NCBI RefSeq assembly: GCF_018139625.1
Contig: NZ_JAGSOH010000005.1
Location: 1 to 64,000, forward strand
DNA from: Actinospica acidithermotolerans
GTDB taxonomy: Bacteria; Actinomycetota; Actinomycetes; Streptomycetales; Catenulisporaceae
Length of the DNA stretch: 64,000 nucleotides
Reading direction: 5' to 3'
Shown piece by piece: positions 1-64,000 of the stretch. How positions within the stretch are numbered: position 1 is the first letter of the stretch; each line of letters starts with the position of its first letter. The notes below the pieces were generated by a model, which worked only from the letters and a program-made list of their open reading frames with translations, had not been told where the DNA came from and ran no database searches. The position numbers and the translations under genes were made by a program.

Positions 1-1
1 C

Positions 2-376
2 TACTACCGCGACTGGACCGGCGTGGCCAACGACGTCGTGGCCGTACTCCGCAGCGAGGCCGGCGTGGACCCGCACGACAAGCCCCTGCAGGACCTCGTC
101 GGCGAGCTCTCCACCCGCAGCGACGTCTTCCGCACCCGCTGGGCCGCCCACAACGTCCGCTTCCACCGCACCGGCGCCAAGAACTTCCACCACCCCGTCG
201 TCGGCGACCTCGACCTCGTCTACGACGCCATGGAGCTCCCCGCCGACCCCGGCCTCACCCTCGTCGCCTACACCGCCGAGCCCGCCACCCCCTCCCACGA
301 CGCCCTCGCCCTCCTCGCCAGCTGGGCCGCGACGCAGGAATCTGAGGCCGCCGCCGAGAAAGGCTTGACATTTTAG
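2..376 (+). CDS. XRE-family transcriptional regulator, MmyB-like C-terminal domain (5' end outside window)
   Basis: The open frame runs in from the window edge, so only the last ~124 residues are visible and the N-terminal helix-turn-helix is outside. The visible part matches the MmyB-like ligand-binding domain found C-terminal to XRE DNA-binding domains in actinobacteria: DVVAVLRSEAG, then ELSTRSDVFRTRWAAHNVR, then HHPVVGDLDLVYDAMELPAD, then a LALLASWAA tail. A GTG at 23 is an internal codon, not the start. Such regulators usually control a divergent oxidoreductase gene; none is visible here. It reads toward the fxs locus but is separated from it by over 400 bp, so a regulatory link is only a guess. 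Confidence 0.85.
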   Translation, partial: YYRDWTGVANDVVAVLRSEAGVDPHDKPLQDLVGELSTRSDVFRTRWAAHNVRFHRTGAKNFHHPVVGDLDLVYDAMELPADPGLTLVAYTAEPATPSHDALALLASWAATQESEAAAEKGLTF

Positions 377-810
377 CGGCGTCGAGCCGATCCTGTTTTA
401 GGTTTCCACCGGAAAGGGCTTTTCCAGGGAAACGCATAGGCGTGAGAGTACGGCAACATTCGTTCTACAAATAGCGCCACAGGACCCTTAGATCACGGTT
501 CAGCCACGATTATGGCTACGCCACCGTCGGCAAGGCGGCCGGGCGCATCGGCGCCGCAAGGGCCTTACTCTGCCCGGTTGAGGGACCGCGGGAGAAGTTG
601 ATCAATGGCCTCGTTCACCCCAACGGTCGAACCGTCTCGTGCCGTTACACGAACAGGCTAAAGGCGCCGCGCAGCAGGGGCTTTCTCGGTGTAGTGTGGG
701 CGCAACTGCCGTGAAGATCATTGACGCCAATCTTCGATCTTCTTGACGCGATGCGGGGGCTCTTTCCCCGACGTCAACAGCCGGCGAGAGACGAGAGGAG
801 TAGGACCATC
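377..810. other. Non-coding region upstream of the FxsA precursor
   Basis: This is a 434-bp gap with no convincing coding frame. A TTGACA hexamer lies at 365-370, overlapping the end of the regulator gene, but no good -10 stands at the right distance. A TAGTGT at 692-697 could be a -10 for fxsA transcription, without a recognisable -35. The region is less GC-rich than its surroundings in 377-520. It probably holds the fxs promoter. Confidence 0.4.
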
Positions 811-960
811 ATGAACACCCCTGAGAAGTCCCTCATGACTTCGAACATCACCGACGTTCGCCAGGCGCCGCTTGGTCGGCTGTCGGCTCCCGAGACTCTG
901 GACCGGCTGCGCCCGGGCGGCGGCAAGGTCGTCGTCGCCGCGTTCAACTCCTCCCTGTAA
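811..960 (+). CDS. fxsA: FxSxx-COOH RiPP precursor peptide FxsA
   Basis: A 49-residue peptide ending AAFNSSL, that is Phe45-Asn46-Ser47-Ser48-Leu49-COOH, exactly the FxSxx-COOH signature. The ATG at 811 is preceded by GAGGAG at 795-800 with 10-nt spacing. An in-frame TTG at 721 would add 30 arginine-rich residues and has no better ribosome site, so 811 is preferred. The leader includes a PLGRLSAPETLDRL stretch that probably binds the enzyme. In this family a radical SAM enzyme crosslinks the Phe ring to a nearby residue, giving a three-residue cyclophane (F-N-S here). That is known for FxsB relatives; for this peptide it is inference. The gene heads the fxs locus, 262 bp before fxsB. Confidence 0.9.
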   Translation: MNTPEKSLMTSNITDVRQAPLGRLSAPETLDRLRPGGGKVVVAAFNSSL

Positions 961-1116
961 GACGCCGAGCCTCCGGCGCGCAGGCCCCGAGCGCGCAGTT
1001 GCACGGATCCCGACAAAGGCCGCGAGTCGGTATTTGTCGAATGAAGCACCCAGGGATCCCCGCACTGCCCGTAGGATTGCGGCGAGCGAGGAGTCCCGCG
1101 CAGGCGAGGGTTCCTC

Positions 1117-1157
1117 ACGATCGGCAGCCCGGAACGGATCCGTCCGGGCTGTCGGTC
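1117..1157 (+). terminator. Hairpin between fxsA and fxsB (attenuator or partial terminator)
   Basis: The arms at 1117-1132 and 1142-1157 pair over 16 bp with two weak positions, around a 9-base loop. The core is AGCCCGGA with TCCGGGCT. There is no T-run after it. It lies in the 262-bp gap between precursor and enzyme genes, where RiPP clusters often have partial terminators that keep precursor mRNA in excess or stable. Confidence 0.45.
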
Positions 1158-1222
1158 GAAGATGAATTGGCCGCGCCCGAGGGCCGAACCACCCGCGGGT
1201 CTCCTTCCGAGGGTTGGGTGCC

Positions 1223-3616
1223 GTGAGCTCGCAGTTCACGCCTTTCCGGCAGTTCGTCGTCAAAGTGCACTCCCGGTGCGATCTGGCTTGCGATCACTGC
1301 TATATGTACGAGGCCGTAGATCAGGGCTGGCGTCGGCAACCCATGGTGATGAGCGCGGACACGGCAGCCGCGCTCGGCCGGCGGATCGCCGAGCACGCGG
1401 CCGAGGGCCGACTCGACCTGGTGCGCGTCGTACTTCACGGCGGCGAGCCGCTGCTCGCCGGCGTCGGCCGGCTGCGGGAGATCATCGAGGCGGTGCGCGA
1501 GCCGCTGCTCGCCCTCCCCGAGCCGCCGCGGCTGGATCTGCGCATCCACACCAACGGCGTGCGGCTCGACGAGCGCTTCCTCGAGCTCTTCGCCGAGTTC
1601 CATCTCAAGGTCGGCATCTCGCTGGACGGCGACAGGTCCGCGAACGACCGTCATCGCCGCTACGCGAACGGGAATTCGAGCCACGCGCAGGTGCTCGCCG
1701 CGCTGGAACTCCTGCGCAGCCCGCGCTACCGCCATCTCTACGCCGGCATCCTGTGCACGGTCGACATCGCTAACGACCCGGTGGCCGTCTACCGGGCCGT
1801 GGCGGCCGAGCAGCCGCCCAGGATCGACCTGCTGCTTCCGCACGCCACGTGGGACTGCCCGCCTCCCCGGCCGGACGGGATCTCCCGGCCCTCGACGTCG
1901 GCCGATCCCGCGTACGCCGCGTGGCTGCTGGCCGTCTACGAGGCCTGGAACGCGGACGGGCGCCCTTTCGGCATCCGGCTGTTCGACTCGATCCATTCCA
2001 CGCTGCGCGGCGGCCCGCCGCTGACCGAGGCGCTGGGCGTGGCGCCGAGCGACGTCCTGGTCATCGAGACCGACGGTGCGCTCGAACAGGCGGACTCGCT
2101 CAAGGTCGCCTTCGACGGGGCCGTCGACACCGGACTCCGCGTGCAGGATCATCCGCTTTCGGCCGCGACCGTCAACGCTCAGGTCATGGCGCGCCAGAAC
2201 GGACCTGACGGCCTGTCCGGGCAATGCCGCTCGTGTCCGGTGCTCACCAGTTGCGGCGGCGGCCTCTTCGCGCACCGCTACCGCGGCTCGGACGCCGATC
2301 CGGACGGTTCCGCGGCGGCGTTCCGCAACCCGAGCGTCTACTGCGCCGATCTCCTGGAACTGATCCAGTCCATCCAGAAAGCGGAGAGCGCGGACATGGC
2401 TTTCTCAGCCGGCACCACCGTCACCAGGGCGCATTTCGACGAACTCGCCTCGGGACTCGGCGGCACGGCCGCGATCGGGGAACTCGCCGATACGCAGGCG
2501 AGCATCAACCGGACGCTGCTGGCCGCGGCCGGGCAGGCGCTGGCCGAGCAGACGACCGAGGGCTCGTGGGCGTGGCAGCTCCTGCAGATTCTCGACGAGA
2601 AGCACCCCGCGGCGGTGGCGAAGGCCGTCTCCCATCCCTTCTTTCGCGCCGCCGCGTTCCGTGCGATCGACGACCCGGTGTCGGCGCATCCCGGCACGCT
2701 CATCGGCTACGCGCTGGCCGCCGCGTCGCACGCCGGTCTTGCCGCGGAGCTGCCCGTGCCGCTGGACACGGCAAGCGTGTACCTTCCGGGAATCGGACTT
2801 ATCGCGACAGCGGACGGCAAGGCGGCGCTGGAGCACGGCGGCCAACCGCGCGAGTTCATCGCACGGTCGCGGTATGTGGGCGGCGAAGACGGCCCCCGCG
2901 TGCTCTTGGAGGACCTCGACGAGCAGCGCGACGCGTTCCAGCTGCCGCCGACGAATCGCCTGACGGACGACGAGTTCGCCCACTGGGCCGCCGCGTACGG
3001 CGCGGCATGGCAGCTCATCAAGAGGCAGTACGGCGAGTACGTCCCCGGGCTCGAGGCCGGACTGCGCGTTATCGCCCCTCTGATGCAGTCGCCCGACGGG
3101 CATGCGGCGAGCGGCACCGCGAGGCAGGCGTTCGGTGCGCTAGGCCTGGCGCTGCCCGCGGATCCCGACGTCTTGGCCCTCCTGCTGATCCATGAGTTCC
3201 AGCACGTCAAACTCGGCGCTCTGATGGATATGTTCGATCTCTACGACAGCTCGGACACGCGCCTCTATTACGCGCCCTGGCGCGAGGACCCGCGCCCGCT
3301 GGAAGGGCTGCTGCAGGGCGTCTACGCGCATGTCGCGGTCGTCGACTTCTGGCGGCGTGCCTTCCAGCGCGGCGACGCCAAGGCTGCCGTCCACTTCGCC
3401 AGGTGGCGGGCACAGACCTGGCAGGCGATCGAGCAGCAGTTGGAGACCTCGGGCTCCCTGACCGAGCACGGCGCGCACCTCGTTTCCGGACTCAAGGCGG
3501 CCATGGCGCCCTGGATGGAGATCCCCCTCGCGGCAGAGGTTCTCGACGAGGCGTCCCGGAAGGGCGACGAGCACCGCAGCGCATTCCGCTCGAGTGAATC
3601 GAGCGCCGTTAGATGA
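1223..3616 (+). CDS. fxsB: Radical SAM/SPASM cyclophane synthase FxsB with fused C-terminal HEXXH domain
   Basis: 797 residues. I chose GTG 1223 (GAGGG at 1209-1213 as ribosome site) over TTG 1214. The N-terminal radical SAM domain has the CxxxCxxC cluster motif at Cys19, Cys23 and Cys26 (RCDLACDHCYMYE), then HGGEPLL and a TIM-barrel core. A SPASM-type region has Cys335, Cys338, Cys344 and Cys374 for auxiliary iron-sulfur binding. From about residue 400 a second domain carries His657-Glu658-x-x-His661 (HEFQH) and a conserved QGVYAHVAVVDFW stretch with His703 as a possible third metal ligand. This fused domain is the HEXXH domain of FxsB proteins. Related stand-alone proteins are described as 2-oxoglutarate-dependent peptide beta-hydroxylases, so the protein may both crosslink and hydroxylate FxsA. 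The stop overlaps the next start (ATGA). Confidence 0.93.
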   Translation: MSSQFTPFRQFVVKVHSRCDLACDHCYMYEAVDQGWRRQPMVMSADTAAALGRRIAEHAAEGRLDLVRVVLHGGEPLLAGVGRLREIIEAVREPLLALPEPPRLDLRIHTNGVRLDERFLELFAEFHLKVGISLDGDRSANDRHRRYANGNSSHAQVLAALELLRSPRYRHLYAGILCTVDIANDPVAVYRAVAAEQPPRIDLLLPHATWDCPPPRPDGISRPSTSADPAYAAWLLAVYEAWNADGRPFGIRLFDSIHSTLRGGPPLTEALGVAPSDVLVIETDGALEQADSLKVAFDGAVDTGLRVQDHPLSAATVNAQVMARQNGPDGLSGQCRSCPVLTSCGGGLFAHRYRGSDADPDGSAAAFRNPSVYCADLLELIQSIQKAESADMAFSAGTTVTRAHFDELASGLGGTAAIGELADTQASINRTLLAAAGQALAEQTTEGSWAWQLLQILDEKHPAAVAKAVSHPFFRAAAFRAIDDPVSAHPGTLIGYALAAASHAGLAAELPVPLDTASVYLPGIGLIATADGKAALEHGGQPREFIARSRYVGGEDGPRVLLEDLDEQRDAFQLPPTNRLTDDEFAHWAAAYGAAWQLIKRQYGEYVPGLEAGLRVIAPLMQSPDGHAASGTARQAFGALGLALPADPDVLALLLIHEFQHVKLGALMDMFDLYDSSDTRLYYAPWREDPRPLEGLLQGVYAHVAVVDFWRRAFQRGDAKAAVHFARWRAQTWQAIEQQLETSGSLTEHGAHLVSGLKAAMAPWMEIPLAAEVLDEASRKGDEHRSAFRSSESSAVR

Positions 3617-4389
3617 TCGGCCGACGTCGCCTGAGAGCAGCCCTCGCCGATGCGGGGATGCGCCCCGGCATGACCGTGCTCGTGCACTGCTCGATGCGCG
3701 AGATCGGCTGGATCAGGGGCGGGGCGAAGACGCTGCGCGGCGCGATCCTGGACGTCCTCGGGGCGGACGGGACCCTGGCCGTGCCGACGCAGACGTCGTC
3801 CAAGTCGGTCACCTCGAAGGTCTTCCAGCGGGCCGTCGCGGGGCTCGAGCCGGAGGATCGAGAGCTGTACGCGAAGCTTCTGCCTGGCTACGACGCGCGC
3901 ACGACTCCGTCCGAGGGCATGGGCGCGCTCGCCGAGGCGGTGCGGACCCATCCGCAAGCCCACCGGAGCGCCCACCCGAGCACGTCGTTCGCGGCCGTCG
4001 GCAGGCATGCGGCGACGGTGTGCGCCGGGCACCCGATCGACTGCCTGCTCGGCGAGGAATCCCCGCTCGGCGCGCTACGCGAACTCGATGCCAGCGTTCT
4101 GCTTCTCGGTGTCGGTTACGACAAATGCACGGCTTTCCATCTGGGCGAGGATGGCGCCTTCCACGATGAGCGGCCGTATCGCTGCAAGATCGGCGATGAC
4201 TGGCACGATTTCCAAGGTTTCCCGCACGAGGACGGGGATTTCGCGGAACTCGGCCGGAGGTTCGAGGCGGCGCGCGCGACGAGGATACGCGCGGGCCAGG
4301 TCGGCGGCGCGGCGACCCGGCTGTTCCCGCTGGCCCTGGCCGCGGACTTCGCCGCGAAGGAACTGCCCGAGTTGCGATTCGCCCGCTGA
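3613..4389 (+). CDS. AAC(3)-family N-acetyltransferase within the fxs locus
   Basis: 258 residues, typical length for aminoglycoside 3-N-acetyltransferase family proteins. Seen: VLVHCSMREIGWIRGGAKTL near the N-terminus, the SEGMGALAEAVR segment, His121-Pro122 in the family motif HPSTSFAAVG, and SPLGALRELDASVLLLGVGYD. The ATG at 3613 overlaps the TGA of fxsB by four bases, so the two are translationally coupled. True resistance members and many environmental homologues share this fold. Here the tight coupling suggests the substrate is the Fxs peptide or a related amine, perhaps N-terminal acetylation of the cleaved product or self-protection. That is inference; aminoglycoside modification is the alternative. 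Confidence 0.85.
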   Translation: MIGRRRLRAALADAGMRPGMTVLVHCSMREIGWIRGGAKTLRGAILDVLGADGTLAVPTQTSSKSVTSKVFQRAVAGLEPEDRELYAKLLPGYDARTTPSEGMGALAEAVRTHPQAHRSAHPSTSFAAVGRHAATVCAGHPIDCLLGEESPLGALRELDASVLLLGVGYDKCTAFHLGEDGAFHDERPYRCKIGDDWHDFQGFPHEDGDFAELGRRFEAARATRIRAGQVGGAATRLFPLALAADFAAKELPELRFAR

Positions 4390-4505
4390 TTCGCTCCACT
4401 CGCGCGCTCTCATGCGCCCCCTGTTTCGTAGTCCTCTTGCCACCTATAGTGGAAGGACTGCCTTGAATGCGATCTTGGGCACGGGGCGCATCGAGAGGAT
4501 GATCA

Positions 4506-5834
4506 ATGGGGCCGAAGCCTCCGGAATCGGCGCCGTCGTTACCGACGGAGATCGACGCCTTCGGGCCGGCCTTCTTCCTCAGCTATTCCCGGGTGGCCCC
4601 GCTGCGCGGCGACCGGACCGACCCGGACTACTGGGTCAAGCGCTTCTACCACGAGTTGGCCGGCGAGATACGCTCGCTCGACGCCAACCTGCGTCACGGC
4701 TTCATCGCCGACCACGTGCCGCCGGGATCGAGCCCTGAGACGGTCACCGCCCGCAACCTCGCGAGCTGCCGAATATTCGTTCCGCTGTACGGGGACGACT
4801 ACTTCGACGACGAGCAGTGCGGCCGGGAATGGACCGTGTTCGAGCAGAGACGGCAACTGCGCCGCGCCCGCACCGGGGACGACGGCGAGTCCGTCGTGCC
4901 CGTGCTCTGGACCAGGCCGGGCCGCGAGGACTGGCCTGAGTGCGCACGGCGGGTGCGGCCGAATCCGCTGCTCTCCAACGATCTCTACCTCCGCCTCGGG
5001 CTTTTCGAGCTGATCCGGCTGCATGAACGCGCGTACCACGAGGTGGTGCGGCTGCTGGCCAAGGAGATCGTGCGCCGAGCGCACACGGAGGCGCCGCCGG
5101 TGGCCGCAGAAGACGCGCTTTCCTGGGCGACGCCGGCGTTTCCCGCTCCCGGCCGATCCACCCGGCAGCTGTTCATCACCGTCGTCGCCGGCGTTCGACG
5201 CAGCATGCCGACCGAGCGCAACCCCGACTTCTACGGGGAGCGCCCCGAGGACTGGCGCCCGTACCAGCCCGAGTCGCAGGAGCCGATCGCCATGCGGGCC
5301 GCGCGGATCGCCCGCACGCTCGGCTACCAACCCGAGATCAGGGTCCTGACGGCGACGTCCCCGGAGGTCAAGCCCGAGGTCAGGGTGAACAGCCAGATCC
5401 GGCAGGACTCCCCCTTCCTGCAGCCGTCCGGCGCAAGCATCCTGCTCGCCGACCCGTGGCTGTTCCGCGGGTTCAAGGAGCGCCGCAACCTGGAGACCGT
5501 CGACCTGCGCAAGAAGGAGTGGGTCCGGCTGATGGTGCCGTGGTCGTCCACCGACCACGAGACGCGGGAGCAGCGCACCGCCCTGGAGGCGCACGTGCAC
5601 AACGCCGTCCCGTGGATGATGCAGGGCTGGCGGCGCACCTGCCAGCAGCACGTGGTGGACCTCGCCACGCCGGAGCAGTTCGACGAGGCGCTGCCCGCGG
5701 TGATCGACCGGGCCCGCAACCACTACCTCAACAACAGCAGGCCGCTGCGCGACTCGACGTTCGGCGGCTATTCGGGCAGACCTCGGCTGGCCCCGCCGCC
5801 CGAGGACGAGCCGCCGCGGCACGGGTCGGGGTGA
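4506..5834 (+). CDS. fxsC: TIR-like protein FxsC
   Basis: 442 residues with no signal peptide. The N-terminal half has a TIR-like fold pattern: AFFLSYSR at residues 22-29, an FYHELAGEIR helix, then SCRIFVPLYGDDYFDDEQCGREW around 90-113. A second conserved part begins near residue 218 (RQLFITVVAG). The pairing with fxsB and fxsT and the overall pattern match the family named TIR-like protein FxsC. The ATG at 4506 has a GAGAGGAT-type ribosome site. The 116-bp gap upstream holds TATAGT at 4445-4450, a candidate -10, so fxsC-fxsT may have its own promoter. Whether it has NADase activity cannot be told from the sequence. Confidence 0.9.
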   Translation: MGPKPPESAPSLPTEIDAFGPAFFLSYSRVAPLRGDRTDPDYWVKRFYHELAGEIRSLDANLRHGFIADHVPPGSSPETVTARNLASCRIFVPLYGDDYFDDEQCGREWTVFEQRRQLRRARTGDDGESVVPVLWTRPGREDWPECARRVRPNPLLSNDLYLRLGLFELIRLHERAYHEVVRLLAKEIVRRAHTEAPPVAAEDALSWATPAFPAPGRSTRQLFITVVAGVRRSMPTERNPDFYGERPEDWRPYQPESQEPIAMRAARIARTLGYQPEIRVLTATSPEVKPEVRVNSQIRQDSPFLQPSGASILLADPWLFRGFKERRNLETVDLRKKEWVRLMVPWSSTDHETREQRTALEAHVHNAVPWMMQGWRRTCQQHVVDLATPEQFDEALPAVIDRARNHYLNNSRPLRDSTFGGYSGRPRLAPPPEDEPPRHGSG

Positions 5835-5890
5835 GCGGGACCCATGCGCACGCGGCCGGCACGAACCGACGACAACGAGGGACAGGGATC

Positions 5891-8800
5891 ATGAGCGCAG
5901 AGCGGCCCGGGCAGGTCGTCACGTTCTATTCGTACAAGGGCGGCACCGGGCGGACCATGGCGATGGCGAACCTGGCCTGGATCCTGGCGGCGAACGGCAA
6001 GCGGGTGCTGATCGTCGACTGGGACCTGGAATCGCCGGGGCTGCACCGCTATTTCGCGCCCTCGCTGCTAGACCCGCAGGCCCTCGCCGCGACGCAGGGC
6101 GTGGTCAACATGGTCCGCGAGTTCGAGGACCTGGCCGCGGAGACCCCCGACGAGGACCGTTCGCCGAACTGGTACCGCTCGCTGGCCCGGGTGAGCGACT
6201 ACGCGATCGCGATCCGCTGGCCGTTCCCCGGCGACGGGGCGCTGCACTACATGTCTTCGGGCCTGCAGAACCGCAGCTACTCCAGCACCGTCGCGACGCT
6301 GGACTGGGAACGCTTCTACGAGCGCCTCGGCGGCGGCGAGCTGTTCAACGCCTTCCGCGAGGACATGAAGCAGAACTACGACTACGCGTTCATCGACAGC
6401 CGCACGGGGCTGAGCGACGTGGCCGACATCTGCACGCTGCACCTGCCCGACGTCGTCGTGGACTGCTTCACCCTGAACAACCAGGGTCTCGAAGGCGCGC
6501 TGCTGGTGGCGAACGCGGTCTCCAAGTTCAACAGCCACCCGATCCGGCTGCTGGCCGTACCGATGCGCGTCGACGAGGCCGAGAAGAACAAGGCCGAGGC
6601 CGGACGCGCCGCGGCCAGGGCCCGGTTCGGCGATCTGAAGCTCGACGAGCTCGCCAGCTCGCGCTATTGGGGCCAGGTCGAGATCCCGTACGTGCCCTTC
6701 TACAACTACGAAGAGACCCTTGCGACGTTCGCGGACGATCCGAACGACCAGCACACGCTGCTGCGCGCCTACATCCGGCTCGCCGAGGTGCTCACCAAGG
6801 GCGAGGTGACCGGTCTCCCGGAGATGGAGGAGACCGACCGCAAGGCGATCCTGTCCGAGGTCTCACGGCTGCAGCCCACGCGCCAGGAGCAGCTGATCGT
6901 CGCGTACGCGGCGGAGGACCGGCTGTGGGCCGAGTGGCTGGAAGCGCTGTACACGCAGGCGAACTTCGACGCGCGGATCTACCCGCTGTTCGGCGACCAG
7001 TCGACGCGCCCGCAGATCGAATCGAGCACGAAGATCATCGCCCTGATGTCCGCGGAGACCACGCGTGACGCCGAGGCGATGACCCGGCTGCGCGCCTGGT
7101 CGTCGACCGGCCAGCTGGCCGTCGCCTCGCTGACCGAGCTGCGCTCCGACTCCCGGCTCGCGGCGCCGACCGCCGAGCTTCAGGGCGTGACCGATCCGGT
7201 CACGGCCACCGGGATACTGCTCCGGCTCGCCGACGTACCGGACGCCGAGATCGCGACCGCCAGGCCGCCGGAGGGCCAGCGCTTCCCGACCGGCCAGCCG
7301 GTGATCTGGAACGTGAGCGCGCGCAACGCCGTGTTCACCGGCCGTGACGAGGCGATGGAGAAGCTGCGCCGACAGGTGACCGGCGGTTCGACGACGGTGA
7401 TTCTGCCGGTCGCGCTGCACGGTCTCGGCGGTGTCGGCAAGACGCAGCTCGCCCGCGAGTACGCGCACCGTTTCTCCGCGGACTACGACCTGGTCTGGTG
7501 GATCAACGCCGAGTCGACCGAGTTCATCGACGAGGCGCTGGCCGAACTCGCCCGCCGGCTGCGGCTGCCGGGTACAGGCGAGTCCAGCACCGAGGACTCG
7601 GCGGCCGTCCGCGAAGCGCTGCGCCGCGGCGAAGCCGGGCACTGGCTGCTGATCTACGACAACGCGACAGACCCCGGGCTGCTGCGTCCGTTCCTGCCGA
7701 GCGGTACGTCAGGGCACGTGCTCATCACCTCGCGAAACCAGGCGTGGGCACAGCAGGCCGTACCCCTCGAGGTCGACGTCTTCACCCGGCAGGAGAGCGT
7801 CGAGCACCTGACCAGGACGGTTCCCGGGCTCGAGGAGCCGGAGGCGGAGCAGATCGCCGATCTGGTCGGTCACCTGCCGCTGGCGGTCGAGAGCGCGGGC
7901 GCCTGGCTCGCGTCCACGGGCCACCCGGTATCCCAGTACATCGAGCGACTGCGCAACCAGATCACTGAAGTGCTCTCGACGCCGCCCGCCGACTACCCGG
8001 TCTCCGTGGCGGCGACGTGGAACATCGCGATGGAGGATCTGGAGCGACGGCGCCCGGCCGCGGCCTGGCTGCTGGAACTGTGCGCGTTCATGAACCCGGA
8101 CGGCATTTCGACCACGCGGCTGATCTACTCCAACGCCATGCTCGACACGTTGCGCGAGTACGACGCGTCGCTCGTCGACATCGGCATGATCGGCACGGTC
8201 GTCGCCGAGCCGGTCCGTCTCTCGCTGCTGCAACTGGATCAGGTGGCGCGCGAGCTGCGCATCCACCGACTCGTCCAGTCCGTCATCAAGGCTCGAATGA
8301 CGCCGGAGCGCCACGAGCAAGCGGTCCACGCCGTGCACCGCGTGCTGGCAGCCGCGCGACCGCAGTCCGGCGACACGGACGACCCGCAGAACTGGCCTTC
8401 GTACGCGCTGCTGTGGCCGCACATGACTCCGTCCAACGCGATCGACTGTGACGAGAGCCCGGTAAGGCAGCTGCTCATCGACCGCGTGCGCTACCAGTGG
8501 AAGCGCGGCGAGTACGTCAACGGCCTCGACAGCGGCAATAGGCTGAACGATCGCTGGGCCGAGCGCATCACGACGCTCGGCGGACGCGACACCCCCGCCG
8601 GCGCGGCGCTCTACCAGCAGCAACTCGTGCTGCGGAACCTGCTCGCCAGCATCATGCGTTCGCAGGGCAAGTACAAGGAAGCGTACGAACTCAATCAGAG
8701 CGTGCTGGCCGAGCAGGAGCGGCTCTTCGGCAAGGACCATCCGCACACGCTCGCCACGCTCCTGGGCATCGGCGGCGACCTGCGCGGCCTCGGCCGCTTC

Positions 8801-9814
8801 TCCGAGGCGCTGGCGAGCGACAGCGAGAGCCACGCGCTCAACCGCCGGGTCTACACCGAGGGCGATCCCCGGCTGCTGAGCTCCGCCAACAACCTGGCGG
8901 TGAGCTACCGGCTGCTCGGCGACTGCTACAAGGCCGCGGAACTGGACCAGAGCACCTATGTGCAGCGGCGCTCCGTGCTCGGCGCGACCCATCCGTACAC
9001 GCTGTATTCCAGCCAGAACCTGGCCCGTGACCTGCGGGACGCCGGACAGTACAAGCAGTCCACCGACCTGCTGCGCGGGGCGCTGGCCAGCTACCGCGAC
9101 GCGGTCGGCGAGAACAACCCGGAGACGCTGCGCGCCGCGAAGAGCCTGGCCGTGTCGCTACGCAAGGGCGGCGAGCTCAGCGAATCGCTGGCGCTGGCCC
9201 GGGACACTTTCGAGCGGTACCGCACGGAGTTCGTGGCCTCCAACCCGGACCGCCAGTCCTGCGCGCTGGTCTACGCGGCCGCCCTGTCGGCGCTGAACGA
9301 CCATGAGCAGGCGCTGCAACTCGGCACCGAGGTACTCGCGGCGTACGAGCAGCAGCTCGGCGAGCAGCACCCGTACACGCTCTGCTGCGTCAACAACATC
9401 TCGACGTACCTGCGGAAGCTGGAGCGGCGCGACGAGGCCTTGCACGCTGCCCAGCGTGCGCACTCCGGATTCAGCACGCTGCTCGGCGGTGAGCACCCGT
9501 ACACGCTGACCGCTGCGGCGAACGTCGCGAACAGCCTGGCCGACGAGGGCGATCACGCGAGGGCGCAGGAGCTGGAGCTCAACGCGTCACGGAAGCTCGC
9601 GGACGTGCTGCGGCCGAACCACCCGGACGTGCTGGCGATCGAATCGAACCGTTCGATCAGCCTGAATTCGCTGGGTTCGACGGCGGATGCGCGGCAACTG
9701 CGCAGCCGCATCATCGCGGAGATGGAGGTGGCCCTCGGCCCCATGCACCACAACACGCGCTCCGCGCGGGACGCCGAGCGGCTGGACTGGGACCTGGAGC
9801 CCCAGCCCATCTGA
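5891..9814 (+). CDS. fxsT: FxSxx-COOH system tetratricopeptide repeat protein FxsT (P-loop / TIR-like / NB-ARC / TPR)
   Basis: 1307 residues; ATG 5891 follows a GAGGGA ribosome site. Residues 8-52 are a ParA/MinD-type P-loop, YSYKGGTGRTMAMANLAW, with signature Lys16 but Arg21 where the Walker Lys normally is; IVDWDLESPGLHRYF follows. A TIR-like segment starts near 334 (QLIVAYAAEDRLWAEWLEAL). An NB-ARC (STAND) ATPase follows, with FTGRDEAMEKL, the Walker A HGLGGVGKTQ (Lys517) and HLPLAVESAGAWL. From about 915 to 1290 there are tetratricopeptide repeats with recurring E-HPYTL units. The architecture is that of a STAND signalling or immune ATPase whose TPRs bind a partner, possibly the modified peptide. 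It sits 56 bp after fxsC. Confidence 0.92.
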   Translation: MSAERPGQVVTFYSYKGGTGRTMAMANLAWILAANGKRVLIVDWDLESPGLHRYFAPSLLDPQALAATQGVVNMVREFEDLAAETPDEDRSPNWYRSLARVSDYAIAIRWPFPGDGALHYMSSGLQNRSYSSTVATLDWERFYERLGGGELFNAFREDMKQNYDYAFIDSRTGLSDVADICTLHLPDVVVDCFTLNNQGLEGALLVANAVSKFNSHPIRLLAVPMRVDEAEKNKAEAGRAAARARFGDLKLDELASSRYWGQVEIPYVPFYNYEETLATFADDPNDQHTLLRAYIRLAEVLTKGEVTGLPEMEETDRKAILSEVSRLQPTRQEQLIVAYAAEDRLWAEWLEALYTQANFDARIYPLFGDQSTRPQIESSTKIIALMSAETTRDAEAMTRLRAWSSTGQLAVASLTELRSDSRLAAPTAELQGVTDPVTATGILLRLADVPDAEIATARPPEGQRFPTGQPVIWNVSARNAVFTGRDEAMEKLRRQVTGGSTTVILPVALHGLGGVGKTQLAREYAHRFSADYDLVWWINAESTEFIDEALAELARRLRLPGTGESSTEDSAAVREALRRGEAGHWLLIYDNATDPGLLRPFLPSGTSGHVLITSRNQAWAQQAVPLEVDVFTRQESVEHLTRTVPGLEEPEAEQIADLVGHLPLAVESAGAWLASTGHPVSQYIERLRNQITEVLSTPPADYPVSVAATWNIAMEDLERRRPAAAWLLELCAFMNPDGISTTRLIYSNAMLDTLREYDASLVDIGMIGTVVAEPVRLSLLQLDQVARELRIHRLVQSVIKARMTPERHEQAVHAVHRVLAAARPQSGDTDDPQNWPSYALLWPHMTPSNAIDCDESPVRQLLIDRVRYQWKRGEYVNGLDSGNRLNDRWAERITTLGGRDTPAGAALYQQQLVLRNLLASIMRSQGKYKEAYELNQSVLAEQERLFGKDHPHTLATLLGIGGDLRGLGRFSEALASDSESHALNRRVYTEGDPRLLSSANNLAVSYRLLGDCYKAAELDQSTYVQRRSVLGATHPYTLYSSQNLARDLRDAGQYKQSTDLLRGALASYRDAVGENNPETLRAAKSLAVSLRKGGELSESLALARDTFERYRTEFVASNPDRQSCALVYAAALSALNDHEQALQLGTEVLAAYEQQLGEQHPYTLCCVNNISTYLRKLERRDEALHAAQRAHSGFSTLLGGEHPYTLTAAANVANSLADEGDHARAQELELNASRKLADVLRPNHPDVLAIESNRSISLNSLGSTADARQLRSRIIAEMEVALGPMHHNTRSARDAERLDWDLEPQPI

Positions 9815-9863
9815 TCGCGGACTCGCTCGGCGGGCGCTCGGCGGGCGCGGCGGATCCGGTGGA

Positions 9864-10775
9864 TCAGGCCGCGTCCGCGATCGGGTCGCGCCTGCCGAAG
9901 GCGATCCAGGGCAGCAGCGAGGGCAGCACGTCGATCGCGCTGAAGTGCGCGGCGTCCGCGGCGATCATCTCGATGGAGCCGGGGATCGTGCGGGCCAGCC
10001 AGTGCGTGTGCTGGACCGGCGAGAAGACGTCCTGCGCCCCGTGCCACAGCAGCGTGGGCACCAGGATGTCGGCCGGATCGAAGCCCCATTCCTGGGTGAA
10101 CGAGCGTGCGTCGTCGACCCAGCCGGCGCCGGATCTGGCGAGCGCCTCGGCGAAGTTGCGGCGGATGCCGATGCGGATCGTGTTGTCGGCGATCACCTGC
10201 CAGTCGGGCAGCGGCAGCTCCGGGCCGAGGTTGCGCAGCAGCGCCTTCGGGTCGTTCCTGATCTGCTCGGCGGAGGCCTCGATCTTCTGGGCCAGCGCGC
10301 CGACCCCGGACTCCGCGACCGAGTACTCGCGGCGGTTGGACTCGGTCATGCCCTCGTACCAGTCGAGCCCCTTGGCGTGCCGCGGCGCGAGGCCGACGAG
10401 GACCGCGCAACGGCTGACCCGGTCCGGCATCAGCGCGGCGCAGGCGAGTGCGTGCGGGCCGCCGCCGGATCGTCCGACGACCGAGAAGTTGTTGATCCCC
10501 AGGTCGTCCGCGATCGTCCGCACGTCGGCGGCGGCGTGCGCCACACTGCGCAGCGGCAGCCGGTCGGACTCGCCGTAGCCGGGCCGGTCGTACGCGATCA
10601 GACGTACTCCGAGTTGGTGCAGCAGGGCGCTGCGCGGGAACGGGCCGATCCTGCTGCCGGGCGTCCCGTGCATGAAGAACACCGGTGCACCGGAACGGTC
10701 GCCGAGAACCCGCACCGTCAGCCTGCGGCCGTCCGATGCCCAAACGGTGCGATCTGACTTATCGAACTCATCCAT
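9864..10775 (-). CDS. Alpha/beta hydrolase
   Basis: 303 residues. The start at 10775 is chosen because GGAGAGG lies 9 nt upstream; an in-frame ATG at 10793 lacks a good site. Seen: oxyanion segment HGTPGS (36-41), AYDRPGYGESD, nucleophile elbow VVGRSGGGPH with Ser103, acid Asp249 (LWHGAQDVFSP) and His277 (ADAAHFSAID). The triad is therefore complete. The substrate is unknown; soluble cytoplasmic, no signal peptide. It converges on fxsT with a 49-bp gap and is probably not part of that locus. Confidence 0.88.
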   Translation of the reverse strand: MDEFDKSDRTVWASDGRRLTVRVLGDRSGAPVFFMHGTPGSRIGPFPRSALLHQLGVRLIAYDRPGYGESDRLPLRSVAHAAADVRTIADDLGINNFSVVGRSGGGPHALACAALMPDRVSRCAVLVGLAPRHAKGLDWYEGMTESNRREYSVAESGVGALAQKIEASAEQIRNDPKALLRNLGPELPLPDWQVIADNTIRIGIRRNFAEALARSGAGWVDDARSFTQEWGFDPADILVPTLLWHGAQDVFSPVQHTHWLARTIPGSIEMIAADAAHFSAIDVLPSLLPWIAFGRRDPIADAA

Positions 10776-10903
10776 GCTTGACGGCCTCTCCATCGTGACC
10801 TACCCACCCCCACCGCCCTGCGGGTTTCTTCGAGTAATGATGCGTACCCCCGCGTGACTTGATCACTCCTGCACATGCACAGCGCGCGAGGTACCGTGGC
10901 CGC

Positions 10904-11581
10904 ATGGGCAATAGCGGGACGGGGCCGGGGACGATCACTCCGGACGGGTGCGCCGTGGACTTCTACCGGCGGCTTCCGGCGGCGGGCGAGCCGGAGATCG
11001 TGCACGCCGCGGTGCCCGCCGGGTCGAGCGTGCTGGAGCTGGGGTGCGGGACCGGCCGGATCGCCACGCCGCTGGCGCGGCTCGGGCATCGCGTCGTGGG
11101 AGTGGACGAGTCGGCCGAGATGCTGGCGTGCTGCAGGCAGATCGAGACCGTGCAGTCCTCGATTCAGGACCTTGATCTCGGCGAGCGCTTCGACGTGGTC
11201 TTACTGCCTTCGCACCTCATCAACGCCGGCGACGAGCCGCCGTCGGTCTTCCTGGATGCGTGCCGCCGGCATCTCGCCGCCGGCGGAGTCGTGGTCGTGC
11301 AGCGGTTTCCGCCCGGGTGGATCGGGACGGTCACCGACTTCGAGCACGAAGACGGCGCCGGCGGCGTGCACACCACGTTCACCGTTCTCGGGCGACCTGC
11401 GCCGGATCAGGTGCATGCGCGTGTCCGCTACGAGGTCGGGGACGATGCGTGGGAGCAGGAGTTCACCGCGTGCGAGGTCGACGACGAGGCCTTGCCGGGA
11501 ATGCTGGAAGCCGCCGGCCTGCGCCTGGATCGGATCCTGACGCAGGACGGCGGCTGGTTCGCCGCGACGGCTCAGCGGTGA
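10904..11581 (+). CDS. Class I SAM-dependent methyltransferase
   Basis: 225 residues from ATG 10904, preceded by GCGAGG. A longer TTG start at 10859 is possible. Motif I is VLELGCGTGR at 43-52, followed by HRVVGVDESAEML (acidic motif II), then FDVVLLPSHLINA and GGVVVVQRFPPGW. These are standard for small-molecule methyltransferases of the UbiE/COQ5-like group. It is divergent from the hydrolase and has no operon partner, so the substrate cannot be deduced. Confidence 0.85.
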   Translation: MGNSGTGPGTITPDGCAVDFYRRLPAAGEPEIVHAAVPAGSSVLELGCGTGRIATPLARLGHRVVGVDESAEMLACCRQIETVQSSIQDLDLGERFDVVLLPSHLINAGDEPPSVFLDACRRHLAAGGVVVVQRFPPGWIGTVTDFEHEDGAGGVHTTFTVLGRPAPDQVHARVRYEVGDDAWEQEFTACEVDDEALPGMLEAAGLRLDRILTQDGGWFAATAQR

Positions 11582-11594
11582 TAAAGCCCGGGGT

Positions 11595-13127
11595 CTAGTA
11601 GGCGCCGAGCCCCTGGCCGAAGGCGCCGGCCGACTGGACCACGGACGAGCAGGTGGCGGAGGCGTAGGTCTGGGCGCCGCCGGAGCATTCGCTGTCGCGG
11701 GTGGCGGACCACATCGAGAGCCAGGCGAGGCCCTTGGTCTTGGCCCACGCGGCGAGCGTGCTCGCGTCGGCGACGGTGAAGGTCTCGCTGCTGGTGTCGT
11801 TCACGCCGATCATCGGGGTGACGGCGACCTTGGCGTAGGCCTGGGCGCTGCTCAGGCTGGTCCACACGGACTGGACCTGGCTCGCTGTGGCGGTCGCGGC
11901 CTCCTCGGCGAGGGTGGCCATGTCGCCGCTGAAGGAGCTGCCGTAGTCCATCGCCATCACGTTGACGGCGGCGATGTTCGCGCCGTCGGCCTTGGCGTTG
12001 CTCAGGACGGCGACGCCCTGGCTGGTCAGGCCCGAGGGCAGCACCGGCAGGGTGTAGGAGACCTGGAGGTTCGAGTCCTCCTTCTCCAGGATCGCGATGG
12101 CCTCGTTGCGCAGGTTGATCGAGGCGGTGTCGGCGATCGCGGCGCCCTCGACGTCGAAGTCGATCTCGGTCAGCGAGTACTGCTTGATGACCGACTGGTA
12201 CGCGGCCGCCAGGGCGTCGGCGGTGGTGCAGCTCTCTGCGAGCTCGGTGCCGGCCTCGCCGCCGAAGGAGACGCGCACGTCGCCGCCCGCGGAGCGCAGG
12301 CTCGCGATGTCGCCGGCGATCGACGAGTCGGTGATCGAGGTGACGCCGCCCCACTCCGGCGTGCAGGTGCTGCCGGCGGTGATGAAGGCGAGGTTGAAGT
12401 ACTTCGTGCCCTCGGTCGAGGCCTCGGAGCTCAGGTTGTAGAGCGGGTAGAGCGAGAGGTCGGCGTACGGCGAGAACCTGCCGTACGTGCCCGAGGAGGT
12501 GGAGGTGCCGGTGCTCGTCGCCGTGGCGGTGGCCGTCGCGGTGGCAGTCGTCGCGGACGCGCTCGGGCTGCTCGAGGCGGTGGCTGTCTTCGACGCCGAG
12601 GCCGACGCTGAGGCGGAGACCGTCGGCGAGGCGGATGCGGACGCCGAGGTCGTGGTCGTGCCGCCGCACGCGCTTCCGTTGATCGTGCAGTTCACCGGGT
12701 CGCCGGTGCCGCTCGCGGTGAAGCCGAACGTGGTGCTCGCGCCCGCGGCCAGCGCGCCGTTCCAGCTGTCGTTGACGACGGTGTACGTCTGCCCGCTGGC
12801 GGTCTCGGTGCCGTTCCACAGGGTGGTGATCGTGGTGCCGGACGGCAGCGAGAACACCACCTTCCAGCTGCTGATCGCGCTGCCGGTGGTGTTGGTGATC
12901 GTGTACGTGCCGGTGTAGCCGCCGTCCCAGGCGCTGGCGCTGAAGGACGCGGCGGGCACGGAGGCGTTGGCGCCGCCGGCCAGCGCGACGCCGGCGCCGG
13001 CCACCGCGAGCGTCGCTCCGGTGCCGAGCGCGATCAGCTTGCTGCGGCGCGAGACGCGGGGAGCGCGCGGGGCGCGAGGAGTGCGTTCGCCGCCGTTTCC
13101 GGGCGTGGCAGAGCTGTGAGAGCCCAT
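11595..13127 (-). CDS. Secreted CBM2 - GH18 glycosidase (chitinase-like)
   Basis: 510 residues; the ATG at 13127 has GGAGG 6 nt upstream. It has an N-terminal signal peptide with RVSRRSK before a hydrophobic run (31-50) and ANA as probable cleavage. A family 2 carbohydrate-binding module spans 61-155 (GGYTGTYTITN, SSWKVVFSLPSG, NDSWNGALAAG). A Ser/Thr/Ala-rich linker (about 156-210) leads to a GH18 barrel with IDFDVEGA, Glu327 the expected acid/base, and VAVTPMIGVND. The first Asp of the usual DxxDxDxE is Thr320. It probably acts outside the cell on chitin or a related polymer. The encoded product differs from classic chitinases enough that endo-glucosaminidase activity is an alternative. Confidence 0.88.
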   Translation of the reverse strand: MGSHSSATPGNGGERTPRAPRAPRVSRRSKLIALGTGATLAVAGAGVALAGGANASVPAASFSASAWDGGYTGTYTITNTTGSAISSWKVVFSLPSGTTITTLWNGTETASGQTYTVVNDSWNGALAAGASTTFGFTASGTGDPVNCTINGSACGGTTTTSASASASPTVSASASASASKTATASSSPSASATTATATATATATSTGTSTSSGTYGRFSPYADLSLYPLYNLSSEASTEGTKYFNLAFITAGSTCTPEWGGVTSITDSSIAGDIASLRSAGGDVRVSFGGEAGTELAESCTTADALAAAYQSVIKQYSLTEIDFDVEGAAIADTASINLRNEAIAILEKEDSNLQVSYTLPVLPSGLTSQGVAVLSNAKADGANIAAVNVMAMDYGSSFSGDMATLAEEAATATASQVQSVWTSLSSAQAYAKVAVTPMIGVNDTSSETFTVADASTLAAWAKTKGLAWLSMWSATRDSECSGGAQTYASATCSSVVQSAGAFGQGLGAY

Positions 13128-13336
13128 GAAGGTCCTCCGGTGGGGGGGGTGGTGCGTGCGGCCGAACGGCCGAGGTCTGTGGTCCAGACCGGTGGGCTCG
13201 GTCTGGACCGATGCCCCACCGTACTCACCTGCGGCGGCGCTCACAGCCCTCTTTCATTAACCCCGCCCTAAGGCTCCCTCAGGCTCACCGGGAGCGGCCT
13301 GCCCGCCCTGCGCCGGCGGCCCCGGGCGCGCGAGGA

Positions 13337-13900
13337 TTAGCCGCCGACGGCATACGTGTTCACTTGAGGGGAGGTGCCGTTCCAGGTGGCGATGACTTCG
13401 TACACGGTTCCGGATCCGGACGGGGAGAACTCGACTTCCAGCATGTCCGTATTGGTCCAGGAACGGGCCGAGAAACCGCTGTCCGGGATGGCCGCGTCGA
13501 GGACGGCGTGGTCGGGGTACAGGGTCAGGACGGCCGTTCCGCCCGCGGTCGTGTACCGCTTCTCGCTGCCGGCCGCGGAGGAGGCGGCGGACGCGCTCGG
13601 GCTCGCGCCCGCCGACGTGCTCCCGGCCGCCGCCGAGCCGGACGCGGAGGCTTTGCCCGCCGCGTGCGTCGCGGCGGCGGACGGCGCGGCTGCTGCGGAG
13701 GACGAGGGCGCGCTCGCGCCGGTCGCCCCGGCGGCCGCCGATCCGCCGATCTGCACCGGCCACGCGGCGACGGTGGCGACGTGCGGGCCCTCGACGGTCG
13801 CGGGCAGCACGGAGTCGAGCCCGGCCCACACCACGGCCATCGCCGTGGCCGTCGCCGCACCCCAGGCGAGCACCGCGAATCCCGCGCGCTTCCTCGACAC
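13337..13900 (-). CDS. Hypothetical single-pass membrane or secreted protein with Ala/Ser-rich stalk
   Basis: 187 residues from GTG 13900, chosen because GAAGAAGGG precedes it and longer frames run into the divergent regulator. A basic N-terminus (SRKRAG) precedes one hydrophobic segment (about 8-30). An Ala/Ser/Gly-rich stalk follows, then an ~70-residue C-terminal domain (TAVLTLYPDHAVLDAAI, TVYEVIATWNG). I do not recognise the domain. It is transcribed divergently from the two-component system 88 bp away and may be its target or accessory sensor. Confidence 0.65.
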   Translation of the reverse strand: MSRKRAGFAVLAWGAATATAMAVVWAGLDSVLPATVEGPHVATVAAWPVQIGGSAAAGATGASAPSSSAAAAPSAAATHAAGKASASGSAAAGSTSAGASPSASAASSAAGSEKRYTTAGGTAVLTLYPDHAVLDAAIPDSGFSARSWTNTDMLEVEFSPSGSGTVYEVIATWNGTSPQVNTYAVGG

Positions 13901-13988
13901 TGCCGCCGCCCTTCTTCGCGCCCCGGCGCCGGTCACCCGGCACTCGGTGCATTGGCTGCACCCGGTCAATCCGTTAGGTTGCCACACT

Positions 13989-14684
13989 ATGACCCGCGTA
14001 CTGCTCGTCGAAGACGATCCCGATATCCGCAGCACCGTGATACGGCAGTTGTCCGAGTTCGGGCACAGCGTGCGCAGCGCCGGGACCGCCTTGGCCGCGC
14101 TGCGCGAGGCGACCAGGGATCCGGGCGACGTGATCGTGCTCGATCTCGGGCTGCCGGACCTCGACGGGTCCGAGGCGCTCAAGATGCTACGCGCCGTCAC
14201 CCGGGTACCGGTCATCATCGCGACCGCGCGCGACGACGAGGCCGAGATCATCCGGCTGCTGCACGCCGGCGCCGACGACTATCTGGTCAAGCCGTACTCG
14301 GCGGCGCACCTCGCGGCCCGGATCGCGGCCGTGCTGCGGCGCTCGGGCACCGGCACCCAGCCGGCCACGCTCAAGGTCGGCGGCCTGGAGATCGATCCGC
14401 GCCGCCGGCAGGCGCAGCTCGACGGCAGGCGGCTGGACCTCAGCCGCCGCGAGTTCGACCTGCTGGCCTATCTGGCCGCGCGTCCCGGCGAAGTCGTCAC
14501 CCGCCGCGAACTGCTCTCCGAGGTCTGGCAGCTGCCCTACGGCGACGACCAGACGATCGACGTGCACCTGTCCTGGCTGCGCCGCAAGCTGGGCGAGCGC
14601 GCCTCCCAGCCGCGCTATCTGCACACGGTGCGCGGGGTCGGCGTGCGCCTGGTCGATCCGTCGGGGAACGAGCCACCGCGGTGA
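13989..14684 (+). CDS. OmpR-family response regulator
   Basis: 231 residues. The receiver domain has the acidic pocket Glu8-Asp9-Asp10, phospho-acceptor Asp52 in VIVLDLGLPDLDG, Thr/Ser at IIATARDD and Lys in DYLVKPY. The C-terminal winged-helix domain (about 130-225) ends LHTVRGVGVRL, typical of OmpR/PhoB regulators. The stop overlaps the kinase start by GTGA, so the pair is translationally coupled. The signal is not deducible. Confidence 0.95.
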   Translation: MTRVLLVEDDPDIRSTVIRQLSEFGHSVRSAGTALAALREATRDPGDVIVLDLGLPDLDGSEALKMLRAVTRVPVIIATARDDEAEIIRLLHAGADDYLVKPYSAAHLAARIAAVLRRSGTGTQPATLKVGGLEIDPRRRQAQLDGRRLDLSRREFDLLAYLAARPGEVVTRRELLSEVWQLPYGDDQTIDVHLSWLRRKLGERASQPRYLHTVRGVGVRLVDPSGNEPPR

Positions 14685-16132
14685 GCCGAGACACGGAGGG
14701 CACGCGCCGCGCGCCGGGCATGCGCTGGGCGCTGGCGCGGGTCGCGTTCGCCGTGACCAGCATGGTCGCCCTGGCGTTCCTGGTGCCGCTCGGCGTCGCG
14801 ATGGAGCACCTGGCCGCGCAGAACGCCCGCAACCAGGCCGAGTCGAAGATCACCGCGCTCGAGCCGCTGCTCGCGGTGACCACGGACAAATCAGACCTGC
14901 GCGACGCCCTGGCCACGCTCAGCGGCGGCGACGACGTCGGCATCCGGCTGTCCGACCAGACCCTGCTCGGCACGAACCACGCGAACCCGGCTCAGCTCGC
15001 CGCGGTGGCGCAGAGCGGGCGGGCGACGACGCTCGCCGTGCCCGGCGGGCAGGAGCTGGTCCAGCCGGAGCTCGTCGGCTCGGGTACGAACCTCATCGAG
15101 GTCTATCTCCCCGACTCGGCGAGCACGCACGACCTCGCCGAGGCCTGGCTCACGCTCAGCGGCGTCGCCGTCGTCCTCGTGCTCGGCTCGACCCTCGTCG
15201 CGGACCGGCTGGCCACCCGCGTCGTCGGCTCGGCCCGGCATCTGGCCGACGCCTCGCAGCAGCTCGGCGAGGGCGACACCTCGGTCCGCGTCGAGCCGCA
15301 CGGCCCGCGCGAGCTGGCCGAGGCGGGCGACGCCTTCAACGCCATGGCCGACCGGGTCGAGCAGCTGATCACGGCCGAGCGCGAGATGGTCGCCGACCTC
15401 TCGCACCGGCTGCGGACCCCGCTCACGGCGCTGCGGCTGAACGCGGCCGGGCTCGGCGAGGGCCAGGCGGCGCGGCAGACCCAGGAGTCGGTGATGCGCC
15501 TCGAACTCGAGGTGGACAAGATCATCAGGACCGCGCGGGCCGGCACGCAGAGCCGGGCCACCACGCCGATCACCTCGGCGGTCTGCGAGGTCTCGGCCGT
15601 GGCCAGGGAGCGGATCGCCTTCTGGTCGGCGCTGGCCGAGGACCAGGAGCGGCCGTGGCGCTTCTTCGGGCCGGTGCTCGGCGCCGGTGACGCATCGCCG
15701 GGCCCGGCGATGGTCGCGATCTCGGCTCAGGAGCTCGGCGCGGCGCTGGACACGCTGCTCGGCAACATCTTCCGGCACACGCCGGAGGGCACCGGCTTCC
15801 AGGTGACCGTGCACCACGGCGACGGCGCCGTGGCCGTGCTGATCGACGACGCGGGCCCCGGCCTGAGCGAGCCGCGGAACGCGGTCAAGCGCGGCGCGGG
15901 CACCGGCGGCACGGGTTCCACCGGCCTCGGCCTGGACATCGTGCGCAAGCTCGCCGAGCGGGTCGGCGGGTCGCTGAACACCGACCGCTCGCCGCTCGGC
16001 GGGCTCCAGGTGCACGTGACGCTGCCGACGCTGGAGCCCAGGTCGGCTAGCACCCAGCAGCGGACGGCTTCTCCGTGGGCATCTCGCGTGCCACGAGCGC
16101 GACGTGCCGACCGAGGTGCCGCGTCACGATGA
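14681..16132 (+). CDS. Sensor histidine kinase
   Basis: 483 residues from GTG 14681. Two transmembrane segments (about 17-41 and 155-175) bracket an extracytoplasmic sensor of ~110 residues. A HAMP-like linker follows, then the H-box MVADLSHRLRTPLTALRLN with His242, the N-box LDTLLGNIFRHTPEG, G1 IDDAGPGLSE and G2 GSTGLGLDIVRKLAERVGG. The reading frame continues about 30 basic, low-complexity residues past the usual end and overlaps the 3' end of the convergent methyltransferase by 86 bp. That tail looks like run-on rather than a conserved domain. It works with the response regulator just upstream. Confidence 0.93.
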   Translation: MSRDTEGTRRAPGMRWALARVAFAVTSMVALAFLVPLGVAMEHLAAQNARNQAESKITALEPLLAVTTDKSDLRDALATLSGGDDVGIRLSDQTLLGTNHANPAQLAAVAQSGRATTLAVPGGQELVQPELVGSGTNLIEVYLPDSASTHDLAEAWLTLSGVAVVLVLGSTLVADRLATRVVGSARHLADASQQLGEGDTSVRVEPHGPRELAEAGDAFNAMADRVEQLITAEREMVADLSHRLRTPLTALRLNAAGLGEGQAARQTQESVMRLELEVDKIIRTARAGTQSRATTPITSAVCEVSAVARERIAFWSALAEDQERPWRFFGPVLGAGDASPGPAMVAISAQELGAALDTLLGNIFRHTPEGTGFQVTVHHGDGAVAVLIDDAGPGLSEPRNAVKRGAGTGGTGSTGLGLDIVRKLAERVGGSLNTDRSPLGGLQVHVTLPTLEPRSASTQQRTASPWASRVPRARRADRGAASR

Positions 16133-17252
16133 TCGTGGCGGCGTTCGCCCGCGGCCCTGCGGGACGCAACTGCTTCCGCAGGGCCGCGGGGTCGATGTCC
16201 GCGCCGCGCTTCTTGATGTTGAGGGTGCCGTAGCCGCGTTCTGCGACGAGCGCGCGCAACTTCTTCACGGTGAACGGGAGCACGTCGGTGACCTCGTACG
16301 CTGCGGCATAGGGCGTCGGCGCGTACCGATCGGCCGTCAGGTAGGCGATCGTCGGGTCGAGGGTGCGACCGTCAAGGGTTTCTGCCAGCTCGCCTATCAG
16401 GCGCGCTCGGATGACGGCGCCGTCCGGTTCGTATAGGTATTGGCCGACTTCTCCCGATTCCGGGTCCGGCTCGCCCGCAGAGACGAGCGTGTGCGGCCCC
16501 GGCAGCAGCGTGGCCCGGCGCTCGGCGGTGCGCAGCGCGCCGAAGTAGATGCCGGCCTCCTTCACGTCGCCGCCGTCCGAGACCCACTCCGCCTCCGCGC
16601 CGCCGGGGATCGCCTCGTGCGGGATTCCGGGCGCGACCTTGAAGCCGGCGGCCGGCAGCCGGCCGGCCAGCCCGACCGCGAAGGACCACGGCGGCGAGTA
16701 CGCGCCGGGATCGAAGACGCGGCCGCGCTCACCGCGTCGCGCGGGGTCCAGGAAGACCGCGTCGCAGCCGTCCAGCGAAACCGCCTCCACATCCGCGCAC
16801 TCGACCCGGATCAGCCCCTCGAGCCCGAGCACGGCCGCGTTCGCGCGCAGCACGGCGCACGTGACGGGATCGCGGTCCACGGCCAGCACCTCGATGCCCG
16901 CCTCCGCGAGCACGAGGGCGTCCCCGCCGATCCCGCAGCACAGGTCCGCGACCCGGCGCACGCCCGCCGCCGTGAAACGTTCAGCGCGAAGCCGGGCGAC
17001 GGAGCGCCGGGTGGACTGCTCGTAGCCCGCCTCGGTGAAGTACATGGACCCGGCCCGCTCGCCGAACTTCGCCGCCGCCCGGCGGCGCAGCCGGTCCTGG
17101 GTCAGCGCCGTCGTGACGAGGCCGGCGGGGAAGCGGGCGCGCAGCCGGGCCGAGGCGGTGAGCGGGTCGACCGGGTCCGGCAGCGCGCCGAGTTCGCCGA
17201 GCAGCTCCCGGCCACCGTCGGTGAGCAAGAGGTCGAATTCGGTGAGATCCAC
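16047..17252 (-). CDS. THUMP-like class I SAM-dependent methyltransferase
   Basis: 401 residues from GTG 17252. N-terminal helical region, then SAM motif VADLCCGIGGDAL with AVDRDPVTCAVLRANA, CDAVFLDPARRGERGRVF as the catalytic-loop region, and a C-terminal THUMP-like domain ending RGADIDPAALRKQLRP and ATIIVTRHLGRHVALV. This arrangement matches the actinobacterial THUMP-like methyltransferases thought to act on RNA. The exact target is unknown. It overlaps the convergent histidine kinase gene. Confidence 0.88.
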   Translation of the reverse strand: MDLTEFDLLLTDGGRELLGELGALPDPVDPLTASARLRARFPAGLVTTALTQDRLRRRAAAKFGERAGSMYFTEAGYEQSTRRSVARLRAERFTAAGVRRVADLCCGIGGDALVLAEAGIEVLAVDRDPVTCAVLRANAAVLGLEGLIRVECADVEAVSLDGCDAVFLDPARRGERGRVFDPGAYSPPWSFAVGLAGRLPAAGFKVAPGIPHEAIPGGAEAEWVSDGGDVKEAGIYFGALRTAERRATLLPGPHTLVSAGEPDPESGEVGQYLYEPDGAVIRARLIGELAETLDGRTLDPTIAYLTADRYAPTPYAAAYEVTDVLPFTVKKLRALVAERGYGTLNIKKRGADIDPAALRKQLRPAGPRANAATIIVTRHLGRHVALVAREMPTEKPSAAGC

Positions 17253-17296
17253 GGATCATATTCTTGCTCACAGATCCAGCCGGTACCCTGCACCCT

Positions 17297-18826
17297 GTGC
17301 GTTCACCAAGGATGATCATCCGGCGGCCGGCCAGATTCCGCGCCGCGACCTGGGGCCCCTGGCTGCTCGCCTTCGGACTGTTCGTGGTGTACGGCGCAGA
17401 CTCGATCGCCCGGTACTACCGGTCCGCGGCCGGCTCCTACGACCTGGGCATCTTCACCGAGGTCGTCAAGGACTACGCGCACCTGCACGCGCCGATCGTG
17501 GACATCCTGGCGCCGGGCTACAACCTGCTCGGCGACCACTTCCACCCGATACTCGCCGCGCTCGGCCCGGTCTTCCTGCTCTTCCCGAGCCCGGTGACGC
17601 TGCTCGTGGCGCAGGCCGCGCTGTTCGCGGTGGCCGCGGTGCCGATCGTTTGGCTGGGCCGGGACCGGATCGGCCCGGGCGGCGCGTACGCGGTCGGCGC
17701 GGGCTACGGGCTGTCCTTCGGCGTCGCGCAGGCGGTGGATTTCGACTTCCACGAGATAGCCTTCGCCGTGCCGCTGCTCGCCTTCGCGCTCTGGGCGATG
17801 CTCGAGGAGCGCACCCGCACGCTGGTGGCCTGCTGCTTCCTCCTGCTGCTGTGCAAGGAGGACATCGGGCTCACCTTCGTGCTGCCGATCGGCATAGCGG
17901 TCATCCTGCGCGGCCGGATCAGGCTCGGCGGCGCGATCGCGGCGATGGGCGTGGCCGGTTCGCTGCTGGCGATCTACTGGATCATCCCGCACTTCAACGC
18001 GCAGCACGTCTACCAGTACTGGAGCAAGAACAGCTGCGTCGGCACCACGTCCGGCGCCGCGCACGGGAACGCGGTCAGCTGCCTGTGGGACTCGGGGATG
18101 AACCAGGCGGGCAACAAGCTCGAACTGATCTTCCTGCTGCTCGCGGTCACGGCGTTCACGGTGCTCCGCTCGCCGCTCGTGCTGCTCGTCGTGGCCAACC
18201 TCGGCCTGCGCTTCATCTCGACGGACACGAGCTTCTGGGGCACGGCGTACCACTACAACGCCGTGCTGATGCCGGTGCTGGCCGTCGTGGCGATCGACGC
18301 GATCGAGCGGGCGCGCCACGCCGAGCCGCTGGCCGACGCGCCCCTTGAGGACGACGAAGGGGACGCGGATGAAGAGGCTAAGCCCGTCCCCGTCCCGGTC
18401 CCCTGGTGGCGCCGCTGGGCCCACTCCGCGAGCGGCGCGGTCGGCCGGCACGGCGCGGTCGCGATGCTGGCGGCGAGCGCGGCGATGGTCCCGCAGTTCG
18501 CGTTCAACCAGTTCTTCAACCCGGACACCTTCACCTTCGACCAGCGCACCGCCGAACTGCGGCACGCGGTCTCGATGGTGCCGGGCGACGTGACGGTCGA
18601 GGCCACGATCAACGTCCTCGCGCCCCTCGCGGCCAAGGACGACGCGTACTGGATCGGCAACACCGGAAACCCCGCCGTGCAGTACATCGTGCTCGACACG
18701 GTCGTCTCCGGGTTCTCCGGGACGATCAACGATCCGGTCGCGTTCGTCGAGCAGCGCCATCCGGGCGCGACGTACACCGTCGTCTGGAGCGACGCCTACG
18801 GGATCTATGTGCTCAAGCGGTCGTAG
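17297..18826 (+). CDS. DUF2079 polytopic membrane protein
   Basis: About 509 residues with roughly ten hydrophobic segments. The family signature is near the N-terminus, SAAGSYDLGIFTEVVKDYAH, with a GDHFHPILAALGP loop, typical of DUF2079 proteins, which resemble membrane glycosyltransferases. An acidic cytoplasmic loop (DDEGDADEEAKP) interrupts the C-terminal half. Start choice: GTG 17297 follows TACCCT (17284-17289) by 7 nt, suggesting a leaderless transcript. ATG 17312 is the alternative; neither has a clear ribosome site. Function unknown. Confidence 0.85.
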   Translation: MRSPRMIIRRPARFRAATWGPWLLAFGLFVVYGADSIARYYRSAAGSYDLGIFTEVVKDYAHLHAPIVDILAPGYNLLGDHFHPILAALGPVFLLFPSPVTLLVAQAALFAVAAVPIVWLGRDRIGPGGAYAVGAGYGLSFGVAQAVDFDFHEIAFAVPLLAFALWAMLEERTRTLVACCFLLLLCKEDIGLTFVLPIGIAVILRGRIRLGGAIAAMGVAGSLLAIYWIIPHFNAQHVYQYWSKNSCVGTTSGAAHGNAVSCLWDSGMNQAGNKLELIFLLLAVTAFTVLRSPLVLLVVANLGLRFISTDTSFWGTAYHYNAVLMPVLAVVAIDAIERARHAEPLADAPLEDDEGDADEEAKPVPVPVPWWRRWAHSASGAVGRHGAVAMLAASAAMVPQFAFNQFFNPDTFTFDQRTAELRHAVSMVPGDVTVEATINVLAPLAAKDDAYWIGNTGNPAVQYIVLDTVVSGFSGTINDPVAFVEQRHPGATYTVVWSDAYGIYVLKRS

Positions 18827-18874
18827 GATCGACTCTGACGGAGAATCACCATCTCGCATCAGGGAGTGGATCCT

Positions 18875-19303
18875 ATGGCGACCACGCGCAAGGCCGCAGC
18901 GCACTGGGAAGGCAGCCTGCTCGAGGGCAAGGGCCAGGTCTCGTTCGACTCGTCCAACCTCGGCACCTACGACGTCACCTGGGCGGCCCGTTCGGCCGAG
19001 CCCAACGGCGTGACCTCGCCGGAGGAGCTGATCGCGGCGGCGCACAGCACGTGCTACTCGATGGCGCTCTCGCACGCGCTCGCGCAGAACGGCACCGCGC
19101 CGACCACCGTGGACACCAAGGCCGAGGTGGACTTCCAGCCCGGCACCGGCATCACGGCGATCCGCCTCTCGGTCCGCGCCGCCGTGCCCGGGCTGACGGA
19201 GGAGGAGTTCGTCGACTTCGCGAACAAGGCGAAGGAGGGCTGCCCGGTCTCCCAGGCCCTCAAGGCGGTGCCGATCACCCTCGAGACCGAGTTCGTCGCC
19301 TGA
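18875..19303 (+). CDS. osmC: OsmC/Ohr-family peroxiredoxin-like protein
   Basis: 142 residues; ATG 18875 has AGGGAG 8 nt upstream. The two redox cysteines of the family are present: Cys60 in AAAHSTCYSMALSHAL and Cys123 in EGCPVSQALK. The N-terminal HWEGSLLEGKG is typical of OsmC. The protein would reduce organic hydroperoxides using these thiols in the cytoplasm. Assignment to the OsmC rather than Ohr subgroup is by pattern. The last 12 bases of the gene, with stop, are repeated directly after it. Confidence 0.92.
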   Translation: MATTRKAAAHWEGSLLEGKGQVSFDSSNLGTYDVTWAARSAEPNGVTSPEELIAAAHSTCYSMALSHALAQNGTAPTTVDTKAEVDFQPGTGITAIRLSVRAAVPGLTEEEFVDFANKAKEGCPVSQALKAVPITLETEFVA

Positions 19304-19315
19304 TTCGTCGCCTGA
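19292..19315. repeat. 12-bp tandem duplication of the osmC 3' end with stop codon
   Basis: TTCGTCGCCTGA at 19292-19303 (codons Phe-Val-Ala-stop) is exactly repeated at 19304-19315, and a third partial copy follows. It is one of several such duplications in the window. Confidence 0.9.
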
Positions 19316-19449
19316 CGCGTCGGAGCGACGACGTAGTGTACTCGCCGGGACCGGTTCCGCACCGGTCCCGGCAAGGATTCGCCAAATTCGCACGAGTTTT
19401 TGGCTAAAATCCGGCGATCATCGAAGCCCGGCGGGTTTACTGCGGGTCT

Positions 19450-20925
19450 ATGGACACCAGCCCACAACCGGTGGCGGCGGTGCCCGGACCCAGCCCCTCG
19501 GGCCCCGAGACCACCGGACCGATATACCCGTTCGTGCGTACGTACCCGAATCCGCACGCGAAGTCAGACATGGAGCGCGAGGCCAGCCGGCCGATGCTCT
19601 CCCGGTACGCGCTCAGCGTCGTGCTGATCGTGCTCGTGCTCGGCGGCGGGCTGGAGATGCTGGCCCTGTGGTGGCTGCAGACTCCCGCCGCGCGCGTGGC
19701 GAACCTCTCCGAAGAACTCATCATGGCCGCCCAGCTGACCGGGCTCGTCGGCGGCTACCTGCTGCTGATCGAGGTCGCGCTGATGGCGCGGCTGCCCTGG
19801 CTGGAGCGCCGCATCGGCTCCTGGCTCGCATCGCTGCACCGCTACCTCGGCGGGTATCTGATGATGCTGCTCACCATGCACGTCGCCCTCGTGCTCACCG
19901 GCTACTCGCTCAGCCTGGGAGCACCCGTGAGCACCGTGCTGATGGGCGTCCTGCAGACCTATCCCGACGTGCTGATCGCGACGATCGCGTACCTGCTGCT
20001 GCTCGGCCTCGGCCTCAGCTCGATCAAGAAGTTCCGGCGCAAGCTCGGCTACGAGCGCTGGCACGCCGTCCACCTCGTCGCCTACCCCGCCGGCGTGCTG
20101 GCGTTCGGCCACGAGATCGCGATGGGCGCCCAGTTCACCCGCAACGCATTCGCCAGGGACGGCTGGACGCTGGTCAACCTGGCGGTCGCGGCTGCCGTGC
20201 TCACGCACCGCTTCTACCTCCCCCTGAAGCGGCACGTGCGGCACCGGCTGAAGATCTCGCACATCGTGGCCGAGGCTCCGGACACGATCAGCATCTACAT
20301 CACCGGCGTCGACATCGACGAGCTGAACGCCCAGGGCGGCCAGTACTTCCGCTGGCGCTTCCTGGCCCGCGGGGTCTGGTTCCAGACCCACCCGTTCTCG
20401 CTCTCGGCGCACCCGACCGAGAACACCCTGCGGCTGACCGTGAAGGGAGTCGGCGCCTACACCAGGCGGCTCAAGCGCCGGCTGCGGCCCGGCCAGCGAG
20501 TGCTCGCGGACGGCCCGTACGGCGCCTTCACCGCCTACCTCAGACGGCGAAGACGGGTGCTGCTGATCGGCGGAGGCGTCGGCGTCACGCCGCTGCGCGC
20601 GATCGCCGAGACCCTCGACGGAAACGAGCGCGACGTCATCTTCGCGCAGCGCGCCTCGACCGAGCACGACCTGCTGATGGTCGACGAGCTGCGCCGGATG
20701 CAGCGGCAGGGCAAGCTCACCTTCCTGCCGGTGCTCGGCAAGCGCGGCAAGAACCCGCGCGACGACCCCATGCATCCGGCCAGACTGCGCGAGGCCATTC
20801 CCGACCTGCGCGAACGCGAAGTGTTCATCTGCGGCTCCCCCGGCATGGTGGCCGCCACGATCAAGAACCTCAGGCGCGCGGGCGTGCGCAGGACGTACAT
20901 CCATTCCGAGCTTTTCGACTTCTGA
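19450..20925 (+). CDS. Ferric reductase-like transmembrane flavoprotein (ferredoxin/NADPH oxidoreductase family)
   Basis: 491 residues. A Pro-rich N-terminus leads into about six transmembrane helices with paired histidines (LHRYLGGYLMMLLTMHVAL, WHAVHLVAYPAGVLAFGHE) suited to bind two b-type hemes. A FAD domain follows (GGQYFRWRFL, HPFSLSA) and an NAD(P) domain (VLLIGGGVGVTPLRA, FICGSPGMV). It should carry electrons from cytoplasmic NAD(P)H through heme across the membrane. The next gene encodes an exported FMN-binding protein, so the likely role is extracytoplasmic flavin reduction. Iron-reductase activity itself is not shown. Confidence 0.88.
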   Translation: MDTSPQPVAAVPGPSPSGPETTGPIYPFVRTYPNPHAKSDMEREASRPMLSRYALSVVLIVLVLGGGLEMLALWWLQTPAARVANLSEELIMAAQLTGLVGGYLLLIEVALMARLPWLERRIGSWLASLHRYLGGYLMMLLTMHVALVLTGYSLSLGAPVSTVLMGVLQTYPDVLIATIAYLLLLGLGLSSIKKFRRKLGYERWHAVHLVAYPAGVLAFGHEIAMGAQFTRNAFARDGWTLVNLAVAAAVLTHRFYLPLKRHVRHRLKISHIVAEAPDTISIYITGVDIDELNAQGGQYFRWRFLARGVWFQTHPFSLSAHPTENTLRLTVKGVGAYTRRLKRRLRPGQRVLADGPYGAFTAYLRRRRRVLLIGGGVGVTPLRAIAETLDGNERDVIFAQRASTEHDLLMVDELRRMQRQGKLTFLPVLGKRGKNPRDDPMHPARLREAIPDLREREVFICGSPGMVAATIKNLRRAGVRRTYIHSELFDF

Positions 20926-20940
20926 CCCACGTGACCCACG
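20923..20940. repeat. 9-bp tandem duplication spanning the stop codon of the ferric reductase-like gene
   Basis: TGACCCACG starting at the TGA stop (20923) is exactly repeated at 20932-20940. Confidence 0.8.
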
Positions 20941-20967
20941 TGGCGCACCCCTGAGTTGGGAGTTGCC

Positions 20968-21399
20968 ATGCGAATCTTCACCGTCTGCACCGTCGCCTCG
21001 GCCGCCGTCCTCACCACGGCGATCACGGCGAAGGCGCTGATGACCCCCACGGAGCACGCCGCCCTCACCGGCGTCTCCACGACCGCGGGCACCCGAACCG
21101 CGCTCGGACCCGAGATCCCCCTCGCGCACGGCATCGTCCAGGTGCAGGTCACCTGCCTCGGCACGAAGATCGTCAACCTCGTCGCGGTGCAACTGCCGCA
21201 CGACAACAACCACTCCTGGGACGACTCGCTGCACGCCGCGGCCGTGCTGCGCAGCGAGATCCTCAGCAAGCAGACCACCGACCTGGACGTGGTCAGCGGC
21301 GCGACCTACACCAGCAGGGCCTACCTCGAGTCGCTCAACGCCGCGCTCGAGGTGGCGGCGCCGAACGCACCCAAGATGAGCCCGACGCCGATGTCCTGA
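20968..21399 (+). CDS. Exported FMN-binding domain protein
   Basis: 143 residues from ATG 20968, 42 bp after the reductase, with TTGGGAG as ribosome site. The N-terminal hydrophobic segment (MRIFTVCTVASAAVLTTAIT) is an export signal or anchor. The domain ends with VVSGATYTS, the FMN-binding motif in which a Thr is covalently flavinylated by ApbE in known families. ApbE itself is not in the window. Together with the reductase it forms a two-gene transmembrane electron-transfer unit. Confidence 0.88.
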   Translation: MRIFTVCTVASAAVLTTAITAKALMTPTEHAALTGVSTTAGTRTALGPEIPLAHGIVQVQVTCLGTKIVNLVAVQLPHDNNHSWDDSLHAAAVLRSEILSKQTTDLDVVSGATYTSRAYLESLNAALEVAAPNAPKMSPTPMS

Positions 21400-21401
21400 C
21401 T

Positions 21402-21520
21402 CCGACGTCCCGATCCCGACGTACCAACTCCGACGTCCCGATCCCGACAGGTCCCGAACCCGACGTCCCGATACCGACAGGTCCCGATCCCGACGTCCCG
21501 ATACCGACAGGTCCCGATCC
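21402..21520. repeat. Tandem 30-bp repeats downstream of the FMN-binding gene
   Basis: Three 30-bp units start at 21431, 21461 and 21491 (pattern CGACGTCCCGATnCCGACAG plus GTCCCGAnCC). A shorter related unit lies at 21402-21430. They begin three bases after the TGA stop and resemble the gene's own last codons. The last unit abuts the hairpin terminator. Confidence 0.9.
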
Positions 21521-21564
21521 CGGCCGCGTGCCGCGCCGTCCGAACCGGCGCGGCACGCGGCCGG
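21520..21564. terminator. Bidirectional terminator hairpin
   Basis: A perfect 18-bp GC-rich stem (21520-21537 with 21547-21564) with a 9-base loop lies between the convergent FMN-binding and G1 peptidase genes. It has no T-run, as usual for GC-rich actinobacterial terminators. Confidence 0.85.
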
Positions 21565-21595
21565 GGGCTTCCCTGGCCCGGCTCCCGGTCGCTGC

Positions 21596-22351
21596 TCAGC
21601 CGGTGCTGAGCCAGGTCGCCGTGAACACCCGTCCGCCGGTCAGCGACGAGATGGCGTCCTCCTGAACCCCTCGCATATCCACGAGGTTTCCAGTCCAGAG
21701 CGTCCAGTCCCCCAGCGGCTTTCCGTTCGCCGTCGCTCCGGAGAAGGTCACCGAGCCGAAGTCCGTGACGTTCCCGGACGAGCCCGCGGCGCCGGTGTCC
21801 GAGTTGGCCTCCACGATGACGTTCGCCGAGGTGGGCGTGCCGCCGGTGGAGACCTGGGTCTTGTCCTGCGTCATCGTCCAGCCGCGGGTGACGTTCTTGA
21901 GAACCATCGTGAAGTTGTTATCGCCGTCGTAGACGACCGACGCGTGCATGTGGTCGCCGGGCTCGGTCGCATTGCTCACCGGCACGCCGACCGCCGGGTA
22001 CATCTCCCACCAGGAGTAGTAGTCCGGCGTGGTCCCGTTGCAGTTGGCGGCCGTGCCGAGCTGCGCGATCGTGCCGGAACCGCTCAGCCCGACCCAGAAG
22101 CCGGTCTGCTGGTCGCCGCCCGCGCAGACCGCGGTCGGCTCGATCCAGTTCGCCGTGACCGACGTGAAGGTGCCGTCGATCGCGGAGTAGCCGGATCCGA
22201 AGTTGTACGCGGCGGCCGACGCCGCACTCGGCGCGGCCGACGCCATTCTGGCCGCCGCCGCCACGAGTCCGAGCGCGCTCGCCGCACCGCCGAGCACCGT
22301 GTAACGGCGCGGGTGCCTGCGGAATCGCTGTTTGAGGCCCAGTCGGGGCAT
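21596..22351 (-). CDS. Secreted G1-family (eqolisin) glutamic peptidase
   Basis: 251 residues; the ATG at 22351 is preceded by GAGGAG. A basic N-terminus (KQRFRRHPRRY) and a hydrophobic run to about residue 45 form an export signal. The mature part fits the eqolisin beta-sandwich: TANWIEPTAV, then DQQTGFWVGLSG, YYSWWEMYPA, and SANVIVEANSD. Gln82 and Glu181 are the likely catalytic Gln/Glu pair. Such peptidases work at acid pH, suggesting an acidic soil habitat. Assignment is by motif order. Confidence 0.82.
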   Translation of the reverse strand: MPRLGLKQRFRRHPRRYTVLGGAASALGLVAAAARMASAAPSAASAAAYNFGSGYSAIDGTFTSVTANWIEPTAVCAGGDQQTGFWVGLSGSGTIAQLGTAANCNGTTPDYYSWWEMYPAVGVPVSNATEPGDHMHASVVYDGDNNFTMVLKNVTRGWTMTQDKTQVSTGGTPTSANVIVEANSDTGAAGSSGNVTDFGSVTFSGATANGKPLGDWTLWTGNLVDMRGVQEDAISSLTGGRVFTATWLSTG

Positions 22352-22519
22352 GGGTATCAGGGCTCCTCTGTCCGCGGACCGTCGCGGTCCGCCCGCCCCT
22401 AGGTCCGCCCCGGCCCGGAAAAGGTTGCCGGGATTTCCCGCGATCCCGGGAACCGGCGCCGGAAGTGACGCGTTGTCACTTCAGGTAGTCCGGTCAACAC
22501 GAGAGGTGATGAGTGAGTG

Positions 22520-22816
22520 ATGCGCATCGACAGGACACTGCTCCGCGAGCAGGACGCGCGGCTGAAGTCGGCCTGGCACGAGATCGAGGAGGCCTCGCAG
22601 CGGATCCTCAGGCAGCTGGCCGAGGCGGAGTCCGTCAGCCCGGAGGAGGCGCGCCTGGTGCTCGACGCGTCGTACGCGCTCTGGCGGGTGGATCAGGGCG
22701 TGCACGAGCTGATCGACCTGCACCGCGCCCTCGTCGAGCGGCTGAACAAGGCTTCCCCCGCCCTGCTGCCGCGGGGCGGGGGAACCGTCGGAGGTTACGC
22801 GCTAGGCGGCGGTTAG
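22520..22816 (+). CDS. Small helical hypothetical protein
   Basis: 98 residues from ATG 22520, with GAGAGG about 13 nt upstream. The sequence is strongly helical and charged (LLREQDARLKSAWHEIEEAS, LVLDASYALWRVDQGVHELI) and may form a coiled coil. The C-terminus is Gly-rich. I do not recognise a family. The TAG stop is formed by a target TA plus the first G of the MITE-like element that starts at 22816. Without the element the frame would end at TAA in the same place. Confidence 0.6.
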   Translation: MRIDRTLLREQDARLKSAWHEIEEASQRILRQLAEAESVSPEEARLVLDASYALWRVDQGVHELIDLHRALVERLNKASPALLPRGGGTVGGYALGGG

Positions 22817-22981
22817 GCCGTGTCTTCGAACCAGCGTCCAAGCAGGAGGCCGCGGCGTCTCACGCGTGCGCTCGCAAGGCGCAGAGACGGGCCCGTACTC
22901 GGTCGCCTGCAACCGTCCCCGCAACGCCGCGAGCGTGCCTGGCATGTGCCGCGGATCCGGCGATAGCTGGGAGACACGGCC
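22816..22981 (+). mobile_element. MITE-like element, copy A (166 bp, TA-flanked)
   Basis: The ends are inverted repeats: GGCCGTGTCT at the left and AGACACGGCC at the right, flanked by TA (22814-22815 and 22982-22983) as a target duplication. The interior is an imperfect long palindrome without an open frame. The reverse complement of copy B (40463-40627) aligns along its whole length at roughly four fifths identity by eye, including an exact 17-base block CAACGCCGCGAGCGTGC. A TA target fits the IS630/Tc1 or IS5 (IS427) type; no transposase is in the window. Confidence 0.8.
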
Positions 22982-23009
22982 TAAGCGGGGTGGCGGTACG
23001 GGCTCGAAG

Positions 23010-23089
23010 TCAGGCGGTGACGTCCTTAGGCGGTGACGTCCTTACCCAGTGACGGCCTTACCCAGTGACGTCCTTAGGCGGTGACGTCC
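23010..23089. repeat. Five 16-bp tandem repeats of the tsaD 3' end
   Basis: Units at 23010, 23026, 23042, 23058 and 23074 follow the pattern TTAGGCGGTGACGTCC, or the variant TTACCCAGTGACGTCC. The unit at 23074-23089 is the actual end of tsaD (minus strand, reading Val-Thr-Ala-stop). The other four lie immediately downstream, each carrying a stop. Confidence 0.92.
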
Positions 23090-24120
23090 GTGATCAGCAT
23101 GGAGGAGTCCGCGGGCAGATCGAGCCTGCTCGGTTCGACGCCGGCCGCGACGAGTTCGGCGCCGAGGGCGGCGACCATGGCGCCGTTGTCGGTGCACAGG
23201 CCCGGGCGCGGCACGCGGACGCGGACCCCCACGGCCTCGGCGCGTTCGACCGCCATCGTGCGCAGCCGCGAGTTGGCCGCGACGCCGCCGCCGATCAGCA
23301 GGTGGTCGACGCCGTTCTCCTTGCAGGCGCGCAGGGCCTTGCGGGTGAGCACGTCCACGACGGCTTCCTGGAAGGAGGCGGCCACGTCCGCGACGGGCAC
23401 CGGCTCGCCGGCCCGCTGCTTCGCCTCGACCCAGCGCGCGACCGCGGTCTTCAGGCCGGAGAAGGAGAAGTCGAAGGGCGCGTCGCGCGGGCCGGTCAGG
23501 CCGCGCGGGAAGGCGATCGCGTCCGGATCGCCGCCCTCGCGCGCGGCGCGGTCGATGTGCGGGCCCCCGGGGAAGCCGAGGCCGAGCACCCGGGCGACCT
23601 TGTCGAAGGCCTCGCCGGCCGCGTCGTCGATCGTGCCGCCCAGGGGGCGCACGTCCGTCGCCACGTCCGGAACGAGCAGCAGAGAGGAGTGGCCGCCGGA
23701 GACGAGCAGCGCCATCGCGGGCTGCGGCAGCTTGCCGTGCTCCAGCTGGTCCACGCAGACGTGCGCGGCCAGGTGGTTCACGCCGAAGATCGGCTTGCCC
23801 AGGGCCAGCGCGTACGCCTTCGCCGCGGCGACGCCGACCAGCAGCGCCCCGGCCAGGCCCGGACCCGCGGTGACGGCGACGGCGTCGATGTCGCCGAGCT
23901 TCAGGCCCGCTGTCTCCAGCGCCCGGTGCACGGTCGGCACCATGGCCTCCAGGTGCGCCCGCGAGGCGACCTCGGGCACCACCCCGCCGAACCTCGCGTG
24001 CTCGTTGACGCTGGTGGCCACCGCGTCGGCCAGCAGCTCCGTGCCGCGCACGATGCCGACACCGGTCTCGTCGCAGGAGGTTTCGAAGCCGAGGACGATC
24101 GGCTGGTCGGCGGAGCTCAT
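23074..24120 (-). CDS. tsaD: tRNA N6-adenosine threonylcarbamoyltransferase TsaD
   Basis: 348 residues. It transfers the threonylcarbamoyl group onto A37 of ANN-decoding tRNAs with TsaB and TsaE. Seen: [16 protein letters not shown] at the N-terminus, metal ligands His116 and His120 in [66 protein letters not shown] and [10 protein letters not shown]. Length and motifs are canonical. The ATG at 24120 overlaps the stop of rimI (ATGA), so tsaB-rimI-tsaD are coupled. Confidence 0.98.
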
Positions 24121-24707
24121 TCCTTCACCCAATTCACGGTCTTCACACTGTCCACCTCGATGCGCTGCCCGGCCGCCCCCGTGTCGCCGAAGCGCGCGAT
24201 GATCTCGCCGCTGCGCATCACCAGCGCGTCGATCCCCATCGGCTGGTAATAGCCCTTCCGGATGCCGACGTCCTGGAAGCCGAACCGCCGGTAGAGCTGC
24301 TGGGCGCGGTCGTTGTCCACCCGCACCTCGAGCACGACGTCGTCGCAGTCGCGCCGCGCGGCCTCGCGCATCAGCTCGGTCAGCAGCACCGCGCCGAGCC
24401 CGCGGCCCTCGCGGCCCGGATCGACCGCGATGGTCAGCACCTCGGCCTCGCCGATCCCGGCGAGCAGTCCCGCGTAGCCGATCAACCGCGGCTCGTTCTC
24501 GTCGTCCGGGGCGTACTCCTCGGCGACCAGGTAGTACCGGGTCGCGGCCTCGGCCAGCTCGGACCAGAACATGCCGACCGACCAGGCGTCCTCGGGGAAG
24601 GCCGCGTGCTCGAGCAGGATGACGCCGGGGATGTCCCACCACCGCATGCGCCGCAGCTCGACGCGCCCGGGTCGGGCCGCCGCGGGCAGCAGGTGGGCGC
24701 TGGTCAT
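24117..24707 (-). CDS. rimI: Ribosomal protein S18-alanine N-acetyltransferase RimI
   Basis: 196 residues, GNAT fold. It is longer than the E. coli protein because of an N-terminal extension and a C-terminal tail. Seen: [37 protein letters not shown] as acetyl-CoA loop, and [20 protein letters not shown]. The position between tsaB and tsaD with stop-start overlaps on both sides is the standard actinobacterial arrangement and supports the assignment. Confidence 0.93.
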
Positions 24708-25360
24708 GCCTGGGTCACCGCCTTGCGCGCACCCGGCTCCACGGCGTCGGGCCGGCGCAGATACAGCGGCTCCGGCGGGAGCAGCCGCTCCGGGTCCTCG
24801 CGCAGCAGACGCGCCGTCAGTTCCGCGAGCACGGCCGCGCTCGGCAGCTCCGGGTCCAGCGCCCGCGGGAACTGCTCCGGGTAGAGCCGCGAGCCCTGCC
24901 CGGCCACGCCGAGCCCGGTGAGCCGGTCGGCGACCTCGGCGGGCCGGTCCACCGCTGGCTCGCCCTCCCGACGGCCCGTCACGTCGTACGCGGCCCAGTA
25001 GACCTCGCGCCGCCGCGCGTCCGTGGCCACCGCGAAGGCTCCGTCCGCGGCGACCGCGGCGGCGACGATGTCGAGCGTGCACACTCCGTGGACCGGGATG
25101 TCCAGCGCGTCACCGAGGGCGCGGGCCGTCATCAGGCCCACCCGCAGCCCGGTGAACGGGCCGGGGCCCACCCCCACCGCGACGCCGGTCAGATCGGTGC
25201 GCGAGCAGCCGGCCGCCGCGAGCACCTTCTCGATGCCGGGGGCGAGCAGCTCGCCGTGCCTGCGGGCGTCGACCTCGGTGTGCTCGGCGAGCACACCCTC
25301 ATCTCCACGCAGCGCGACGGTCACCGCGGGGGTCGCCGTGTCGAAAGCCAAGAGCAGCAC
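24704..25360 (-). CDS. tsaB: tRNA threonylcarbamoyladenosine biosynthesis protein TsaB
   Basis: 218 residues from GTG 25360. The ASKHA-type N-terminus [16 protein letters not shown] and the family motif [21 protein letters not shown] are clear. TsaB is the inactive paralogue of TsaD that scaffolds the TsaD-TsaB-TsaE complex. Its stop overlaps the rimI start. Confidence 0.96.
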
Positions 25361-25445
25361 CCGGCCATTATTGACTATCGGCGCGGGCTGGACCGCAAGT
25401 ACGCCCGAAGCGAAGCCCTCTTAACCCGTACGGTGCCGGTAGGGC

Positions 25446-26156
25446 ATGATGGCCCCCATGGGCAAAGGAACCAGGGCCGCAGGGTCACCGCGTCGAGCCG
25501 CGTCGGCGCCGCCGTCGTACGGCACGACGCCCAACCAGGCCGCGGGGGCCGGCCGCCGGGGTTCCGCGGCACCGCCTCCGCAGACCCGCTCCGCCGCCCG
25601 GCAGAACTCGGGAAAGCCCAGCTCAGGGCGCGGCGCCACGTTCTCGGTGCTGATGATGACGATCGTCGCGCTGGCGGCCGTGGGTGTCCTCGCGGCGCAG
25701 GCCGAGGCGACGGCGCCGAAGGTGCGCGCGCAGGCCTCGAACGCCTCCACGACGAAGACCACGAAGTCGGGCTCGTCCGGCTCGAGCTCCGTCGCGCTGC
25801 CGGCGAACTCGGGCAGCGGTACCCGGATCGTGTACTCCGCCACCCAGAAGCGCATATGGCTCGCCCAGAGCAGCACCGTCGAGCGCACGATGCCCGTAGT
25901 CCCGGGCACCGAGACCCCCGCCGACGGCTCGTACACGGTGACCTCGAAGGCCCCCGGCGCGACCGGCGGCGACGACGTGCAGGTGCTCTACGTGGTGCGC
26001 TTCGGCGGCAGCTACGGCTTCGACGCCGAGGCGAACATCACCGGCCTGCCCCCCGCCCCGACCGGCAAGACCGGCGGTATCCGGATGGCACAGCTCGACG
26101 CGCAGGCCCTCTACGACTTCGCCTCGGTGGGCACCACAATCGTCGTGGTGCCCTGA
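25446..26156 (+). CDS. Membrane-anchored YkuD-like protein without catalytic cysteine
   Basis: 236 residues. ATGs at 25446, 25449 and 25458 compete; AGGG at 25441 favours one of the last two. A Pro/Arg-rich cytoplasmic N-terminus leads to one transmembrane helix (about 65-84) and a Ser/Thr-rich stalk. The exported domain resembles L,D-transpeptidase folds: TRIVYSATQKRIWLAQ, MPVVPGTETPADGSYTVTSK, VLYVVRFGG and FASVGTTIVVVP. The SHGCxR active site expected between them is replaced by KTGGIRMAQLDAQALY, so no transpeptidase chemistry is expected. It may be a cell-wall-binding pseudoenzyme. Confidence 0.65.
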   Translation: MMAPMGKGTRAAGSPRRAASAPPSYGTTPNQAAGAGRRGSAAPPPQTRSAARQNSGKPSSGRGATFSVLMMTIVALAAVGVLAAQAEATAPKVRAQASNASTTKTTKSGSSGSSSVALPANSGSGTRIVYSATQKRIWLAQSSTVERTMPVVPGTETPADGSYTVTSKAPGATGGDDVQVLYVVRFGGSYGFDAEANITGLPPAPTGKTGGIRMAQLDAQALYDFASVGTTIVVVP

Positions 26157-26798
26157 CACGGAGTCAGGCTCGGGTAGCGGGCGAGGGCTGTAGCACCGGA
26201 CTTCGCCGGGGCAGCCAACGACGCGGTTGGCGCCGAGAGGCACGCCCGGTCTCAGCGCGGCGAAGCGGCGGCGCCAGGCTCCGGCAGGGCGCGAGGGCGG
26301 TAAAACCGGGCTCCGTGGGGCGGCCAACGCGGTTGGCGCCGAGGCACGCCCCGGTCTCAGCGCGGCGAAGCGGCGGCGCCAGGCTTCGGCAGGGCGCTCA
26401 ACGCGGTTGACCACGGGAGTCACGCCCGGCCAGCCTCAGGGCGGACGGTTGGCCACGGGAGCCACGGCCCCGGTCTCAGCGCGGCGAAGCGGGCGGCGCC
26501 AGGCTTCGGCAGGGCGCTCAACGCGGTTGACCACGGGAGTCACGCCCCGGTCTCAGTCAGCGGTTGGCCACGGAAGCCGCGCCTGACCGAAGTGCGGTTG
26601 GCCACGGGAGCCACGTCCGGCCTCAGTGCGGCTAAGCGGTAGCGCCAGGCTTCGGCGGCCCGGCCAACGCGGCGGGAAACGGGAGTCGCGCCCCGGTCTC
26701 AGTCGGGCGGTTGGCGCCGGATGGCACACCCTGGTCTCAGCCCGGGCGGTTCGCCACCGGAACCCCCGGCTCAGTGCGGCGAAAGGGCGGCGGCGGCT
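26157..26798. repeat. Intergenic degenerate repeat array (642 bp)
   Basis: No gene is supported here. The sequence is built from imperfect copies of a unit of about 105-120 bp. Its parts are GGTCTCAGCGCGGCGAAGCG (starting near 26248, 26353 and 26472), then GGCGCCAGGCTTCGGCAGGG, then CAACGCGGTTGACCACGGGA followed by GTCACGCC. Fragments such as GCGGTTGGCCACGGGAGCCA recur down to about 26780. It lies between the convergent YkuD-like gene and tsaE. All frames across it are Arg/Gly-rich artefacts. Confidence 0.85.
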
Positions 26799-27275
26799 TC
26801 AGACGCGGGAGACGGTGATCTCGCGGACGTCGTCCTCGCGGGCTCGGTCCAGGCGGACCACGTAGTGGCCGGCGCGGCCCTCGGCCAGCACCTCGGCCTT
26901 GCCCTCGCCCCACTCGACGACGGTGACCGAGTCGTCCATGGAGGCGTCGAGGTCCAGGTCGTCGAGTTCGGCGAGGCTGCCGAGGCGGTAGGCGTCCACG
27001 TGCACCAGGGCCGGGCCGCCGACCAGCGAGGGGTGCACGCGGGCCAGCACGAAGGTGGGCGAGGTGATCGGGCCGCGCACGCCCAGGCCCTCGGCTAGGC
27101 CCTGGGTGAACGTCGTCTTCCCGGCGCCGAGTTCGCCCGAAAGGATGACGAGGTCGCCGGGCTCCAAGCGCTTGGCGAACGCCTGGCCGACGGCGCGGGT
27201 CTCCTCCGCGTCGGTCGCGGTGAGCCGTTCTTCCTTGCCGCCCGGGGCCTGTGACGGCCCGTCAACCTCGGTCAC
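26799..27275 (-). CDS. tsaE: tRNA threonylcarbamoyladenosine biosynthesis ATPase TsaE
   Basis: 158 residues from GTG 27275, overlapping the upstream hydrolase stop (GTGA). Walker A is SGELGAGKTTFTQGLAEGL with Lys53; ITSPTFVLARVH and HVDAYRLGSLAELDDLDLD are the family's switch region; VTVVEWGEG follows. TsaE uses ATP to drive the t6A synthesis cycle with TsaB-TsaD, encoded 1.5 kb away on the same strand. Confidence 0.96.
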   Translation of the reverse strand: MTEVDGPSQAPGGKEERLTATDAEETRAVGQAFAKRLEPGDLVILSGELGAGKTTFTQGLAEGLGVRGPITSPTFVLARVHPSLVGGPALVHVDAYRLGSLAELDDLDLDASMDDSVTVVEWGEGKAEVLAEGRAGHYVVRLDRAREDDVREITVSRV

Positions 27276-28483
27276 TGCGCTGCTCTCCTGCTTGACGGCG
27301 AGCCGAGCTGGTCCTCGGCCCGGTCGACCAGGTTACGCAACGCGTTGCCGACCGCGTCCGGGTGCTCCAGGATCAGCGCGTGGCCGGCGTTGGGCAGCAC
27401 GACGTAGTCGGCCGAGGGCATGGCGTCGGCCAGCGCCTCGCTGTGCGCGACCGGCAGGATGAGGTCGTTGGCGCCGCCGAGCACCAGGCTCGGCACCCGG
27501 TCGAAGACCGGCAGCGCCTCGCTCATGTCGAGCTTGCCGAAGACCGGGTAGAAGTCGGCGATCACGTCGATCGGGGTGGACTGGATCAGGTCCTCGGTGT
27601 AGCGCACCAGCGACTCCGGGACCTCGGAGCCGAAGGCGTAGCGGCGGATGATGACCAGGCCGAAGTCGCCGCCGATCGCGCGGCCGCGCTCGACCAGGCC
27701 GGTCTGCTTGGCCAGCAGTTCGAGCACCGCCGGGGTGGTGCGGTGCAGCAGCTTGGCGCTCGGCCGCGGCAGGCCGAAGGCGATGTCCTGGAAGCGGCCG
27801 GCCGAGGTGCTGATCAGCGCGGTTCCGACGATCCGCTCGCCGAACAGCTCCGGGTGCCGCTGGGCCAGCGCCATCATCGTCATGCCGCCCATGGAGTGGC
27901 CGACGAGGATGACCGGGCCCTGCGGGCAGGTCGCCTGGAGCACGGCGTGCAGGTCCTCGCCGAGCTGATCTATGGTCACGGGCTTGGCGCGGCCCTTCCT
28001 GTCCTTCGGCGGGCGCTCGGAGCGGCCGTGGCCGCGCTGGTCCCAGAAGACCATCCGGTGCGTCGCGGAGAACTCGGCGCGCTGGTAGTGCCAGCAGTCC
28101 TGCGGCAGGCAGAAACCGTGGGTGAACAGCAGCGTCGGCCGGTCGGCGCTCACCGCCGGCGGCGCGACGGGGGTGCCGTTGAGCGCGCCGGGACCGCTGG
28201 TGCGCGCCGGTCCCGCGGCCCAGCCGCGCGGCTCGTCGACCTCGACATACAGCTCCACGCCGTCCGACGCGGTGACCGACTGCGGGTCGCCGCGCAGGGT
28301 GCCGAAGGGCTCGCCCGGGTCGTGGATCTCAGCCATCCTGCGCACCGCTCGTCCGATCGTCAGTCGCTCGACGGTGAAGCCGAGCGCCGCTCCTGCGGCC
28401 ACGACGCCGACGGCCGCGCCGAGAATCCCGGCGCGCCTGCCCTTCCCCGATGCCTGTGCCACGGTCCGGCCCGCCTTCCACAC
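27272..28483 (-). CDS. Alpha/beta hydrolase with N-terminal membrane anchor
   Basis: 403 residues from GTG 28483. A Gly/Ala-rich hydrophobic segment (18-38) suggests an uncleaved signal or anchor. Then come FTHGFCLPQDCWHYQR (oxyanion region), VFWDQRGHGRSE, nucleophile elbow LVGHSMGGMTM with Ser197, an acid in LGGANDLILP and His in PNAGHALILEHPD. It stands between alr and tsaE, a conserved position in streptomycete-like genomes, but the substrate is unknown. Lipase/esterase or peptidase-like activity is possible. Confidence 0.88.
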   Translation of the reverse strand: MWKAGRTVAQASGKGRRAGILGAAVGVVAAGAALGFTVERLTIGRAVRRMAEIHDPGEPFGTLRGDPQSVTASDGVELYVEVDEPRGWAAGPARTSGPGALNGTPVAPPAVSADRPTLLFTHGFCLPQDCWHYQRAEFSATHRMVFWDQRGHGRSERPPKDRKGRAKPVTIDQLGEDLHAVLQATCPQGPVILVGHSMGGMTMMALAQRHPELFGERIVGTALISTSAGRFQDIAFGLPRPSAKLLHRTTPAVLELLAKQTGLVERGRAIGGDFGLVIIRRYAFGSEVPESLVRYTEDLIQSTPIDVIADFYPVFGKLDMSEALPVFDRVPSLVLGGANDLILPVAHSEALADAMPSADYVVLPNAGHALILEHPDAVGNALRNLVDRAEDQLGSPSSRRAAQ

Positions 28484-28577
28484 TGCGCACTCTACCTACG
28501 TCAACGTTCGATTTGCCCCGTTTTATCCCCGCGTCGGATCTCGACTCTACTGCTTATTCTTGCCCGTCAGGCCCGCT

Positions 28578-29762
28578 TCAAGCGTTCGGTGCCGAGCTGT
28601 CGACCGGGTGATACACGCGTGGGACGCGCGGCCCGATCCTGGTGACGATCTCGTAGCCGATCGTGTCGGTCGCGTCGGCCCAGTCCTGCGCGGTGGGCGT
28701 GCCGCCGTCGCCGGGGCCGAAAAGCACCGCCTCGTCGCCGGGCCGCGGATCCGGGTCGGCGCCGCCGCCGGGGCCGAGGTCCACGACGAACTGGTCCATC
28801 GCGACCCGGCCGGCGATCGTGTACCGGCGGCCGCCGATGGAGACCGGGCCGACGCCCGAGGCGGCCCGCGGGACGCCGTCCGCGTACCCGGCCGGAACCA
28901 GGGCGAGCCGGGTCTCCTCGCTGGTGCGGTAGGTGTGGCCGTAGGACACGCCGTGCCCGGCCGGGACCCGCTTGACCGAGGCGAGCCGGGCGACCAGCGA
29001 CATCACCGGGCGCAGGCCGTGATCCGCGGGCAGCCCGAGCTCGGGCGCCGGGCTCAGGCCGTACATGGCGACGCCGGTGCGCACCAGGTCGAAGTGGCTC
29101 TCCGGCAGGCTGAGCGTCGCCGGGGAGTTGGCCATGTGCCGCACCTCGGGGCGCACCCCGGCGGCCTCGGCGTACGCCAAAGCCTCGTGAAAGGCCGTCA
29201 GCTGAAGCTGGATCGAGGGGTGTCCCGGCTCGTCGGCGCAGGCGAAGTGCGACCAGACGCCGGTGACCTTGACCAGGCCGTCCCGCTCGGCCTTGACCGC
29301 CTCGTCGACCACGAGCGGCCAGTCGTGCGGCTGCACGCCGTTGCGGCCGAGGCCGGTGTCCGCCTTGAGCTGGATCCGCGCGGGCCGGCCGGTGCGCTCG
29401 ACGGCCTCCAGGATCGCGTGCAGCGCCCACTGGCCGGAGACGGAGACGTCCACGTCGGCCCGCACGAGCGCGGCGAAGTCGTCGCCGGGGCTGTGCAGCC
29501 AGGTCAGGATCGGCCCCTCGATCCCGGCCGCGCGCAGCGCGAGCGCCTCCTGCGGCACCGCGGTGCCGATCCAGGCGGCGCCGGCCTCCAGGGCGGCGCG
29601 GGCGCAGGGAAGCATGCCGTGTCCGTAGGCGTCGGCCTTCACCACGGCCATGACCTGCGCCGGGGCGGCGATCTCGCGCAGCCGCCGGACGTTCGACCGA
29701 AGCGCGTCGAGGTCGATCCGGGCTTCCAGCCGGGCGGGGGTCAGGGCGGTGTGGTCACTCAT
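28578..29762 (-). CDS. alr: Alanine racemase
   Basis: 394 residues. It is a PLP enzyme that makes D-alanine for peptidoglycan. Seen: VMAVVKADAYGHG with PLP-lysine Lys42, the second catalytic base Tyr274 in HGVSYGHTYRT, RHMANSPATL, FDLVRTGVAMYGLSP and VAMDQFVVDL. All are canonical. The ATG at 29762 overlaps the nnr stop (ATGA). Confidence 0.97.
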   Translation of the reverse strand: MSDHTALTPARLEARIDLDALRSNVRRLREIAAPAQVMAVVKADAYGHGMLPCARAALEAGAAWIGTAVPQEALALRAAGIEGPILTWLHSPGDDFAALVRADVDVSVSGQWALHAILEAVERTGRPARIQLKADTGLGRNGVQPHDWPLVVDEAVKAERDGLVKVTGVWSHFACADEPGHPSIQLQLTAFHEALAYAEAAGVRPEVRHMANSPATLSLPESHFDLVRTGVAMYGLSPAPELGLPADHGLRPVMSLVARLASVKRVPAGHGVSYGHTYRTSEETRLALVPAGYADGVPRAASGVGPVSIGGRRYTIAGRVAMDQFVVDLGPGGGADPDPRPGDEAVLFGPGDGGTPTAQDWADATDTIGYEIVTRIGPRVPRVYHPVDSSAPNA

Positions 29763-31177
29763 TCCTGGATATTGTGCCAGGCCAAGGGCAAGGAGGCGAC
29801 CAGGTCACCGGCGGCGACGGGTCCGCTGCGCGCGGCGAGCAGCCCGGTCGCGCCGTGCAGATAGGCCCCGGCCGACGCCGCGTCATACGGCGAGAGGCCG
29901 CCGGCCAGCAGGCCGCCGATGATCCCGGCGAGCACGTCGCCGCTGCCCGCGGTGGCCAGGACGGGACCGGCGTGGGTGTTCACCCGTACCCTGGATGTCT
30001 GGGGGCCCGCGATCAGGGTCAAGGGGCCCTTCAACACGACCGTCGCGTCATACGACTGCGCCAGACGGCGGACGTATTCGAGCCGCTGTCCCTCGATCTG
30101 CTCAGCGGTGACGTCCAGCAGGGCGGCGGCCTCGCCGGCGTGCGGGGTGATGATCGTGGGCGCGGAACGCTCGAACGCCTTGCGCGGCAGCAGCCGGAGC
30201 CCGTCCGCGTCGACGACGACCGGCACGTCGGTGGCGAGCACGTTCAGCAGTCTGCGGACGGCCTCGTCGTCCCGTCCGAGCCCTGATCCGACGACCCAGG
30301 CCTGCACCTTTCCGCCGCCCGCGATGACCTCGGGGTAGCTGCTGACCACGTCGACCGGGCCGCTGTAGCGCACCGCGCCGACTCCCGAGCGCAGGGCGGC
30401 GCCGACGGCCAGCAGGGCGGCGCCGGGGTAGCGCTCCGAGCCGACCGCCAGCCCGACCACTCCGCGGGAGTATTTGTGCGAAGAACGGCCCGGCGCGGGC
30501 AGCAGCGCCCGCACATCCTGCACCTGCAGGTTCTCCAGCACCGGCTCGACCGACGGCGGGAATTCGAGGCCGATGTCGACGAACTCGACGATGCCCGCGT
30601 GGGACGCTCCGGGGTCGACGAACAGGCCCGGCTTGTGCGTGCCGAAGGTGACGGTGACGTCCGCGCGCACCGCGGGCCCGCTCACCTCGCCGGTGTCCGC
30701 CTCGATCCCGCTCGGCAGGTCCACGGCCAGGATCGGCGCTCCCGACTCGTGCGCGGCCTCGGCCAAACGGGCGAACTCGCCGCGCAGCCCGCCGCGTCCG
30801 CCGATGCCCAGCAGCCCGTCGACGACGAGGTCGGCCTGGTCCAGGACCGCGGCGTCCGCGACGATCCGGCCTCCGGCGTCGCGCAGGGCTGACAGGCCGC
30901 CCTCGTGCGCACGGTCGGGATCGGCCAGCAGTGCGTGCACCGCGACACCCCGGCCCGCCAGCAGTGCGCCCGCGTACAGGGCGTCTCCCCCGTTGTCGCC
31001 GACGCCGACGAGCAGCGCGACGCGCGAGCCGTAGACCGACCCCGCGTCGCGCAGCATGTCCGCCGCGACGGTCGCGAGACCGAAGGCCGCGCGCTGCATG
31101 AGCGCGCCCTCCGGCAGACGTGCCATCAACTCCCGCTCGGCGGCGCGGACATCGGCGACTGCGTGCGCGTATCTCAT
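29759..31177 (-). CDS. nnr: Bifunctional NAD(P)HX epimerase / ADP-dependent dehydratase
   Basis: 472 residues, a fusion of two repair domains. The N-terminal epimerase part (about 1-210) has LLVGVGDNGGDALYAGALLA and PILAVDLPSGIEADTG. The C-terminal dehydratase (about 225-465) has SHKYSRGVVGLAVGS, DADGLRLL, IITPHAGEAAALL, VVLKGPLTLIA and LATAGSGDVLAGIIGGLLA. It converts hydrated NADH/NADPH back to active cofactor in the cytoplasm. It sits between acpS and alr, the usual actinobacterial order. Confidence 0.96.
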   Translation of the reverse strand: MRYAHAVADVRAAERELMARLPEGALMQRAAFGLATVAADMLRDAGSVYGSRVALLVGVGDNGGDALYAGALLAGRGVAVHALLADPDRAHEGGLSALRDAGGRIVADAAVLDQADLVVDGLLGIGGRGGLRGEFARLAEAAHESGAPILAVDLPSGIEADTGEVSGPAVRADVTVTFGTHKPGLFVDPGASHAGIVEFVDIGLEFPPSVEPVLENLQVQDVRALLPAPGRSSHKYSRGVVGLAVGSERYPGAALLAVGAALRSGVGAVRYSGPVDVVSSYPEVIAGGGKVQAWVVGSGLGRDDEAVRRLLNVLATDVPVVVDADGLRLLPRKAFERSAPTIITPHAGEAAALLDVTAEQIEGQRLEYVRRLAQSYDATVVLKGPLTLIAGPQTSRVRVNTHAGPVLATAGSGDVLAGIIGGLLAGGLSPYDAASAGAYLHGATGLLAARSGPVAAGDLVASLPLAWHNIQE

Positions 31178-31198
31178 ACGCCCATTCTGTAAGGAGTG

Positions 31199-31549
31199 CT
31201 ACTCCTCCGCGACCACCATCGCCGACGCGATGCCCGCGTCGTGGCTCAGCGACAGGTGCCAACGGGTGACGCCGAGCTCCTCGGCCCGCGCCGCCACGCC
31301 GCCGCCCACCAGCAGGTACGGCCTTCCGTTCGGCTCGCTGCAGACCTCGGCGTCCTGCCAGCTGAGGTCGCCCGGATTGCCGAGCGCCTTGCCGACCGCC
31401 TCCTTCGCGGCGAACCGCGCGGCCAGCGAGGCGGCCGGCAGGGACCGCTCGCGCTCGGTGAAGACCCGCTCCAGCAGCCCGGGCGTGCGCTCCAGCGATG
31501 CCTGGAACCGCGCGATGTCGACCACGTCGATGCCCACGCCCACGATCAT
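31199..31549 (-). CDS. acpS: Holo-[acyl-carrier-protein] synthase
   Basis: 116 residues, normal family length. Magnesium ligands Asp8 ([12 protein letters not shown]) and Glu50 ([12 protein letters not shown]) are present, as is [17 protein letters not shown] near the C-terminus. The enzyme transfers 4'-phosphopantetheine from CoA to ACP. The stop is 21 bp before the nnr start, so the two are in one operon. Confidence 0.97.
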
Positions 31550-31590
31550 CTGACGGCCCTTTACTCGGTCGGAACTGCTCTGACGGACCT

Positions 31591-31650
31591 ACTCCACCGT
31601 CCATTGAACGCTGTGCCAGGTGCTGTGCCAGGTTACGCCGCGGACAACCA
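31591..31650. repeat. Degenerate copy of the glmS 3' end
   Basis: ACTCCACCGTCC at 31591 and GCCAGGTTACGC at 31627 match ACTCCACAGTCA (31691) and GCCAGGTTACGC (31711) in the end of glmS, 84-100 bp away, with divergent sequence between. It is weaker than the other 3'-end duplications. Confidence 0.5.
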
Positions 31651-31688
31651 CTTCACGGCGACGGGCTCAGCTGGTCAGGGGCCACCGA

Positions 31689-33536
31689 TCACTCCACAGT
31701 CACGGACTTCGCCAGGTTACGCGGCTGGTCCACGTCCAGGCCCTTCGCGTCCGCCAGCGCGCACGCGAAGACCTGCAGCGGCACCGTCGCGACCAGCGGC
31801 TGCAGCAGGGTCGGCAGCTCCGGGACCCGGATCAGCGTGTCGGCGAAGGGCACGACCGCCTCGTCGCCGTCCTCGGCGATCACGATGGTGCGCGCGCCGC
31901 GGGCCCGGATCTCCTGGATGTTGGAGACGATCTTGTCGTGCAGCAGCGGCCGGTCGGCCGGCGGCACCACGACGACGACCGGCAGGTCCTGGTCGACCAG
32001 CGCGATCGGGCCGTGCTTGAGCTCGCCCGCCGCGAAGCCCTCGGCGTGCACGTACGCCAGCTCCTTGAGCTTGAGCGCGCCCTCGAGCGCCACCGGGTAG
32101 CCGACGTGCCGGCCGAGGAAGAGCACCCGCTCGGCGTCCTTGAGCAGCCGGCCGAGCTCCTTCACCGGCTCCATCCGGTCCAGCGTCTCGCGCACCTTCT
32201 CCGGGGCCTGCGCCAGCTGGATCAGGATGTCCTGGATCTCGTCCGGGAACTTCGCGCCGCGCACCTGGGCCAGGTAGAGGCCGACGAGGTAGCAGGCGAT
32301 CAGCTGGGTGAGGAAGGCCTTGGTCGAGGCGACGGCGATCTCCGGGCCGCCGTGCGTGTAGACCACCGCGTCCGCCTCGCGCGGGATGGTCGCGCCGTTG
32401 GTGTTGCAGATCGCCAGGACCCGGGCGTGCTGCTCCTTGGCGTGCCGCAGCGCCATCAGCGTGTCGGCGGTCTCGCCGCTCTGCGAGATCGCGATGACGA
32501 GCGTGTCGCGGGTCAGGATCGGGTCGCGGTAGCGGAACTCGGAGGCGAGTTCGACCTCGACCGGGATGCGGGTCCAGTGCTCGATCGCGTACTTGGCGAT
32601 CATGCCCGCGTGGTACGCGGTGCCCGCGGCGATCACGATGACCTTGTCGACGCTGCGCAGCTCGGACTCGCTCATCCGCATCTCGTCAAGCTGCAGCCGG
32701 CCGCCGTCGCCGATCCGGCCGAGCAGCGTGTCCGCGACGGCCCGCGGCTGCTCCTCGATCTCCTTGAGCATGAAGTAGTCGTAGCCGCCCTTCTCCGCGG
32801 CGGCCACGTCCCAGTCCACGTGGAAGGGCTTGCCCTCGGCGGGCGCGCCGTCGAAGGAGGTGATCGACACGCCGGTCCTGCGCACCTCGACGACCTGGCC
32901 CTGGCCGAGCTCGATGGCGTCCCTGGTGTGGCCGATGAAGCCGGCCACGTCGCTGCACAGGAAGGCCTCGCCCGCGCCGACGCCGACCACGAGCGGGGAG
33001 TTCAGCCGCGCGCCGACGACCACGCCGGGGACGTCCGCGTGCACGGCGACGAGGGTGAAGGCGCCGTCCAGCCGGCGGCAGACGCGGCGCATCGCCTCGG
33101 CCAGATCGCCCGCGCAGTCCGGGAACTCCCTGCCGATCAGATGCGCGACGACCTCGGTGTCGGTCTCGCTGAGCAGCTCGACGCCGGCCTCGCGCAGCTC
33201 GTGCCGCAGCGCGGCGAAGTTCTCGATGATGCCGTTGTGCACCACCGCGACCTTGCCGTCCGCGTCGAAGTGCGGGTGCGCGTTCGCGTCGGTCGGGCCT
33301 CCGTGGGTGGCCCACCGGGTGTGCCCCAGGCCGAGGCCGGACTCCGGCAGCGGGTTCTCGGCCAGCTCCTTCTCCAGGTTGGCCAGCTTGCCGGCCTTCT
33401 TGCGGCCGGTCAGCGCGCCCTCGGCGACCACCGCCACGCCCGCCGAGTCGTAGCCCCGGTACTCGAGCCGGCGCAGCCCCTCGAGGACCACGTCGAGCGC
33501 CGACTTGTCACCCACGTATCCGACGATTCCGCACAC
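31689..33536 (-). CDS. glmS: Glutamine-fructose-6-phosphate aminotransferase (isomerizing)
   Basis: 615 residues from GTG 33536. The N-terminal class II amidotransferase domain begins MCGIVGYVG with Cys2 as nucleophile, and contains GHTRWATHGGPTDANAHPH. Two SIS sugar-isomerase domains follow (AGTAYHAGMIAKYAIE, ISQSGETADTL, LGRHVGYPVALEGALKLKEL). The end DVDQPRNLAKSVTVE is the canonical C-terminus. It makes glucosamine-6-phosphate, the substrate that GlmM (also in this window) converts for UDP-GlcNAc synthesis. Confidence 0.98.
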   Translation of the reverse strand: MCGIVGYVGDKSALDVVLEGLRRLEYRGYDSAGVAVVAEGALTGRKKAGKLANLEKELAENPLPESGLGLGHTRWATHGGPTDANAHPHFDADGKVAVVHNGIIENFAALRHELREAGVELLSETDTEVVAHLIGREFPDCAGDLAEAMRRVCRRLDGAFTLVAVHADVPGVVVGARLNSPLVVGVGAGEAFLCSDVAGFIGHTRDAIELGQGQVVEVRRTGVSITSFDGAPAEGKPFHVDWDVAAAEKGGYDYFMLKEIEEQPRAVADTLLGRIGDGGRLQLDEMRMSESELRSVDKVIVIAAGTAYHAGMIAKYAIEHWTRIPVEVELASEFRYRDPILTRDTLVIAISQSGETADTLMALRHAKEQHARVLAICNTNGATIPREADAVVYTHGGPEIAVASTKAFLTQLIACYLVGLYLAQVRGAKFPDEIQDILIQLAQAPEKVRETLDRMEPVKELGRLLKDAERVLFLGRHVGYPVALEGALKLKELAYVHAEGFAAGELKHGPIALVDQDLPVVVVVPPADRPLLHDKIVSNIQEIRARGARTIVIAEDGDEAVVPFADTLIRVPELPTLLQPLVATVPLQVFACALADAKGLDVDQPRNLAKSVTVE

Positions 33537-33768
33537 CGTTAAACCGTTTCCTCTCAGCGATGTCGACCCACACTGTAGCCGTAATGCGGAAAAAGGCCGG
33601 TTAAGGTATAGACCAGTGGGTCATCCGGGCGGCGGATCCGGGTCGGCCGGAGGGGTGACACCCGGGGAAAACCCCGAAGCCGGCTCAGGGAATCCCATCC
33701 TCAGGGATTACCCATCTCTAGGACTTCCGCCGGATGTGACGCGCGCCACGCGGGCCTACCTTCCAGGT

Positions 33769-34722
33769 GTGTCAGATTACGAGCAATCGATCATCGAGGC
33801 GACGGCGCTCACGATGCGCTATCCCGGGGGCGTCACGGCCCTGGACGACCTCACGCTAGCGGTGCGGCCGGGGATCACCGGCCTGGTCGGCGCGAACGGC
33901 GCCGGGAAGTCCACTCTCATCAAGATTCTGCTCGGCCTGCTCACCCCGACCTCGGGTACGGTCCGGGTGCTCGGCCTCGACGCGCGCGGGCAGGGCGAGC
34001 TGATCCGCGCCCGGGTCGGGTACATGCCCGAGCACGACTGCCTGCCGGCCGACGTGACCGCGACCGAGTTCGTCACGCACCTGGGCCGGATGTCGGGGCT
34101 GCCTTCGACGGCCGCGAAGGAGCAGGCCGCCGAGGCGCTGCGGCACGTCGGCCTGCACGAGGAGCGCTACCGGCAGATCGGCACCTTCTCGACCGGCATG
34201 AAGCAGCGGGTGAAGCTGGCCCAGGCGCTGGTCGGCGATCCCGGGCTGCTGCTGCTCGACGAGCCGACGAACGGGCTCGATCCGGCCGGCCGGGACTCGA
34301 TGCTCTCGCTGATCCACCGGATCGGCACCGAGTTCGGCATCGCCGTCATGGTGGCCTCGCACCTGCTCAGCGAGATCGAGCGGATCTGCGACCACCTCGT
34401 CGCGATCGAGGGCGGCCGGCTGCTGCGCGCCGCCTCGCTGGACTCGATGACGCAGGCGCTGCCGTGGCTCGCGGTCGAGGTGGACGAGGGGCTGGACCTG
34501 CTCGAGGCGCGGCTGACCGAGTGCGGCCTGACGGTGAGCCAGCAGCCGACGCGGCGTCAGCTGCTGGTCCGGCTGGACGGGGACCCGGTCTTCGACACGG
34601 TGCGCGACACCATCGCCGACCTGGAGCTGCCGCTGACGAGGCTCGAGCATCGGCGGCACCACGTCGAGGAGCTTTTCGCCGGCGCCCTTTCCGAATCCAG
34701 TGCGCAGGAGGCTCTGCTGTGA
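33769..34722 (+). CDS. ABC transporter ATP-binding protein (exporter 1)
   Basis: 317 residues. GTG 33769 is preferred: a TACCTT hexamer 6 nt upstream suggests a leaderless mRNA, and the longer frame upstream is non-coding in character. Walker A is GANGAGKSTLIK, signature FSTGMKQRVKLAQAL and Walker B LLLLDEPTNGLD. A C-terminal accessory domain is typical of CcmA-type exporters. The stop overlaps the permease start (GTGA). This is the first of two ATPase-permease pairs. The substrate is unknown. Confidence 0.92.
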   Translation: MSDYEQSIIEATALTMRYPGGVTALDDLTLAVRPGITGLVGANGAGKSTLIKILLGLLTPTSGTVRVLGLDARGQGELIRARVGYMPEHDCLPADVTATEFVTHLGRMSGLPSTAAKEQAAEALRHVGLHEERYRQIGTFSTGMKQRVKLAQALVGDPGLLLLDEPTNGLDPAGRDSMLSLIHRIGTEFGIAVMVASHLLSEIERICDHLVAIEGGRLLRAASLDSMTQALPWLAVEVDEGLDLLEARLTECGLTVSQQPTRRQLLVRLDGDPVFDTVRDTIADLELPLTRLEHRRHHVEELFAGALSESSAQEALL

Positions 34723-35828
34723 GCAGCACCGCACCCGCCAGTGTCATCCACGACATCGGCTATAAGCCGTACGCCGGTCCACGGCTGGGGCGCGCGCAGA
34801 TCGTCCGCGCCCTCTACGTGCACAGCGTGCGCAGCGTCTTCGGCCTCGGCCGCGGGCCCAAGGCGAAGATCGTGCCCTGGTTCGTGATCGCGATCACGAT
34901 GGTGCCGGCCGCGTTGAACGTCTACGCCGCCTCCACCAACCGCGAGCCGGTCTTGAGCTACGCGGCCATGGGCTACAACCTGATGCTCTTCGCCGTGCTG
35001 TTCGTCGCCATCGCGGCGCCCGAGCTGGTCTCCCGGGACCTGCGGCACCACACCTTGCCGCTGTACTTCTCCCGGCCGCTGCGCCGCGGCGACTATCCGC
35101 TGGCCAAGCTGCTCGCGCTGTTCACCTCGCTGCTGGTGGTCGAGCTGCTGCCGGTGCTGGTCACCTTCCTGGGCCAGGTGGCCTCGGCGAAATCCGGCCA
35201 TCAGATCTGGCTCGACACCCGGGACGCGTTCCCGGCGGTGTTCGTCGCGTTCTTCCAGTCCGCGCTGTTCAGCTCGATCAGCCTGCTGATGGCCTCGGCC
35301 ACCGGCCGCCGGGTGATCGCCACCGGCGCGATCGCGATCTTCTTCCTGGTCACGACGGCGATCGGGCACGTCTTCTCGGACGCGCTCGGCCGCACCTGGG
35401 CCGAGCACACGGTCAGCTGCACCGAGCCGACCGTGGGGAAGAACTCGGGCGCGCAGAACCTGTTCGGCTTCGGCGGCGGCCAGGACGGCCCGCCGACCGG
35501 CGTCGTCGACCGGCTCTGCGCCGGGGTGGACCTGCGCAACGACAACATCGAGCAGATCAACGGGCAGCGGGACCCGAACAGGCCCGGCTACGCCGACCTG
35601 ACCATCCAGTACCAGAGCCCGGTCTACTCGACCGTCGCCAAGGTCGGCGGCATGCTCAACCCGGTCAACATCGTCGAGGGCACCCGGATCTGGCTGTTCG
35701 ACGCGACCGACGGGCAGATCCCGAACCCGTCCCCGCTCGGCCCGGTCTACGGCGCCGAGACGATCGTCCTGCTGGTCGCCGCGGGCGGCGGCCTGTTCCT
35801 GCGATACCGGAAGGTGAGCGTCTCGTGA
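34719..35828 (+). CDS. ABC transporter permease (exporter 1)
   Basis: 369 residues from GTG 34719, coupled to the ATPase. About six transmembrane helices (for example VPWFVIAITMVPAALNVYA, LMLFAVLFVAIAAPELVSRD) resemble ABC-2 type permeases. The characteristic SRDLRHHTLPLYFSRPLRRGDY loop and a large extracytoplasmic loop (350-540 bases before the end, with several Cys) are seen. It should form the channel for the preceding ATPase. Confidence 0.88.
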   Translation: MSSTAPASVIHDIGYKPYAGPRLGRAQIVRALYVHSVRSVFGLGRGPKAKIVPWFVIAITMVPAALNVYAASTNREPVLSYAAMGYNLMLFAVLFVAIAAPELVSRDLRHHTLPLYFSRPLRRGDYPLAKLLALFTSLLVVELLPVLVTFLGQVASAKSGHQIWLDTRDAFPAVFVAFFQSALFSSISLLMASATGRRVIATGAIAIFFLVTTAIGHVFSDALGRTWAEHTVSCTEPTVGKNSGAQNLFGFGGGQDGPPTGVVDRLCAGVDLRNDNIEQINGQRDPNRPGYADLTIQYQSPVYSTVAKVGGMLNPVNIVEGTRIWLFDATDGQIPNPSPLGPVYGAETIVLLVAAGGGLFLRYRKVSVS

Positions 35829-35901
35829 ACCTGCTCGCGAGTGAACCATCGAGCACAGGGCGTCGCGCGAGCGCGCTCGCCGAGCGCGGCGAGGTGAAGG
35901 C

Positions 35902-36867
35902 GTGAGCGCCATCGAGCAGACGGCGGCGCCCGTCGCGCCGGCCGAGCGGGACAGCCCGCTGATCGTGCGCTTCGAGCACGTCACGCACTGGTACGGCAAC
36001 GTGGTCGCGGTCAACGACATCTCGCTCGAGCTCGGCCCGGGAGTCACGGGGCTTCTCGGTCCGAACGGCGCGGGCAAGTCGACGATCCTGCACCTGCTCT
36101 CCGGCTTCCTATCCCCGTCCCGCGGCTCGGTGACGATCGACGGGGTGAGCCCCTGGCGGCATCCGGACGTGTTCAGGACCGTCGGCCTGGTGCCGGAGCG
36201 GGACTCGGTCTACGCCTTCCTGACGGCGCGTGAGTTCGTCACCGCCTCCGCGAAGCTGCACCGGCTGCCGGACCCGAAGGCCGCGGCCGAGCGGGCGCTG
36301 GACCTGGTCGAGATTGAGCAGGCGGCGGACCGGCCGATCCAGACGTACTCCAAGGGCATGCGGCAGCGCGCCAAGGTCGCCGCCGCGCTGGTGCACGACC
36401 CGAAGGTGCTGCTGCTGGACGAGCCGTTCAACGGCATGGACCCGCGGCAGCGGCTGCACATGATGGACCTGCTGCGCGGGCTCGGCGGCCAGGGGCGCAC
36501 CATCCTGTTCTCCTCGCACATCCTGGAGGAGGTCGAGAAGCTCGCCGACACCGTGCAGGTGGTCGTCGCGGGCCGGCTCGCCGCCTCCGGCGACTACCGC
36601 ACGATCCGCCGGCTGATGACCAACCGGCCGCACGTGTTCGTGCTGCGCAGCACGGACGACCGCGCGCTGGCCGGGGTGCTCATCGCGAGCGGCGCCGTGC
36701 AGGGCGTCTCGCTGACCGCCGGCGGCCTGGAGGTGCACGCCAGCGACCACGGCACCTTCACCCGCGAGCTGGCGAAGGTCACCAGGGCCGCGGGGATCGG
36801 CCTGCGCGAGGTCGTCCCCTCGGACGAGTCGCTGGAATCCGTGTTCGCCTACCTCGTCGGATCCTAA
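35902..36867 (+). CDS. ABC transporter ATP-binding protein (exporter 2)
   Basis: 321 residues from GTG 35902, with GAGG at 35891-35894. Walker A is GPNGAGKSTILH, signature YSKGMRQRAKVAAAL, Walker B LLLDEPFNGMD, then LFSSHILEEVEKLAD. A C-terminal extension ends ESLEVFAYLV-like (LESVFAYLVGS). It follows the first permease by 73 bp and precedes the second by 10 bp. All four genes probably form one operon for a heteromeric exporter. Confidence 0.92.
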   Translation: MSAIEQTAAPVAPAERDSPLIVRFEHVTHWYGNVVAVNDISLELGPGVTGLLGPNGAGKSTILHLLSGFLSPSRGSVTIDGVSPWRHPDVFRTVGLVPERDSVYAFLTAREFVTASAKLHRLPDPKAAAERALDLVEIEQAADRPIQTYSKGMRQRAKVAAALVHDPKVLLLDEPFNGMDPRQRLHMMDLLRGLGGQGRTILFSSHILEEVEKLADTVQVVVAGRLAASGDYRTIRRLMTNRPHVFVLRSTDDRALAGVLIASGAVQGVSLTAGGLEVHASDHGTFTRELAKVTRAAGIGLREVVPSDESLESVFAYLVGS

Positions 36868-36877
36868 GGAGCCGGAT

Positions 36878-37591
36878 ATGTACAACTCCACCGTCGCCTG
36901 GATCAGCTTCCGGGCGCTGTTCGGGCGCAGACGGGCCCTGCTGTTCGTACTGCCGGCGCTCGTGCTGATCGTGATCACCCTCGTGCTCAAGAACGCGCAC
37001 GGCACGCAGAGCGACTGGCCGGCGCTGGTGCTCGGCCGGGTCGGCGTCGGCGCGGTCGTCCCGCTGACGGCGCTGCTCGTGGGCACCTCGGTGCTCGGCT
37101 CGGAGATCGACGACAACTCGGTGCTCCACCTGCTGGCCACGCCGGTGCCGCGGCGCGACGTGGTCGTCTCCAAGATCGCCGTCTCGGCGGCGACCACGAC
37201 GCTGTTCGCGGCGGTCCCGGTGCTGATCGCCGGGATCATCGCGCAGGGCCCGCACAAGCTGGCCTTCGGCTGCTTCCTCGGCGCGGTGCTCGGCTCGATC
37301 GTCTACTCGTGCCTGTTCGTGCTGATCTCGGCGGCGCTGAGGCACCCGGTGATCTACGCGCTGGCGTACGTGGCGATCTGGGAGCAGCTGATCGCGACCC
37401 TGGTCGGCGGCGCGAAGTACCTCTCGATCGAGCAGTGGTCGCTGGGCATCGCGCACAGCGTCTCGAACAGCGGCGACCTGGACTCGCACCTGACGTTCAC
37501 GCCGTCGATCGTCCTGTCGGTCATCGCGGTCGCGGTCACCGCCTGGTACGCCTCGGAGCGGCTGAGCGCGTTCACCGTGCGGGCCAACTGA
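36878..37591 (+). CDS. ABC transporter permease (exporter 2)
   Basis: 237 residues with about six hydrophobic segments (RALLFVLPALVLIVITLVL, VVPLTALLVGTSVLGSEIDD, VLGSIVYSCLFVLISAAL). The EIDDNSVLHLLATPVPRRDV loop is typical of ABC-2 permeases. The ATG at 36878 follows TAAGGAG. It pairs with the preceding ATPase. Confidence 0.9.
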   Translation: MYNSTVAWISFRALFGRRRALLFVLPALVLIVITLVLKNAHGTQSDWPALVLGRVGVGAVVPLTALLVGTSVLGSEIDDNSVLHLLATPVPRRDVVVSKIAVSAATTTLFAAVPVLIAGIIAQGPHKLAFGCFLGAVLGSIVYSCLFVLISAALRHPVIYALAYVAIWEQLIATLVGGAKYLSIEQWSLGIAHSVSNSGDLDSHLTFTPSIVLSVIAVAVTAWYASERLSAFTVRAN

Positions 37592-37635
37592 AAAACCGGT
37601 GGCGGCCGCCGCACGCCGGGTGCTGTCCTGACTGA

Positions 37636-38631
37636 ATGCAGATCAGAGAGCTGAACCCGGCGGAGAACCCACGGGACGCGGCGGCCGTCGTCCCGGCCCT
37701 GGAGCAGTGGCGCAGGGACTACATGCCAGATGTTCCCGCACCCGGGAAGATCAGGCTTCGACATTGGTGCATGAACGGATACCAGCGGCGGACGGAGGCG
37801 GTCGGCGTCTTCGCGGACCAGGACGCGACGCTCGCCGAGGGCATGGCCGTCGTCGACTACGACCTCGTGCACAACCTGGATCTCATGACGGCGAGCATCA
37901 ACGTGACGGCGCGCGGCCGGGCGTCCGGAGCGGAGACGGCACTGTTCGAGGCCGTCGTTCGGCGGGCCGCGGAGCTCGGGCGCAGGCGGCTCGCGCTCGG
38001 CATGCCGGCGAGGATGGCCCCGGCGCCGTTCGTGGAGCGGTACGGCGGCAAGCTCACCGACACGGCGATCATCTCGATGCTCGACCTGGGCGCGATCGAC
38101 CGGGAGCAGTACGCGGCGTGGGCCGAGCCGAGCGCGAAGAACGGCGACTACACGCTCGTCGGCTGGACCGGTCGCTGTCCGGAGGAGCTCGCCGAGTCGT
38201 TCCTCGGCGTGATGGACGCGATGGCCGACCAGCCGATCGGCACGTTCGAGTACGACTGGCCCAAGTACACGCTCGACAAGCTCCGTTTCGTCGAGGAGCA
38301 GCTGGAGCAGGCGGGCATCCGCCGCTACACCCAGGTGGCGCTCGCTCCGGACGGGACCGTCGCCGGCTTCAACTCGATCGGCACGTACCCGGACGAGCCG
38401 GAGCGCGTCGAGATCTGGGACACCGGCGTCGTCCGCGAGCACCGCGGCCACGGCCTCGGCTTGCGCATCAAGGCCGCGGCCGCCCTGTGGCTGCTGGAGG
38501 ACCGGCCGAGCACCCGCCTGGTCAGCACGTTCAACAACGATGAGAACCAGTGGATGCTCGCGGTCAACCGTGCGCTGGGGTATCGGCCGCTGACCGAATT
38601 CCCGAGCTACGAGTTCGCCGTCGCGGACTGA
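37636..38631 (+). CDS. GNAT family N-acetyltransferase (tandem domains)
   Basis: 331 residues. The size and the two halves suggest two GNAT domains, as in mycothiol-synthase-like proteins. The C-terminal one is clear: VALAPDGTVAGFNSIGTYP, then DTGVVREHRGHGLGLRIKAA (acetyl-CoA loop) and TFNNDENQWMLAVNRALGYR. The substrate is unknown. Its 3' end overlaps the convergent membrane protein gene by 25 bp. Confidence 0.88.
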   Translation: MQIRELNPAENPRDAAAVVPALEQWRRDYMPDVPAPGKIRLRHWCMNGYQRRTEAVGVFADQDATLAEGMAVVDYDLVHNLDLMTASINVTARGRASGAETALFEAVVRRAAELGRRRLALGMPARMAPAPFVERYGGKLTDTAIISMLDLGAIDREQYAAWAEPSAKNGDYTLVGWTGRCPEELAESFLGVMDAMADQPIGTFEYDWPKYTLDKLRFVEEQLEQAGIRRYTQVALAPDGTVAGFNSIGTYPDEPERVEIWDTGVVREHRGHGLGLRIKAAAALWLLEDRPSTRLVSTFNNDENQWMLAVNRALGYRPLTEFPSYEFAVAD

Positions 38632-39149
38632 GCCGGCCGCGACCCGCGCAGCGCGGCGGCGCGGGTCGCCAGGCCGGCCGTGCGGGTGAGGACCATGACC
38701 ACCGCCATGAAGATCAGGCCGTCGGTGATCGCCGCCGCGGTGACCTGGTGCGCGATGCACCAGTCGGCGAGCTGCCGGGAGAAGAGCCTGCTCGCGCCGT
38801 AGGAGAAGAAGGCGCGGGCGCCGACGACGACCGTCCACAGCAGCGCGTACGGCCAGCCCGCGGCGGAGACCGGCCTGCCGGTCTGCGGGCTGCGGTAGAC
38901 CCGCATGAACATGACCGCGAGCAGGCCGCCGAGCAGGCCGGCCGCGATCCCGGCGAGCTCGATCGCCAGGCCGGTGCCGTGGGTGATCGGCGAGGAGATG
39001 AACAGCGGCACGATCGCCGCGCAGGTGATCGCGGGGCGCAGCAGGCGGAAGGCGCTGATCTTCTTGTGGCCGCCGAGGTCGCTGTGCAGCGTCACGACGA
39101 GCACGATGCCGTTGATGAGTTCGGCCTGGGTCAGTGCACTGAGAGCCAT
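38607..39149 (-). CDS. Hypothetical polytopic membrane protein
   Basis: 180 residues from ATG 39149, with GAAGGAA 6 nt upstream. Four to five hydrophobic segments are visible (AELINGIVLVVTLH, LLRPAITCAAIVPLFISS, LAGIAAGLLGGLLAVMFM, YALLWTVVVGARAFF, ITDGLIFMAVVMVLTR). It resembles small DUF1453/CcdC-like proteins, with low certainty. It is divergent from the histidine kinase 174 bp away. Confidence 0.7.
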   Translation of the reverse strand: MALSALTQAELINGIVLVVTLHSDLGGHKKISAFRLLRPAITCAAIVPLFISSPITHGTGLAIELAGIAAGLLGGLLAVMFMRVYRSPQTGRPVSAAGWPYALLWTVVVGARAFFSYGASRLFSRQLADWCIAHQVTAAAITDGLIFMAVVMVLTRTAGLATRAAALRGSRPAQSATANS

Positions 39150-39323
39150 GTGATTTCCTTCGCCTCGATGTCCGGGTTCGACGTCACCGACTCTCCCGCC
39201 GCAGGCCGCGCGGCGAATCAGTCCCCGGTTCGGGACCCGGTACCACGCGGTTTGAGATCCGGGCCGGCCCGTCTCCACCCGTGGTTCGTTCCGCCCGCCG
39301 CACGCCGCCGGAATACTGGGCGC

Positions 39324-40463
39324 ATGCTGCGAGCCTCCATCTGGACGACGCGCCTGGCCGGGCTCGGCGTCCTCGGCGTGTTGATCTTCCTCCACCCGGT
39401 CGCCGTGCCAGGTGGAGCCGCCACCCAGCAGGCCGCCTTCGCGGGGCTCTTCCTCGGCGAGGTGCTGCTGGCACTGGCGGAGGCGAACCGGCTGCCGGAG
39501 CCGGCCGACCGGATCATGCGGCCCGCGGCGCTGATGTTGGTCATCGCGACCGGCTGCCTCGGCGCGACGGCGTCGGGCGACGGCTCGTACATGATCATCT
39601 TCGCCATCACCGCCATCCAGGCGGCGGTCGCCGACCTGGGCCTGACTCTCGCGCTGACCGTCGCGGCGTCCGGCATGCTGGCCAGCGAGGCCGGCGGCAT
39701 CGTCTTCAACCAGGGCGTCGGCACCTGCCTGGGCTTCCCGCTGCTGCTCGTCGTCGGCATGATGCTCGGCCGCAGCCGCGCGGACTACCGGATCCGCGCC
39801 GAGCAGGCAGCCGCCCTGCTCGCGCAGCACGAGCAGCTGCGGGCCGAGCAGCGCCGGGCCGACGTGCTCGACGAGCGCGCCCGGCTGGCCCGCGAGATCC
39901 ACGACGTGCTCGCGCACTCGCTCGGCGCGCTCGGTATCCAGATCCAGATGGCCAGGGCCCTGATCACCGACCGCGGCGACACCGCGGCGGCGCTCACGGC
40001 CCTGGAGGCGGCGCAGCGGATGGCCACCGAGGGCCTCGTCGAGGCCCGCCGGGCCGTGCACGCGCTGCGCTCCGACACCCTCCCGCTGCACGAGGAGCTG
40101 GCCCGCCTCGTGCCCTGCGAGATCGTGGGCGAACCGCGGCCGGTACCGCCGGACGCGACGGTCGCGCTCATCAGGATCACGCAGGAATCGCTCGTCAACG
40201 CGGCCAAGCACGCGCCGGAGGCCGAGGTCGAGGTGCGGCTGGCCTACACGGACGGCGGCGTACGGCTCGTCATCGCGAACGATCTCCCGGTCGGTGCCGC
40301 GGCCGCGTCCCCGCTGCGGACGATCGACGGCGGCTACGGCCTGACCGGCATGCGCGAACGCCTCGAACTGCTGCGCGGCACGCTGGAGGCCGGTCCGGTC
40401 GCCGGCCGCTGGCTGGTGGCCGCCGACCTCCCGCTGCCCGTGTCAGTGCCCGCGCAGGCCTAG
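39324..40463 (+). CDS. NarL/DesK-type sensor histidine kinase, orphan
   Basis: 379 residues from ATG 39324. About five transmembrane segments occupy the first 150 residues. The HisKA_3 dimerisation box is LAREIHDVLAHSLGALGIQIQ with His193. The ATPase domain has ALIRITQESLVNAAKHAP and GGYGLTGMRERLELLRGTLE. Kinases of this class are normally followed by a LuxR-type response regulator; none is here. The TAG stop is made by TA plus the first G of MITE-like copy B, and removing the element would open the frame (TAC), so the C-terminus may be shortened by the insertion. Confidence 0.88.
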   Translation: MLRASIWTTRLAGLGVLGVLIFLHPVAVPGGAATQQAAFAGLFLGEVLLALAEANRLPEPADRIMRPAALMLVIATGCLGATASGDGSYMIIFAITAIQAAVADLGLTLALTVAASGMLASEAGGIVFNQGVGTCLGFPLLLVVGMMLGRSRADYRIRAEQAAALLAQHEQLRAEQRRADVLDERARLAREIHDVLAHSLGALGIQIQMARALITDRGDTAAALTALEAAQRMATEGLVEARRAVHALRSDTLPLHEELARLVPCEIVGEPRPVPPDATVALIRITQESLVNAAKHAPEAEVEVRLAYTDGGVRLVIANDLPVGAAAASPLRTIDGGYGLTGMRERLELLRGTLEAGPVAGRWLVAADLPLPVSVPAQA

Positions 40464-40627
40464 CGGTGGTGTCTTCGAACTATCGCCGGGTCCGCGGCGC
40501 CTGCCACGCACGCTCGCGGCGTTGCAGGGACGGTTACAGAGGACCGAGTATGCGCCCGCCCCTGCGCCTTGCGAGCGCACGCGTCAGAAACCGCGGCCTG
40601 ATCCGAGGCTGGTTCGAAGACACGTCC
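40463..40627 (-). mobile_element. MITE-like element, copy B (165 bp, TA-flanked)
   Basis: Left end GCGGTGGTGTCTTCGAAC; right end, read inward on the other strand, GGACGTGTCTTCGAACCAGC. It is flanked by TA at 40461-40462 and 40628-40629. It is the inverted counterpart of copy A at 22816-22981, sharing end sequence and interior blocks, and is itself a long imperfect palindrome. It lies between the convergent kinase and glmM genes and could act as a bidirectional terminator. Confidence 0.8.
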
Positions 40628-40645
40628 TACGGCGATGACGGAGCG

Positions 40646-41989
40646 TCAGCCCAGCGCGCTGCTGACCACGTCGGCCAACCGGTGCGCGACCAGGTCGGCC
40701 TGCTCCTGGGTGTCCGCCTCGACCATCACGCGCACCAGCGGCTCGGTGCCGGAGGGCCGCAGCAGCACGCGGCCGCGCTCGCCGAGCTCCAGCTCCGCCG
40801 CGCTGATCGCGTCGGCGAGCTCGGTGCTCGTGCCCACCCGCGTCTTGTCCACGCCGCGCACGTTGACCATGACCTGCGGAAGCTTGCGCATCACGGCCGC
40901 GAGCTCGGCCAGCGGCTTGCCGCTCTCCGCGACCCGGGCGAGCAGGTGCAGGCCGGCCAGGATGCCGTCGCCGGTCGTCGCGTACTGCTGCATGATGATG
41001 TGGCCGGACTGCTCGCCGCCGAGGGTGTATCCGCCCTCGCGCATCGCCTCCAGCACATAGCGGTCGCCGACCGCCGTCTGAACCACGTTGAGGCCCGCAC
41101 GCTCCATGGCGATCTTGAAGCCCAGGTTCGCCATCACGGTGGCGACGACGGTGTCCGCGGCCAGCCCGCCGCGCTCGCGCAGCGTGAGCGCGAGGATCGC
41201 CATCACCTGGTCGCCGTCCACGACCTCGCCCGCCGCGTCCACGGCCAGCATCCGGTCCGCGTCCCCGTCGTGCGCGACGCCGACGTCGGCGCCGTGCTCG
41301 ACGACCTTGGCGCGCAGCAGGTCGAGGTGGGTGGAGCCGCAGCCGTCGTTGATGTTCAGCCCGTCCGGCGCGTCGCCGATCGTGATGACCTCGGCGCCCA
41401 GGCGGCGCAGCGCCGCGGGGGCGGCGACCGAGGCCGCGCCGTGCGCCGCGTCCAGGACCACGGTCAGGCCGTCCAGCCGGTTCGGCACCGTGCCGACGAG
41501 GTAGTCCACGTAGCGCTCGACGCCGTCGGCCAGGTCGGTGATCCGGCCGACGCCGTTGCCCACCGGACGCTCCCAGGGCTCCTTCAGCCGCGCCTCGATC
41601 GCGTCCTCGACCTCGTCGTCCAGCTTCAGCCCGCCGCGCGCGAAGAACTTGATCCCGTTGTCCTCGGCCGGGTTGTGGCTCGCCGAGAGCATCACGCCGA
41701 AGTCCGCCTCCAGCGCGATGGTCAGGTAGGCCACCGCCGGGGTCGGCAGCACGCCGAGGCGCACGACGTCCACCCCGGCGGAGGCGAGCCCCGCCGCCAC
41801 GGCCGCCTCGAGGAACTCGCCGGAGGCCCGCGGGTCGCGGCCGATGACCGCCTTCGGCCGGTGCCCGGCGAACTCGCCGCGCTCGGCCAGGACGTGCGCC
41901 GCGGCGACCGACAGGTCGAGCGCGAGCTCGGCGGTCACCTCGCGGTTCGCCAGCCCGCGTACCCCGTCGGTTCCGAAAAGTCGGGCCAT
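40646..41989 (-). CDS. glmM: Phosphoglucosamine mutase
   Basis: 447 residues; ATG 41989 with AAGGGG upstream. It converts glucosamine-6-phosphate to glucosamine-1-phosphate. Seen: FGTDGVRG at the N-terminus, active Ser104 in [14 protein letters not shown], the magnesium loop AHDGDADR, substrate loop GGEQSGH and phosphate-binding [17 protein letters not shown]. Canonical length. It follows rpsI on the minus strand across a terminator hairpin, the common actinobacterial order. Confidence 0.98.
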
Positions 41990-42037
41990 GGAAGCGGACC
42001 CCTTAGCTGTCGTGTGTGGAAGGCCTTCATGCGAAAG

Positions 42038-42081
42038 AGACAACCCCACCGTACGCCGTGAGACGGACGATGGGGCTGTCT
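42038..42081 (-). terminator. Terminator between rpsI and glmM
   Basis: The arms AGACAACCCCA (42038-42048) and TGGGGCTGTCT (42071-42081) pair with one mismatch. On the minus strand the stem is followed by CTTTCG. It separates the rplM-rpsI operon from glmM. Confidence 0.65.
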
Positions 42082-42126
42082 GACTTGCCGATAAACGGCA
42101 AAGCCGGATCAAAGCGTGTTCGGATA

Positions 42127-42627
42127 TTAACGCTTCGAGTACTGCGGGGCCTTGCGGGCCTTCTTCAGACCGGCCTTCTTGCGCTCGGTGGCGCGGGCGT
42201 CACGCGTGAGGAAGCCGGCCTTCTTCAGGGTCGGGCGGTTCGCCTCGGTGTCGGCCTCGTTCAGCGCGCGGGCGATGCCCAGGCGCAGGGCGCCGGCCTG
42301 GCCGGAGATGCCGCCGCCGTTGATGCGGGCGATCACGTCGTACTGGTCGTCCAGCTCGAGCACGTGGAAGGGCTCGTTGACCTCCTGCTGGTGGACCTTG
42401 TTCGGGAAGTAGCCGTCGAGGGTACGACCGTTGATCTTCCACTTGCCGGTGCCGGGGATGATGCGCACCCGGGCCACGGCCTCCTTGCGGCGACCGGTGC
42501 CGCCGGCCGGGACCAGGTTGGCGGCGCGGCGCACGGGGGCGTCGGCGGCCGGGGCGGTCTCGGTGGTGTAGGTCTCGGGGACCTCTTCGTCGTCGATGTT
42601 CTCGACGTCGGCCGTCAGTTCAGACAC
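42127..42627 (-). CDS. rpsI: 30S ribosomal protein S9
   Basis: 166 residues from GTG 42627. The actinobacterial acidic N-terminal extension (about 35 residues) precedes the S9 core: [40 protein letters not shown] and the basic tail [17 protein letters not shown]. It is cotranscribed with rplM, 21 bp apart. Confidence 0.98.
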
Positions 42628-42648
42628 TGCCGCAAACTCCTTGATCGA

Positions 42649-43092
42649 TTACTGGGCGACTTGAGACAGCTCGAACGGAACGGGCTGCTGTGCGGCGTGC
42701 GGGTGAACCGGTCCGCCGTAGACCTTCAGCTTCTTCAGCATGTCGCGGCCGAGGCTGTTGTGCGGGAGCATGCCGCGCACGGCCTTCTCCACGGCCTTGC
42801 GCGGGTCCTTGTCGATCAGGTCGCCGTACTTGACGGAGCGCAGACCGCCCGGGTAACCGGAGTGCCGGTAGGCGAGCTTGTCCTCGCGCTTGTTCCCGGA
42901 CAGGTGGACCTTCTCCGCGTTGACGATGATGACGAAGTCACCGGTGTCCACGTGCGGAGCGAACTGCGGCTTGTGCTTGCCGCGCAGCAGGATTGCCGTC
43001 TGGCTGGCGAGCCGGCCGAGAACGATGTCAGTGGCGTCGATGACGTACCACTTGCGCTCGACCTCGCCGGGCTTGGGGCTGTACGTACGCAC
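42649..43092 (-). CDS. rplM: 50S ribosomal protein L13
   Basis: 147 residues from GTG 43092. Motifs: [39 protein letters not shown] and [16 protein letters not shown]. It is the first gene of the rplM-rpsI operon; the 245-bp gap upstream (43093-43337) must hold its promoter and leader. Confidence 0.98.
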
Positions 43093-43337
43093 GGGTCGTA
43101 TGCCTTCACTCGATGTCGGAATCCACGCGGGAACGTGGATCTGGACGGTGATTCCGCAGGCGGACAGCGTCAGACACCTACGGCATCAGGCACCGAGCCC
43201 CCCGGTTTCTTGTCCCCGGCCCGAGGGCGGCGGAGAGAAGTCCGGGCACGCATGAGAATCGCGCGGAAAACACAACGTGGATTACGGTACCCGGCACGGG
43301 CCGGATCGGTCAAAACGACCCGGCCCCCCCGGCCGGC

Positions 43338-44132
43338 TCAGTCCTTGCTGTGCAGCCGGCGGTATCCGATCGGGAAGGCCACGCCGATCAGGACCAGCAG
43401 CGCGAGCGCGCCGTACATGTAGGTCGAGAAGTCCCCGGACCCGGCCGTCACCGCGGTCTTCTCCGCATCGATGCTGGTCACCGAGCTCGGCTCGTCCGTG
43501 GCGGCCGGCGCTCCGGTCGCGCTCGCCGCCACGCCGACCGCCGTCGCCCGCGGGTCCGCGGCGGATGCCGGGGCGGACGGCGTGGCGGCGGCCGAGGCCG
43601 TCGAGCCGTGCCAGGGCGCCGCGAGCGGCATGATGACGACGTTGCCGAGGACGGACAGCGGCTGGCCGTCCGGCAGCCCGGTGTGGTCCCCGGCGTCCGG
43701 CATGGACTGGACCGCGATCTGGTCCGTCTGGCAGACGCCCGCGTGAACGCCGCAGTCCATCGCCTCGGCCGTGTTCACCTTCACCTGCAGCTCGCCCGCG
43801 TGCCAGCCGGTCGCGCCCGGCACGCACTCCCACTGGCCCACGTCGTAGGCGCAGGTGCCGCCGGTGGCCGGAGCCGCCGAGACGCCGACCAGCCAGTGGT
43901 TGGCGGTCGAGTAGAAGGGCCAGACGACGAACTTCTCGTCCGTACCCACCACCGGCGCGGCGATGGCGACGGCGACCTGCTGGGTCCCCGTGTCCTGCCG
44001 GAACGTGGAGTCCGGCACGCTGACGCCGCCGTCCGCATAGCCGAACGCGCTCTGCGCCGTGCCCGACGCGATGACCCCCACCAGGGCGACCGCCGTCGAT
44101 ATCCTCGTCACCCGTCGGGCGACAGTGCCCAC
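43338..44132 (-). CDS. Hypothetical exported, C-terminally membrane-anchored protein
   Basis: 264 residues. GTG 44132 is chosen for the GGGAGGGG ribosome site 5 nt upstream. It has an N-terminal signal (RRVTRISTAVALVGVIASG), a Cys-containing extracellular domain with four or more cysteines (GGTCAYDVGQWECVPG, AMDCGVHAGVCQ), an Ala/Pro/Ser-rich stalk, and a C-terminal transmembrane helix followed by RRLHSKD. No LPxTG-type sorting motif is seen. I do not recognise the domain. Confidence 0.72.
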   Translation of the reverse strand: MGTVARRVTRISTAVALVGVIASGTAQSAFGYADGGVSVPDSTFRQDTGTQQVAVAIAAPVVGTDEKFVVWPFYSTANHWLVGVSAAPATGGTCAYDVGQWECVPGATGWHAGELQVKVNTAEAMDCGVHAGVCQTDQIAVQSMPDAGDHTGLPDGQPLSVLGNVVIMPLAAPWHGSTASAAATPSAPASAADPRATAVGVAASATGAPAATDEPSSVTSIDAEKTAVTAGSGDFSTYMYGALALLVLIGVAFPIGYRRLHSKD

Positions 44133-44250
44133 CAGGACCCCTCCCGAATCGAAAATCCGCAACCGCAGGGTGCGGACACTATCGGCACAGGACCCTGAGA
44201 GCAACCCCCTAAGTACTCTGATATGGCGCGCCGGTCGGCCCGGCGGGCGG

Positions 44251-45075
44251 TCAGCAGCCGAGCGTGCGCATCCGGCGGGTCTCGGTGACCCGCGCCGCGA
44301 GCTCCGACTCCGTGGGGTAGCGGACCTCCTCCAGGGTCAGCCCGTGCGGAGGCAGCACGTTCACCGAGGGGTGCCGCTCCTTGGTGAAGAGCACCTCCGC
44401 CGGGAACCCCGGCGCGCACCGGCCGTCGCCCGCCATCAGCAGCGCGGCGACCAGGGCGCGGACCATCGAGTGGCAGAACGCGTCCGCCTCGACCGTGGCC
44501 TCGACCTCGTCCGGCCTGGTGCGCTCCCAGTGCACGTCGAGCAGCCGGCGGATGGTCGTGGCACCCTCCCGCTTCTTGCAGTACGCGGCGAAGTCGTGCT
44601 CGCCGAGCAGCAGCCGGGAGGCCTCGTTCAGCAGGTCGACGTCGAGCGCGCGGTTGTGCCAGAGCACGAATCCCCGCCGGATCGGCAGCGTGCCCTCGCG
44701 GGAGTCGCAGACCCGGTAGACGTAGCGCCGCGAGACGGCGGCGAAGCGCGCGTCGAAGCCCGCGGGAGCCCGCTCGGCCCGGTAGACGCGTACGTCCATC
44801 GGCAGCTTCCCGGCCAGCCGCCGCAGCAGCTTCTCGCGGTGCGCGCTCCAGACGCCCTCGGGCAGGTCGAAATGGGCCACCTGGCCGCTCGCGTGCACGC
44901 CAGAGTCGGTGCGTCCGGCCACGGTCAGCGCGACCGGCTCGGCGACGCGCAGGATCGCCGTGAGCGCCTCCTCCAGCACCTGCTGGACGGTGCGCACGCC
45001 GCTGCGCTGTCTGGCCCAGCCGGCGAACTCCGTGCCGTCGTACGCCAGGTCGAGCCTTACCCGAATGAGCGACAT
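44251..45075 (-). CDS. truA: tRNA pseudouridine(38-40) synthase TruA
   Basis: 274 residues. ATG 45075 fits the family N-terminus ([20 protein letters not shown]); an upstream in-frame start would add 20 unrelated residues. The catalytic Asp57 lies in [15 protein letters not shown]. Also seen: [30 protein letters not shown] and [14 protein letters not shown]. It follows rplQ across a terminator hairpin, standard order in actinobacteria. Confidence 0.97.
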
Positions 45076-45096
45076 CCCTACCCTTCCGAAAGGACG

Positions 45097-45132
45097 AAAG
45101 GCGCCGCTCCGGTCTCCCGGGGCGGCGCCCTT
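45097..45132 (-). terminator. Terminator between rplQ and truA
   Basis: A GC-rich hairpin (AAGGCGCCGCTCCGG paired with CCGGGGCGGCGCCCTT) with a 4-base loop. On the minus strand it is followed by TTTCGTCCTTTCG. Confidence 0.7.
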
Positions 45133-45146
45133 CACACTACAGCCGA

Positions 45147-45719
45147 TCAGGCCTCGTCGGACTTCGGCGCGGCGTCCTCGACCTTGTCCTCGACCTCGTC
45201 GGCGACCTCGGTCTCAGTGACCTCGTCCGCGACCGGGGCGGCGTCCTCGGCCGGGGCGGCCTCGGCCTTCGCCTCGTTCTCCTTGACCGCGCGCTTCGTC
45301 GCGGCCTCGGCCTCGCGGGTGGCCTCCTGAGCGACCGTCAGCGGCTCGACGAGCTCGATGATCGCCATCGGGGCGTTGTCGCCGCGACGCGGGCCGAGCT
45401 TGACGATGCGGGTGTAGCCACCCGGACGGGCCGCGTACCGCGGGGCGATCTCCTCGAACAGCTTGAAGAGGGTGTCGCGACCGCTGTAGAACGGCGTGTT
45501 GCGCAGCTCGAGCGTGGCGGCCACCTGGCGACGCGCGTGCAGGTCGCCCTTCTTGGCCTTGGTGATCAGCGGCTCGACGAACGGGCGCAGCTGACGGGCC
45601 TTGGCCTCGGTGGTGGTGATCCGCTCGTGCTCGATGAGCGACTTGGCGAGGTTCGCCAGGATGTGCTTCTGGTGCGTCCCGTTACCGCCGAGACGCGGAC
45701 CCTTCTTGGGGGCGGGCAT
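45147..45719 (-). CDS. rplQ: 50S ribosomal protein L17
   Basis: 190 residues. The conserved core is residues 1-120: [60 protein letters not shown] and AIIELVE. It carries an Ala/Glu-rich C-terminal extension of about 65 residues, common in actinobacteria. It follows rpoA in the usual order. Confidence 0.98.
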
Positions 45720-45824
45720 GTGTTTCTCCCTGGTTGATCCTGCGCAAGCCGGACTAGGTACTTACGCAGTCCCGGGGCCCCTCGATTCTGGGGCCCCGGA
45801 CGCTTGAACGGTGATTCCGGTGAA

Positions 45825-45868
45825 TCAGTACTGCTCGGTCTCGGCCATCGACACAGTGTCGTCGGCCT
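45825..45868. repeat. Copy of the rpoA 3' end downstream of rpoA
   Basis: TCAGTACTGCTCGGTCTCGGC at 45825-45845 repeats the last 21 bases of rpoA (45888-45908). A looser match continues for about 20 bases (GTGTCGTCGGCCTC against GGTCGTCGTCCTC). The offset is 63 bp. It would encode a second Glu-Thr-Glu-Gln-Tyr-stop end. Confidence 0.85.
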
Positions 45869-45887
45869 CAACCGGTCGGGCCGTGGC

Positions 45888-46913
45888 TCAGTACTGCTCG
45901 GTCTCGGCGAAGGACAGGTCGTCGTCCTCGTACGACTCGTCGGCGGCGGAGAGCGCGGCCGTCGGGTCGAACCCGGGGGGCGAGTCCTTCAGGGCCAGGC
46001 CCATGCCGTGCAGCTTGGCCTTGACCTCGTCGATCGACTTGGCGCCGAAGTTGCGGATGTCGAGCAGGTCGGCCTCCGAACGGGCGACGAGCTCGCCGAC
46101 CGTGTGGATGCCCTCGCGCTTGAGGCAGTTGTACGAGCGGACCGTGAGCTCGAGCTCCTCGATCGGCAGCGCCAGGTCGGCGGCCAGCGCGGCGTCCGTC
46201 GGGGACGGGCCCATGTCGATGCCCTCGGCCTCGACGTTCAGCTCGCGGGCCAGGCCGAACAGCTCGACCAGCGTCTTACCGGCCGACGCGACGGCGTCGC
46301 GCGGGCGGATGCACTGCTTGGTCTCGACGTCGACGACGAGCTTGTCGAAGTCGGTCCGCTGCTCGACACGGGTCGCCTGGACCTCGTACTTGACCTTGAG
46401 CACCGGCGAGTAGATCGAGTCGACCGGGATCCGGCCGATCTCCTGGCCGGGCTGCTTGTTCTGGACGGCGGAGACGTAGCCGCGGCCGCGCTCGACCGTC
46501 AGCTCCATCTCCAGCTTGCCCTTGGCGTTGAGCGTGGCGAGGATCAGCTCGGGGTTGTGCACCTCGACGCCGGCCGGGGGCGCGATGTCGGCGGCGGTGA
46601 CGATGCCGGGGCCCTGCTTGCGCAGGTACATCACGACCGGCTCGTCGTGCTCGGAGGAGACGACCAGGCCCTTGATGTTCAGGATCAGGTCGGTGACGTC
46701 CTCCTTGACGCCCGGGATGGTCTGGAACTCGTGCAGCACGCCGTCGATCCGCAGGCTGGTCACGGCCGCCCCCGGGATCGAGGACAGCAGGGTGCGGCGC
46801 AGCGAGTTGCCGAGCGTGTAGCCGAAGCCGGGCTCGAGGGGCTCGATCGTGAAGCGGGAACGGAACTCGTCCACCACTTCCTCGGTCAGCGTGGGGCGCT
46901 GAGCGATGAGCAT
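45888..46913 (-). CDS. rpoA: DNA-directed RNA polymerase subunit alpha
   Basis: 341 residues. The N-terminal assembly domain has [20 protein letters not shown] and [20 protein letters not shown]. The C-terminal alpha-CTD (about 245-325) has [40 protein letters not shown] and [12 protein letters not shown]. The end is acidic ([11 protein letters not shown]). Canonical in length and position between rpsD and rplQ. Confidence 0.98.
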
Positions 46914-46983
46914 CTGGGGATACCTCCATGATCAAGGACGCCCGATATATGACGTCCGACTGGCCCCGGTACGGAAAGCACAC

Positions 46984-47033
46984 AGGGCGCCGGTCCAGTG
47001 TACCCCATCGGGGCAGTACTGAACCGGCGCCCT
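46984..47033 (-). terminator. Hairpin between rpsD and rpoA
   Basis: AGGGCGCCGGTCCAGT (46984-46999) pairs with ACTGAACCGGCGCCCT (47018-47033) over 15 of 16 positions. It may be a terminator or attenuator that sets rpoA expression relative to the ribosomal genes. Confidence 0.65.
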
Positions 47034-47055
47034 CGTGTCAAGCGCCTGGGGCTGC

Positions 47056-47682
47056 TTACTTCGAGTAGAACTCGACGATCAGCTGCTCCTGGACCAGGGT
47101 GTCGATCGCTCCGCGCTGCGGCAGGGCGTGCACCAGGATCCGCATCTTCGACGGGACGACCTCGAGCCACGCCGGGACGGTCCGCTCGCCGGCCTCGGCC
47201 CGGGCCACCACGAACGGGGTGAGCTCGAGCGAGGAGCCGCGCACCTCGACGATGTCGTTCTCGGTCACCCGCATCGACGGGATGTCGGCCTTGTGGCCGT
47301 TGAGCAGGATGTGGCCGTGGCGCACCAGCTGGCGGGCGTGGTCACGGGACTTGGCGAAGCCAGCCCGGTACACGACGTTGTCCAGCCGGGTCTCGAGGAT
47401 GCGCAGCAGGTTCTCGCCGGTCTTGCCCTGCTTGCGGCTGGCCTCCTCGTAGTAGCCGCGGAACTGCTTCTCGAGCACGCCGTAGATGCGCGCGCACTTC
47501 TGCTTCTCGCGCATCTGCAGCAGGTACTCGCTGTCCTTCGAGCGGCCGCGGCCGTGCTCGCCCGGGGGGTACGGACGGATCTCGATGGGGCACTTCGCCG
47601 ACTCGCACTTGGCGCCCTTGAGGAAGAGCTTGGTCTTCTCGCGGCGGCACCGCTTGCAGTCGGCTCCGGTGTAACGGGCCAT
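47056..47682 (-). CDS. rpsD: 30S ribosomal protein S4 (zinc-binding form)
   Basis: 208 residues. The N-terminus has four cysteines, Cys9, Cys12, Cys26 and Cys31, the zinc-binding C+ form. The S4 domain has ETRLDNVVYRAGFAKSRDHA and RQLVRHGHILLNGHKADIPS. The end is LIVEFYSK. As in E. coli it may bind rRNA early and act as a translational regulator, though that is not visible here. Confidence 0.97.
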   Translation of the reverse strand: MARYTGADCKRCRREKTKLFLKGAKCESAKCPIEIRPYPPGEHGRGRSKDSEYLLQMREKQKCARIYGVLEKQFRGYYEEASRKQGKTGENLLRILETRLDNVVYRAGFAKSRDHARQLVRHGHILLNGHKADIPSMRVTENDIVEVRGSSLELTPFVVARAEAGERTVPAWLEVVPSKMRILVHALPQRGAIDTLVQEQLIVEFYSK

Positions 47683-47713
47683 GTCTCTCTAATCTCCTAC
47701 GATCTCGGGCGGC

Positions 47714-48127
47714 TCAGACGCGGCGGCGCTTCGGCGGACGGCAGCCGTTGTGCGGGGACGGGGTCACATCGTTGATGGACCCGACCTCGAGGCCGGTCTG
47801 CTGCAGCGAACGGATCGCGGTCTCGCGGCCGGAGCCCGGACCCTTGACGAACACGTCGACCTTGCGCATGCCGTGCTCCATGGCGCGGCGGGCGGCGGCC
47901 TCTGCGGTCATCTGCGCGGCGTAGGGGGTCGACTTGCGCGAGCCCTTGAAGCCCACCTGGCCGGACGAGGCCCAGGAGATCACGTTGCCCTGCGGGTCGG
48001 TGATCGAGACGATGGTGTTGTTGAACGTGCTCTTGATGTGAGCGTGCCCGTGGGCGACGTTCTTCTTCTCCTTGCGGCGCACCTTGGTCTTGGCGGCTGC
48101 CGCAGCCTGACGGCTCTTGGGAGGCAT
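47714..48127 (-). CDS. rpsK: 30S ribosomal protein S11
   Basis: 137 residues: [59 protein letters not shown] and the canonical end [18 protein letters not shown]. It lies between rpsM and rpsD. Confidence 0.98.
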
Positions 48128-48182
48128 CTAGCTGTACTCCAAAAGAGGTGATCGGTCCCTGATTCCGGAAACCGAAACGGGA

Positions 48183-48563
48183 CTACTTCTTGCCCGGCTT
48201 CTTCTTGCCGGCGATGGCGCGGCGCGGGCCCTTGCGGGTACGCGCGTTGGTGTGGGTGCGCTGGCCGCGGACCGGCAGGCCCTTGCGGTGGCGCAGACCC
48301 TGGTAGCACCCGATCTCCATCTTGCGACGGATGTCGGCGGCCACCTCGCGACGGAGGTCACCCTCGGTCTTGTAGTTGGCGTCGATCCAGTCGCGCAGCT
48401 TGATCAGGTCGTCTTCGGACAGGTCCTTGACGCGGACGTTCGGGGAGATCCCCGCCCCGGCGCAGGTGGCCTGCGCCCGGGTACGGCCGATGCCGTAGAT
48501 GTAGGTCAGGGCGATCTCCAGCCGCTTTTCGCGGGGGAGGTCGACTCCGACGAGGCGTGCCAT
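48183..48563 (-). CDS. rpsM: 30S ribosomal protein S13
   Basis: 126 residues from ATG 48563: [60 protein letters not shown] and the basic tail [15 protein letters not shown]. It begins the rpsM-rpsK-rpsD group after a 334-bp gap. Confidence 0.98.
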
Positions 48564-48897
48564 TTGGCAGTCTCCTAATAGTCTTTCGCGGAGGTCTGGC
48601 GCGGTACCGTTCCTAGATCCCCGGCCCCGAGGGGCCGGATTGCACGGAAGGTCCCCGGCCTCCGTGCCGGGGGTGGCGTCCCGTCCGCGAACGGACGGGG
48701 GTCGGGATACCGCGCTCTTACGGGTGCTGACGTCAAGTTGCGAGACGACGAGCAAGCGCAGGCAAGAGAGTGAGCACTTCTCGCACAGCGCGCCGGGGAA
48801 CTAGCCCTGGCGCTGCTGCCTGAATCAGCGCAGCGCGGAGGTTCTCGCCCTGAGGCGATCGCCGCCGGCTGTCCGGTTCAGAGCAGCCCCAGGGGAA
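48564..48897. other. Hairpin-rich gap between rpsM and rpmJ
   Basis: This gap of 334 bp has no gene. It contains CCGGCCCC/GGGGCCGG (48621-48638), a second hairpin around 48650-48673 and CCCGTCCG/CGGACGGG (48680-48699), likely leader or terminator structures. It also contains the duplicated rpmJ 3' end at 48795-48850. The separate rpsM-rpsK-rpsD-rpoA unit probably has its promoter here. Confidence 0.6.
48795..48850. repeat. Copy of the rpmJ 3' end downstream of rpmJ
   Basis: A 23-base identical block starts GGGGAACTAGCCCTGGCGCT at 48795 and again at 48892, where CTA is the rpmJ stop. A further match GCGGAGGTTCTCGC occurs at 48835 and 48919. The copy has an extra 13 bases between the blocks. 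Confidence 0.88.
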
Positions 48898-49011
48898 CTA
48901 GCCCTGGCGCTGCTTGTGGCGGAGGTTCTCGCAGATCACCATGACCCGGCCGTTGCGGCGGATCACCTTGCACTTGTCGCAGATCGGCTTGACGCTCGGC
49001 TTGACCTTCAT
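48898..49011 (-). CDS. rpmJ: 50S ribosomal protein L36 (zinc-binding form)
   Basis: 37 residues from ATG 49011: [20 protein letters not shown] then [16 protein letters not shown]. Cys11, Cys14, Cys27 and His32 form the zinc site, so this is the C+ form. It lies just after infA (53-bp gap), the usual order. Confidence 0.97.
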
Positions 49012-49064
49012 TGCAGGTCCCTTTCGAGCGGCGCCGCCTCGCGGCGGCGCGGGATCGCGATTGT

Positions 49065-49286
49065 TTACTTGTACCGGTAGACGATGCGTCCGCGGGTCAG
49101 GTCGTACGGGCTGAGCTCGACGACGACCCGGTCGTCCGGCAGGATGCGGATGTAGTGCATCCGCATCTTCCCGCTGATGTGCGCAAGAACTTGGTGCCCG
49201 TTCTGCAGCTCCACCCGGAACATCGCGTTGGGCAGAGATTCGACGACGGTGCCCTCGATCTCGATGGCCCCTTCTTTCTTGGCCAT
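49065..49286 (-). CDS. infA: Translation initiation factor IF-1
   Basis: 73 residues, full length: [60 protein letters not shown] and [15 protein letters not shown]-fold factor that binds the ribosomal A site during initiation. Confidence 0.98.
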
Positions 49287-49452
49287 ATCCTCGCACTTCT
49301 TTGGTTGACGACGTGGGGTTTCGGCTAGGCCGGTCCGCGTGCGGAGGCGGCCTCGCGGCCGACTGCACACACAGCTGGACAGTCTACGCCGCGCGCCTGC
49401 GAAAAGACCAATCGGATGATCTTGCCCCGAACGGCCCCGGGCCCGCTCCGGC

Positions 49453-49881
49453 TCAGCGCTCGCCCCAGGCCTGGATCAGCCGGGCCACGGTGATCGCGGC
49501 GATGATCCCGAGCGGCCAGACCGGCCAGAAGTAGCCGGCGCCGGAGATCACCCAGATCGTGGTCAGCACGACGGCGAGGCTGCCGAGCCCGGCGAGTTCC
49601 TGGCGCACCTGCTTCGGCAGCCGGCCGCGCTGCCGCGCCAGCCGGGCGAGGTCCTGCTGCCTCCGGGCGTGCTCGGCCAGGTCGACCGGCAGGTCCGCGG
49701 TCAGCTCGGCGAGCGCGCCGAGGGTCTTGGCCGAGTACGCGGCGGTCATCCGCTCGTCGAACTCCTCGGCGGTGATCCGGCCCTCCGCGGTGTGCTGGCG
49801 CAGGATCTCCACGACCCGGTCGCGATCCTCGTCCGAGGCGCGGATCGACGGGTTCAGCTCACCGCCCTGGTTCATCCCCAT
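49453..49881 (-). CDS. DUF1707 protein with C-terminal two-helix membrane domain
   Basis: 142 residues. The N-terminal DUF1707 (SHOCT-like) domain is clear: [40 protein letters not shown] and [13 protein letters not shown] basic region and two transmembrane helices follow ([32 protein letters not shown]). DUF1707 proteins are actinobacterial and of unknown function. It sits between map and infA, which are adjacent in many relatives. ATG 49875 is an alternative start. Confidence 0.85.
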
Positions 49882-49974
49882 GCGCAGATTCTAGGGGTCG
49901 GCCGGGGTGGCGAAGTAGTGATGATTGTCAGCAGGACGGGGTGCGGATCATGAGCGCCGGTCACCCGGTCACCG

Positions 49975-50062
49975 TCACCGGCGCACGGTCACGCGTTCAC
50001 TGTCACGGGTGCACGGTCACCGTCACGGGTACACGGTCACCCTCACGGGTGCACGGTCACCC
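49975..50062. repeat. 20-bp tandem repeats of the map 3' end
   Basis: The unit TCACGGGTGCACGGTCACCC at 50043-50062 is the end of map (stop plus Pro-His-Val-Thr-Val-Gly read back). It is preceded by near-identical 20-bp units at 50023 and 50003 and a degenerate one at 49975. Further GTCACC runs extend to about 49950. Confidence 0.92.
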
Positions 50063-50858
50063 CGAAGGGCGCCAGGCCCGCCTTGCCGCCGTCCTCCGCC
50101 GTGGTCACCCACAGGCCCTGCTCGGTCAGGCACACGGTGTGCTCGAAGTGCGCGGCCGGCGACCCGTCCCGGGTCAGCACGGTCCAGCCGTCGTTGCCCT
50201 CCAGGGTGAACTTGCTGCCGGCGGCCAGCATCGGCTCGATGGCCAGCGCCATGCCGACCCGCATCCGCGGGCCGCGGTCCATCGTCCGGTGGTTGTGCAC
50301 GAACGGGTCCATGTGCATCTCGGAGCCGATGCCGTGCCCGCCGTAGCCCTCCACGATGCCGTAGGGGCCCTGGGTGCGCACGTAGCCCTGGATGGCCCGG
50401 CCGATCTCGCCGAGCCGCTTGCCGTCCTGGATCGCGGCGATGCCGTGCCACATCGACTGCTCGGTGACCCGCATCAGCTCGGTCAGCGCCGGATCGGCCT
50501 CGCCGCACGCGACGGTGATCGCCGAGTCGCCGTGCCAGCCCTGGTAGATGGCCCCGCAGTCGATCGAGATGATGTCGCCGTCGTGCAGCACGGTCTGGCC
50601 GGGGATGCCGTGCACGATCTCGTGGTTCACCGACGCGCAGATCACGCCGGGGAAGGCAGGGACGCCGTCGCCGCCGCCGTAGCCCTTGAACGAGGGGACG
50701 GCCCCCTGGGAGCGGATGGAGTCCTCGGCGATCGCGTCGAGCCGGGCCGTGGTGACCCCGTCCTTGACCTCCGCGCGCAGCGCGTCCAAGGTCCGCTGCA
50801 CGATCAGCCCGGCCTCGCGCATGAGCGCGAACTGTTCCTCGTTCTTGAGCTCGACCAT
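50043..50858 (-). CDS. map: Type I methionine aminopeptidase
   Basis: 271 residues. Metal-binding residues are recognisable: SVNHEIVHGIP, IISIDCGAIYQGWHGDSAIT (Asp pair), GYGGHGIGSEMHMDPFVHN (His) and MALAIEPMLAAGS (Glu), plus a late Glu in HFEHTVCLTE. It removes N-terminal Met from nascent proteins. It follows adk in the secY-adk-map operon. Confidence 0.97.
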   Translation of the reverse strand: MVELKNEEQFALMREAGLIVQRTLDALRAEVKDGVTTARLDAIAEDSIRSQGAVPSFKGYGGGDGVPAFPGVICASVNHEIVHGIPGQTVLHDGDIISIDCGAIYQGWHGDSAITVACGEADPALTELMRVTEQSMWHGIAAIQDGKRLGEIGRAIQGYVRTQGPYGIVEGYGGHGIGSEMHMDPFVHNHRTMDRGPRMRVGMALAIEPMLAAGSKFTLEGNDGWTVLTRDGSPAAHFEHTVCLTEQGLWVTTAEDGGKAGLAPFGVTVHP

Positions 50859-50915
50859 GGCGTCATTCTCTCACCTGGGCGAAGCACCCCGTGCCAGCCG
50901 GGGCGACGGTCCGGC

Positions 50916-51566
50916 CTACTCGGCCTCGAGCGCCGCCAGGATCCGCTCGGTGACCGCCTCCAGCGGCCCCATGGCGTCGACCGAGGCGAGCAGGCCGCGC
51001 TCGGCGTAGAAGCCGACGATCGGCGCCGTCTCGGTCTCGTAGACCCGCAGCCGCTCGCGCACCGTCTCCTCGCGGTCGTCGTCGCGCTGGTAGAGCTCGC
51101 CGCCGCACAGGTCGCAGACCCCTTCGGTCTTCGGCGGCTTCGAGTCCACGTGGAAGATGTGCCCGCTGTCGTTGCGGCACAGCCGGCGCCCGGCGATCCG
51201 GCGCACCACCTCGTCGTTGTCCACCTTGAGCTCGACCACGCGGTCCAGCTTGACCTCGATGCCGGTCAGCATGGTCTCCAGCGCCTCGGCCTGGGCCACG
51301 TTGCGCGGGAAGCCGTCCAGCAGGAAGCCCTCCCGCGCGTCCGGCTCGGTGAACCGGTCGCGGATCAGGCCGATGGTGACCTCGTCGGGCACCAGCAGGC
51401 CCTTGTCCATGAACTTCTTGGCCTCGACCCCCAGTTCGGTGCCCGCCGCGACGTTCGCCCGGAAGATGTCTCCGGTGGAGATGGCCGGGATGCCCAGGCG
51501 CTCGGCGACGACCTTGGCCTGGGTTCCCTTGCCCGCTCCCGGCGGGCCCACGAGGACGATGCGCAT
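50916..51566 (-). CDS. adk: Adenylate kinase
   Basis: 216 residues. P-loop GPPGAGKGT (residues 7-15), [36 protein letters not shown], and a long-form LID with cysteines ([30 protein letters not shown]) that may bind zinc. The ATG at 51566 lies 5 bp after the secY stop, so translation is probably coupled. Confidence 0.97.
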
Positions 51567-51571
51567 ACTGG

Positions 51572-52906
51572 TTACCGGAGGAACCCTTCGTAGTTGTGCT
51601 GCTGCAGCTGGCTCTCGATCTGCTTGACCGTCTCCAGGCCGACGCCCACGAGGATCAGGATCGAGGTACCGCCGAACGGGAACTTGTTGCTGGTGTGGAA
51701 CTCCGCGAGCGCGATCATCGGGATGATCGCGATCAGCGCCAGATACAGCGAGCCGGGCCAGGTGATCCGGGTCAGGATGAAGTTCAGGTAGTCGGCGGTC
51801 GGCTTGCCCGCGCGGATGCCCGGGATGAAGCCGCCGTACTTCTTCATGTTGTCCGCGACCTCCTCCGGGTTGAAGGTGATCGCCACGTAGAAGAACGCGA
51901 AGAACAGGATCAGCAGGAAGTAGCCGGCCATGTAGAGGCCCGAGTAGCCGCTGGTGTTGTAGCCCAGCTCGTTGTGGATCCACTGCGACCAGCCGTGCGT
52001 GTAGTTCGGGTCGGCGAACTGGGCGACCAGGACCGGCAGCTGCAGCAGCGAGGACGCGAAGATGATCGGGATGACGCCGGACTGGTTGACCTTGATCGGG
52101 ATGTAGGTGGACGAGCCGCCGTACATCCTCCGTCCGACCATCCGCTTCGCGTACTGCACCGGCACCCGGCGCTGGCCCTGTTCGATGAACACGACGAGGC
52201 CGACCATGACGCAGCCGATGAGGCAGACGCCGAGGAAGACGATCCAGCCGCCGCCGAGCGAGGAGGACTGCTTGATGGCCCACAGCTGCGAGGGCAGCTG
52301 GGAGGCGATCGAGGTGAACATCAGCAGGGACATGCCGTTGCCGATGCCGCGGTCGGTGATCAGCTCGCCCAGCCACATGATGACCGAGGTCGCGGCGACC
52401 ATGACGGCCACCATCACGACGATGCCGAGGGTGCTCACGCCCGGGTAGATGACCGGCGTCGAGCAGGTCTGGCCGAACAGGTAGGCGCTGTTCGTGCGCG
52501 CGGTGGCGATCAGGCCGGTCGCCTGCAGGATCGCGAGGCCGATCGTCAGGTACCGGGTGTACTGGGTGATCTTCGTCTGGCCGGCCTGGCCCTCCTTCTT
52601 GAGGGCGTCCAGCCGCGGGATGACCACGGTGAGCAGCTGCAGGATGATCGACGCCGTGATGTACGGCATGATGCCGAGGGCGAAGATCGACAGGCTCAGC
52701 AGCGCGTTGCCGGAGAACAGGTTGATCAGGCCGAGGGCGCTTCCGGAACTCCCGGAGGTCGAGATGCACGCACTGATCGCGGCCGTGTCCACGCCGGGCG
52801 CGGGGATGTGCGACCCCACCCGGAACAGGGCCATGATGCCCAGTGTGAATAGCAGCTTCTTGCGCAGGTCCGGGGTCCTGAAGGCCCGGCCGAAGGCAGA
52901 GAGCAC
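51572..52906 (-). CDS. secY: Preprotein translocase subunit SecY
   Basis: 444 residues from GTG 52906 with AGGAGG upstream. Ten transmembrane helices; [68 protein letters not shown] and the C-terminal [15 protein letters not shown] are canonical. Core channel of the Sec translocon. It starts the secY-adk-map unit after a terminator. Confidence 0.98.
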
Positions 52907-53100
52907 TGTTCCTCCTGCGCGCTACCCGGCGGGTCCTGTGCGGATCCGGCGGCGCGGTTGACGACGATTGAATCTGGGGTGCGGCTCCGGCCGCGCGGGC
53001 AGGAGGATCCCACCTGCGCGCACCTCGGCTCGCGACATCTTACGCAATACCCATAGCCCAAAGCGAGAGTGCGGCTCGATCTGAACTGCGGATCGGGAAA

Positions 53101-53146
53101 AGGTAAAGGCCCCGGACCGATTCATTTACGGCCAGGGGCCTTACCT
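53101..53146 (-). terminator. Intrinsic terminator between rplO and secY
   Basis: AGGTAAAGGCCCC (53101-53113) pairs with GGGGCCTTACCT (53135-53146) with one bulge. On the minus strand the stem runs into TTTTCCC. It separates the rpsH-rplO unit from secY-adk-map. Confidence 0.75.
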
Positions 53147-53172
53147 ATCGCACGTCAGACTTCAGACGAGCC

Positions 53173-53643
53173 TTACTTCGCGCCGAGCTCCTCGGCGGTG
53201 CCGCCGGCGGCGGCGATCTTCGTCTTGGCGGACGCGGAGTACGCGTCGACCTTGACGTTGAGCGCCACCGAGACCTCGCCGTTGCCGAGCACCTTGACGA
53301 GCTCGCCCTTGCGGACCGCGCCCTTGGCCACCAGGTCGGCGACGGTGACGTCGCCGCCCTGCGGGTAGAGCTCGGCCAGCTTGGCCAGGTTCACGATCTG
53401 GTACTCGACGCGGAACGGGTTCTTGAAGCCCCGGAGCTTGGGCAGCCGCATGTGCAGCGGCATCTGCCCGCCCTCGAAGCGCTCCGGAACCTGGTAGCGC
53501 GCCTTCGTGCCCTTGGTACCGCGGCCGGCGGTCTTGCCCTTGGAGCCCTCGCCACGGCCCACGCGGGTCTTGGCGGTCTTGGCACCGGGGGCGGGCCGCA
53601 GGTGGTGCACCTTCAGCACGTGCTGCTTCTCCTGCTCGGACAT
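53173..53643 (-). CDS. rplO: 50S ribosomal protein L15
   Basis: 156 residues: [60 protein letters not shown], then an Ala-rich end with EELGAK. The start overlaps the rpmD stop by one base (TGATG). Confidence 0.98.
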
Positions 53644-53825
53644 CAGTCGACCTCCTCAACCTTCACGAGGTGGCGGACGGTGAGGATCATGCCGCGGAAC
53701 TCCGGGCGGTCGTCCTTGATCACCGTGTCGTTGATCCGCTTGAGGCCGAGCGACCGCAGCGTCTCGCGGTGGTTCTGCTTCGAGCCGATCTTCGAACGGA
53801 CCTGCGTGATCTTCAACTTAGCCAT
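53643..53825 (-). CDS. rpmD: 50S ribosomal protein L30
   Basis: 60 residues: [60 protein letters not shown]. Normal length; it lies 2 bp after rpsE. Confidence 0.98.
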
Positions 53826-53827
53826 GC

Positions 53828-54460
53828 TCAGGCCCCCACTCCGGCGCGGGCGCGCAGCAGGGCGGCCGGGGCGACGTCCTCGAGCGGCAGGCCGCGGCGG
53901 GCCGCGATCTCCTCGGGACGCACCAGGCCCTGCAGCGCGGCGACGGTGGCGTGCACCACGTTGATCGCGTTGTCCGAGCCCATGGACTTGGACAGCACGT
54001 CGTGGATGCCCGCGCACTCGAGCACGGCGCGGACGGCGCCGCCGGCGATCACACCGGTACCGGCCGAGGCCGGCTTCAGCATGACCACACCGGCCGCGGC
54101 CTCGCCGACGATCGGGTGCGGGATGGTGCCCTGGATGCGCGGCACCTTGAAGAAGTGCTTCTTGGCCTCCTCGACGCCCTTGGCGATCGCCGCGGGCACC
54201 TCCTTGGCCTTGCCGTAGCCGACGCCGACCGTGCCGTCGCCGTCGCCGACGACCACGAGGGCGGTGAAGCTGAAGCGACGACCGCCCTTCACGACCTTGG
54301 CGACGCGGTTGATCGTCACGACGCGCTCGACGTACGCGGTCTTCTCGGCGGCGGGGGCGTTGTCCTGGTTCCGACGGTCGCGACGATCCCGACGCTCTCC
54401 GCCTTCACCACCGCGACCCTGGCCGCCCTGGCCGCCTCCGCGGCGCTGCTGGGGGGGCAT
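53828..54460 (-). CDS. rpsE: 30S ribosomal protein S5
   Basis: 210 residues from ATG 54460. A Gly/Arg/Gln-rich N-terminal extension ([17 protein letters not shown]) precedes the S5 core: [59 protein letters not shown] and [20 protein letters not shown]. Canonical. Confidence 0.98.
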
Positions 54461-54500
54461 CAGAAATCCCTCATTTCGGTGTTCGGGTTCATGGCCGTCA

Positions 54501-54884
54501 TCAGAAGTCCAGTCCGGCGTCGCGGGCGCCCTCGGCGACCGCGGCCACCCGGCCGTGGAACTTGTTGCCGCCGCGGTCGAACACGACCGTGGAGACACCC
54601 GCGGCCTTGGCGCGCTCGGCGACGAGCTTGCCGACCTCGCGCGAGAGGTCCACCTTCTTGCCGTCGGCGGTGCGCAGGCCCGACTCCATGGTGGAGGCGG
54701 ACGCGACCGTGTGGCCGAGCTTGTCGTTGACGACCTGGGCGACCATGTGCCGGTTCGAGCGCGTCACGACGAGGCGCGGACGCTCGGCGGTGCCGCTCAC
54801 GTGCTTGCGCACGCGGATGTGGCGGCGCTTGCGCGCGACGGACTTCTTGGCGTTGCCCTTGGCGATCTTGTAACCGTAAGCCAT
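54501..54884 (-). CDS. rplR: 50S ribosomal protein L18
   Basis: 127 residues: [40 protein letters not shown] and [20 protein letters not shown]. Binds 5S rRNA. It follows rplF by 2 bp. Confidence 0.98.
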
Positions 54885-54886
54885 GG

Positions 54887-55426
54887 CTACTTACCAGCCT
54901 TTCCGACCTTGCGGCGGATGACCTCGCCCTGGTACCGCACACCCTTGGCCTTGTAGGGGTCGGGCTTGCGCAGCTTACGGATGTTCGCCGCGGTCTCACC
55001 GACCAACTGCTTGTCGATGCCGGAGACCGTGAAGCGGGTCGGGGTCTCCACCGCGAAGCTGATGCCGTCGGCGGGCTCGACCACGATCGGGTGCGAGTAG
55101 CCGAGGGCGAACTCCAGGCTGGAGCCCTTGGCCGTCACGCGGTAACCGACACCCGAGATCTCCAGGACCTTCGAGTAGCCGGTCGTCACGCCGACGATCA
55201 TGTTGTTGATCAGGGTGCGGGTCAGGCCGTGGCGCTCCTTGGCGGCGCGCTCGTCGTTGGGACGGGTCACCTGCAGGGTGCCGTCCTCCGCCTTCTCGAC
55301 CGAGATCGGGGTCACGACGGTGTGGCTCAGGGTGCCCTTCGGGCCCTTCACCGTCACCTCGGAACCGGAGATGCTGACTTCGACGCCGGCCGGAACCGGG
55401 ATCGGCAGCCGTCCAATACGAGACAT
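54887..55426 (-). CDS. rplF: 50S ribosomal protein L6
   Basis: 179 residues: [60 protein letters not shown] and the end [20 protein letters not shown]. Canonical length and order. Confidence 0.98.
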
Positions 55427-55450
55427 AGCTGTCTTTACTCCCTTCCGGAC

Positions 55451-55849
55451 TTACCAGACGTAGGCGAGGACTTCTCCGCCCACGCCCTTCTTGGCGGCCT
55501 GTCGGTCGGTCAGCAGACCGGACGACGAGGAGATGATGGCGATGCCGAGGCCGCCGAGGACCTTCGGCAGGTTGGTCGACTTCGCGTAGACGCGCAGACC
55601 CGGCTTCGAGATGCGCTTGATGCCGGCGATCGACCGCTCGCGGTTCGGGCCGAACTTGAGGTCGATGATCAGGTTCTTCCCGACCTCGAGGTCCTCGACG
55701 GCGTAGCCGGCGATGTAGCCCTCCTGCTTGAGGATCTCGGCGATGCGAGCCTTCAGCTTGGAGGACGGCATGGTGACCTGGTCGTGGTACGCCGCGTTGG
55801 CGTTGCGCAGACGCGTGAGCATGTCTGCGATCGGGTCAGTCATGGTCAT
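55451..55849 (-). CDS. rpsH: 30S ribosomal protein S8
   Basis: 132 residues: [60 protein letters not shown] and [20 protein letters not shown]. It is normally directly after rpsN; here it heads its own unit because two unrelated genes intervene. AAGG lies 7 nt before the start. Confidence 0.98.
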
Positions 55850-56173
55850 AAGGGGGCCTTGGGCCTTCCCACCGCGGTTTCCGGCCCGTGCGCATCGCGG
55901 AACCGTCTCGCGTGGAGAGCGGTGCCCTTGATTCGCCGGGAGGACCTACGGCGTCGTAGTAACAGAGCTTCAGGGCACCTGGGGAAGCCGAAACCGGCCG
56001 GACCAGCAGCCACCGGGTATCCGCGGCGGCCGGGGGCCGTGCGGACCAGGGTGACGGACTCGCTTTCGCTAGAGCGCCCACACGCGGGCACACCCTGGGG
56101 CGGGCACGCGTTGAGCCAGAGTAACAGAGCGGTCCCGGCCCGCCCAAATCGGACAGCGACCATACTGCGGGCC
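55850..56173. other. Divergent promoter region between rpsH and the VOC gene
   Basis: This 324-bp stretch has no supported gene; frames through it are Arg/Pro-rich. It must carry the promoter and leader for the separated rpsH-rplO unit and for the VOC gene on the other strand. I see no clear promoter hexamers. Confidence 0.5.
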
Positions 56174-56596
56174 ATGACTGAACCCAAGCACGGAGCACTC
56201 TCCCAGCACGGAGCCCTCCACCACGTCGAGCTCTGGACCCCCGACCTGGCCCGCGCGGTCGCCTCGTTCGGCTGGCTGCTGGAGGCGCTGGGCTACGCCG
56301 AGTACCAGAACTGGGAGGCGGGCCGCAGCTGGCGGCTCGGCGCCACGTACATCGTCGTCGAGCAGTCGCCGGCCATGAGCGCGGACGGGCACGACCGGCT
56401 CCGGCCCGGCCTGAACCACCTGGCGTTCCACGTCGAGGACGCGGCCGCCGTCGAGACGCTGGCGAGCGAGGCGGCCCGGCACGGCTGGCGGCTGATGTTC
56501 CCCGACAGCCATCCGCACGCGGGCGGCGAGGAGCACTACGCCGCCTACCTGGAGAACGAGGACGGCTTCGAGGTCGAGCTCGTCGCGGCGCGCTGA
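56174..56596 (+). CDS. VOC-family (glyoxalase/dioxygenase superfamily) protein
   Basis: 140 residues: HHVELWTPDLARAVASFGWL with the first metal-type His, LNHLAFHVEDAAAVETLASE, and AAYLENEDGFEVELVAA with a Glu in the metal position. Single-domain size. The role is unknown (glyoxalase-like, or antibiotic-binding). It is on the plus strand inside the otherwise minus-strand ribosomal region. Confidence 0.85.
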   Translation: MTEPKHGALSQHGALHHVELWTPDLARAVASFGWLLEALGYAEYQNWEAGRSWRLGATYIVVEQSPAMSADGHDRLRPGLNHLAFHVEDAAAVETLASEAARHGWRLMFPDSHPHAGGEEHYAAYLENEDGFEVELVAAR

Positions 56597-56605
56597 CCGC
56601 CGGGG

Positions 56606-57610
56606 TCAGAACCGGCGGTTGATCAGATGGAAGGCCGGTGCGGCGGCCCGAGCCGCCGAGCGCAGCGAGTGGAAGACCGTCGGGTGCAGGCCCGACATGA
56701 TCGTCTCCAGGCGGTCGGTGCTGGTCCTGCTGGAGACGACGAGCCGGTCGATCCGCAGCGGGTGGCAGGAGCCGGGCGCGGCGAGCCGGTGGTTGTACAG
56801 GAAGGCCGACCGGTAGCCCGCCTCCTTGATCGCGCGGTGGGCGTGCTCGTCCTCGTTGCCGTTCGGGTAGGCGAAGGACGTGGGCGGGCGCCCGAGCATG
56901 TCGGTCAGCGCCTCGTGCGCGTGCAGCACCTCGGCGCGGGCCTGGCTAGGCTCGCAGCGGTCCAGGCAGGGGTGGGTCAGGGTGTGGTTTCCCACGGTGA
57001 TCCCGCCGACCTCGAGCTCCCGCAGCTCGGCCGCCGTCAGCTGCGCGCGACGGGGAGCCGGAACCGTCGCCGTGCCCCGCAGCTCTTGCAGCGCCCGCTG
57101 CCGGTCCTTCTCCGGCAGCAGCTTGACGGTGTGCACGAGGATCCCGGGGGGCGCGGGCGGCACCAGGCGAGTCGTGCCGCCGTGCCGGGCCAGGTGCTCG
57201 ACCTCGTCCCACCAGTAGGGCGTGTCGGTCCCGATCAGGCCCGGGATCACGAAGCACACGGCCGGCAGCCCGCGCTCGGCCAGCAGCGGCAGCGCGTGGG
57301 TGTGCACGCTGCGATCGCCGTCGTCGAACGTGATCAGCACGCTGTGCGGCGGCAGCGCGGGCCCGCCGTTCACCGCCTCCTCGACCTCGTGCAGCGACAC
57401 CGGCTGGAAGCCGCGCTGCACGCGGTCGAGGTGGTCCGCGAAGCCCGCCGGATCGTCGATGCCGTGGTACCCGAGCACGGCCAGGCGGCGCGCCGCGCGA
57501 CGCCGGAACCACGCCTGGACGGGTGAACCGCGCAGCACGCGATCGCTGCCGTGCCAGCCGTCCCAGCGCCCGTAGCAGCCCGCGAGCAGCGCCTTGAGCT
57601 CAGGATTCAT
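56606..57610 (-). CDS. Polysaccharide deacetylase (NodB homology, CE4)
   Basis: 334 residues. NodB motif 1 is TFDDGD (94-99); motif 2 is NHTLTHP with metal ligands His209 and His213; later FAYPNGNEDEHAHRAIKEAG. No signal peptide is seen, so it may act in the cytoplasm or at the membrane face, for example on a glycan precursor. It is convergent with the VOC gene (9-bp gap) and lies between rpsN and rpsH, where relatives have none. Confidence 0.88.
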   Translation of the reverse strand: MNPELKALLAGCYGRWDGWHGSDRVLRGSPVQAWFRRRAARRLAVLGYHGIDDPAGFADHLDRVQRGFQPVSLHEVEEAVNGGPALPPHSVLITFDDGDRSVHTHALPLLAERGLPAVCFVIPGLIGTDTPYWWDEVEHLARHGGTTRLVPPAPPGILVHTVKLLPEKDRQRALQELRGTATVPAPRRAQLTAAELRELEVGGITVGNHTLTHPCLDRCEPSQARAEVLHAHEALTDMLGRPPTSFAYPNGNEDEHAHRAIKEAGYRSAFLYNHRLAAPGSCHPLRIDRLVVSSRTSTDRLETIMSGLHPTVFHSLRSAARAAAPAFHLINRRF

Positions 57611-58003
57611 GCTCTGGCCAGCGCCGGGAAGCTGGCGCCGGCGTAGCCCGTGTCCACGAACAGGGGGTCGATCGGCGCTTGACGAGCGAGCGAGCTCGCG
57701 GCGATGCGGCGAGCGAGTGAGCTGCACTGCACGGCTGCTCCTCCTGAGTCGTGTTCGGGCTCGGACACTCGAAGCTTGACGCCCTGCTAAGACTGTATAG
57801 GGCAATTCATCCAGTGTGGATGGAATGTCGCTGCGGACACGCCCTGCGGGCATCTCAGCCAACTCCACCACGCCCGCCGCCAGGCCGCGCGATTGCCGGA
57901 AAAAGCGATTGCCCCCGCACTCTCGTGCGGGGGCAATCACCTATGACAGCTGTATGACAGCTCGCGGCCACCGGATCTGACGGCCCGGCAGCTGCAGGTC
58001 AGC
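57611..58003. other. Gap between the polysaccharide deacetylase and rpsN
   Basis: 393 bp without a gene. It holds short repeated GAGCGAGCGAGC and GGCGAGCGAGTGAGC blocks (57685-57725), presumably the deacetylase promoter, the rpsN terminator (57901-57938) and a short direct repeat TATGACAGCT (57942 and 57953). Confidence 0.6.
57901..57938 (-). terminator. Strong intrinsic terminator after rpsN
   Basis: A perfect 14-bp stem (GATTGCCCCCGCAC paired with GTGCGGGGGCAATC) with a 4-base loop, followed on the minus strand by GCTTTTT. It is a textbook rho-independent terminator, ending the rplN-rplX-rplE-rpsN unit. Confidence 0.92.
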
Positions 58004-58189
58004 CTACCAGGACGACTTCGTCACGCCCGGCAGCTCGCCCGCGTGGGCCATCTCGCGAAGGCAGACGCGGCACAGGCCAAACTTGCGGTACACCGAGTGC
58101 GGACGGCCGCACTTCTGGCACCGGGTGTAGGCCCGGACCTTGAACTTCGGCTTCTTGTTCGCCTTGTTGATCAGCGCGGTCTTCGCCAT
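58004..58189 (-). CDS. rpsN: 30S ribosomal protein S14 (type Z)
   Basis: 61 residues: [20 protein letters not shown] and [17 protein letters not shown]. Cys24, Cys27, Cys40 and Cys43 form a zinc site, so this is the short zinc-binding form. It is the last gene before the interruption of the spc block. Confidence 0.98.
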
Positions 58190-58191
58190 GA

Positions 58192-58767
58192 TCAGGCCTC
58201 CTTGAAGGGGAAGCCGAGCAGCTTGAGCAGCGCGCGGCCTTCGTCGTCGTTGGTCGCGGTGGTGACCACCGTGATGTCCATGCCCCGGACGCGGTCGATC
58301 TTGTCGGGGTCGATCTCGTGGAACATGGACTGCTCGTTGAGACCGAAGGTGTAGTTGCCCTTGCCGTCGAACTGCTTCGGCGACAGGCCGCGGAAGTCGC
58401 GGATGCGCGGCAGCGCGATGCTGACCAGGCGGTCCAGGAACTCCCACATGTAGTCACCGCGCAGGGTGACGTGCGTGCCGATCGGCTGGCCCTCGCGCAG
58501 CTTGAACTGCGCGATGGACTTGCGGGCCTTGGTCACGGCCGGCTTCTGGCCGGTGATGGCCTGCAGGTCGCGGATCGCGCCCTCGATCAGCTTCGAGTCA
58601 CGGGCGGCGTCGCCGACACCCATGTTCACGACGACCTTGGTGACGCCCGGGATCTGCATGACGTTCGCGTAGTTGAACTGCTCACGCAGCGCCGGAGCGA
58701 TCTCGGCCTTGTAGCGGGTCTTCAGACGCGGGGTGACCTTGGTCTGAGTCTCCTCGGTGACAGTCAT
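58192..58767 (-). CDS. rplE: 50S ribosomal protein L5
   Basis: 191 residues from ATG 58767: [60 protein letters not shown] and [18 protein letters not shown]. The start overlaps the rplX stop by one base. Confidence 0.98.
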
Positions 58768-59135
58768 CAGATCGCCTCTCCGGTCTTCTTCGCGAACCGC
58801 ACGGAACGCGTGACCGTCTTCTTGCTGCCGTCGGGCAGGGTGCGCTCCTGCTCCTCGCGCCGGAAGCCGACGCGGGTGACGACCTTCTTGCCTTCGTGCT
58901 CGACGACCAGCATCACGTTGCTGACCTGGATCGGCGCCTCGGTCGTGATGATGCCGCCGGTCTGCGAGCCACGAGCGGTCTGGCCGACCTTCGTGTGCTT
59001 CTTGACGCGGTTGACACCCTCGACGATGACCTTGCCGTCGCGGGGCAGGGACTGGATGACCTTGCCCTGCAGGCCCTTGTCCTTGCCGGCGATGACCTGG
59101 ACCAGGTCGCCCTTGCGGATCTTCTGCTTGGCCAT
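58767..59135 (-). CDS. rplX: 50S ribosomal protein L24
   Basis: 122 residues: [20 protein letters not shown] (KOW motif), [20 protein letters not shown] and [20 protein letters not shown]. It lies 2 bp after rplN. Confidence 0.98.
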
Positions 59136-59137
59136 GG

Positions 59138-59506
59138 TCAGAGCACCTCCGGCGCCAGCGAGATGATGCGCATGTAGCGCTTGTCACGCAGCTCACGGCC
59201 GACCGGGCCGAAGATGCGGGTGCCGCGCGGGTCGCCGCCGTCCTTGATCAGGACGGCCGCGTTCTCGTCGAAGCGGATGTACGAGCCGTCCGGACGACGG
59301 CGCTCCTTGACGGTGCGCACGACGACCGCCTTGACGACTTCGCCCTTCTTCACGCCCGCGCCGGGCAGCGCGTCCTTGACGGTGGCGACGATCACGTCGC
59401 CGATGCCGGCGTAGCGGCGGCTGGAGCCACCGAGAACCCGGATGCACAGGATTTCCTTGGCACCGGTGTTGTCGGCGACCCGCAGCCGCGATTCCTGCTG
59501 AATCAC
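59138..59506 (-). CDS. rplN: 50S ribosomal protein L14
   Basis: 122 residues: [40 protein letters not shown], and [20 protein letters not shown]. First gene of the spc-type unit, after a terminator hairpin. Confidence 0.98.
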
Positions 59507-59565
59507 GTTCTACTCCTGACTCGTGGCCGCGGTCGTTGCGTCCGCGGCCGTGTCTCTTCGCAGAA

Positions 59566-59613
59566 AGCCCCGCCGAGCCCGGCGGATCCGTACGGACCCG
59601 CCGGGACGGGGCT
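59566..59613 (-). terminator. Terminator between rpsQ and rplN (S10/spc boundary)
   Basis: The outer arms AGCCCCG (59566-59572) and CGGGGCT (59607-59613) and the inner CCCGGCGG/CCGCCGGG arms form a long stem, followed on the minus strand by TTTCTGCG. A second hairpin GGCCGCGG/CCGCGGCC lies at 59525-59549. Confidence 0.75.
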
Positions 59614-59619
59614 GCTTGC

Positions 59620-59904
59620 CTACTTGGCCTTCTCGAGGATCTCGACCACGCGCCAGCGCTTGGTCGCCGAGAGGGGCCGGGTCTCCATGAGCAGCACGCG
59701 GTCGCCGATGCCACAGCTGTTCTGCTCGTCGTGGGCCTTCAGCTTGCTGGTACGGCGCATGACCTTGCCGTACAGCGGGTGCTTGACCCTGTCCTCGACC
59801 GACACGACGACGGTCTTGTCCATCTTGTCCGACACGACAAGGCCCTCACGGGTCTTGCGCGCGCCGCGCTCGTTCTGCTCCACGTTGGTGTCCTCGCTCA
59901 TCAC
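59620..59904 (-). CDS. rpsQ: 30S ribosomal protein S17
   Basis: 94 residues: [40 protein letters not shown], and [20 protein letters not shown]. The start overlaps the rpmC stop (ATGA). Confidence 0.98.
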
Positions 59905-60122
59905 TTGGCACCTTCCGTGATGCCCAGCTCGCGCTCACGCTGGATCGTGTAGATCCGCGCGATGTCCGCCTTGACGGCCTTCATCCGGCCATGGTTCTCC
60001 AGCTGGCCGGTGGCCTGCTGGAAGCGGAGGTTGAACAGCTCCTCCTTGGCCTCGCGCAGCTTGTCGACCAGGGCCTCGTCCGACAGCTCACGCAGTTCGT
60101 GCGTCGCGGTTCCGGCTGCCAT
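59901..60122 (-). CDS. rpmC: 50S ribosomal protein L29
   Basis: 73 residues: [40 protein letters not shown] and [16 protein letters not shown]. Its start overlaps the rplP stop by one base. Confidence 0.98.
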
Positions 60123-60541
60123 CAGATGTCACCTGCCTCGCGCTTGATGATGCGGCACTTGCACGGGAGCTTGTGCGCGGCGCGCAGCAGGGCCTCCCGG
60201 GCCACCTTCTCGTTCGGGTACGAGAGCTCGAAGAGCACCCGGCCCGGCTTGACGTTCGCGACCCACCACTCGGGCGAGCCCTTGCCGGAACCCATCCGGG
60301 TCTCGGCCGGCTTCTTGGTCAGCGGACGGTCCGGGAAGATCTGGATCCAGACCTTGCCGCCACGGCGGATGTGCCGGTTGATCGCGATACGAGCCGACTC
60401 GATCTGCCGGTTCGTCACGTACGCCGGGCTCAGCGCCTGGATGCCGTACTCGCCGAAGTTCAGCTCGTTGCCGCCCTTCGACGCACCGCCGCGCTCCGGG
60501 TGGTGCTGCTTGCGGTGCTTGACCCTACGCGGGATCAGCAT
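60122..60541 (-). CDS. rplP: 50S ribosomal protein L16
   Basis: 139 residues from ATG 60541: [60 protein letters not shown] and [20 protein letters not shown]. It lies 4 bp after rpsC. Confidence 0.98.
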
Positions 60542-60545
60542 GGGA

Positions 60546-61394
60546 TCAGCCCTCCTTCGGAGCTTCTGCGGCCGCGCCGGCGGTGGCCTCGGCCGGAGCC
60601 TCGGTCGCCGGAGCGGCGGTGTTCTCGGAACGGCCCTGGCCGCGTCCGCCGCGCTCGCCGCCACGGCCGGGACGGCCGCCGCGGGGACGGTCGCCGCCGC
60701 GACGCTCGTCGCGGCCGCCGGTGGACGGACGGCGCTGCTCGGCTGCGGCGGCCGCGCGGGCCGCGCTCAGCGAGGTGACGTCGCCCTTGTAGACCCAGAC
60801 CTTCACGCCGATGCGGCCGAAGGTGGTGCGGGCCTCGTAGAAGCCGTAGTCGATGTTCGCGCGCAGCGTGTGCAGGGGCACGCGGCCCTCGCGGTACTGC
60901 TCGGAACGCGACATCTCGGCGCCGCCCAGACGGCCGGAGACCTGGACCTTCACGCCCTTGGCGCCGGCCTTCATGGTCGTCTGGATCGCCTTGCGCATGG
61001 CACGGCGGAACGCGACGCGCGAGGAGAGCTGCTCGGCGACGCCCTGCGCGATGAGCTGGGCGTCGAGCTCGGGGTTCTTCACCTCGAGGATGTTCAGCTG
61101 CACCTGCTTGCCGGTGAGCTTCTCCAGCTCGCCGCGGATGCGCTCGGCCTCGGCGCCGCGGCGGCCGATCACGATGCCCGGACGCGCCGTGTGGATGTCC
61201 ACGCGGACGCGGTCGCGGGTGCGCTCGATCTCGACCTTGGAGATGCCGGCCCGCTCCATGCCCTTGTTCATGAGCTTGCGGATCTCGACGTCTTCCTTGA
61301 CGTACGCCTTGTACATCTTGTCGGCGTACCAGCGGGACTTGAAGTCCGTGGTGATGCCGAGGCGGAAGCCGTGCGGGTTGACCTTCTGTCCCAT
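60546..61394 (-). CDS. rpsC: 30S ribosomal protein S3
   Basis: 282 residues: [20 protein letters not shown], a KH domain ([20 protein letters not shown]), [20 protein letters not shown] and [13 protein letters not shown]. The ~65-residue Arg/Gly- then Ala/Glu-rich C-terminal extension is typical of actinobacteria. Start overlaps the rplV stop by one base. Confidence 0.98.
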
Positions 61395-61789
61395 TACCGG
61401 TTCCTGCCCTTCTTAGCGGCGGCCTCGGCGGGCTGCTCGACCACGATGGTGATGTGGCTGCTGCGCTTGCGGATGCGGTACGCGCGGCCCTGGGCCCGCG
61501 GACGGAACCGCTTGAGCGTCGGGCCCTCGTCCACGTACGCGGCCGCGATGACCAGGTCGCCGTGGAGCTGCTTGTTGTTCCGGGCGTTGGCGGCCGCCGA
61601 GGCGACGCACTTGTAGACCGGCTCGGCCGCGGCCCAGGGGGCGAAGCGCAGGTAGTCCAGCGCCTGCTCCACCGGGACGCCGCGGACCTGGTCCACGACG
61701 CGGCGGACCTTCATCGGGGTCATCCGGACGTGCCGGGCCTGCGCGAGCGCCTGGTTGGCGGGCAGGTCCTTGGCCTTGTTCTCAGCCAC
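61394..61789 (-). CDS. rplV: 50S ribosomal protein L22
   Basis: 131 residues: [60 protein letters not shown] and [20 protein letters not shown]. It overlaps the end of rpsS by 8 bp. Confidence 0.98.
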
Positions 61790-62063
61790 GGCGGGACCTC
61801 CGGTCTTCCTTCACGTGACCCTTGAAGGTACGCGTCGGGGCGAACTCGCCCAGCTTGTGGCCGACCATCGACTCGGTGACGAACACCGGGACGTGCTTGC
61901 GGCCGTCGTGCACGGCGATCGTGTGGCCCAGCATCGCCGGGACGATCATCGAGCGCCGGGACCACGTCTTGATGACGTTGTGGGTTCCCTTGTCGTTCTG
62001 GGCGTCCACCTTCTTGATCAGGTGGTCGTCCACGAAGGGACCCTTCTTGAGACTGCGCGGCAT
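61782..62063 (-). CDS. rpsS: 30S ribosomal protein S19
   Basis: 93 residues: [60 protein letters not shown] and [15 protein letters not shown]. Canonical. Confidence 0.98.
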
Positions 62064-62075
62064 CTAGACCTCCTC

Positions 62076-62912
62076 CTAGCGCTTCTTGTTCGACTTGCGG
62101 CGGCGGACGATGTACTTGTCGCTGGCCTTGCCCGGCTTGCGGGTGCGGCCTTCCTTCTGACCCCACGGGGAGACCGGGTGGCGTCCGCCGGAGGTCTTGC
62201 CCTCACCACCACCGTGCGGGTGGTCGATCGGGTTCATCGCGACACCGCGGACGGTCGGGCGCTTGCCCTTCCAGCGCATGCGGCCGGCCTTGCCCCAGTT
62301 GATGTTGCTCTGCTCGGCGTTGCCCACCTCGCCGACGGTCGCGCGGCAGCGCGCGTCGACGTTGCGGATCTCGCCGGAGGGCATACGCAGCTGGGCGTAG
62401 GGGCCGTCCTTGGCGACGAGCTGCACGCTGGCGCCGGCCGAGCGGGCGATCTTCGCACCCTGACCGGGCCGGAGCTCGATCGCGTGGATGACCGTACCGG
62501 TCGGGATGTTGCGCAGCGGCAGGTTGTTGCCCGGCTTGATGTCGGCGTTGGGGCCCGACTCGATCGGGTCGCCCTGCTTCAGCTTGGCCGGCGCGATGAT
62601 GTAGCGCTTCGTGCCGTCCGCGTAGTGCAGCAGCGCGATGCGCGCGGTGCGGTTGGGGTCGTACTCGATGTGCGCGACCTTCGCCGGCACGCCGTCCTTG
62701 TCGTTACGACGGAAGTCGATGACACGGTAGGCGCGCTTGTGACCGCCGCCCTGGTGCCGAACCGTCACGCGACCCTGCGCGTTGCGACCGCCCTTGCTGT
62801 GCAGCGGGCGGACCAGAGACTTCTCCGGGGTGTCCCGGGTGATCTCGACGAAGTCGGCAACGCTGGAGCCGCGGCGACCGGGGGTCGTCGGCTTGTACTT
62901 GCGAATGCCCAT
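62076..62912 (-). CDS. rplB: 50S ribosomal protein L2
   Basis: 278 residues: [40 protein letters not shown], and the peptidyl-transferase-proximal [20 protein letters not shown] with its conserved His. The end is basic (RRRKSNKKR). Confidence 0.98.
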
Positions 62913-62947
62913 GGCTGTGAGATTCCTCTAGTTCCTCGGTGCCGGCC

Positions 62948-63280
62948 TCAGGAGACCGGGCCCCCGAAGATGTCGATGCGGCTCTTCTTGCTGGCGTCCG
63001 TCGGCTGCGGGTCGACCGACACGATGGCGCGCTTGGTCGCGGCGCGGTGACCGTAGGTCCCCACGCGGGTGCGCTTGCGCTTGCCCTTGCGGTTGATCGT
63101 GTTCACAGCCGTCACCTTGACGTCGAAGAGCAGCTCGACCGCGTCGCGGATCTGCTCCTTGTTGGCGTCCGGGTGCACGATGAACGTGTACTTGTTCTCG
63201 TCGAGCAGCGCGTAGCTCTTCTCCGAGACGACCGGCTTGATCAGCAGGTCGCGGGCGAGAACGTAACGGTCCTTAGCCAT
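62948..63280 (-). CDS. rplW: 50S ribosomal protein L23
   Basis: 110 residues from ATG 63280: [60 protein letters not shown]. The start overlaps the rplD stop by one base. Confidence 0.98.
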
Positions 63281-63906
63281 CAGGCCTCGCTCCCTTCGGT
63301 GTCGGCCGAGGCCTTCAGACGACCGGCGACGAACGCGTCGTAGGCGGCCTTCGTGAAGATCACGTCGTCGCTGACGAGCACGTCGTACGTGTTCAGCTGG
63401 TCGGCGTGCAGCAGGTGGACCTCGGGGAGGTTGCGCAGCGAGAGCCACGCGTTGATCTCTTCGCGGCCGAGCACCACGAGCACGTTCTTGCGCTCGGTCA
63501 CGGCCTTGATCGCGGTCTTCGCGGCCTTGGTCGACGGGATGTCCGCGACGAACTCGTCCACGATGTGCAGACGGCCGTTGCGGGCCCGGTCGGACAGGGC
63601 GCAGCGCAGCGCGGCGGCCTTCATCTTCTTCGGCGTCCGCTGCGCGTAGTCGCGCGGCTTGGGGCCGTGCACGATGCCACCGCCGGCGAACTGCGGCGCG
63701 CGGGTCGAGCCCTGGCGGGCGCGGCCGGTGCCCTTCTGGCGGTACGGCTTCTTGCCACCGCCGGACACCTCGCCGCGGCGCTTGGTGCTGTGCGTGCCCT
63801 GCCGGGCGGCGGCGAGCTGGGCGACGACCACCTGGTGGACCAGGGGGACGTTCAGCTCGACGTCGAAGATCTCCGCGGGGAGATCGACGGAAACAGTGGA
63901 AGTCAT
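63280..63906 (-). CDS. rplD: 50S ribosomal protein L4
   Basis: 208 residues: [20 protein letters not shown]-type core ([20 protein letters not shown]), [40 protein letters not shown] and [20 protein letters not shown]. In some bacteria L4 regulates the S10 operon; no leader is visible here because its 5' part is outside. Confidence 0.98.
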
Positions 63907-63911
63907 CTCAA

Positions 63912-64000
63912 TCAGCCCTTCGCCGCCGTCTTGACGAGCACGAGGCCGCCGTTGGGGCCGGGAACGGCACCCTTGATCAGCAGCAGGCCCTTCTCGGCGT
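63912..64000 (-). CDS. rplC: 50S ribosomal protein L3, C-terminal fragment (5' part outside window)
   Basis: About 29 C-terminal residues are visible, ending [19 protein letters not shown] before TGA at 63912-63914, preceded by EKGLLLIK. This is the L3 C-terminus, and its place 5 bp before rplD fits the S10 operon order. The rest lies beyond the window. Confidence 0.93.

What the first reader, a model, noticed from the sequence alone, without database searches (positions are those of the whole stretch)
811..9814. Complete FxSxx-COOH RiPP locus linked to TIR-like and STAND/TPR proteins
Seen: a 49-residue precursor ending F-N-S-S-L; a radical SAM/SPASM-HEXXH fusion; an AAC(3)-type enzyme coupled by ATGA; a TIR-like protein; and a 1307-residue P-loop/TIR/NB-ARC/TPR protein, all on one strand. 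Known: FxsB relatives make a three-residue cyclophane on Phe. Inference: FxsC and FxsT look like parts of a bacterial innate-immune or signalling module, so the peptide may be an intracellular signal or trigger sensed by the FxsT TPRs rather than an antibiotic. No dedicated exporter or protease is in the locus, which favours an internal role.
Basis: partly seen in the sequence, partly recalled or inferred. Interest (0 to 1): 0.78.

Follow-up and report, generated by a model that had tools for sequence, protein, structure and literature searches.

The report
Cyclophane peptide locus with TIR/STAND proteins
This actinobacterial gene cluster makes a small ring-modified peptide next to proteins that look like a bacterial immune sensor and its TIR effector; the cluster type was already described, but a conserved hydrolase gene beside it had been missed and makes its proposed internal-signal role easier to test.

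Summary
In detail: window 811-9814 holds fxsA, fxsB (radical SAM/SPASM fused to an intact HExxH domain), aac(3), fxsC (TIR) and fxsT (ParA-like/TIR/NB-ARC/TPR). It is a known kind: NCBIfam names the proteins, FxsB-type chemistry (Phe to Ser C-beta) is published, and Kaur et al. 2020 already proposed a peptide signal or toxin coupled to this AP-ATPase. New here: (1) a convergent alpha/beta-hydrolase (9864-10793) belongs to this subtype (98 of 98 loci, sets overlapping; 0 of 50 other FxsT or FxsC loci), which weakens the 'no protease' argument; (2) HExxH is intact in the window's family but lost in 76 of 76 Streptomyces-type copies, so it cannot be the required releasing peptidase; (3) FxsC keeps the TIR catalytic Glu while FxsT's TIR lacks it; (4) the acceptor Ser can be Ala. 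Most likely an internal peptide trigger read by FxsT with FxsC as effector. No defence island is visible; nothing was tested biochemically.

The parts
794..800 (+). probable ribosome-binding site of fxsA (AGAGGAG)
   Evidence: read directly in sequence
811..960 (+). fxsA, 49-aa precursor; leader motif DVRQAPLGRL, C-terminus AAFNSSL
   Evidence: same-genus orthologues
943..957 (+). predicted core F-N-S-S-L-COOH; predicted cross-link from Phe(i) to residue i+2
   Evidence: read directly; tail survey; chemistry from PMC11002830
1118..1158 (+). strong hairpin in the fxsA-fxsB gap, possible attenuator or RNA processing site
   Evidence: same-genus L264 has a different strong hairpin in the same gap
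1223..3616 (+). fxsB: radical SAM/SPASM cyclophane maturase fused to HExxH domain (1214 TTG is the alternative start)
1244..2377 (+). radical SAM/SPASM part of FxsB (CDLACDHCY)
   Evidence: TIGR04269
3002..3493 (+). alpha-ketoglutarate HExxH-type hydroxylase domain; HEFQH at about 3191-3205
   Evidence: TIGR04267
3613..4389 (+). AAC(3)-family N-acetyltransferase, ATGA-overlapped with fxsB; optional in the family
   Evidence: PF02522; presence survey
4506..5834 (+). fxsC: N-terminal TIR domain with Glu108 (CGREW) and FxsC C-terminal domain
5891..9814 (+). fxsT: STAND protein, 1307 aa
5912..6517 (+). ParA/MinD-like domain of FxsT, deviant loop KGGTGRT
   Evidence: NF047398; Foldseek to Soj/ParA
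6863..7225 (+). degenerate TIR-like domain of FxsT
   Evidence: Pfam TIR_2 over cut-off in orthologues, not in the window copy; no Glu at the aligned position
7406..7969 (+). NB-ARC domain of FxsT, Walker A GLGGVGKT and Walker B intact
8588..9760 (+). kinesin-light-chain-type TPR array of FxsT
9864..10793 (-). conserved convergent alpha/beta-hydrolase (Ser109/Asp255/His283), newly linked to the locus

Best explanation
An intracellular peptide-triggered STAND/TIR switch. FxsA is made in the cytoplasm. FxsB links the Phe ring to the side chain two residues on, at the very C-terminus, and its HExxH half may add a hydroxyl (chemistry inferred from characterised relatives). The modified FxsA, or the short tail cut from it by the neighbouring alpha/beta-hydrolase, is bound by the TPR array of FxsT through its ring and its free aliphatic C-terminus (inferred). 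Binding drives NB-ARC oligomerisation of FxsT (inferred). FxsT's own TIR lacks the catalytic Glu and would act as an adaptor that recruits and activates the TIR of FxsC, which has it and would act on NAD (inferred). The hydrolase either releases or destroys the peptide and so sets the trigger level (inferred). Shown here: domain content, conservation of the residues named, and co-inheritance of the genes. Everything beyond that is inferred.
For: 61 of 71 FxsB matches have an FxsT relative within 12 kb; 24 of 30 FxsC matches have both FxsB and FxsT. All 76 fxsB genes in named fxsC loci have an fxsA beside them. The tail is fixed relative to the C-terminus, with an aliphatic last residue in 72 of 73 distinct precursors (F and S there were imposed by the search, the last residue was not). 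FxsC TIR Glu invariant in 75 of 75 plus the window; TIR fold by Foldseek. FxsT Walker A Lys and Walker B Asp intact in 41 of 41, and no Glu before the Trp in its TIR. The TPRs match kinesin light chain, a peptide-binding TPR. The FxsC domain lies at the C-terminus of long proteins beside VMAP/MoxR genes. The hydrolase is linked only to the fused-FxsB type. The FxsB halves match the solved ChlB and HExxH structures.
Against: No experiment. FxsT relatives occur without FxsB in 68 of 138 cases, and FxsC with FxsT but no FxsB exists (L122, L245, L246, L269), so peptide sensing is not FxsT's only role. Conservation of the TPRs relative to NB-ARC is only slightly higher in linked FxsT (ratio 0.81 against 0.69), weak support for the TPRs as peptide receptor. 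The window's FxsT TIR is too degenerate for Pfam, and an acidic residue one position from the lost Glu in many copies leaves some doubt that this TIR is dead. No defence island; the upstream side is cut by the contig end.
Confidence: 0.45

Rival explanations
1. The cyclophane peptide is a guard or brake: bound peptide keeps FxsT/FxsC off, and loss of the peptide (failed maturation, or cleavage) sets the TIR effector free, as in toxin-antitoxin-like abortive infection.
For: Same co-inheritance data; radical SAM enzymes depend on iron, low oxygen and SAM supply, so peptide maturation could report cell state (general knowledge); a hydrolase beside it could remove the peptide.
Against: FxsC plus FxsT occurs without any FxsB, which would be toxic if the peptide were an obligatory brake, unless those copies are controlled differently.
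Confidence: 0.2
2. The peptide is an effector: a toxin or antibiotic made or released when FxsT senses something else, with FxsT/FxsC as its control (Kaur et al. give 'peptide toxin or signal').
For: RiPP chemistry is usual for antibiotics; the FxsT NB-ARC region weakly resembles the AfsR regulator (8.8e-17); PMC7159879 section 24.
Against: The tail is nearly invariant across genera, where antibiotics usually diversify. No exporter was recognised among genes conserved between loci, although only the hydrolase was typed. FxsT has no recognised DNA-binding domain.
Confidence: 0.17
3. A secreted signal or secondary metabolite of development, with FxsC/FxsT as neighbours kept together by shared ancestry rather than by a common mechanism.
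For: Patchy spread typical of metabolite clusters (FxsC in 8 of 23 same-order genomes); AAC(3) and hydrolase look like tailoring or resistance enzymes.
Against: The gene set recurs in several families with gene order changed, the hydrolase is relocated but kept in one clade, and fxsC lies directly before fxsT throughout, which chance neighbours would not show.
Confidence: 0.13

Closest known systems
FxSxx-COOH system of NCBIfam (TIGR04268, TIGR04269, NF040588/TIGR04276, NF040586)
   Same: FxsB, FxsC and FxsT all score over the curated cut-offs; same gene order as in relatives
   Different: FxsA scores below its cut-off; AAC(3) and the convergent hydrolase have no Fxs-specific model; family relatives carry Ala where the name demands Ser
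Standalone FxSxx peptide-processing system of Kaur et al. 2020 (PMC7159879)
   Same: Peptide, radical SAM/SPASM, HExxH domain, AP-ATPase-TPR with an inactive MinD/ParA-like domain
   Different: They read the HExxH protein as the releasing metallopeptidase; relatives are now known as alpha-ketoglutarate hydroxylases (PMC12636437), and the motif is lost in Streptomyces. Their section 24 mentions neither this alpha/beta-hydrolase nor AAC(3)
vWA-MoxR-VMAP ternary systems
   Same: Share the FxsC domain
   Different: No MoxR, vWA or VMAP gene seen beside the window locus, but its upstream side is cut off
Triceptides (MscB, ChlB/ChlH)
   Same: FxsB matches the ChlB radical SAM structure 9gm3 and HExxH structures 22nu and 8s5f
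   Different: Product not shown here; the precursor belongs to the FxSxx type
Plant TIR-NLR resistance proteins and bacterial TIR immune systems
   Same: TIR fold and catalytic Glu in FxsC, NB-ARC with sensor repeats in FxsT
   Different: TIR effector and STAND sensor are on separate proteins, and a modified peptide is encoded with them

Membership tests
FxSxx-COOH system | FxsB over cut-off (TIGR04269) | tested here: met
   518 bits, cut-off 370
FxSxx-COOH system | FxsC N- and C-terminal domains over cut-off | tested here: met
   158 and 137 bits, cut-offs 130 and 55
FxSxx-COOH system | FxsT over cut-off (NF040586) | tested here: met
   954 bits, cut-off 300
FxSxx-COOH system | precursor over the TIGR04268 cut-off | tested here: not met
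   21.2 bits, cut-off 28. The precursor is therefore placed by position, tail and same-genus orthologues, not by this model
FxSxx-COOH system | precursor ends F-x-S-x-x | tested here: met
   F-N-S-S-L, read directly
Triceptide | three-residue cyclophane on Phe | not testable with these tools
   needs mass spectrometry or NMR
alpha-ketoglutarate HExxH beta-hydroxylase | TIGR04267 over cut-off and HExxH intact | tested here: met
   167 bits, cut-off 40; HEFQH
alpha-ketoglutarate HExxH beta-hydroxylase | hydroxylation of the peptide | not testable with these tools
   no product data
TIR NADase (FxsC) | TIR fold and catalytic Glu | tested here: met
   Foldseek top matches are TIR domains (E about 1e-3); Glu108 in 75 of 75 relatives
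TIR NADase (FxsC) | NAD cleavage | not testable with these tools
   biochemistry needed
vWA-MoxR-VMAP ternary system | MoxR, vWA and VMAP genes adjacent | tested here: inconclusive
   none among the genes scanned downstream to 14.7 kb; contig starts at window base 1
Known anti-phage systems in PADLOC 2.0 | match of FxsC or FxsT to a defence model | tested here: not met
   only viperin-like matches to the radical SAM fold and a ParA-region match to PDC-M28B

The most novel reading that the evidence does not exclude
A bacterial innate-immune switch in which the sensor reads a ribosomally made, cyclophane-stapled C-terminus that stays inside the cell; a dedicated alpha/beta-hydrolase sets the level of that ligand, a dead TIR on the STAND sensor recruits a live TIR effector, and the HExxH hydroxylase is an optional tailoring step lost in Streptomyces.
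Probability: 0.25. Interest if true: 0.85.

Novelty: new member of a known kind. Interest (0 to 1): 0.5.

Why it matters
I found no published function for FxSxx loci in the open library searched, although they are widespread in Streptomyces and relatives (378 FxsC-type hits in GTDB species genomes). If the peptide is an internal ligand of a STAND/TIR switch, it would be a chemically stapled immune or stress signal. The conserved hydrolase, the split between live and dead TIR, and the loss of HExxH in Streptomyces each give a direct experiment.

Tried and rejected
Defence island: no support in the window; downstream genes are a methyltransferase, a CBM2 protein and a response regulator, then what reads as housekeeping genes. 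Phage origin: no FxsC in viral contigs or phage records; the plasmid hits examined are FxsC as the C-terminal domain of long proteins, one of them beside VMAP-C and MoxR genes. HExxH as the peptide-releasing peptidase: rejected as a general rule, since the motif is lost in 76 of 76 Streptomyces-type copies. TPR as proven receptor: the domain-conservation test was weak. AAC(3) as a core part: rejected, present in 33 of 80 named loci. An FxsC alignment of 19 divergent sequences could not seed a collection scan; a closer set did. Literature searches for a tested function found none. Promoter and terminator scan was uninformative.

Full report
What is there. The five genes are confirmed at the coordinates given. 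fxsA (811-960) encodes 49 residues ending F-N-S-S-L. It scores under the cut-off of the FxSxx model (21.2 against 28 bits) but is the best match in its genome, has a good ribosome site, and is conserved in two same-genus genomes with the tail F-N-A-S-L. fxsB is a fusion of a radical SAM/SPASM maturase and an HExxH domain with HEFQH intact. It is followed, with an ATGA overlap, by an AAC(3)-family gene, then fxsC and fxsT. A strong hairpin lies in the 262-base gap between fxsA and fxsB (1118-1158); such hairpins can favour the precursor over the enzyme, but that is inference.

Immediately behind fxsT, on the other strand, is an alpha/beta-hydrolase (9864-10793). In 80 named GTDB loci (one query, all Streptomyces-type) it is present in 75 of 77 with FxsT: 60 convergent and close behind fxsT, 13 moved to the fxsA side, and two with an irregular gap. 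The two without it are a contig end (L132) and L122, which lacks FxsB. In class-level loci all 13 with a fused FxsB have it. As a check on fresh data, 10 of 10 complete loci from the window's own family have it convergent behind fxsT. It is absent from 20 of 20 FxsB-FxsT loci without FxsC, 20 of 20 FxsT loci without FxsB, six divergent FxsC subtypes, and four FxsC-FxsT loci without FxsB. The sets overlap (L131 and the G035 locus look like the same contig) and are related by descent, so these are counts, not a significance test; the Fisher values are not used. Of the 14 matches outside the window with E of 1.2e-79 or better in 247 genomes, 12 lie in fxsB-C-T loci, one beside an FxsT-like gene (G123, L241) and one elsewhere (G196). 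Ser109, Asp255 and His283 are conserved. Because it follows the peptide enzyme rather than FxsC-FxsT, I infer that it acts on the peptide, as processing or turnover enzyme.

Does fxsC/fxsT travel with fxsA-fxsB? In 247 genomes of the class, 61 of 71 FxsB matches have an FxsT relative within 12 kb; 24 of 30 FxsC matches have both; FxsT relatives are without FxsB in 68 of 138. Of the six FxsC matches without FxsB, two have a short FxsT-like neighbour, three are long FxsC-containing proteins and one stands alone. In named loci every one of 76 fxsB genes has an fxsA: 73 end F-x-S-x-aliphatic and three have one more Gly. The F and S were search criteria, so their fixity there is partly by construction; the aliphatic last residue was not (72 of 73 distinct precursors). 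In the window's family the tails are FNSSL, FNASL, FDASL, FDASI, FDAII, FESAL, FQSSI, FSSSI and FQSSV. The residue two after Phe can therefore be Ala, as in the His-Ala cyclophane of HaaB (PMC11002830).

Chemistry. MscB links Phe C4 to Ser C-beta (PMC11002830; that its InterPro family IPR026335 corresponds to TIGR04269 is my own knowledge). A fused radical SAM/HExxH protein, ChlBH, makes the cyclophane and then beta-hydroxylates Asp or His (PMC12636437 citing Morishita 2024). The window's FxsB matches the ChlB structure (9gm3), an HExxH-half structure (22nu) and ChlH (8s5f). HExxH is intact in all 11 FxsB proteins of the window's family and lost in all 76 Streptomyces-type ones. That contradicts the 2020 reading of this domain as the needed releasing peptidase, and fits an optional tailoring role.

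FxsC and FxsT. The FxsC model (mean pLDDT 75.8) finds almost only TIR domains among the best Foldseek matches, E about 1e-3. Profile matches to plant TIR resistance proteins run through the catalytic Glu, which is invariant in 75 relatives and present in the window. FxsT has intact NB-ARC Walker motifs and a ParA-like domain with KGGTGRT. Its TIR-like region is over the Pfam cut-off in relatives but not in the window, and Glu is not among the residues seen directly before the Trp in the FxsC-linked copies. The TPRs match kinesin light chain. The FxsC domain also sits at the C-terminus of long proteins beside MoxR and VMAP genes, including on plasmids, which supports its reading as a conflict-system effector.

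Known or new. The locus is a member of the known FxSxx kind. Kaur et al. 2020 already joined the peptide to an AP-ATPase with TPRs and a MinD/ParA-like domain and proposed a toxin or signal. New in this work, as far as the tools show: the linked hydrolase, the loss pattern of HExxH, the Ala tails, and the live/dead TIR pair.

Limits. Nothing biochemical was shown. The contig begins at window base 1, so upstream partners cannot be excluded. The TPR-receptor idea rests on domain type, a fixed free C-terminus and a weak conservation test.

Noticed in passing
   Followed up: yes
window 2-376 (+): C-terminal fragment of an MmyB-like helix-turn-helix regulator (PF17765) cut by the contig start; possible regulator of the locus.
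   Followed up: no
window 1118-1158: Strong inverted repeat between fxsA and fxsB; a same-genus relative has a different hairpin in the same gap.
   Followed up: partly
L266:8262-8666, L267:8196-8852, L268:8449-9105, L270:8346-8954, L271:10184-10792, L272:8342-8950: Some family relatives carry an extra short TIR gene between fxsB and fxsC.
   Followed up: no
L273:5605-10179, L274:6196-10209, L174:8042-11257: FxsC domain at the end of long proteins, in L274 and L174 beside VMAP genes, on plasmids and chromosomes; named 'TIR-like protein FxsC' in the two plasmid records.
   Followed up: partly
L251 (G000:C422:60000-79900): Second HExxH hydroxylase (426 aa frame) about 5 kb from a radical SAM protein in the same genome: probably another RiPP cluster.
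   Followed up: no
L112 (G000:C111:104000-118000): Second FxsT-family protein (about 940 aa) in the same genome without FxsB nearby.
   Followed up: no
window 10859-11581 (+): Methyltransferase with a sub-threshold match (68 of 175 bits) to a daptide RiPP methyltransferase; role unknown.
   Followed up: no

Follow-up and report, generated by a model that had tools for sequence, protein, structure and literature searches.

The E. coli-type operator through which ribosomal protein S8 controls the spc operon is a site at the start of rplE, and the genes rplN and rplX are brought under control by retroregulation. In E. coli, S8 is described as repressing spc translation at rplE, the third cistron, and the same source describes the control of spc as unknown for B. 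subtilis and for further species (PMC10931766). Eckert and Weinberg reported 20 new ribosomal protein leaders (r-leaders), none of which is listed for S8 or rpsH in their main Table 1; a further 35 leaders, described earlier, are in their supplement (PMC7247131). Autogenous translational control has been shown in mycobacteria for the rpsO leader, which responds to S15 (PMC8470358), and rpsH appears nowhere in the main text of a 2024 survey of 50 genomes (PMC11109978). In titles, abstract openings and main-text passages of the open-licence literature, we found no description of an S8 or rpsH leader in Actinobacteria, and an earlier description is possible. In 16S rRNA, the S8 site of helix 21 has as its core an internal loop with seven conserved nucleotides, including the triple G597-C643-U641, the invariant A642 and the triple A595-(A596-U644), for which T. 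thermophilus has the variant G595-(C596-G644) (PMC4176348).

Here, we describe a candidate leader RNA at rpsH, seen from a 64,000-nucleotide stretch of the Actinospica acidithermotolerans genome G000 (the window). What appears to be new, and undescribed so far, is an S8-site-like leader at rpsH, whereas r-leaders as such and S8 mimicry at E. coli rplE are known. As in the E. coli operator, the putative S8-site mimic lies on the mRNA of the operon that encodes S8, in a translation start region, and has a helix-21-like core (PMC10931766). Unlike the E. coli operator, the actinomycete element lies just before rpsH, in what is probably a separate transcription unit, and its position 641 is mostly A. 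It is thus not at the start of rplE, and in G000 a terminator-like hairpin and an insert separate it from that gene. With the r-leaders of Eckert and Weinberg it shares a covarying 5′-UTR structure upstream of a ribosomal protein operon and an rRNA mimicry that argues for the ligand (PMC7247131). The mycobacterial rpsO leader differs in forming a pseudoknot and in its ligand S15, and involves neither helix 21 nor spc (PMC8470358).

The rpsN–rpsH junction in the window and its genus

On the minus strand of the window, the spc genes run rplN-rplX-rplE-rpsN and then rpsH-rplF-rplR-rpsE-rpmD-rplO. The first-pass annotation had described this order as broken between rpsN and rpsH by a polysaccharide deacetylase gene and a plus-strand VOC gene, and this is what we find: 2,154 bp separate the rpsN stop at 58004 from the rpsH start at 55849. 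The proximal unit ends with rpsN (S14; 58004–58189, minus strand; PF00253, E 5.6e-26, with a tblastn anchor). The distal unit, which codes for six ribosomal proteins, begins with rpsH (S8; 55451–55849, minus strand; PF00410, E 4.9e-49) and continues with rplF-rplR-rpsE-rpmD-rplO (53173–55426, minus strand). Between them lie the polysaccharide deacetylase gene (56606–57610, minus strand; PF01522, E 1.2e-26) and, divergent from rpsH, the gene of a VOC/glyoxalase-fold protein (56174–56596, plus strand; PF13669, E 2.9e-12).

The perfect 14-bp hairpin with a T5 run reported after rpsN is likewise present, as a putative intrinsic terminator with a 4-nt loop and a GC between stem and T5 (57900–57938, hairpin 57907–57938, minus strand). 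Its fold of –36.5 kcal/mol (z –8.15) was equalled by 0 of 200 shuffles; a simple terminator scan missed it and returned six sites against a shuffle mean of 6.0. For the intrinsic terminator said to split rplO from secY, the hairpin is real by folding (53098–53146, hairpin about 53146–53101, minus strand), but it is imperfect, is followed by T4 and is the weaker of the two, with a z of –3.43 for the folded stretch that 2 of 200 shuffles equalled.

We label the window's genus g1 (G000 and its congeners G001 and G002), other genera of the family g2 and g3, and families of the same order f2 and f3. Strong hairpins follow rpsN in both congeners, with a T run in G001 (z –8.71) and T3 only in G002 (z –7.16). 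The rpsN–rpsH gap measures 3,093 bp in G001, where it holds a beta-helix ORF and a PKD-domain ORF, and 1,656 bp in the one-contig genome G002, where it holds two ORFs, one weakly SnoaL-like but below the Pfam cut-off, the other divergent and unmatched in Pfam. By tblastn, the window's deacetylase and VOC gene are both absent from the 20 kb around the G001 and G002 sites. The junction is uninterrupted in the nine further genomes of the family for which both genes were available: the gap is 94–97 nt in all eight such g2 genomes and 361 nt in G004 (g3), in a comparison without G012, cut by a contig end, and G013, which had no rpsH match. The junction is thus opened in g1, by different genes in each of three species. 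Gene order in the family had been proposed as a means to date the insertion; as three species carry three different inserts, there is no single insertion to which a date could be given. Within the G001 insert (L032:6985-9538), the beta-helix and PKD ORFs nearly abut in different frames and may belong to a single secreted protein whose gene a frameshift has interrupted.

We consider it extremely improbable that the insert represents a mobile element or results from mis-assembly. In favour of this reading, the 13 other genomes of the family yielded no homologue of the deacetylase at E ≤ 1e-20; homologues of the VOC gene, however, occur in 11 of these 13 at E ≤ 1e-5. Neither of the two genes called in the insert is a mobile-element gene, the repeats are short, no direct repeat pairs the insert's two ends, and the one-contig genome G002 is interrupted too. 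The VOC homologues lie far from rpsH in G002 and G003 and on a different contig in most others; none of those that could be placed is at the rpsN–rpsH junction.

The first-pass annotation had also concluded that transcription stops after rpsN and that rpsH must have its own promoter. The hairpins and a promoter-like block support both as probable, although a promoter consensus scan found no promoter above chance, including before rpsH. When the 500 nt upstream of rpsH are aligned among the three g1 genomes, unrelated sequence switches abruptly to sequence that is largely alike until the start codon. This conserved block opens with CTGTCCGATTTGGGCGG and has near its start a –35-like TTGGGC, a spacing of 18 nt and a –10-like TACTCT, TAGCCT or TAACCT in the three genomes, as read by eye. 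TTGGGC-18 nt-TACTCT (56118–56147, minus strand) is the probable rpsH promoter in the window. Because the likeness within g1 begins abruptly at the promoter-like block, the inserts sit between it and the terminator-like hairpin. The long rpsH 5′ UTR of g1 and g3 also contains the motif GGGCGCTCTAGCGAAAGCGAGTCCGTC (56053–56079, minus strand), conserved in G000, G001, G002 and G004. Among 60 genomes, its 3′ 23 nt match perfectly in these four, and the remaining 56 have no match even when 2 mismatches are allowed; the motif folds no better than shuffles.

A terminator and a promoter-like block would suffice for continued expression, as is required if the locus is an ordinary one-off insertion with rpsH on a constitutive promoter and nothing else special. 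This we regard as very unlikely, given three different inserts at the same point in three g1 genomes and a leader that is found throughout the class.

A leader RNA before rpsH

In the window, the leader extends up to the rpsH start codon (55847–55963, minus strand) and matches our covariance model R1 with 77 bits, being itself among the 20 sequences from which the model was built. Covariation analysis defines an outer helix, P1, in which the 5′ strand CGCCG (55949–55953) pairs with the 3′ strand CGGTG (55870–55874). P1 encloses an S8-site-like core with the 5′ strand AGGUCC (55942–55947), read as helix-21 positions 595–600, and the 3′ strand GGAAACC (55876–55882), read as positions 638–644. 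The purine-rich GGGAAGG that overlaps the end of P1 is a probable ribosome-binding site (55864–55870; all on the minus strand). A purine-rich stretch (GAGGAAGG, GAGAAAGG, GGGAAGG or similar) occupies this position in most distinct leaders, and the core lies 21–36 nt from the start codon. Taken singly, the window leader does not fold with a better energy than shuffles do (z –1.13), so that the case for the structure rests on covariation. Searches against Rfam 15 gave no family at E ≤ 1 in window positions 54000–60500, and none in 10 other loci.

The leader pattern adjoins rpsH also in g2 and g3 and, elsewhere in the order, in genomes of f2 and f3, and the 20 sequences behind R1 were drawn from this set. 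A genome-wide search with R1 gave one match each in 12 of 296 genomes of the phylum, that in G225 being weak and partial; this search was lossy, with 12 candidates scored per genome, and was replaced by rpsH-upstream regions located via the protein. Of 82 sources treated in this way, 77 have an R1 match at rpsH. Sixteen of the 82 are model builders; of the 66 sources not used in building, 61 match. E values are ≤ 0.01 for 72 of the 77 matches and 0.012–0.27 for the other five. L090, L094, L095, L109 and L145 gave no match at rpsH; another four matches, with E up to 10, fall at places other than rpsH.

In the 77-row alignment, 96.0% of cells pair (86.9% in shuffles), both partners vary in 9 of 14 pairs (5.4 in shuffles) and 69 cells show such changes (14.5 in shuffles); the covariation of 0.247 compares with 0.095 after shuffling and at most 0.087 in slid registers. 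As these rows were fitted to R1, a second test was anchored on the core only and not on P1. Over 65 distinct rows, P1 then pairs in 289 of 325 cells (88.9%), as against 22–49% in other registers and a mean of 239 and maximum of 253 cells in 1000 row shuffles. The whole helix is replaced in several leaders (CGCCG/CGGCG, CGTTG/CAACG, CGTAA/TTACG, CGAAC/GTTCG). A conserved secondary structure with covariation, one of the marks of an r-leader, is hence found.

These compensatory P1 changes, confined to the correct register, argue for an RNA structure and bear on whether the conserved stretch works at the DNA level, as a promoter or the binding site of a regulator, or enhances translation without regulating it, instead of serving as a feedback leader. 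The promoter-like block upstream in g1 and the end of the element at the ribosome-binding site would suit such roles. The compensatory changes and the position of the core 21–36 nt from the start codon count against such roles, although an enhancer would in itself be compatible with them; we judge a DNA site or an enhancer unlikely.

For the distribution of the core we used 99 loci, made up of 66 class loci outside the order, two further loci of the genus g7 and 31 order loci, the last including many near-identical sequences of one genus. The class loci, mostly one per genus, come from among the matches listed in a search of 246 class genomes (233 of 246 with rpsH), a list that as used omits the least similar rpsH matches. 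The core lies 10–45 nt before the rpsH start in 98 of the 99 loci, the class loci being those among the matches listed: in 65 of these 66, in 2 of 2 further g7 loci and in 31 of 31 order loci. By comparison, dinucleotide shuffles contain it in 54 of 1980 cases, and of 38 loci from outside, one (L179) has it. A relaxed search that requires P1 as well finds 92 of 99 loci, 42 of 1980 shuffles and 8 of 99 reverse complements; outside the class, core and P1 coincide in 2 of 38 loci, both more than 90 nt from the start. The leader thus has the consistent 5′-UTR position before a ribosomal protein operon that is expected of an r-leader.

Among named relatives, the core lies within 10–50 nt of rpsH in 79 of 80, the best 80 of 577, a set in which Streptomyces dominates and which overlaps the first in at least one genus. 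These best 80 of 577 with the core include Streptomyces, Kitasatospora, Brevibacterium, Rhodococcus, Nocardia and Corynebacterium, as well as Arthrobacter, Kocuria, Microbacterium, Cellulomonas, Actinomadura and Saccharopolyspora. Some of the sequences that have the core pair poorly in the usual P1 register, for example Microbacterium L260, Saccharopolyspora L285 and Agreia L295. The only miss among the best 80 of 577, L279, is leader-like with U in place of A595 (GUUGGUCC...GGAUACC). The leader core also accompanies an actinomycete-like rpsH on L297, a contig titled Acidobacteriaceae that is probably mislabelled or foreign.

Within 1.5–1.7 kb upstream of rpsH, rpsN is absent from 9 of the 66 class loci. 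In five of these nine, rplE ends 66–217 nt before rpsH, and in four neither gene is in reach; the core is present in all nine, and R1 matches in six. As judged from these sequences, the leader goes with rpsH, not with rpsN. In L095 (g7), rpsN and rpsH are 19 nt apart and both core and leader are absent; L214 and L215, also g7, keep the leader, making L095 a natural loss.

Two further patterns were seen by eye. In Streptomyces-like f2 loci such as L014, L016 and L027, an inverted repeat recurs between rpsN and the leader. Its loop contains ATG-NCN-TAGGCT, possibly a –10 region or an upstream ORF of two codons. Upstream of rpsH in L178, L179, L183, L184 and L190, all outside the class, roughly GGAAGUAC or GGAAGUGC is followed by GCAACCC or GGAAACCC; this pattern precedes the ribosome-binding site and is possibly a related or a separate leader.

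Likeness to 16S helix 21

The consensus of the leader's internal loop is AGGUC...GA(A/U)ACC, with C598-G640 variants. In helix-21 numbering, the leader has A595, G597-C643, C599-G639 and A642. Position 596-644 is G-C in 97 of 98 cores and A-U in one; 598-640 is U-A (81) or C-G (17), and 641 is A (81) or U (17). Our core pattern fixed A595, G597, C599, G639, A642 and C643 and required 596-644 and 598-640 to be paired; the constancy of these letters and pairs is therefore by construction, whereas the presence of the core in 98 of 99 loci against 54 of 1980 shuffles is not. The elements of the S8 site, G597-C643 with 641, A642 and 595-(596-644), are present in letters and pairings. The leader thus resembles helix 21 in its position 595, the N596-N644 pair, G597-C643, the 598-640 pair, C599-G639 and A642, and differs from it in having its own outer helix P1 and in running into a ribosome-binding site.

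Position 641 is mostly A in the leaders and mostly U in helix 21. Among 16S helix 21 sequences of the phylum, read by eye, A641 occurs in 7 of 26 readable ones (L149, L155, L156, L158, L160, L162, L164) and U in the others; the 26 exclude L168 and L169, which have a shorter loop, and also L174 and L175. In L158 (G088), 16S helix 21 reads AGGUC/GAAACC, identical to the leader consensus, and the same genome has no leader at its rpsH (L207). A same-order helix 21, L153, reads GCGUC/GAUACG, that is, G595-C596...G644 with U641. As those letters differ, the leader is not a copy of them. The window genome's own 16S was searched for and not found. By eye and unaligned, the window's S8 has a serine-rich SSSS where other S8 proteins have the S-T-S contact described in PMC4176348.

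The likeness in sequence and pairing strongly suggests S8 as the ligand of the leader. The distal unit encodes six ribosomal proteins, and a genuine r-leader at this place could instead answer to S5, L6, L18, L30, L15 or S14. We hold this to be quite unlikely, as the core fits the helix 21 S8 site position by position, including the natural variants at 641 and 596-644, nine class loci that have no rpsN upstream retain the core, and S8 is the spc regulator described for E. coli (PMC10931766).

A proposed two-unit spc operon with S8 feedback

We think it likely that spc is organised as two units here, and probably in most of the class, the distal one having an S8-feedback leader and, here, its own promoter. 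Somewhat less firmly, we favour the fuller reading that class-wide the rpsH leader serves S8 to autoregulate the distal spc operon, and that rpsN|rpsH is a regulatory boundary; as such, the junction would repeatedly take in foreign genes or lose rpsN.

In the working that we propose, the proximal unit would end after rpsN, and the distal unit rpsH-rplF-rplR-rpsE-rpmD-rplO would be transcribed from its own promoter with a folded leader adjoining the rpsH ribosome-binding site. Whenever S8 exceeds the available rRNA, the free protein would bind the helix-21-like internal loop and stabilise P1. Since the 3′ strand of P1 runs straight into the ribosome-binding site, S8 holding the helix closed would hinder initiation at rpsH and lower the translation of rpsH and the genes coupled to it; through coupling, the repression would extend to the downstream genes, as it does in E. 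coli. As the promoter and the feedback site both adjoin rpsH, the rpsN|rpsH junction would tolerate insertions or the loss of rpsN while S8 stays coupled to the rRNA supply. The first-pass annotation had held that ribosomal protein stoichiometry must be set by several promoters. That necessity falls away, as a class-wide leader RNA at rpsH, an apparent mimic of the S8 site, would offer post-transcriptional feedback.

The interrupted operon of one genome leads in this way to a more general leader across the class. If the proposal is true, the question of spc regulation would be answered for a large class, with a candidate in Streptomyces, Rhodococcus, Corynebacterium, Arthrobacter and others, and distant phyla would be seen to have placed the same rRNA mimic at different genes within one operon. 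The splitting of an operon that is regarded as rigid would then have an explanation as well.
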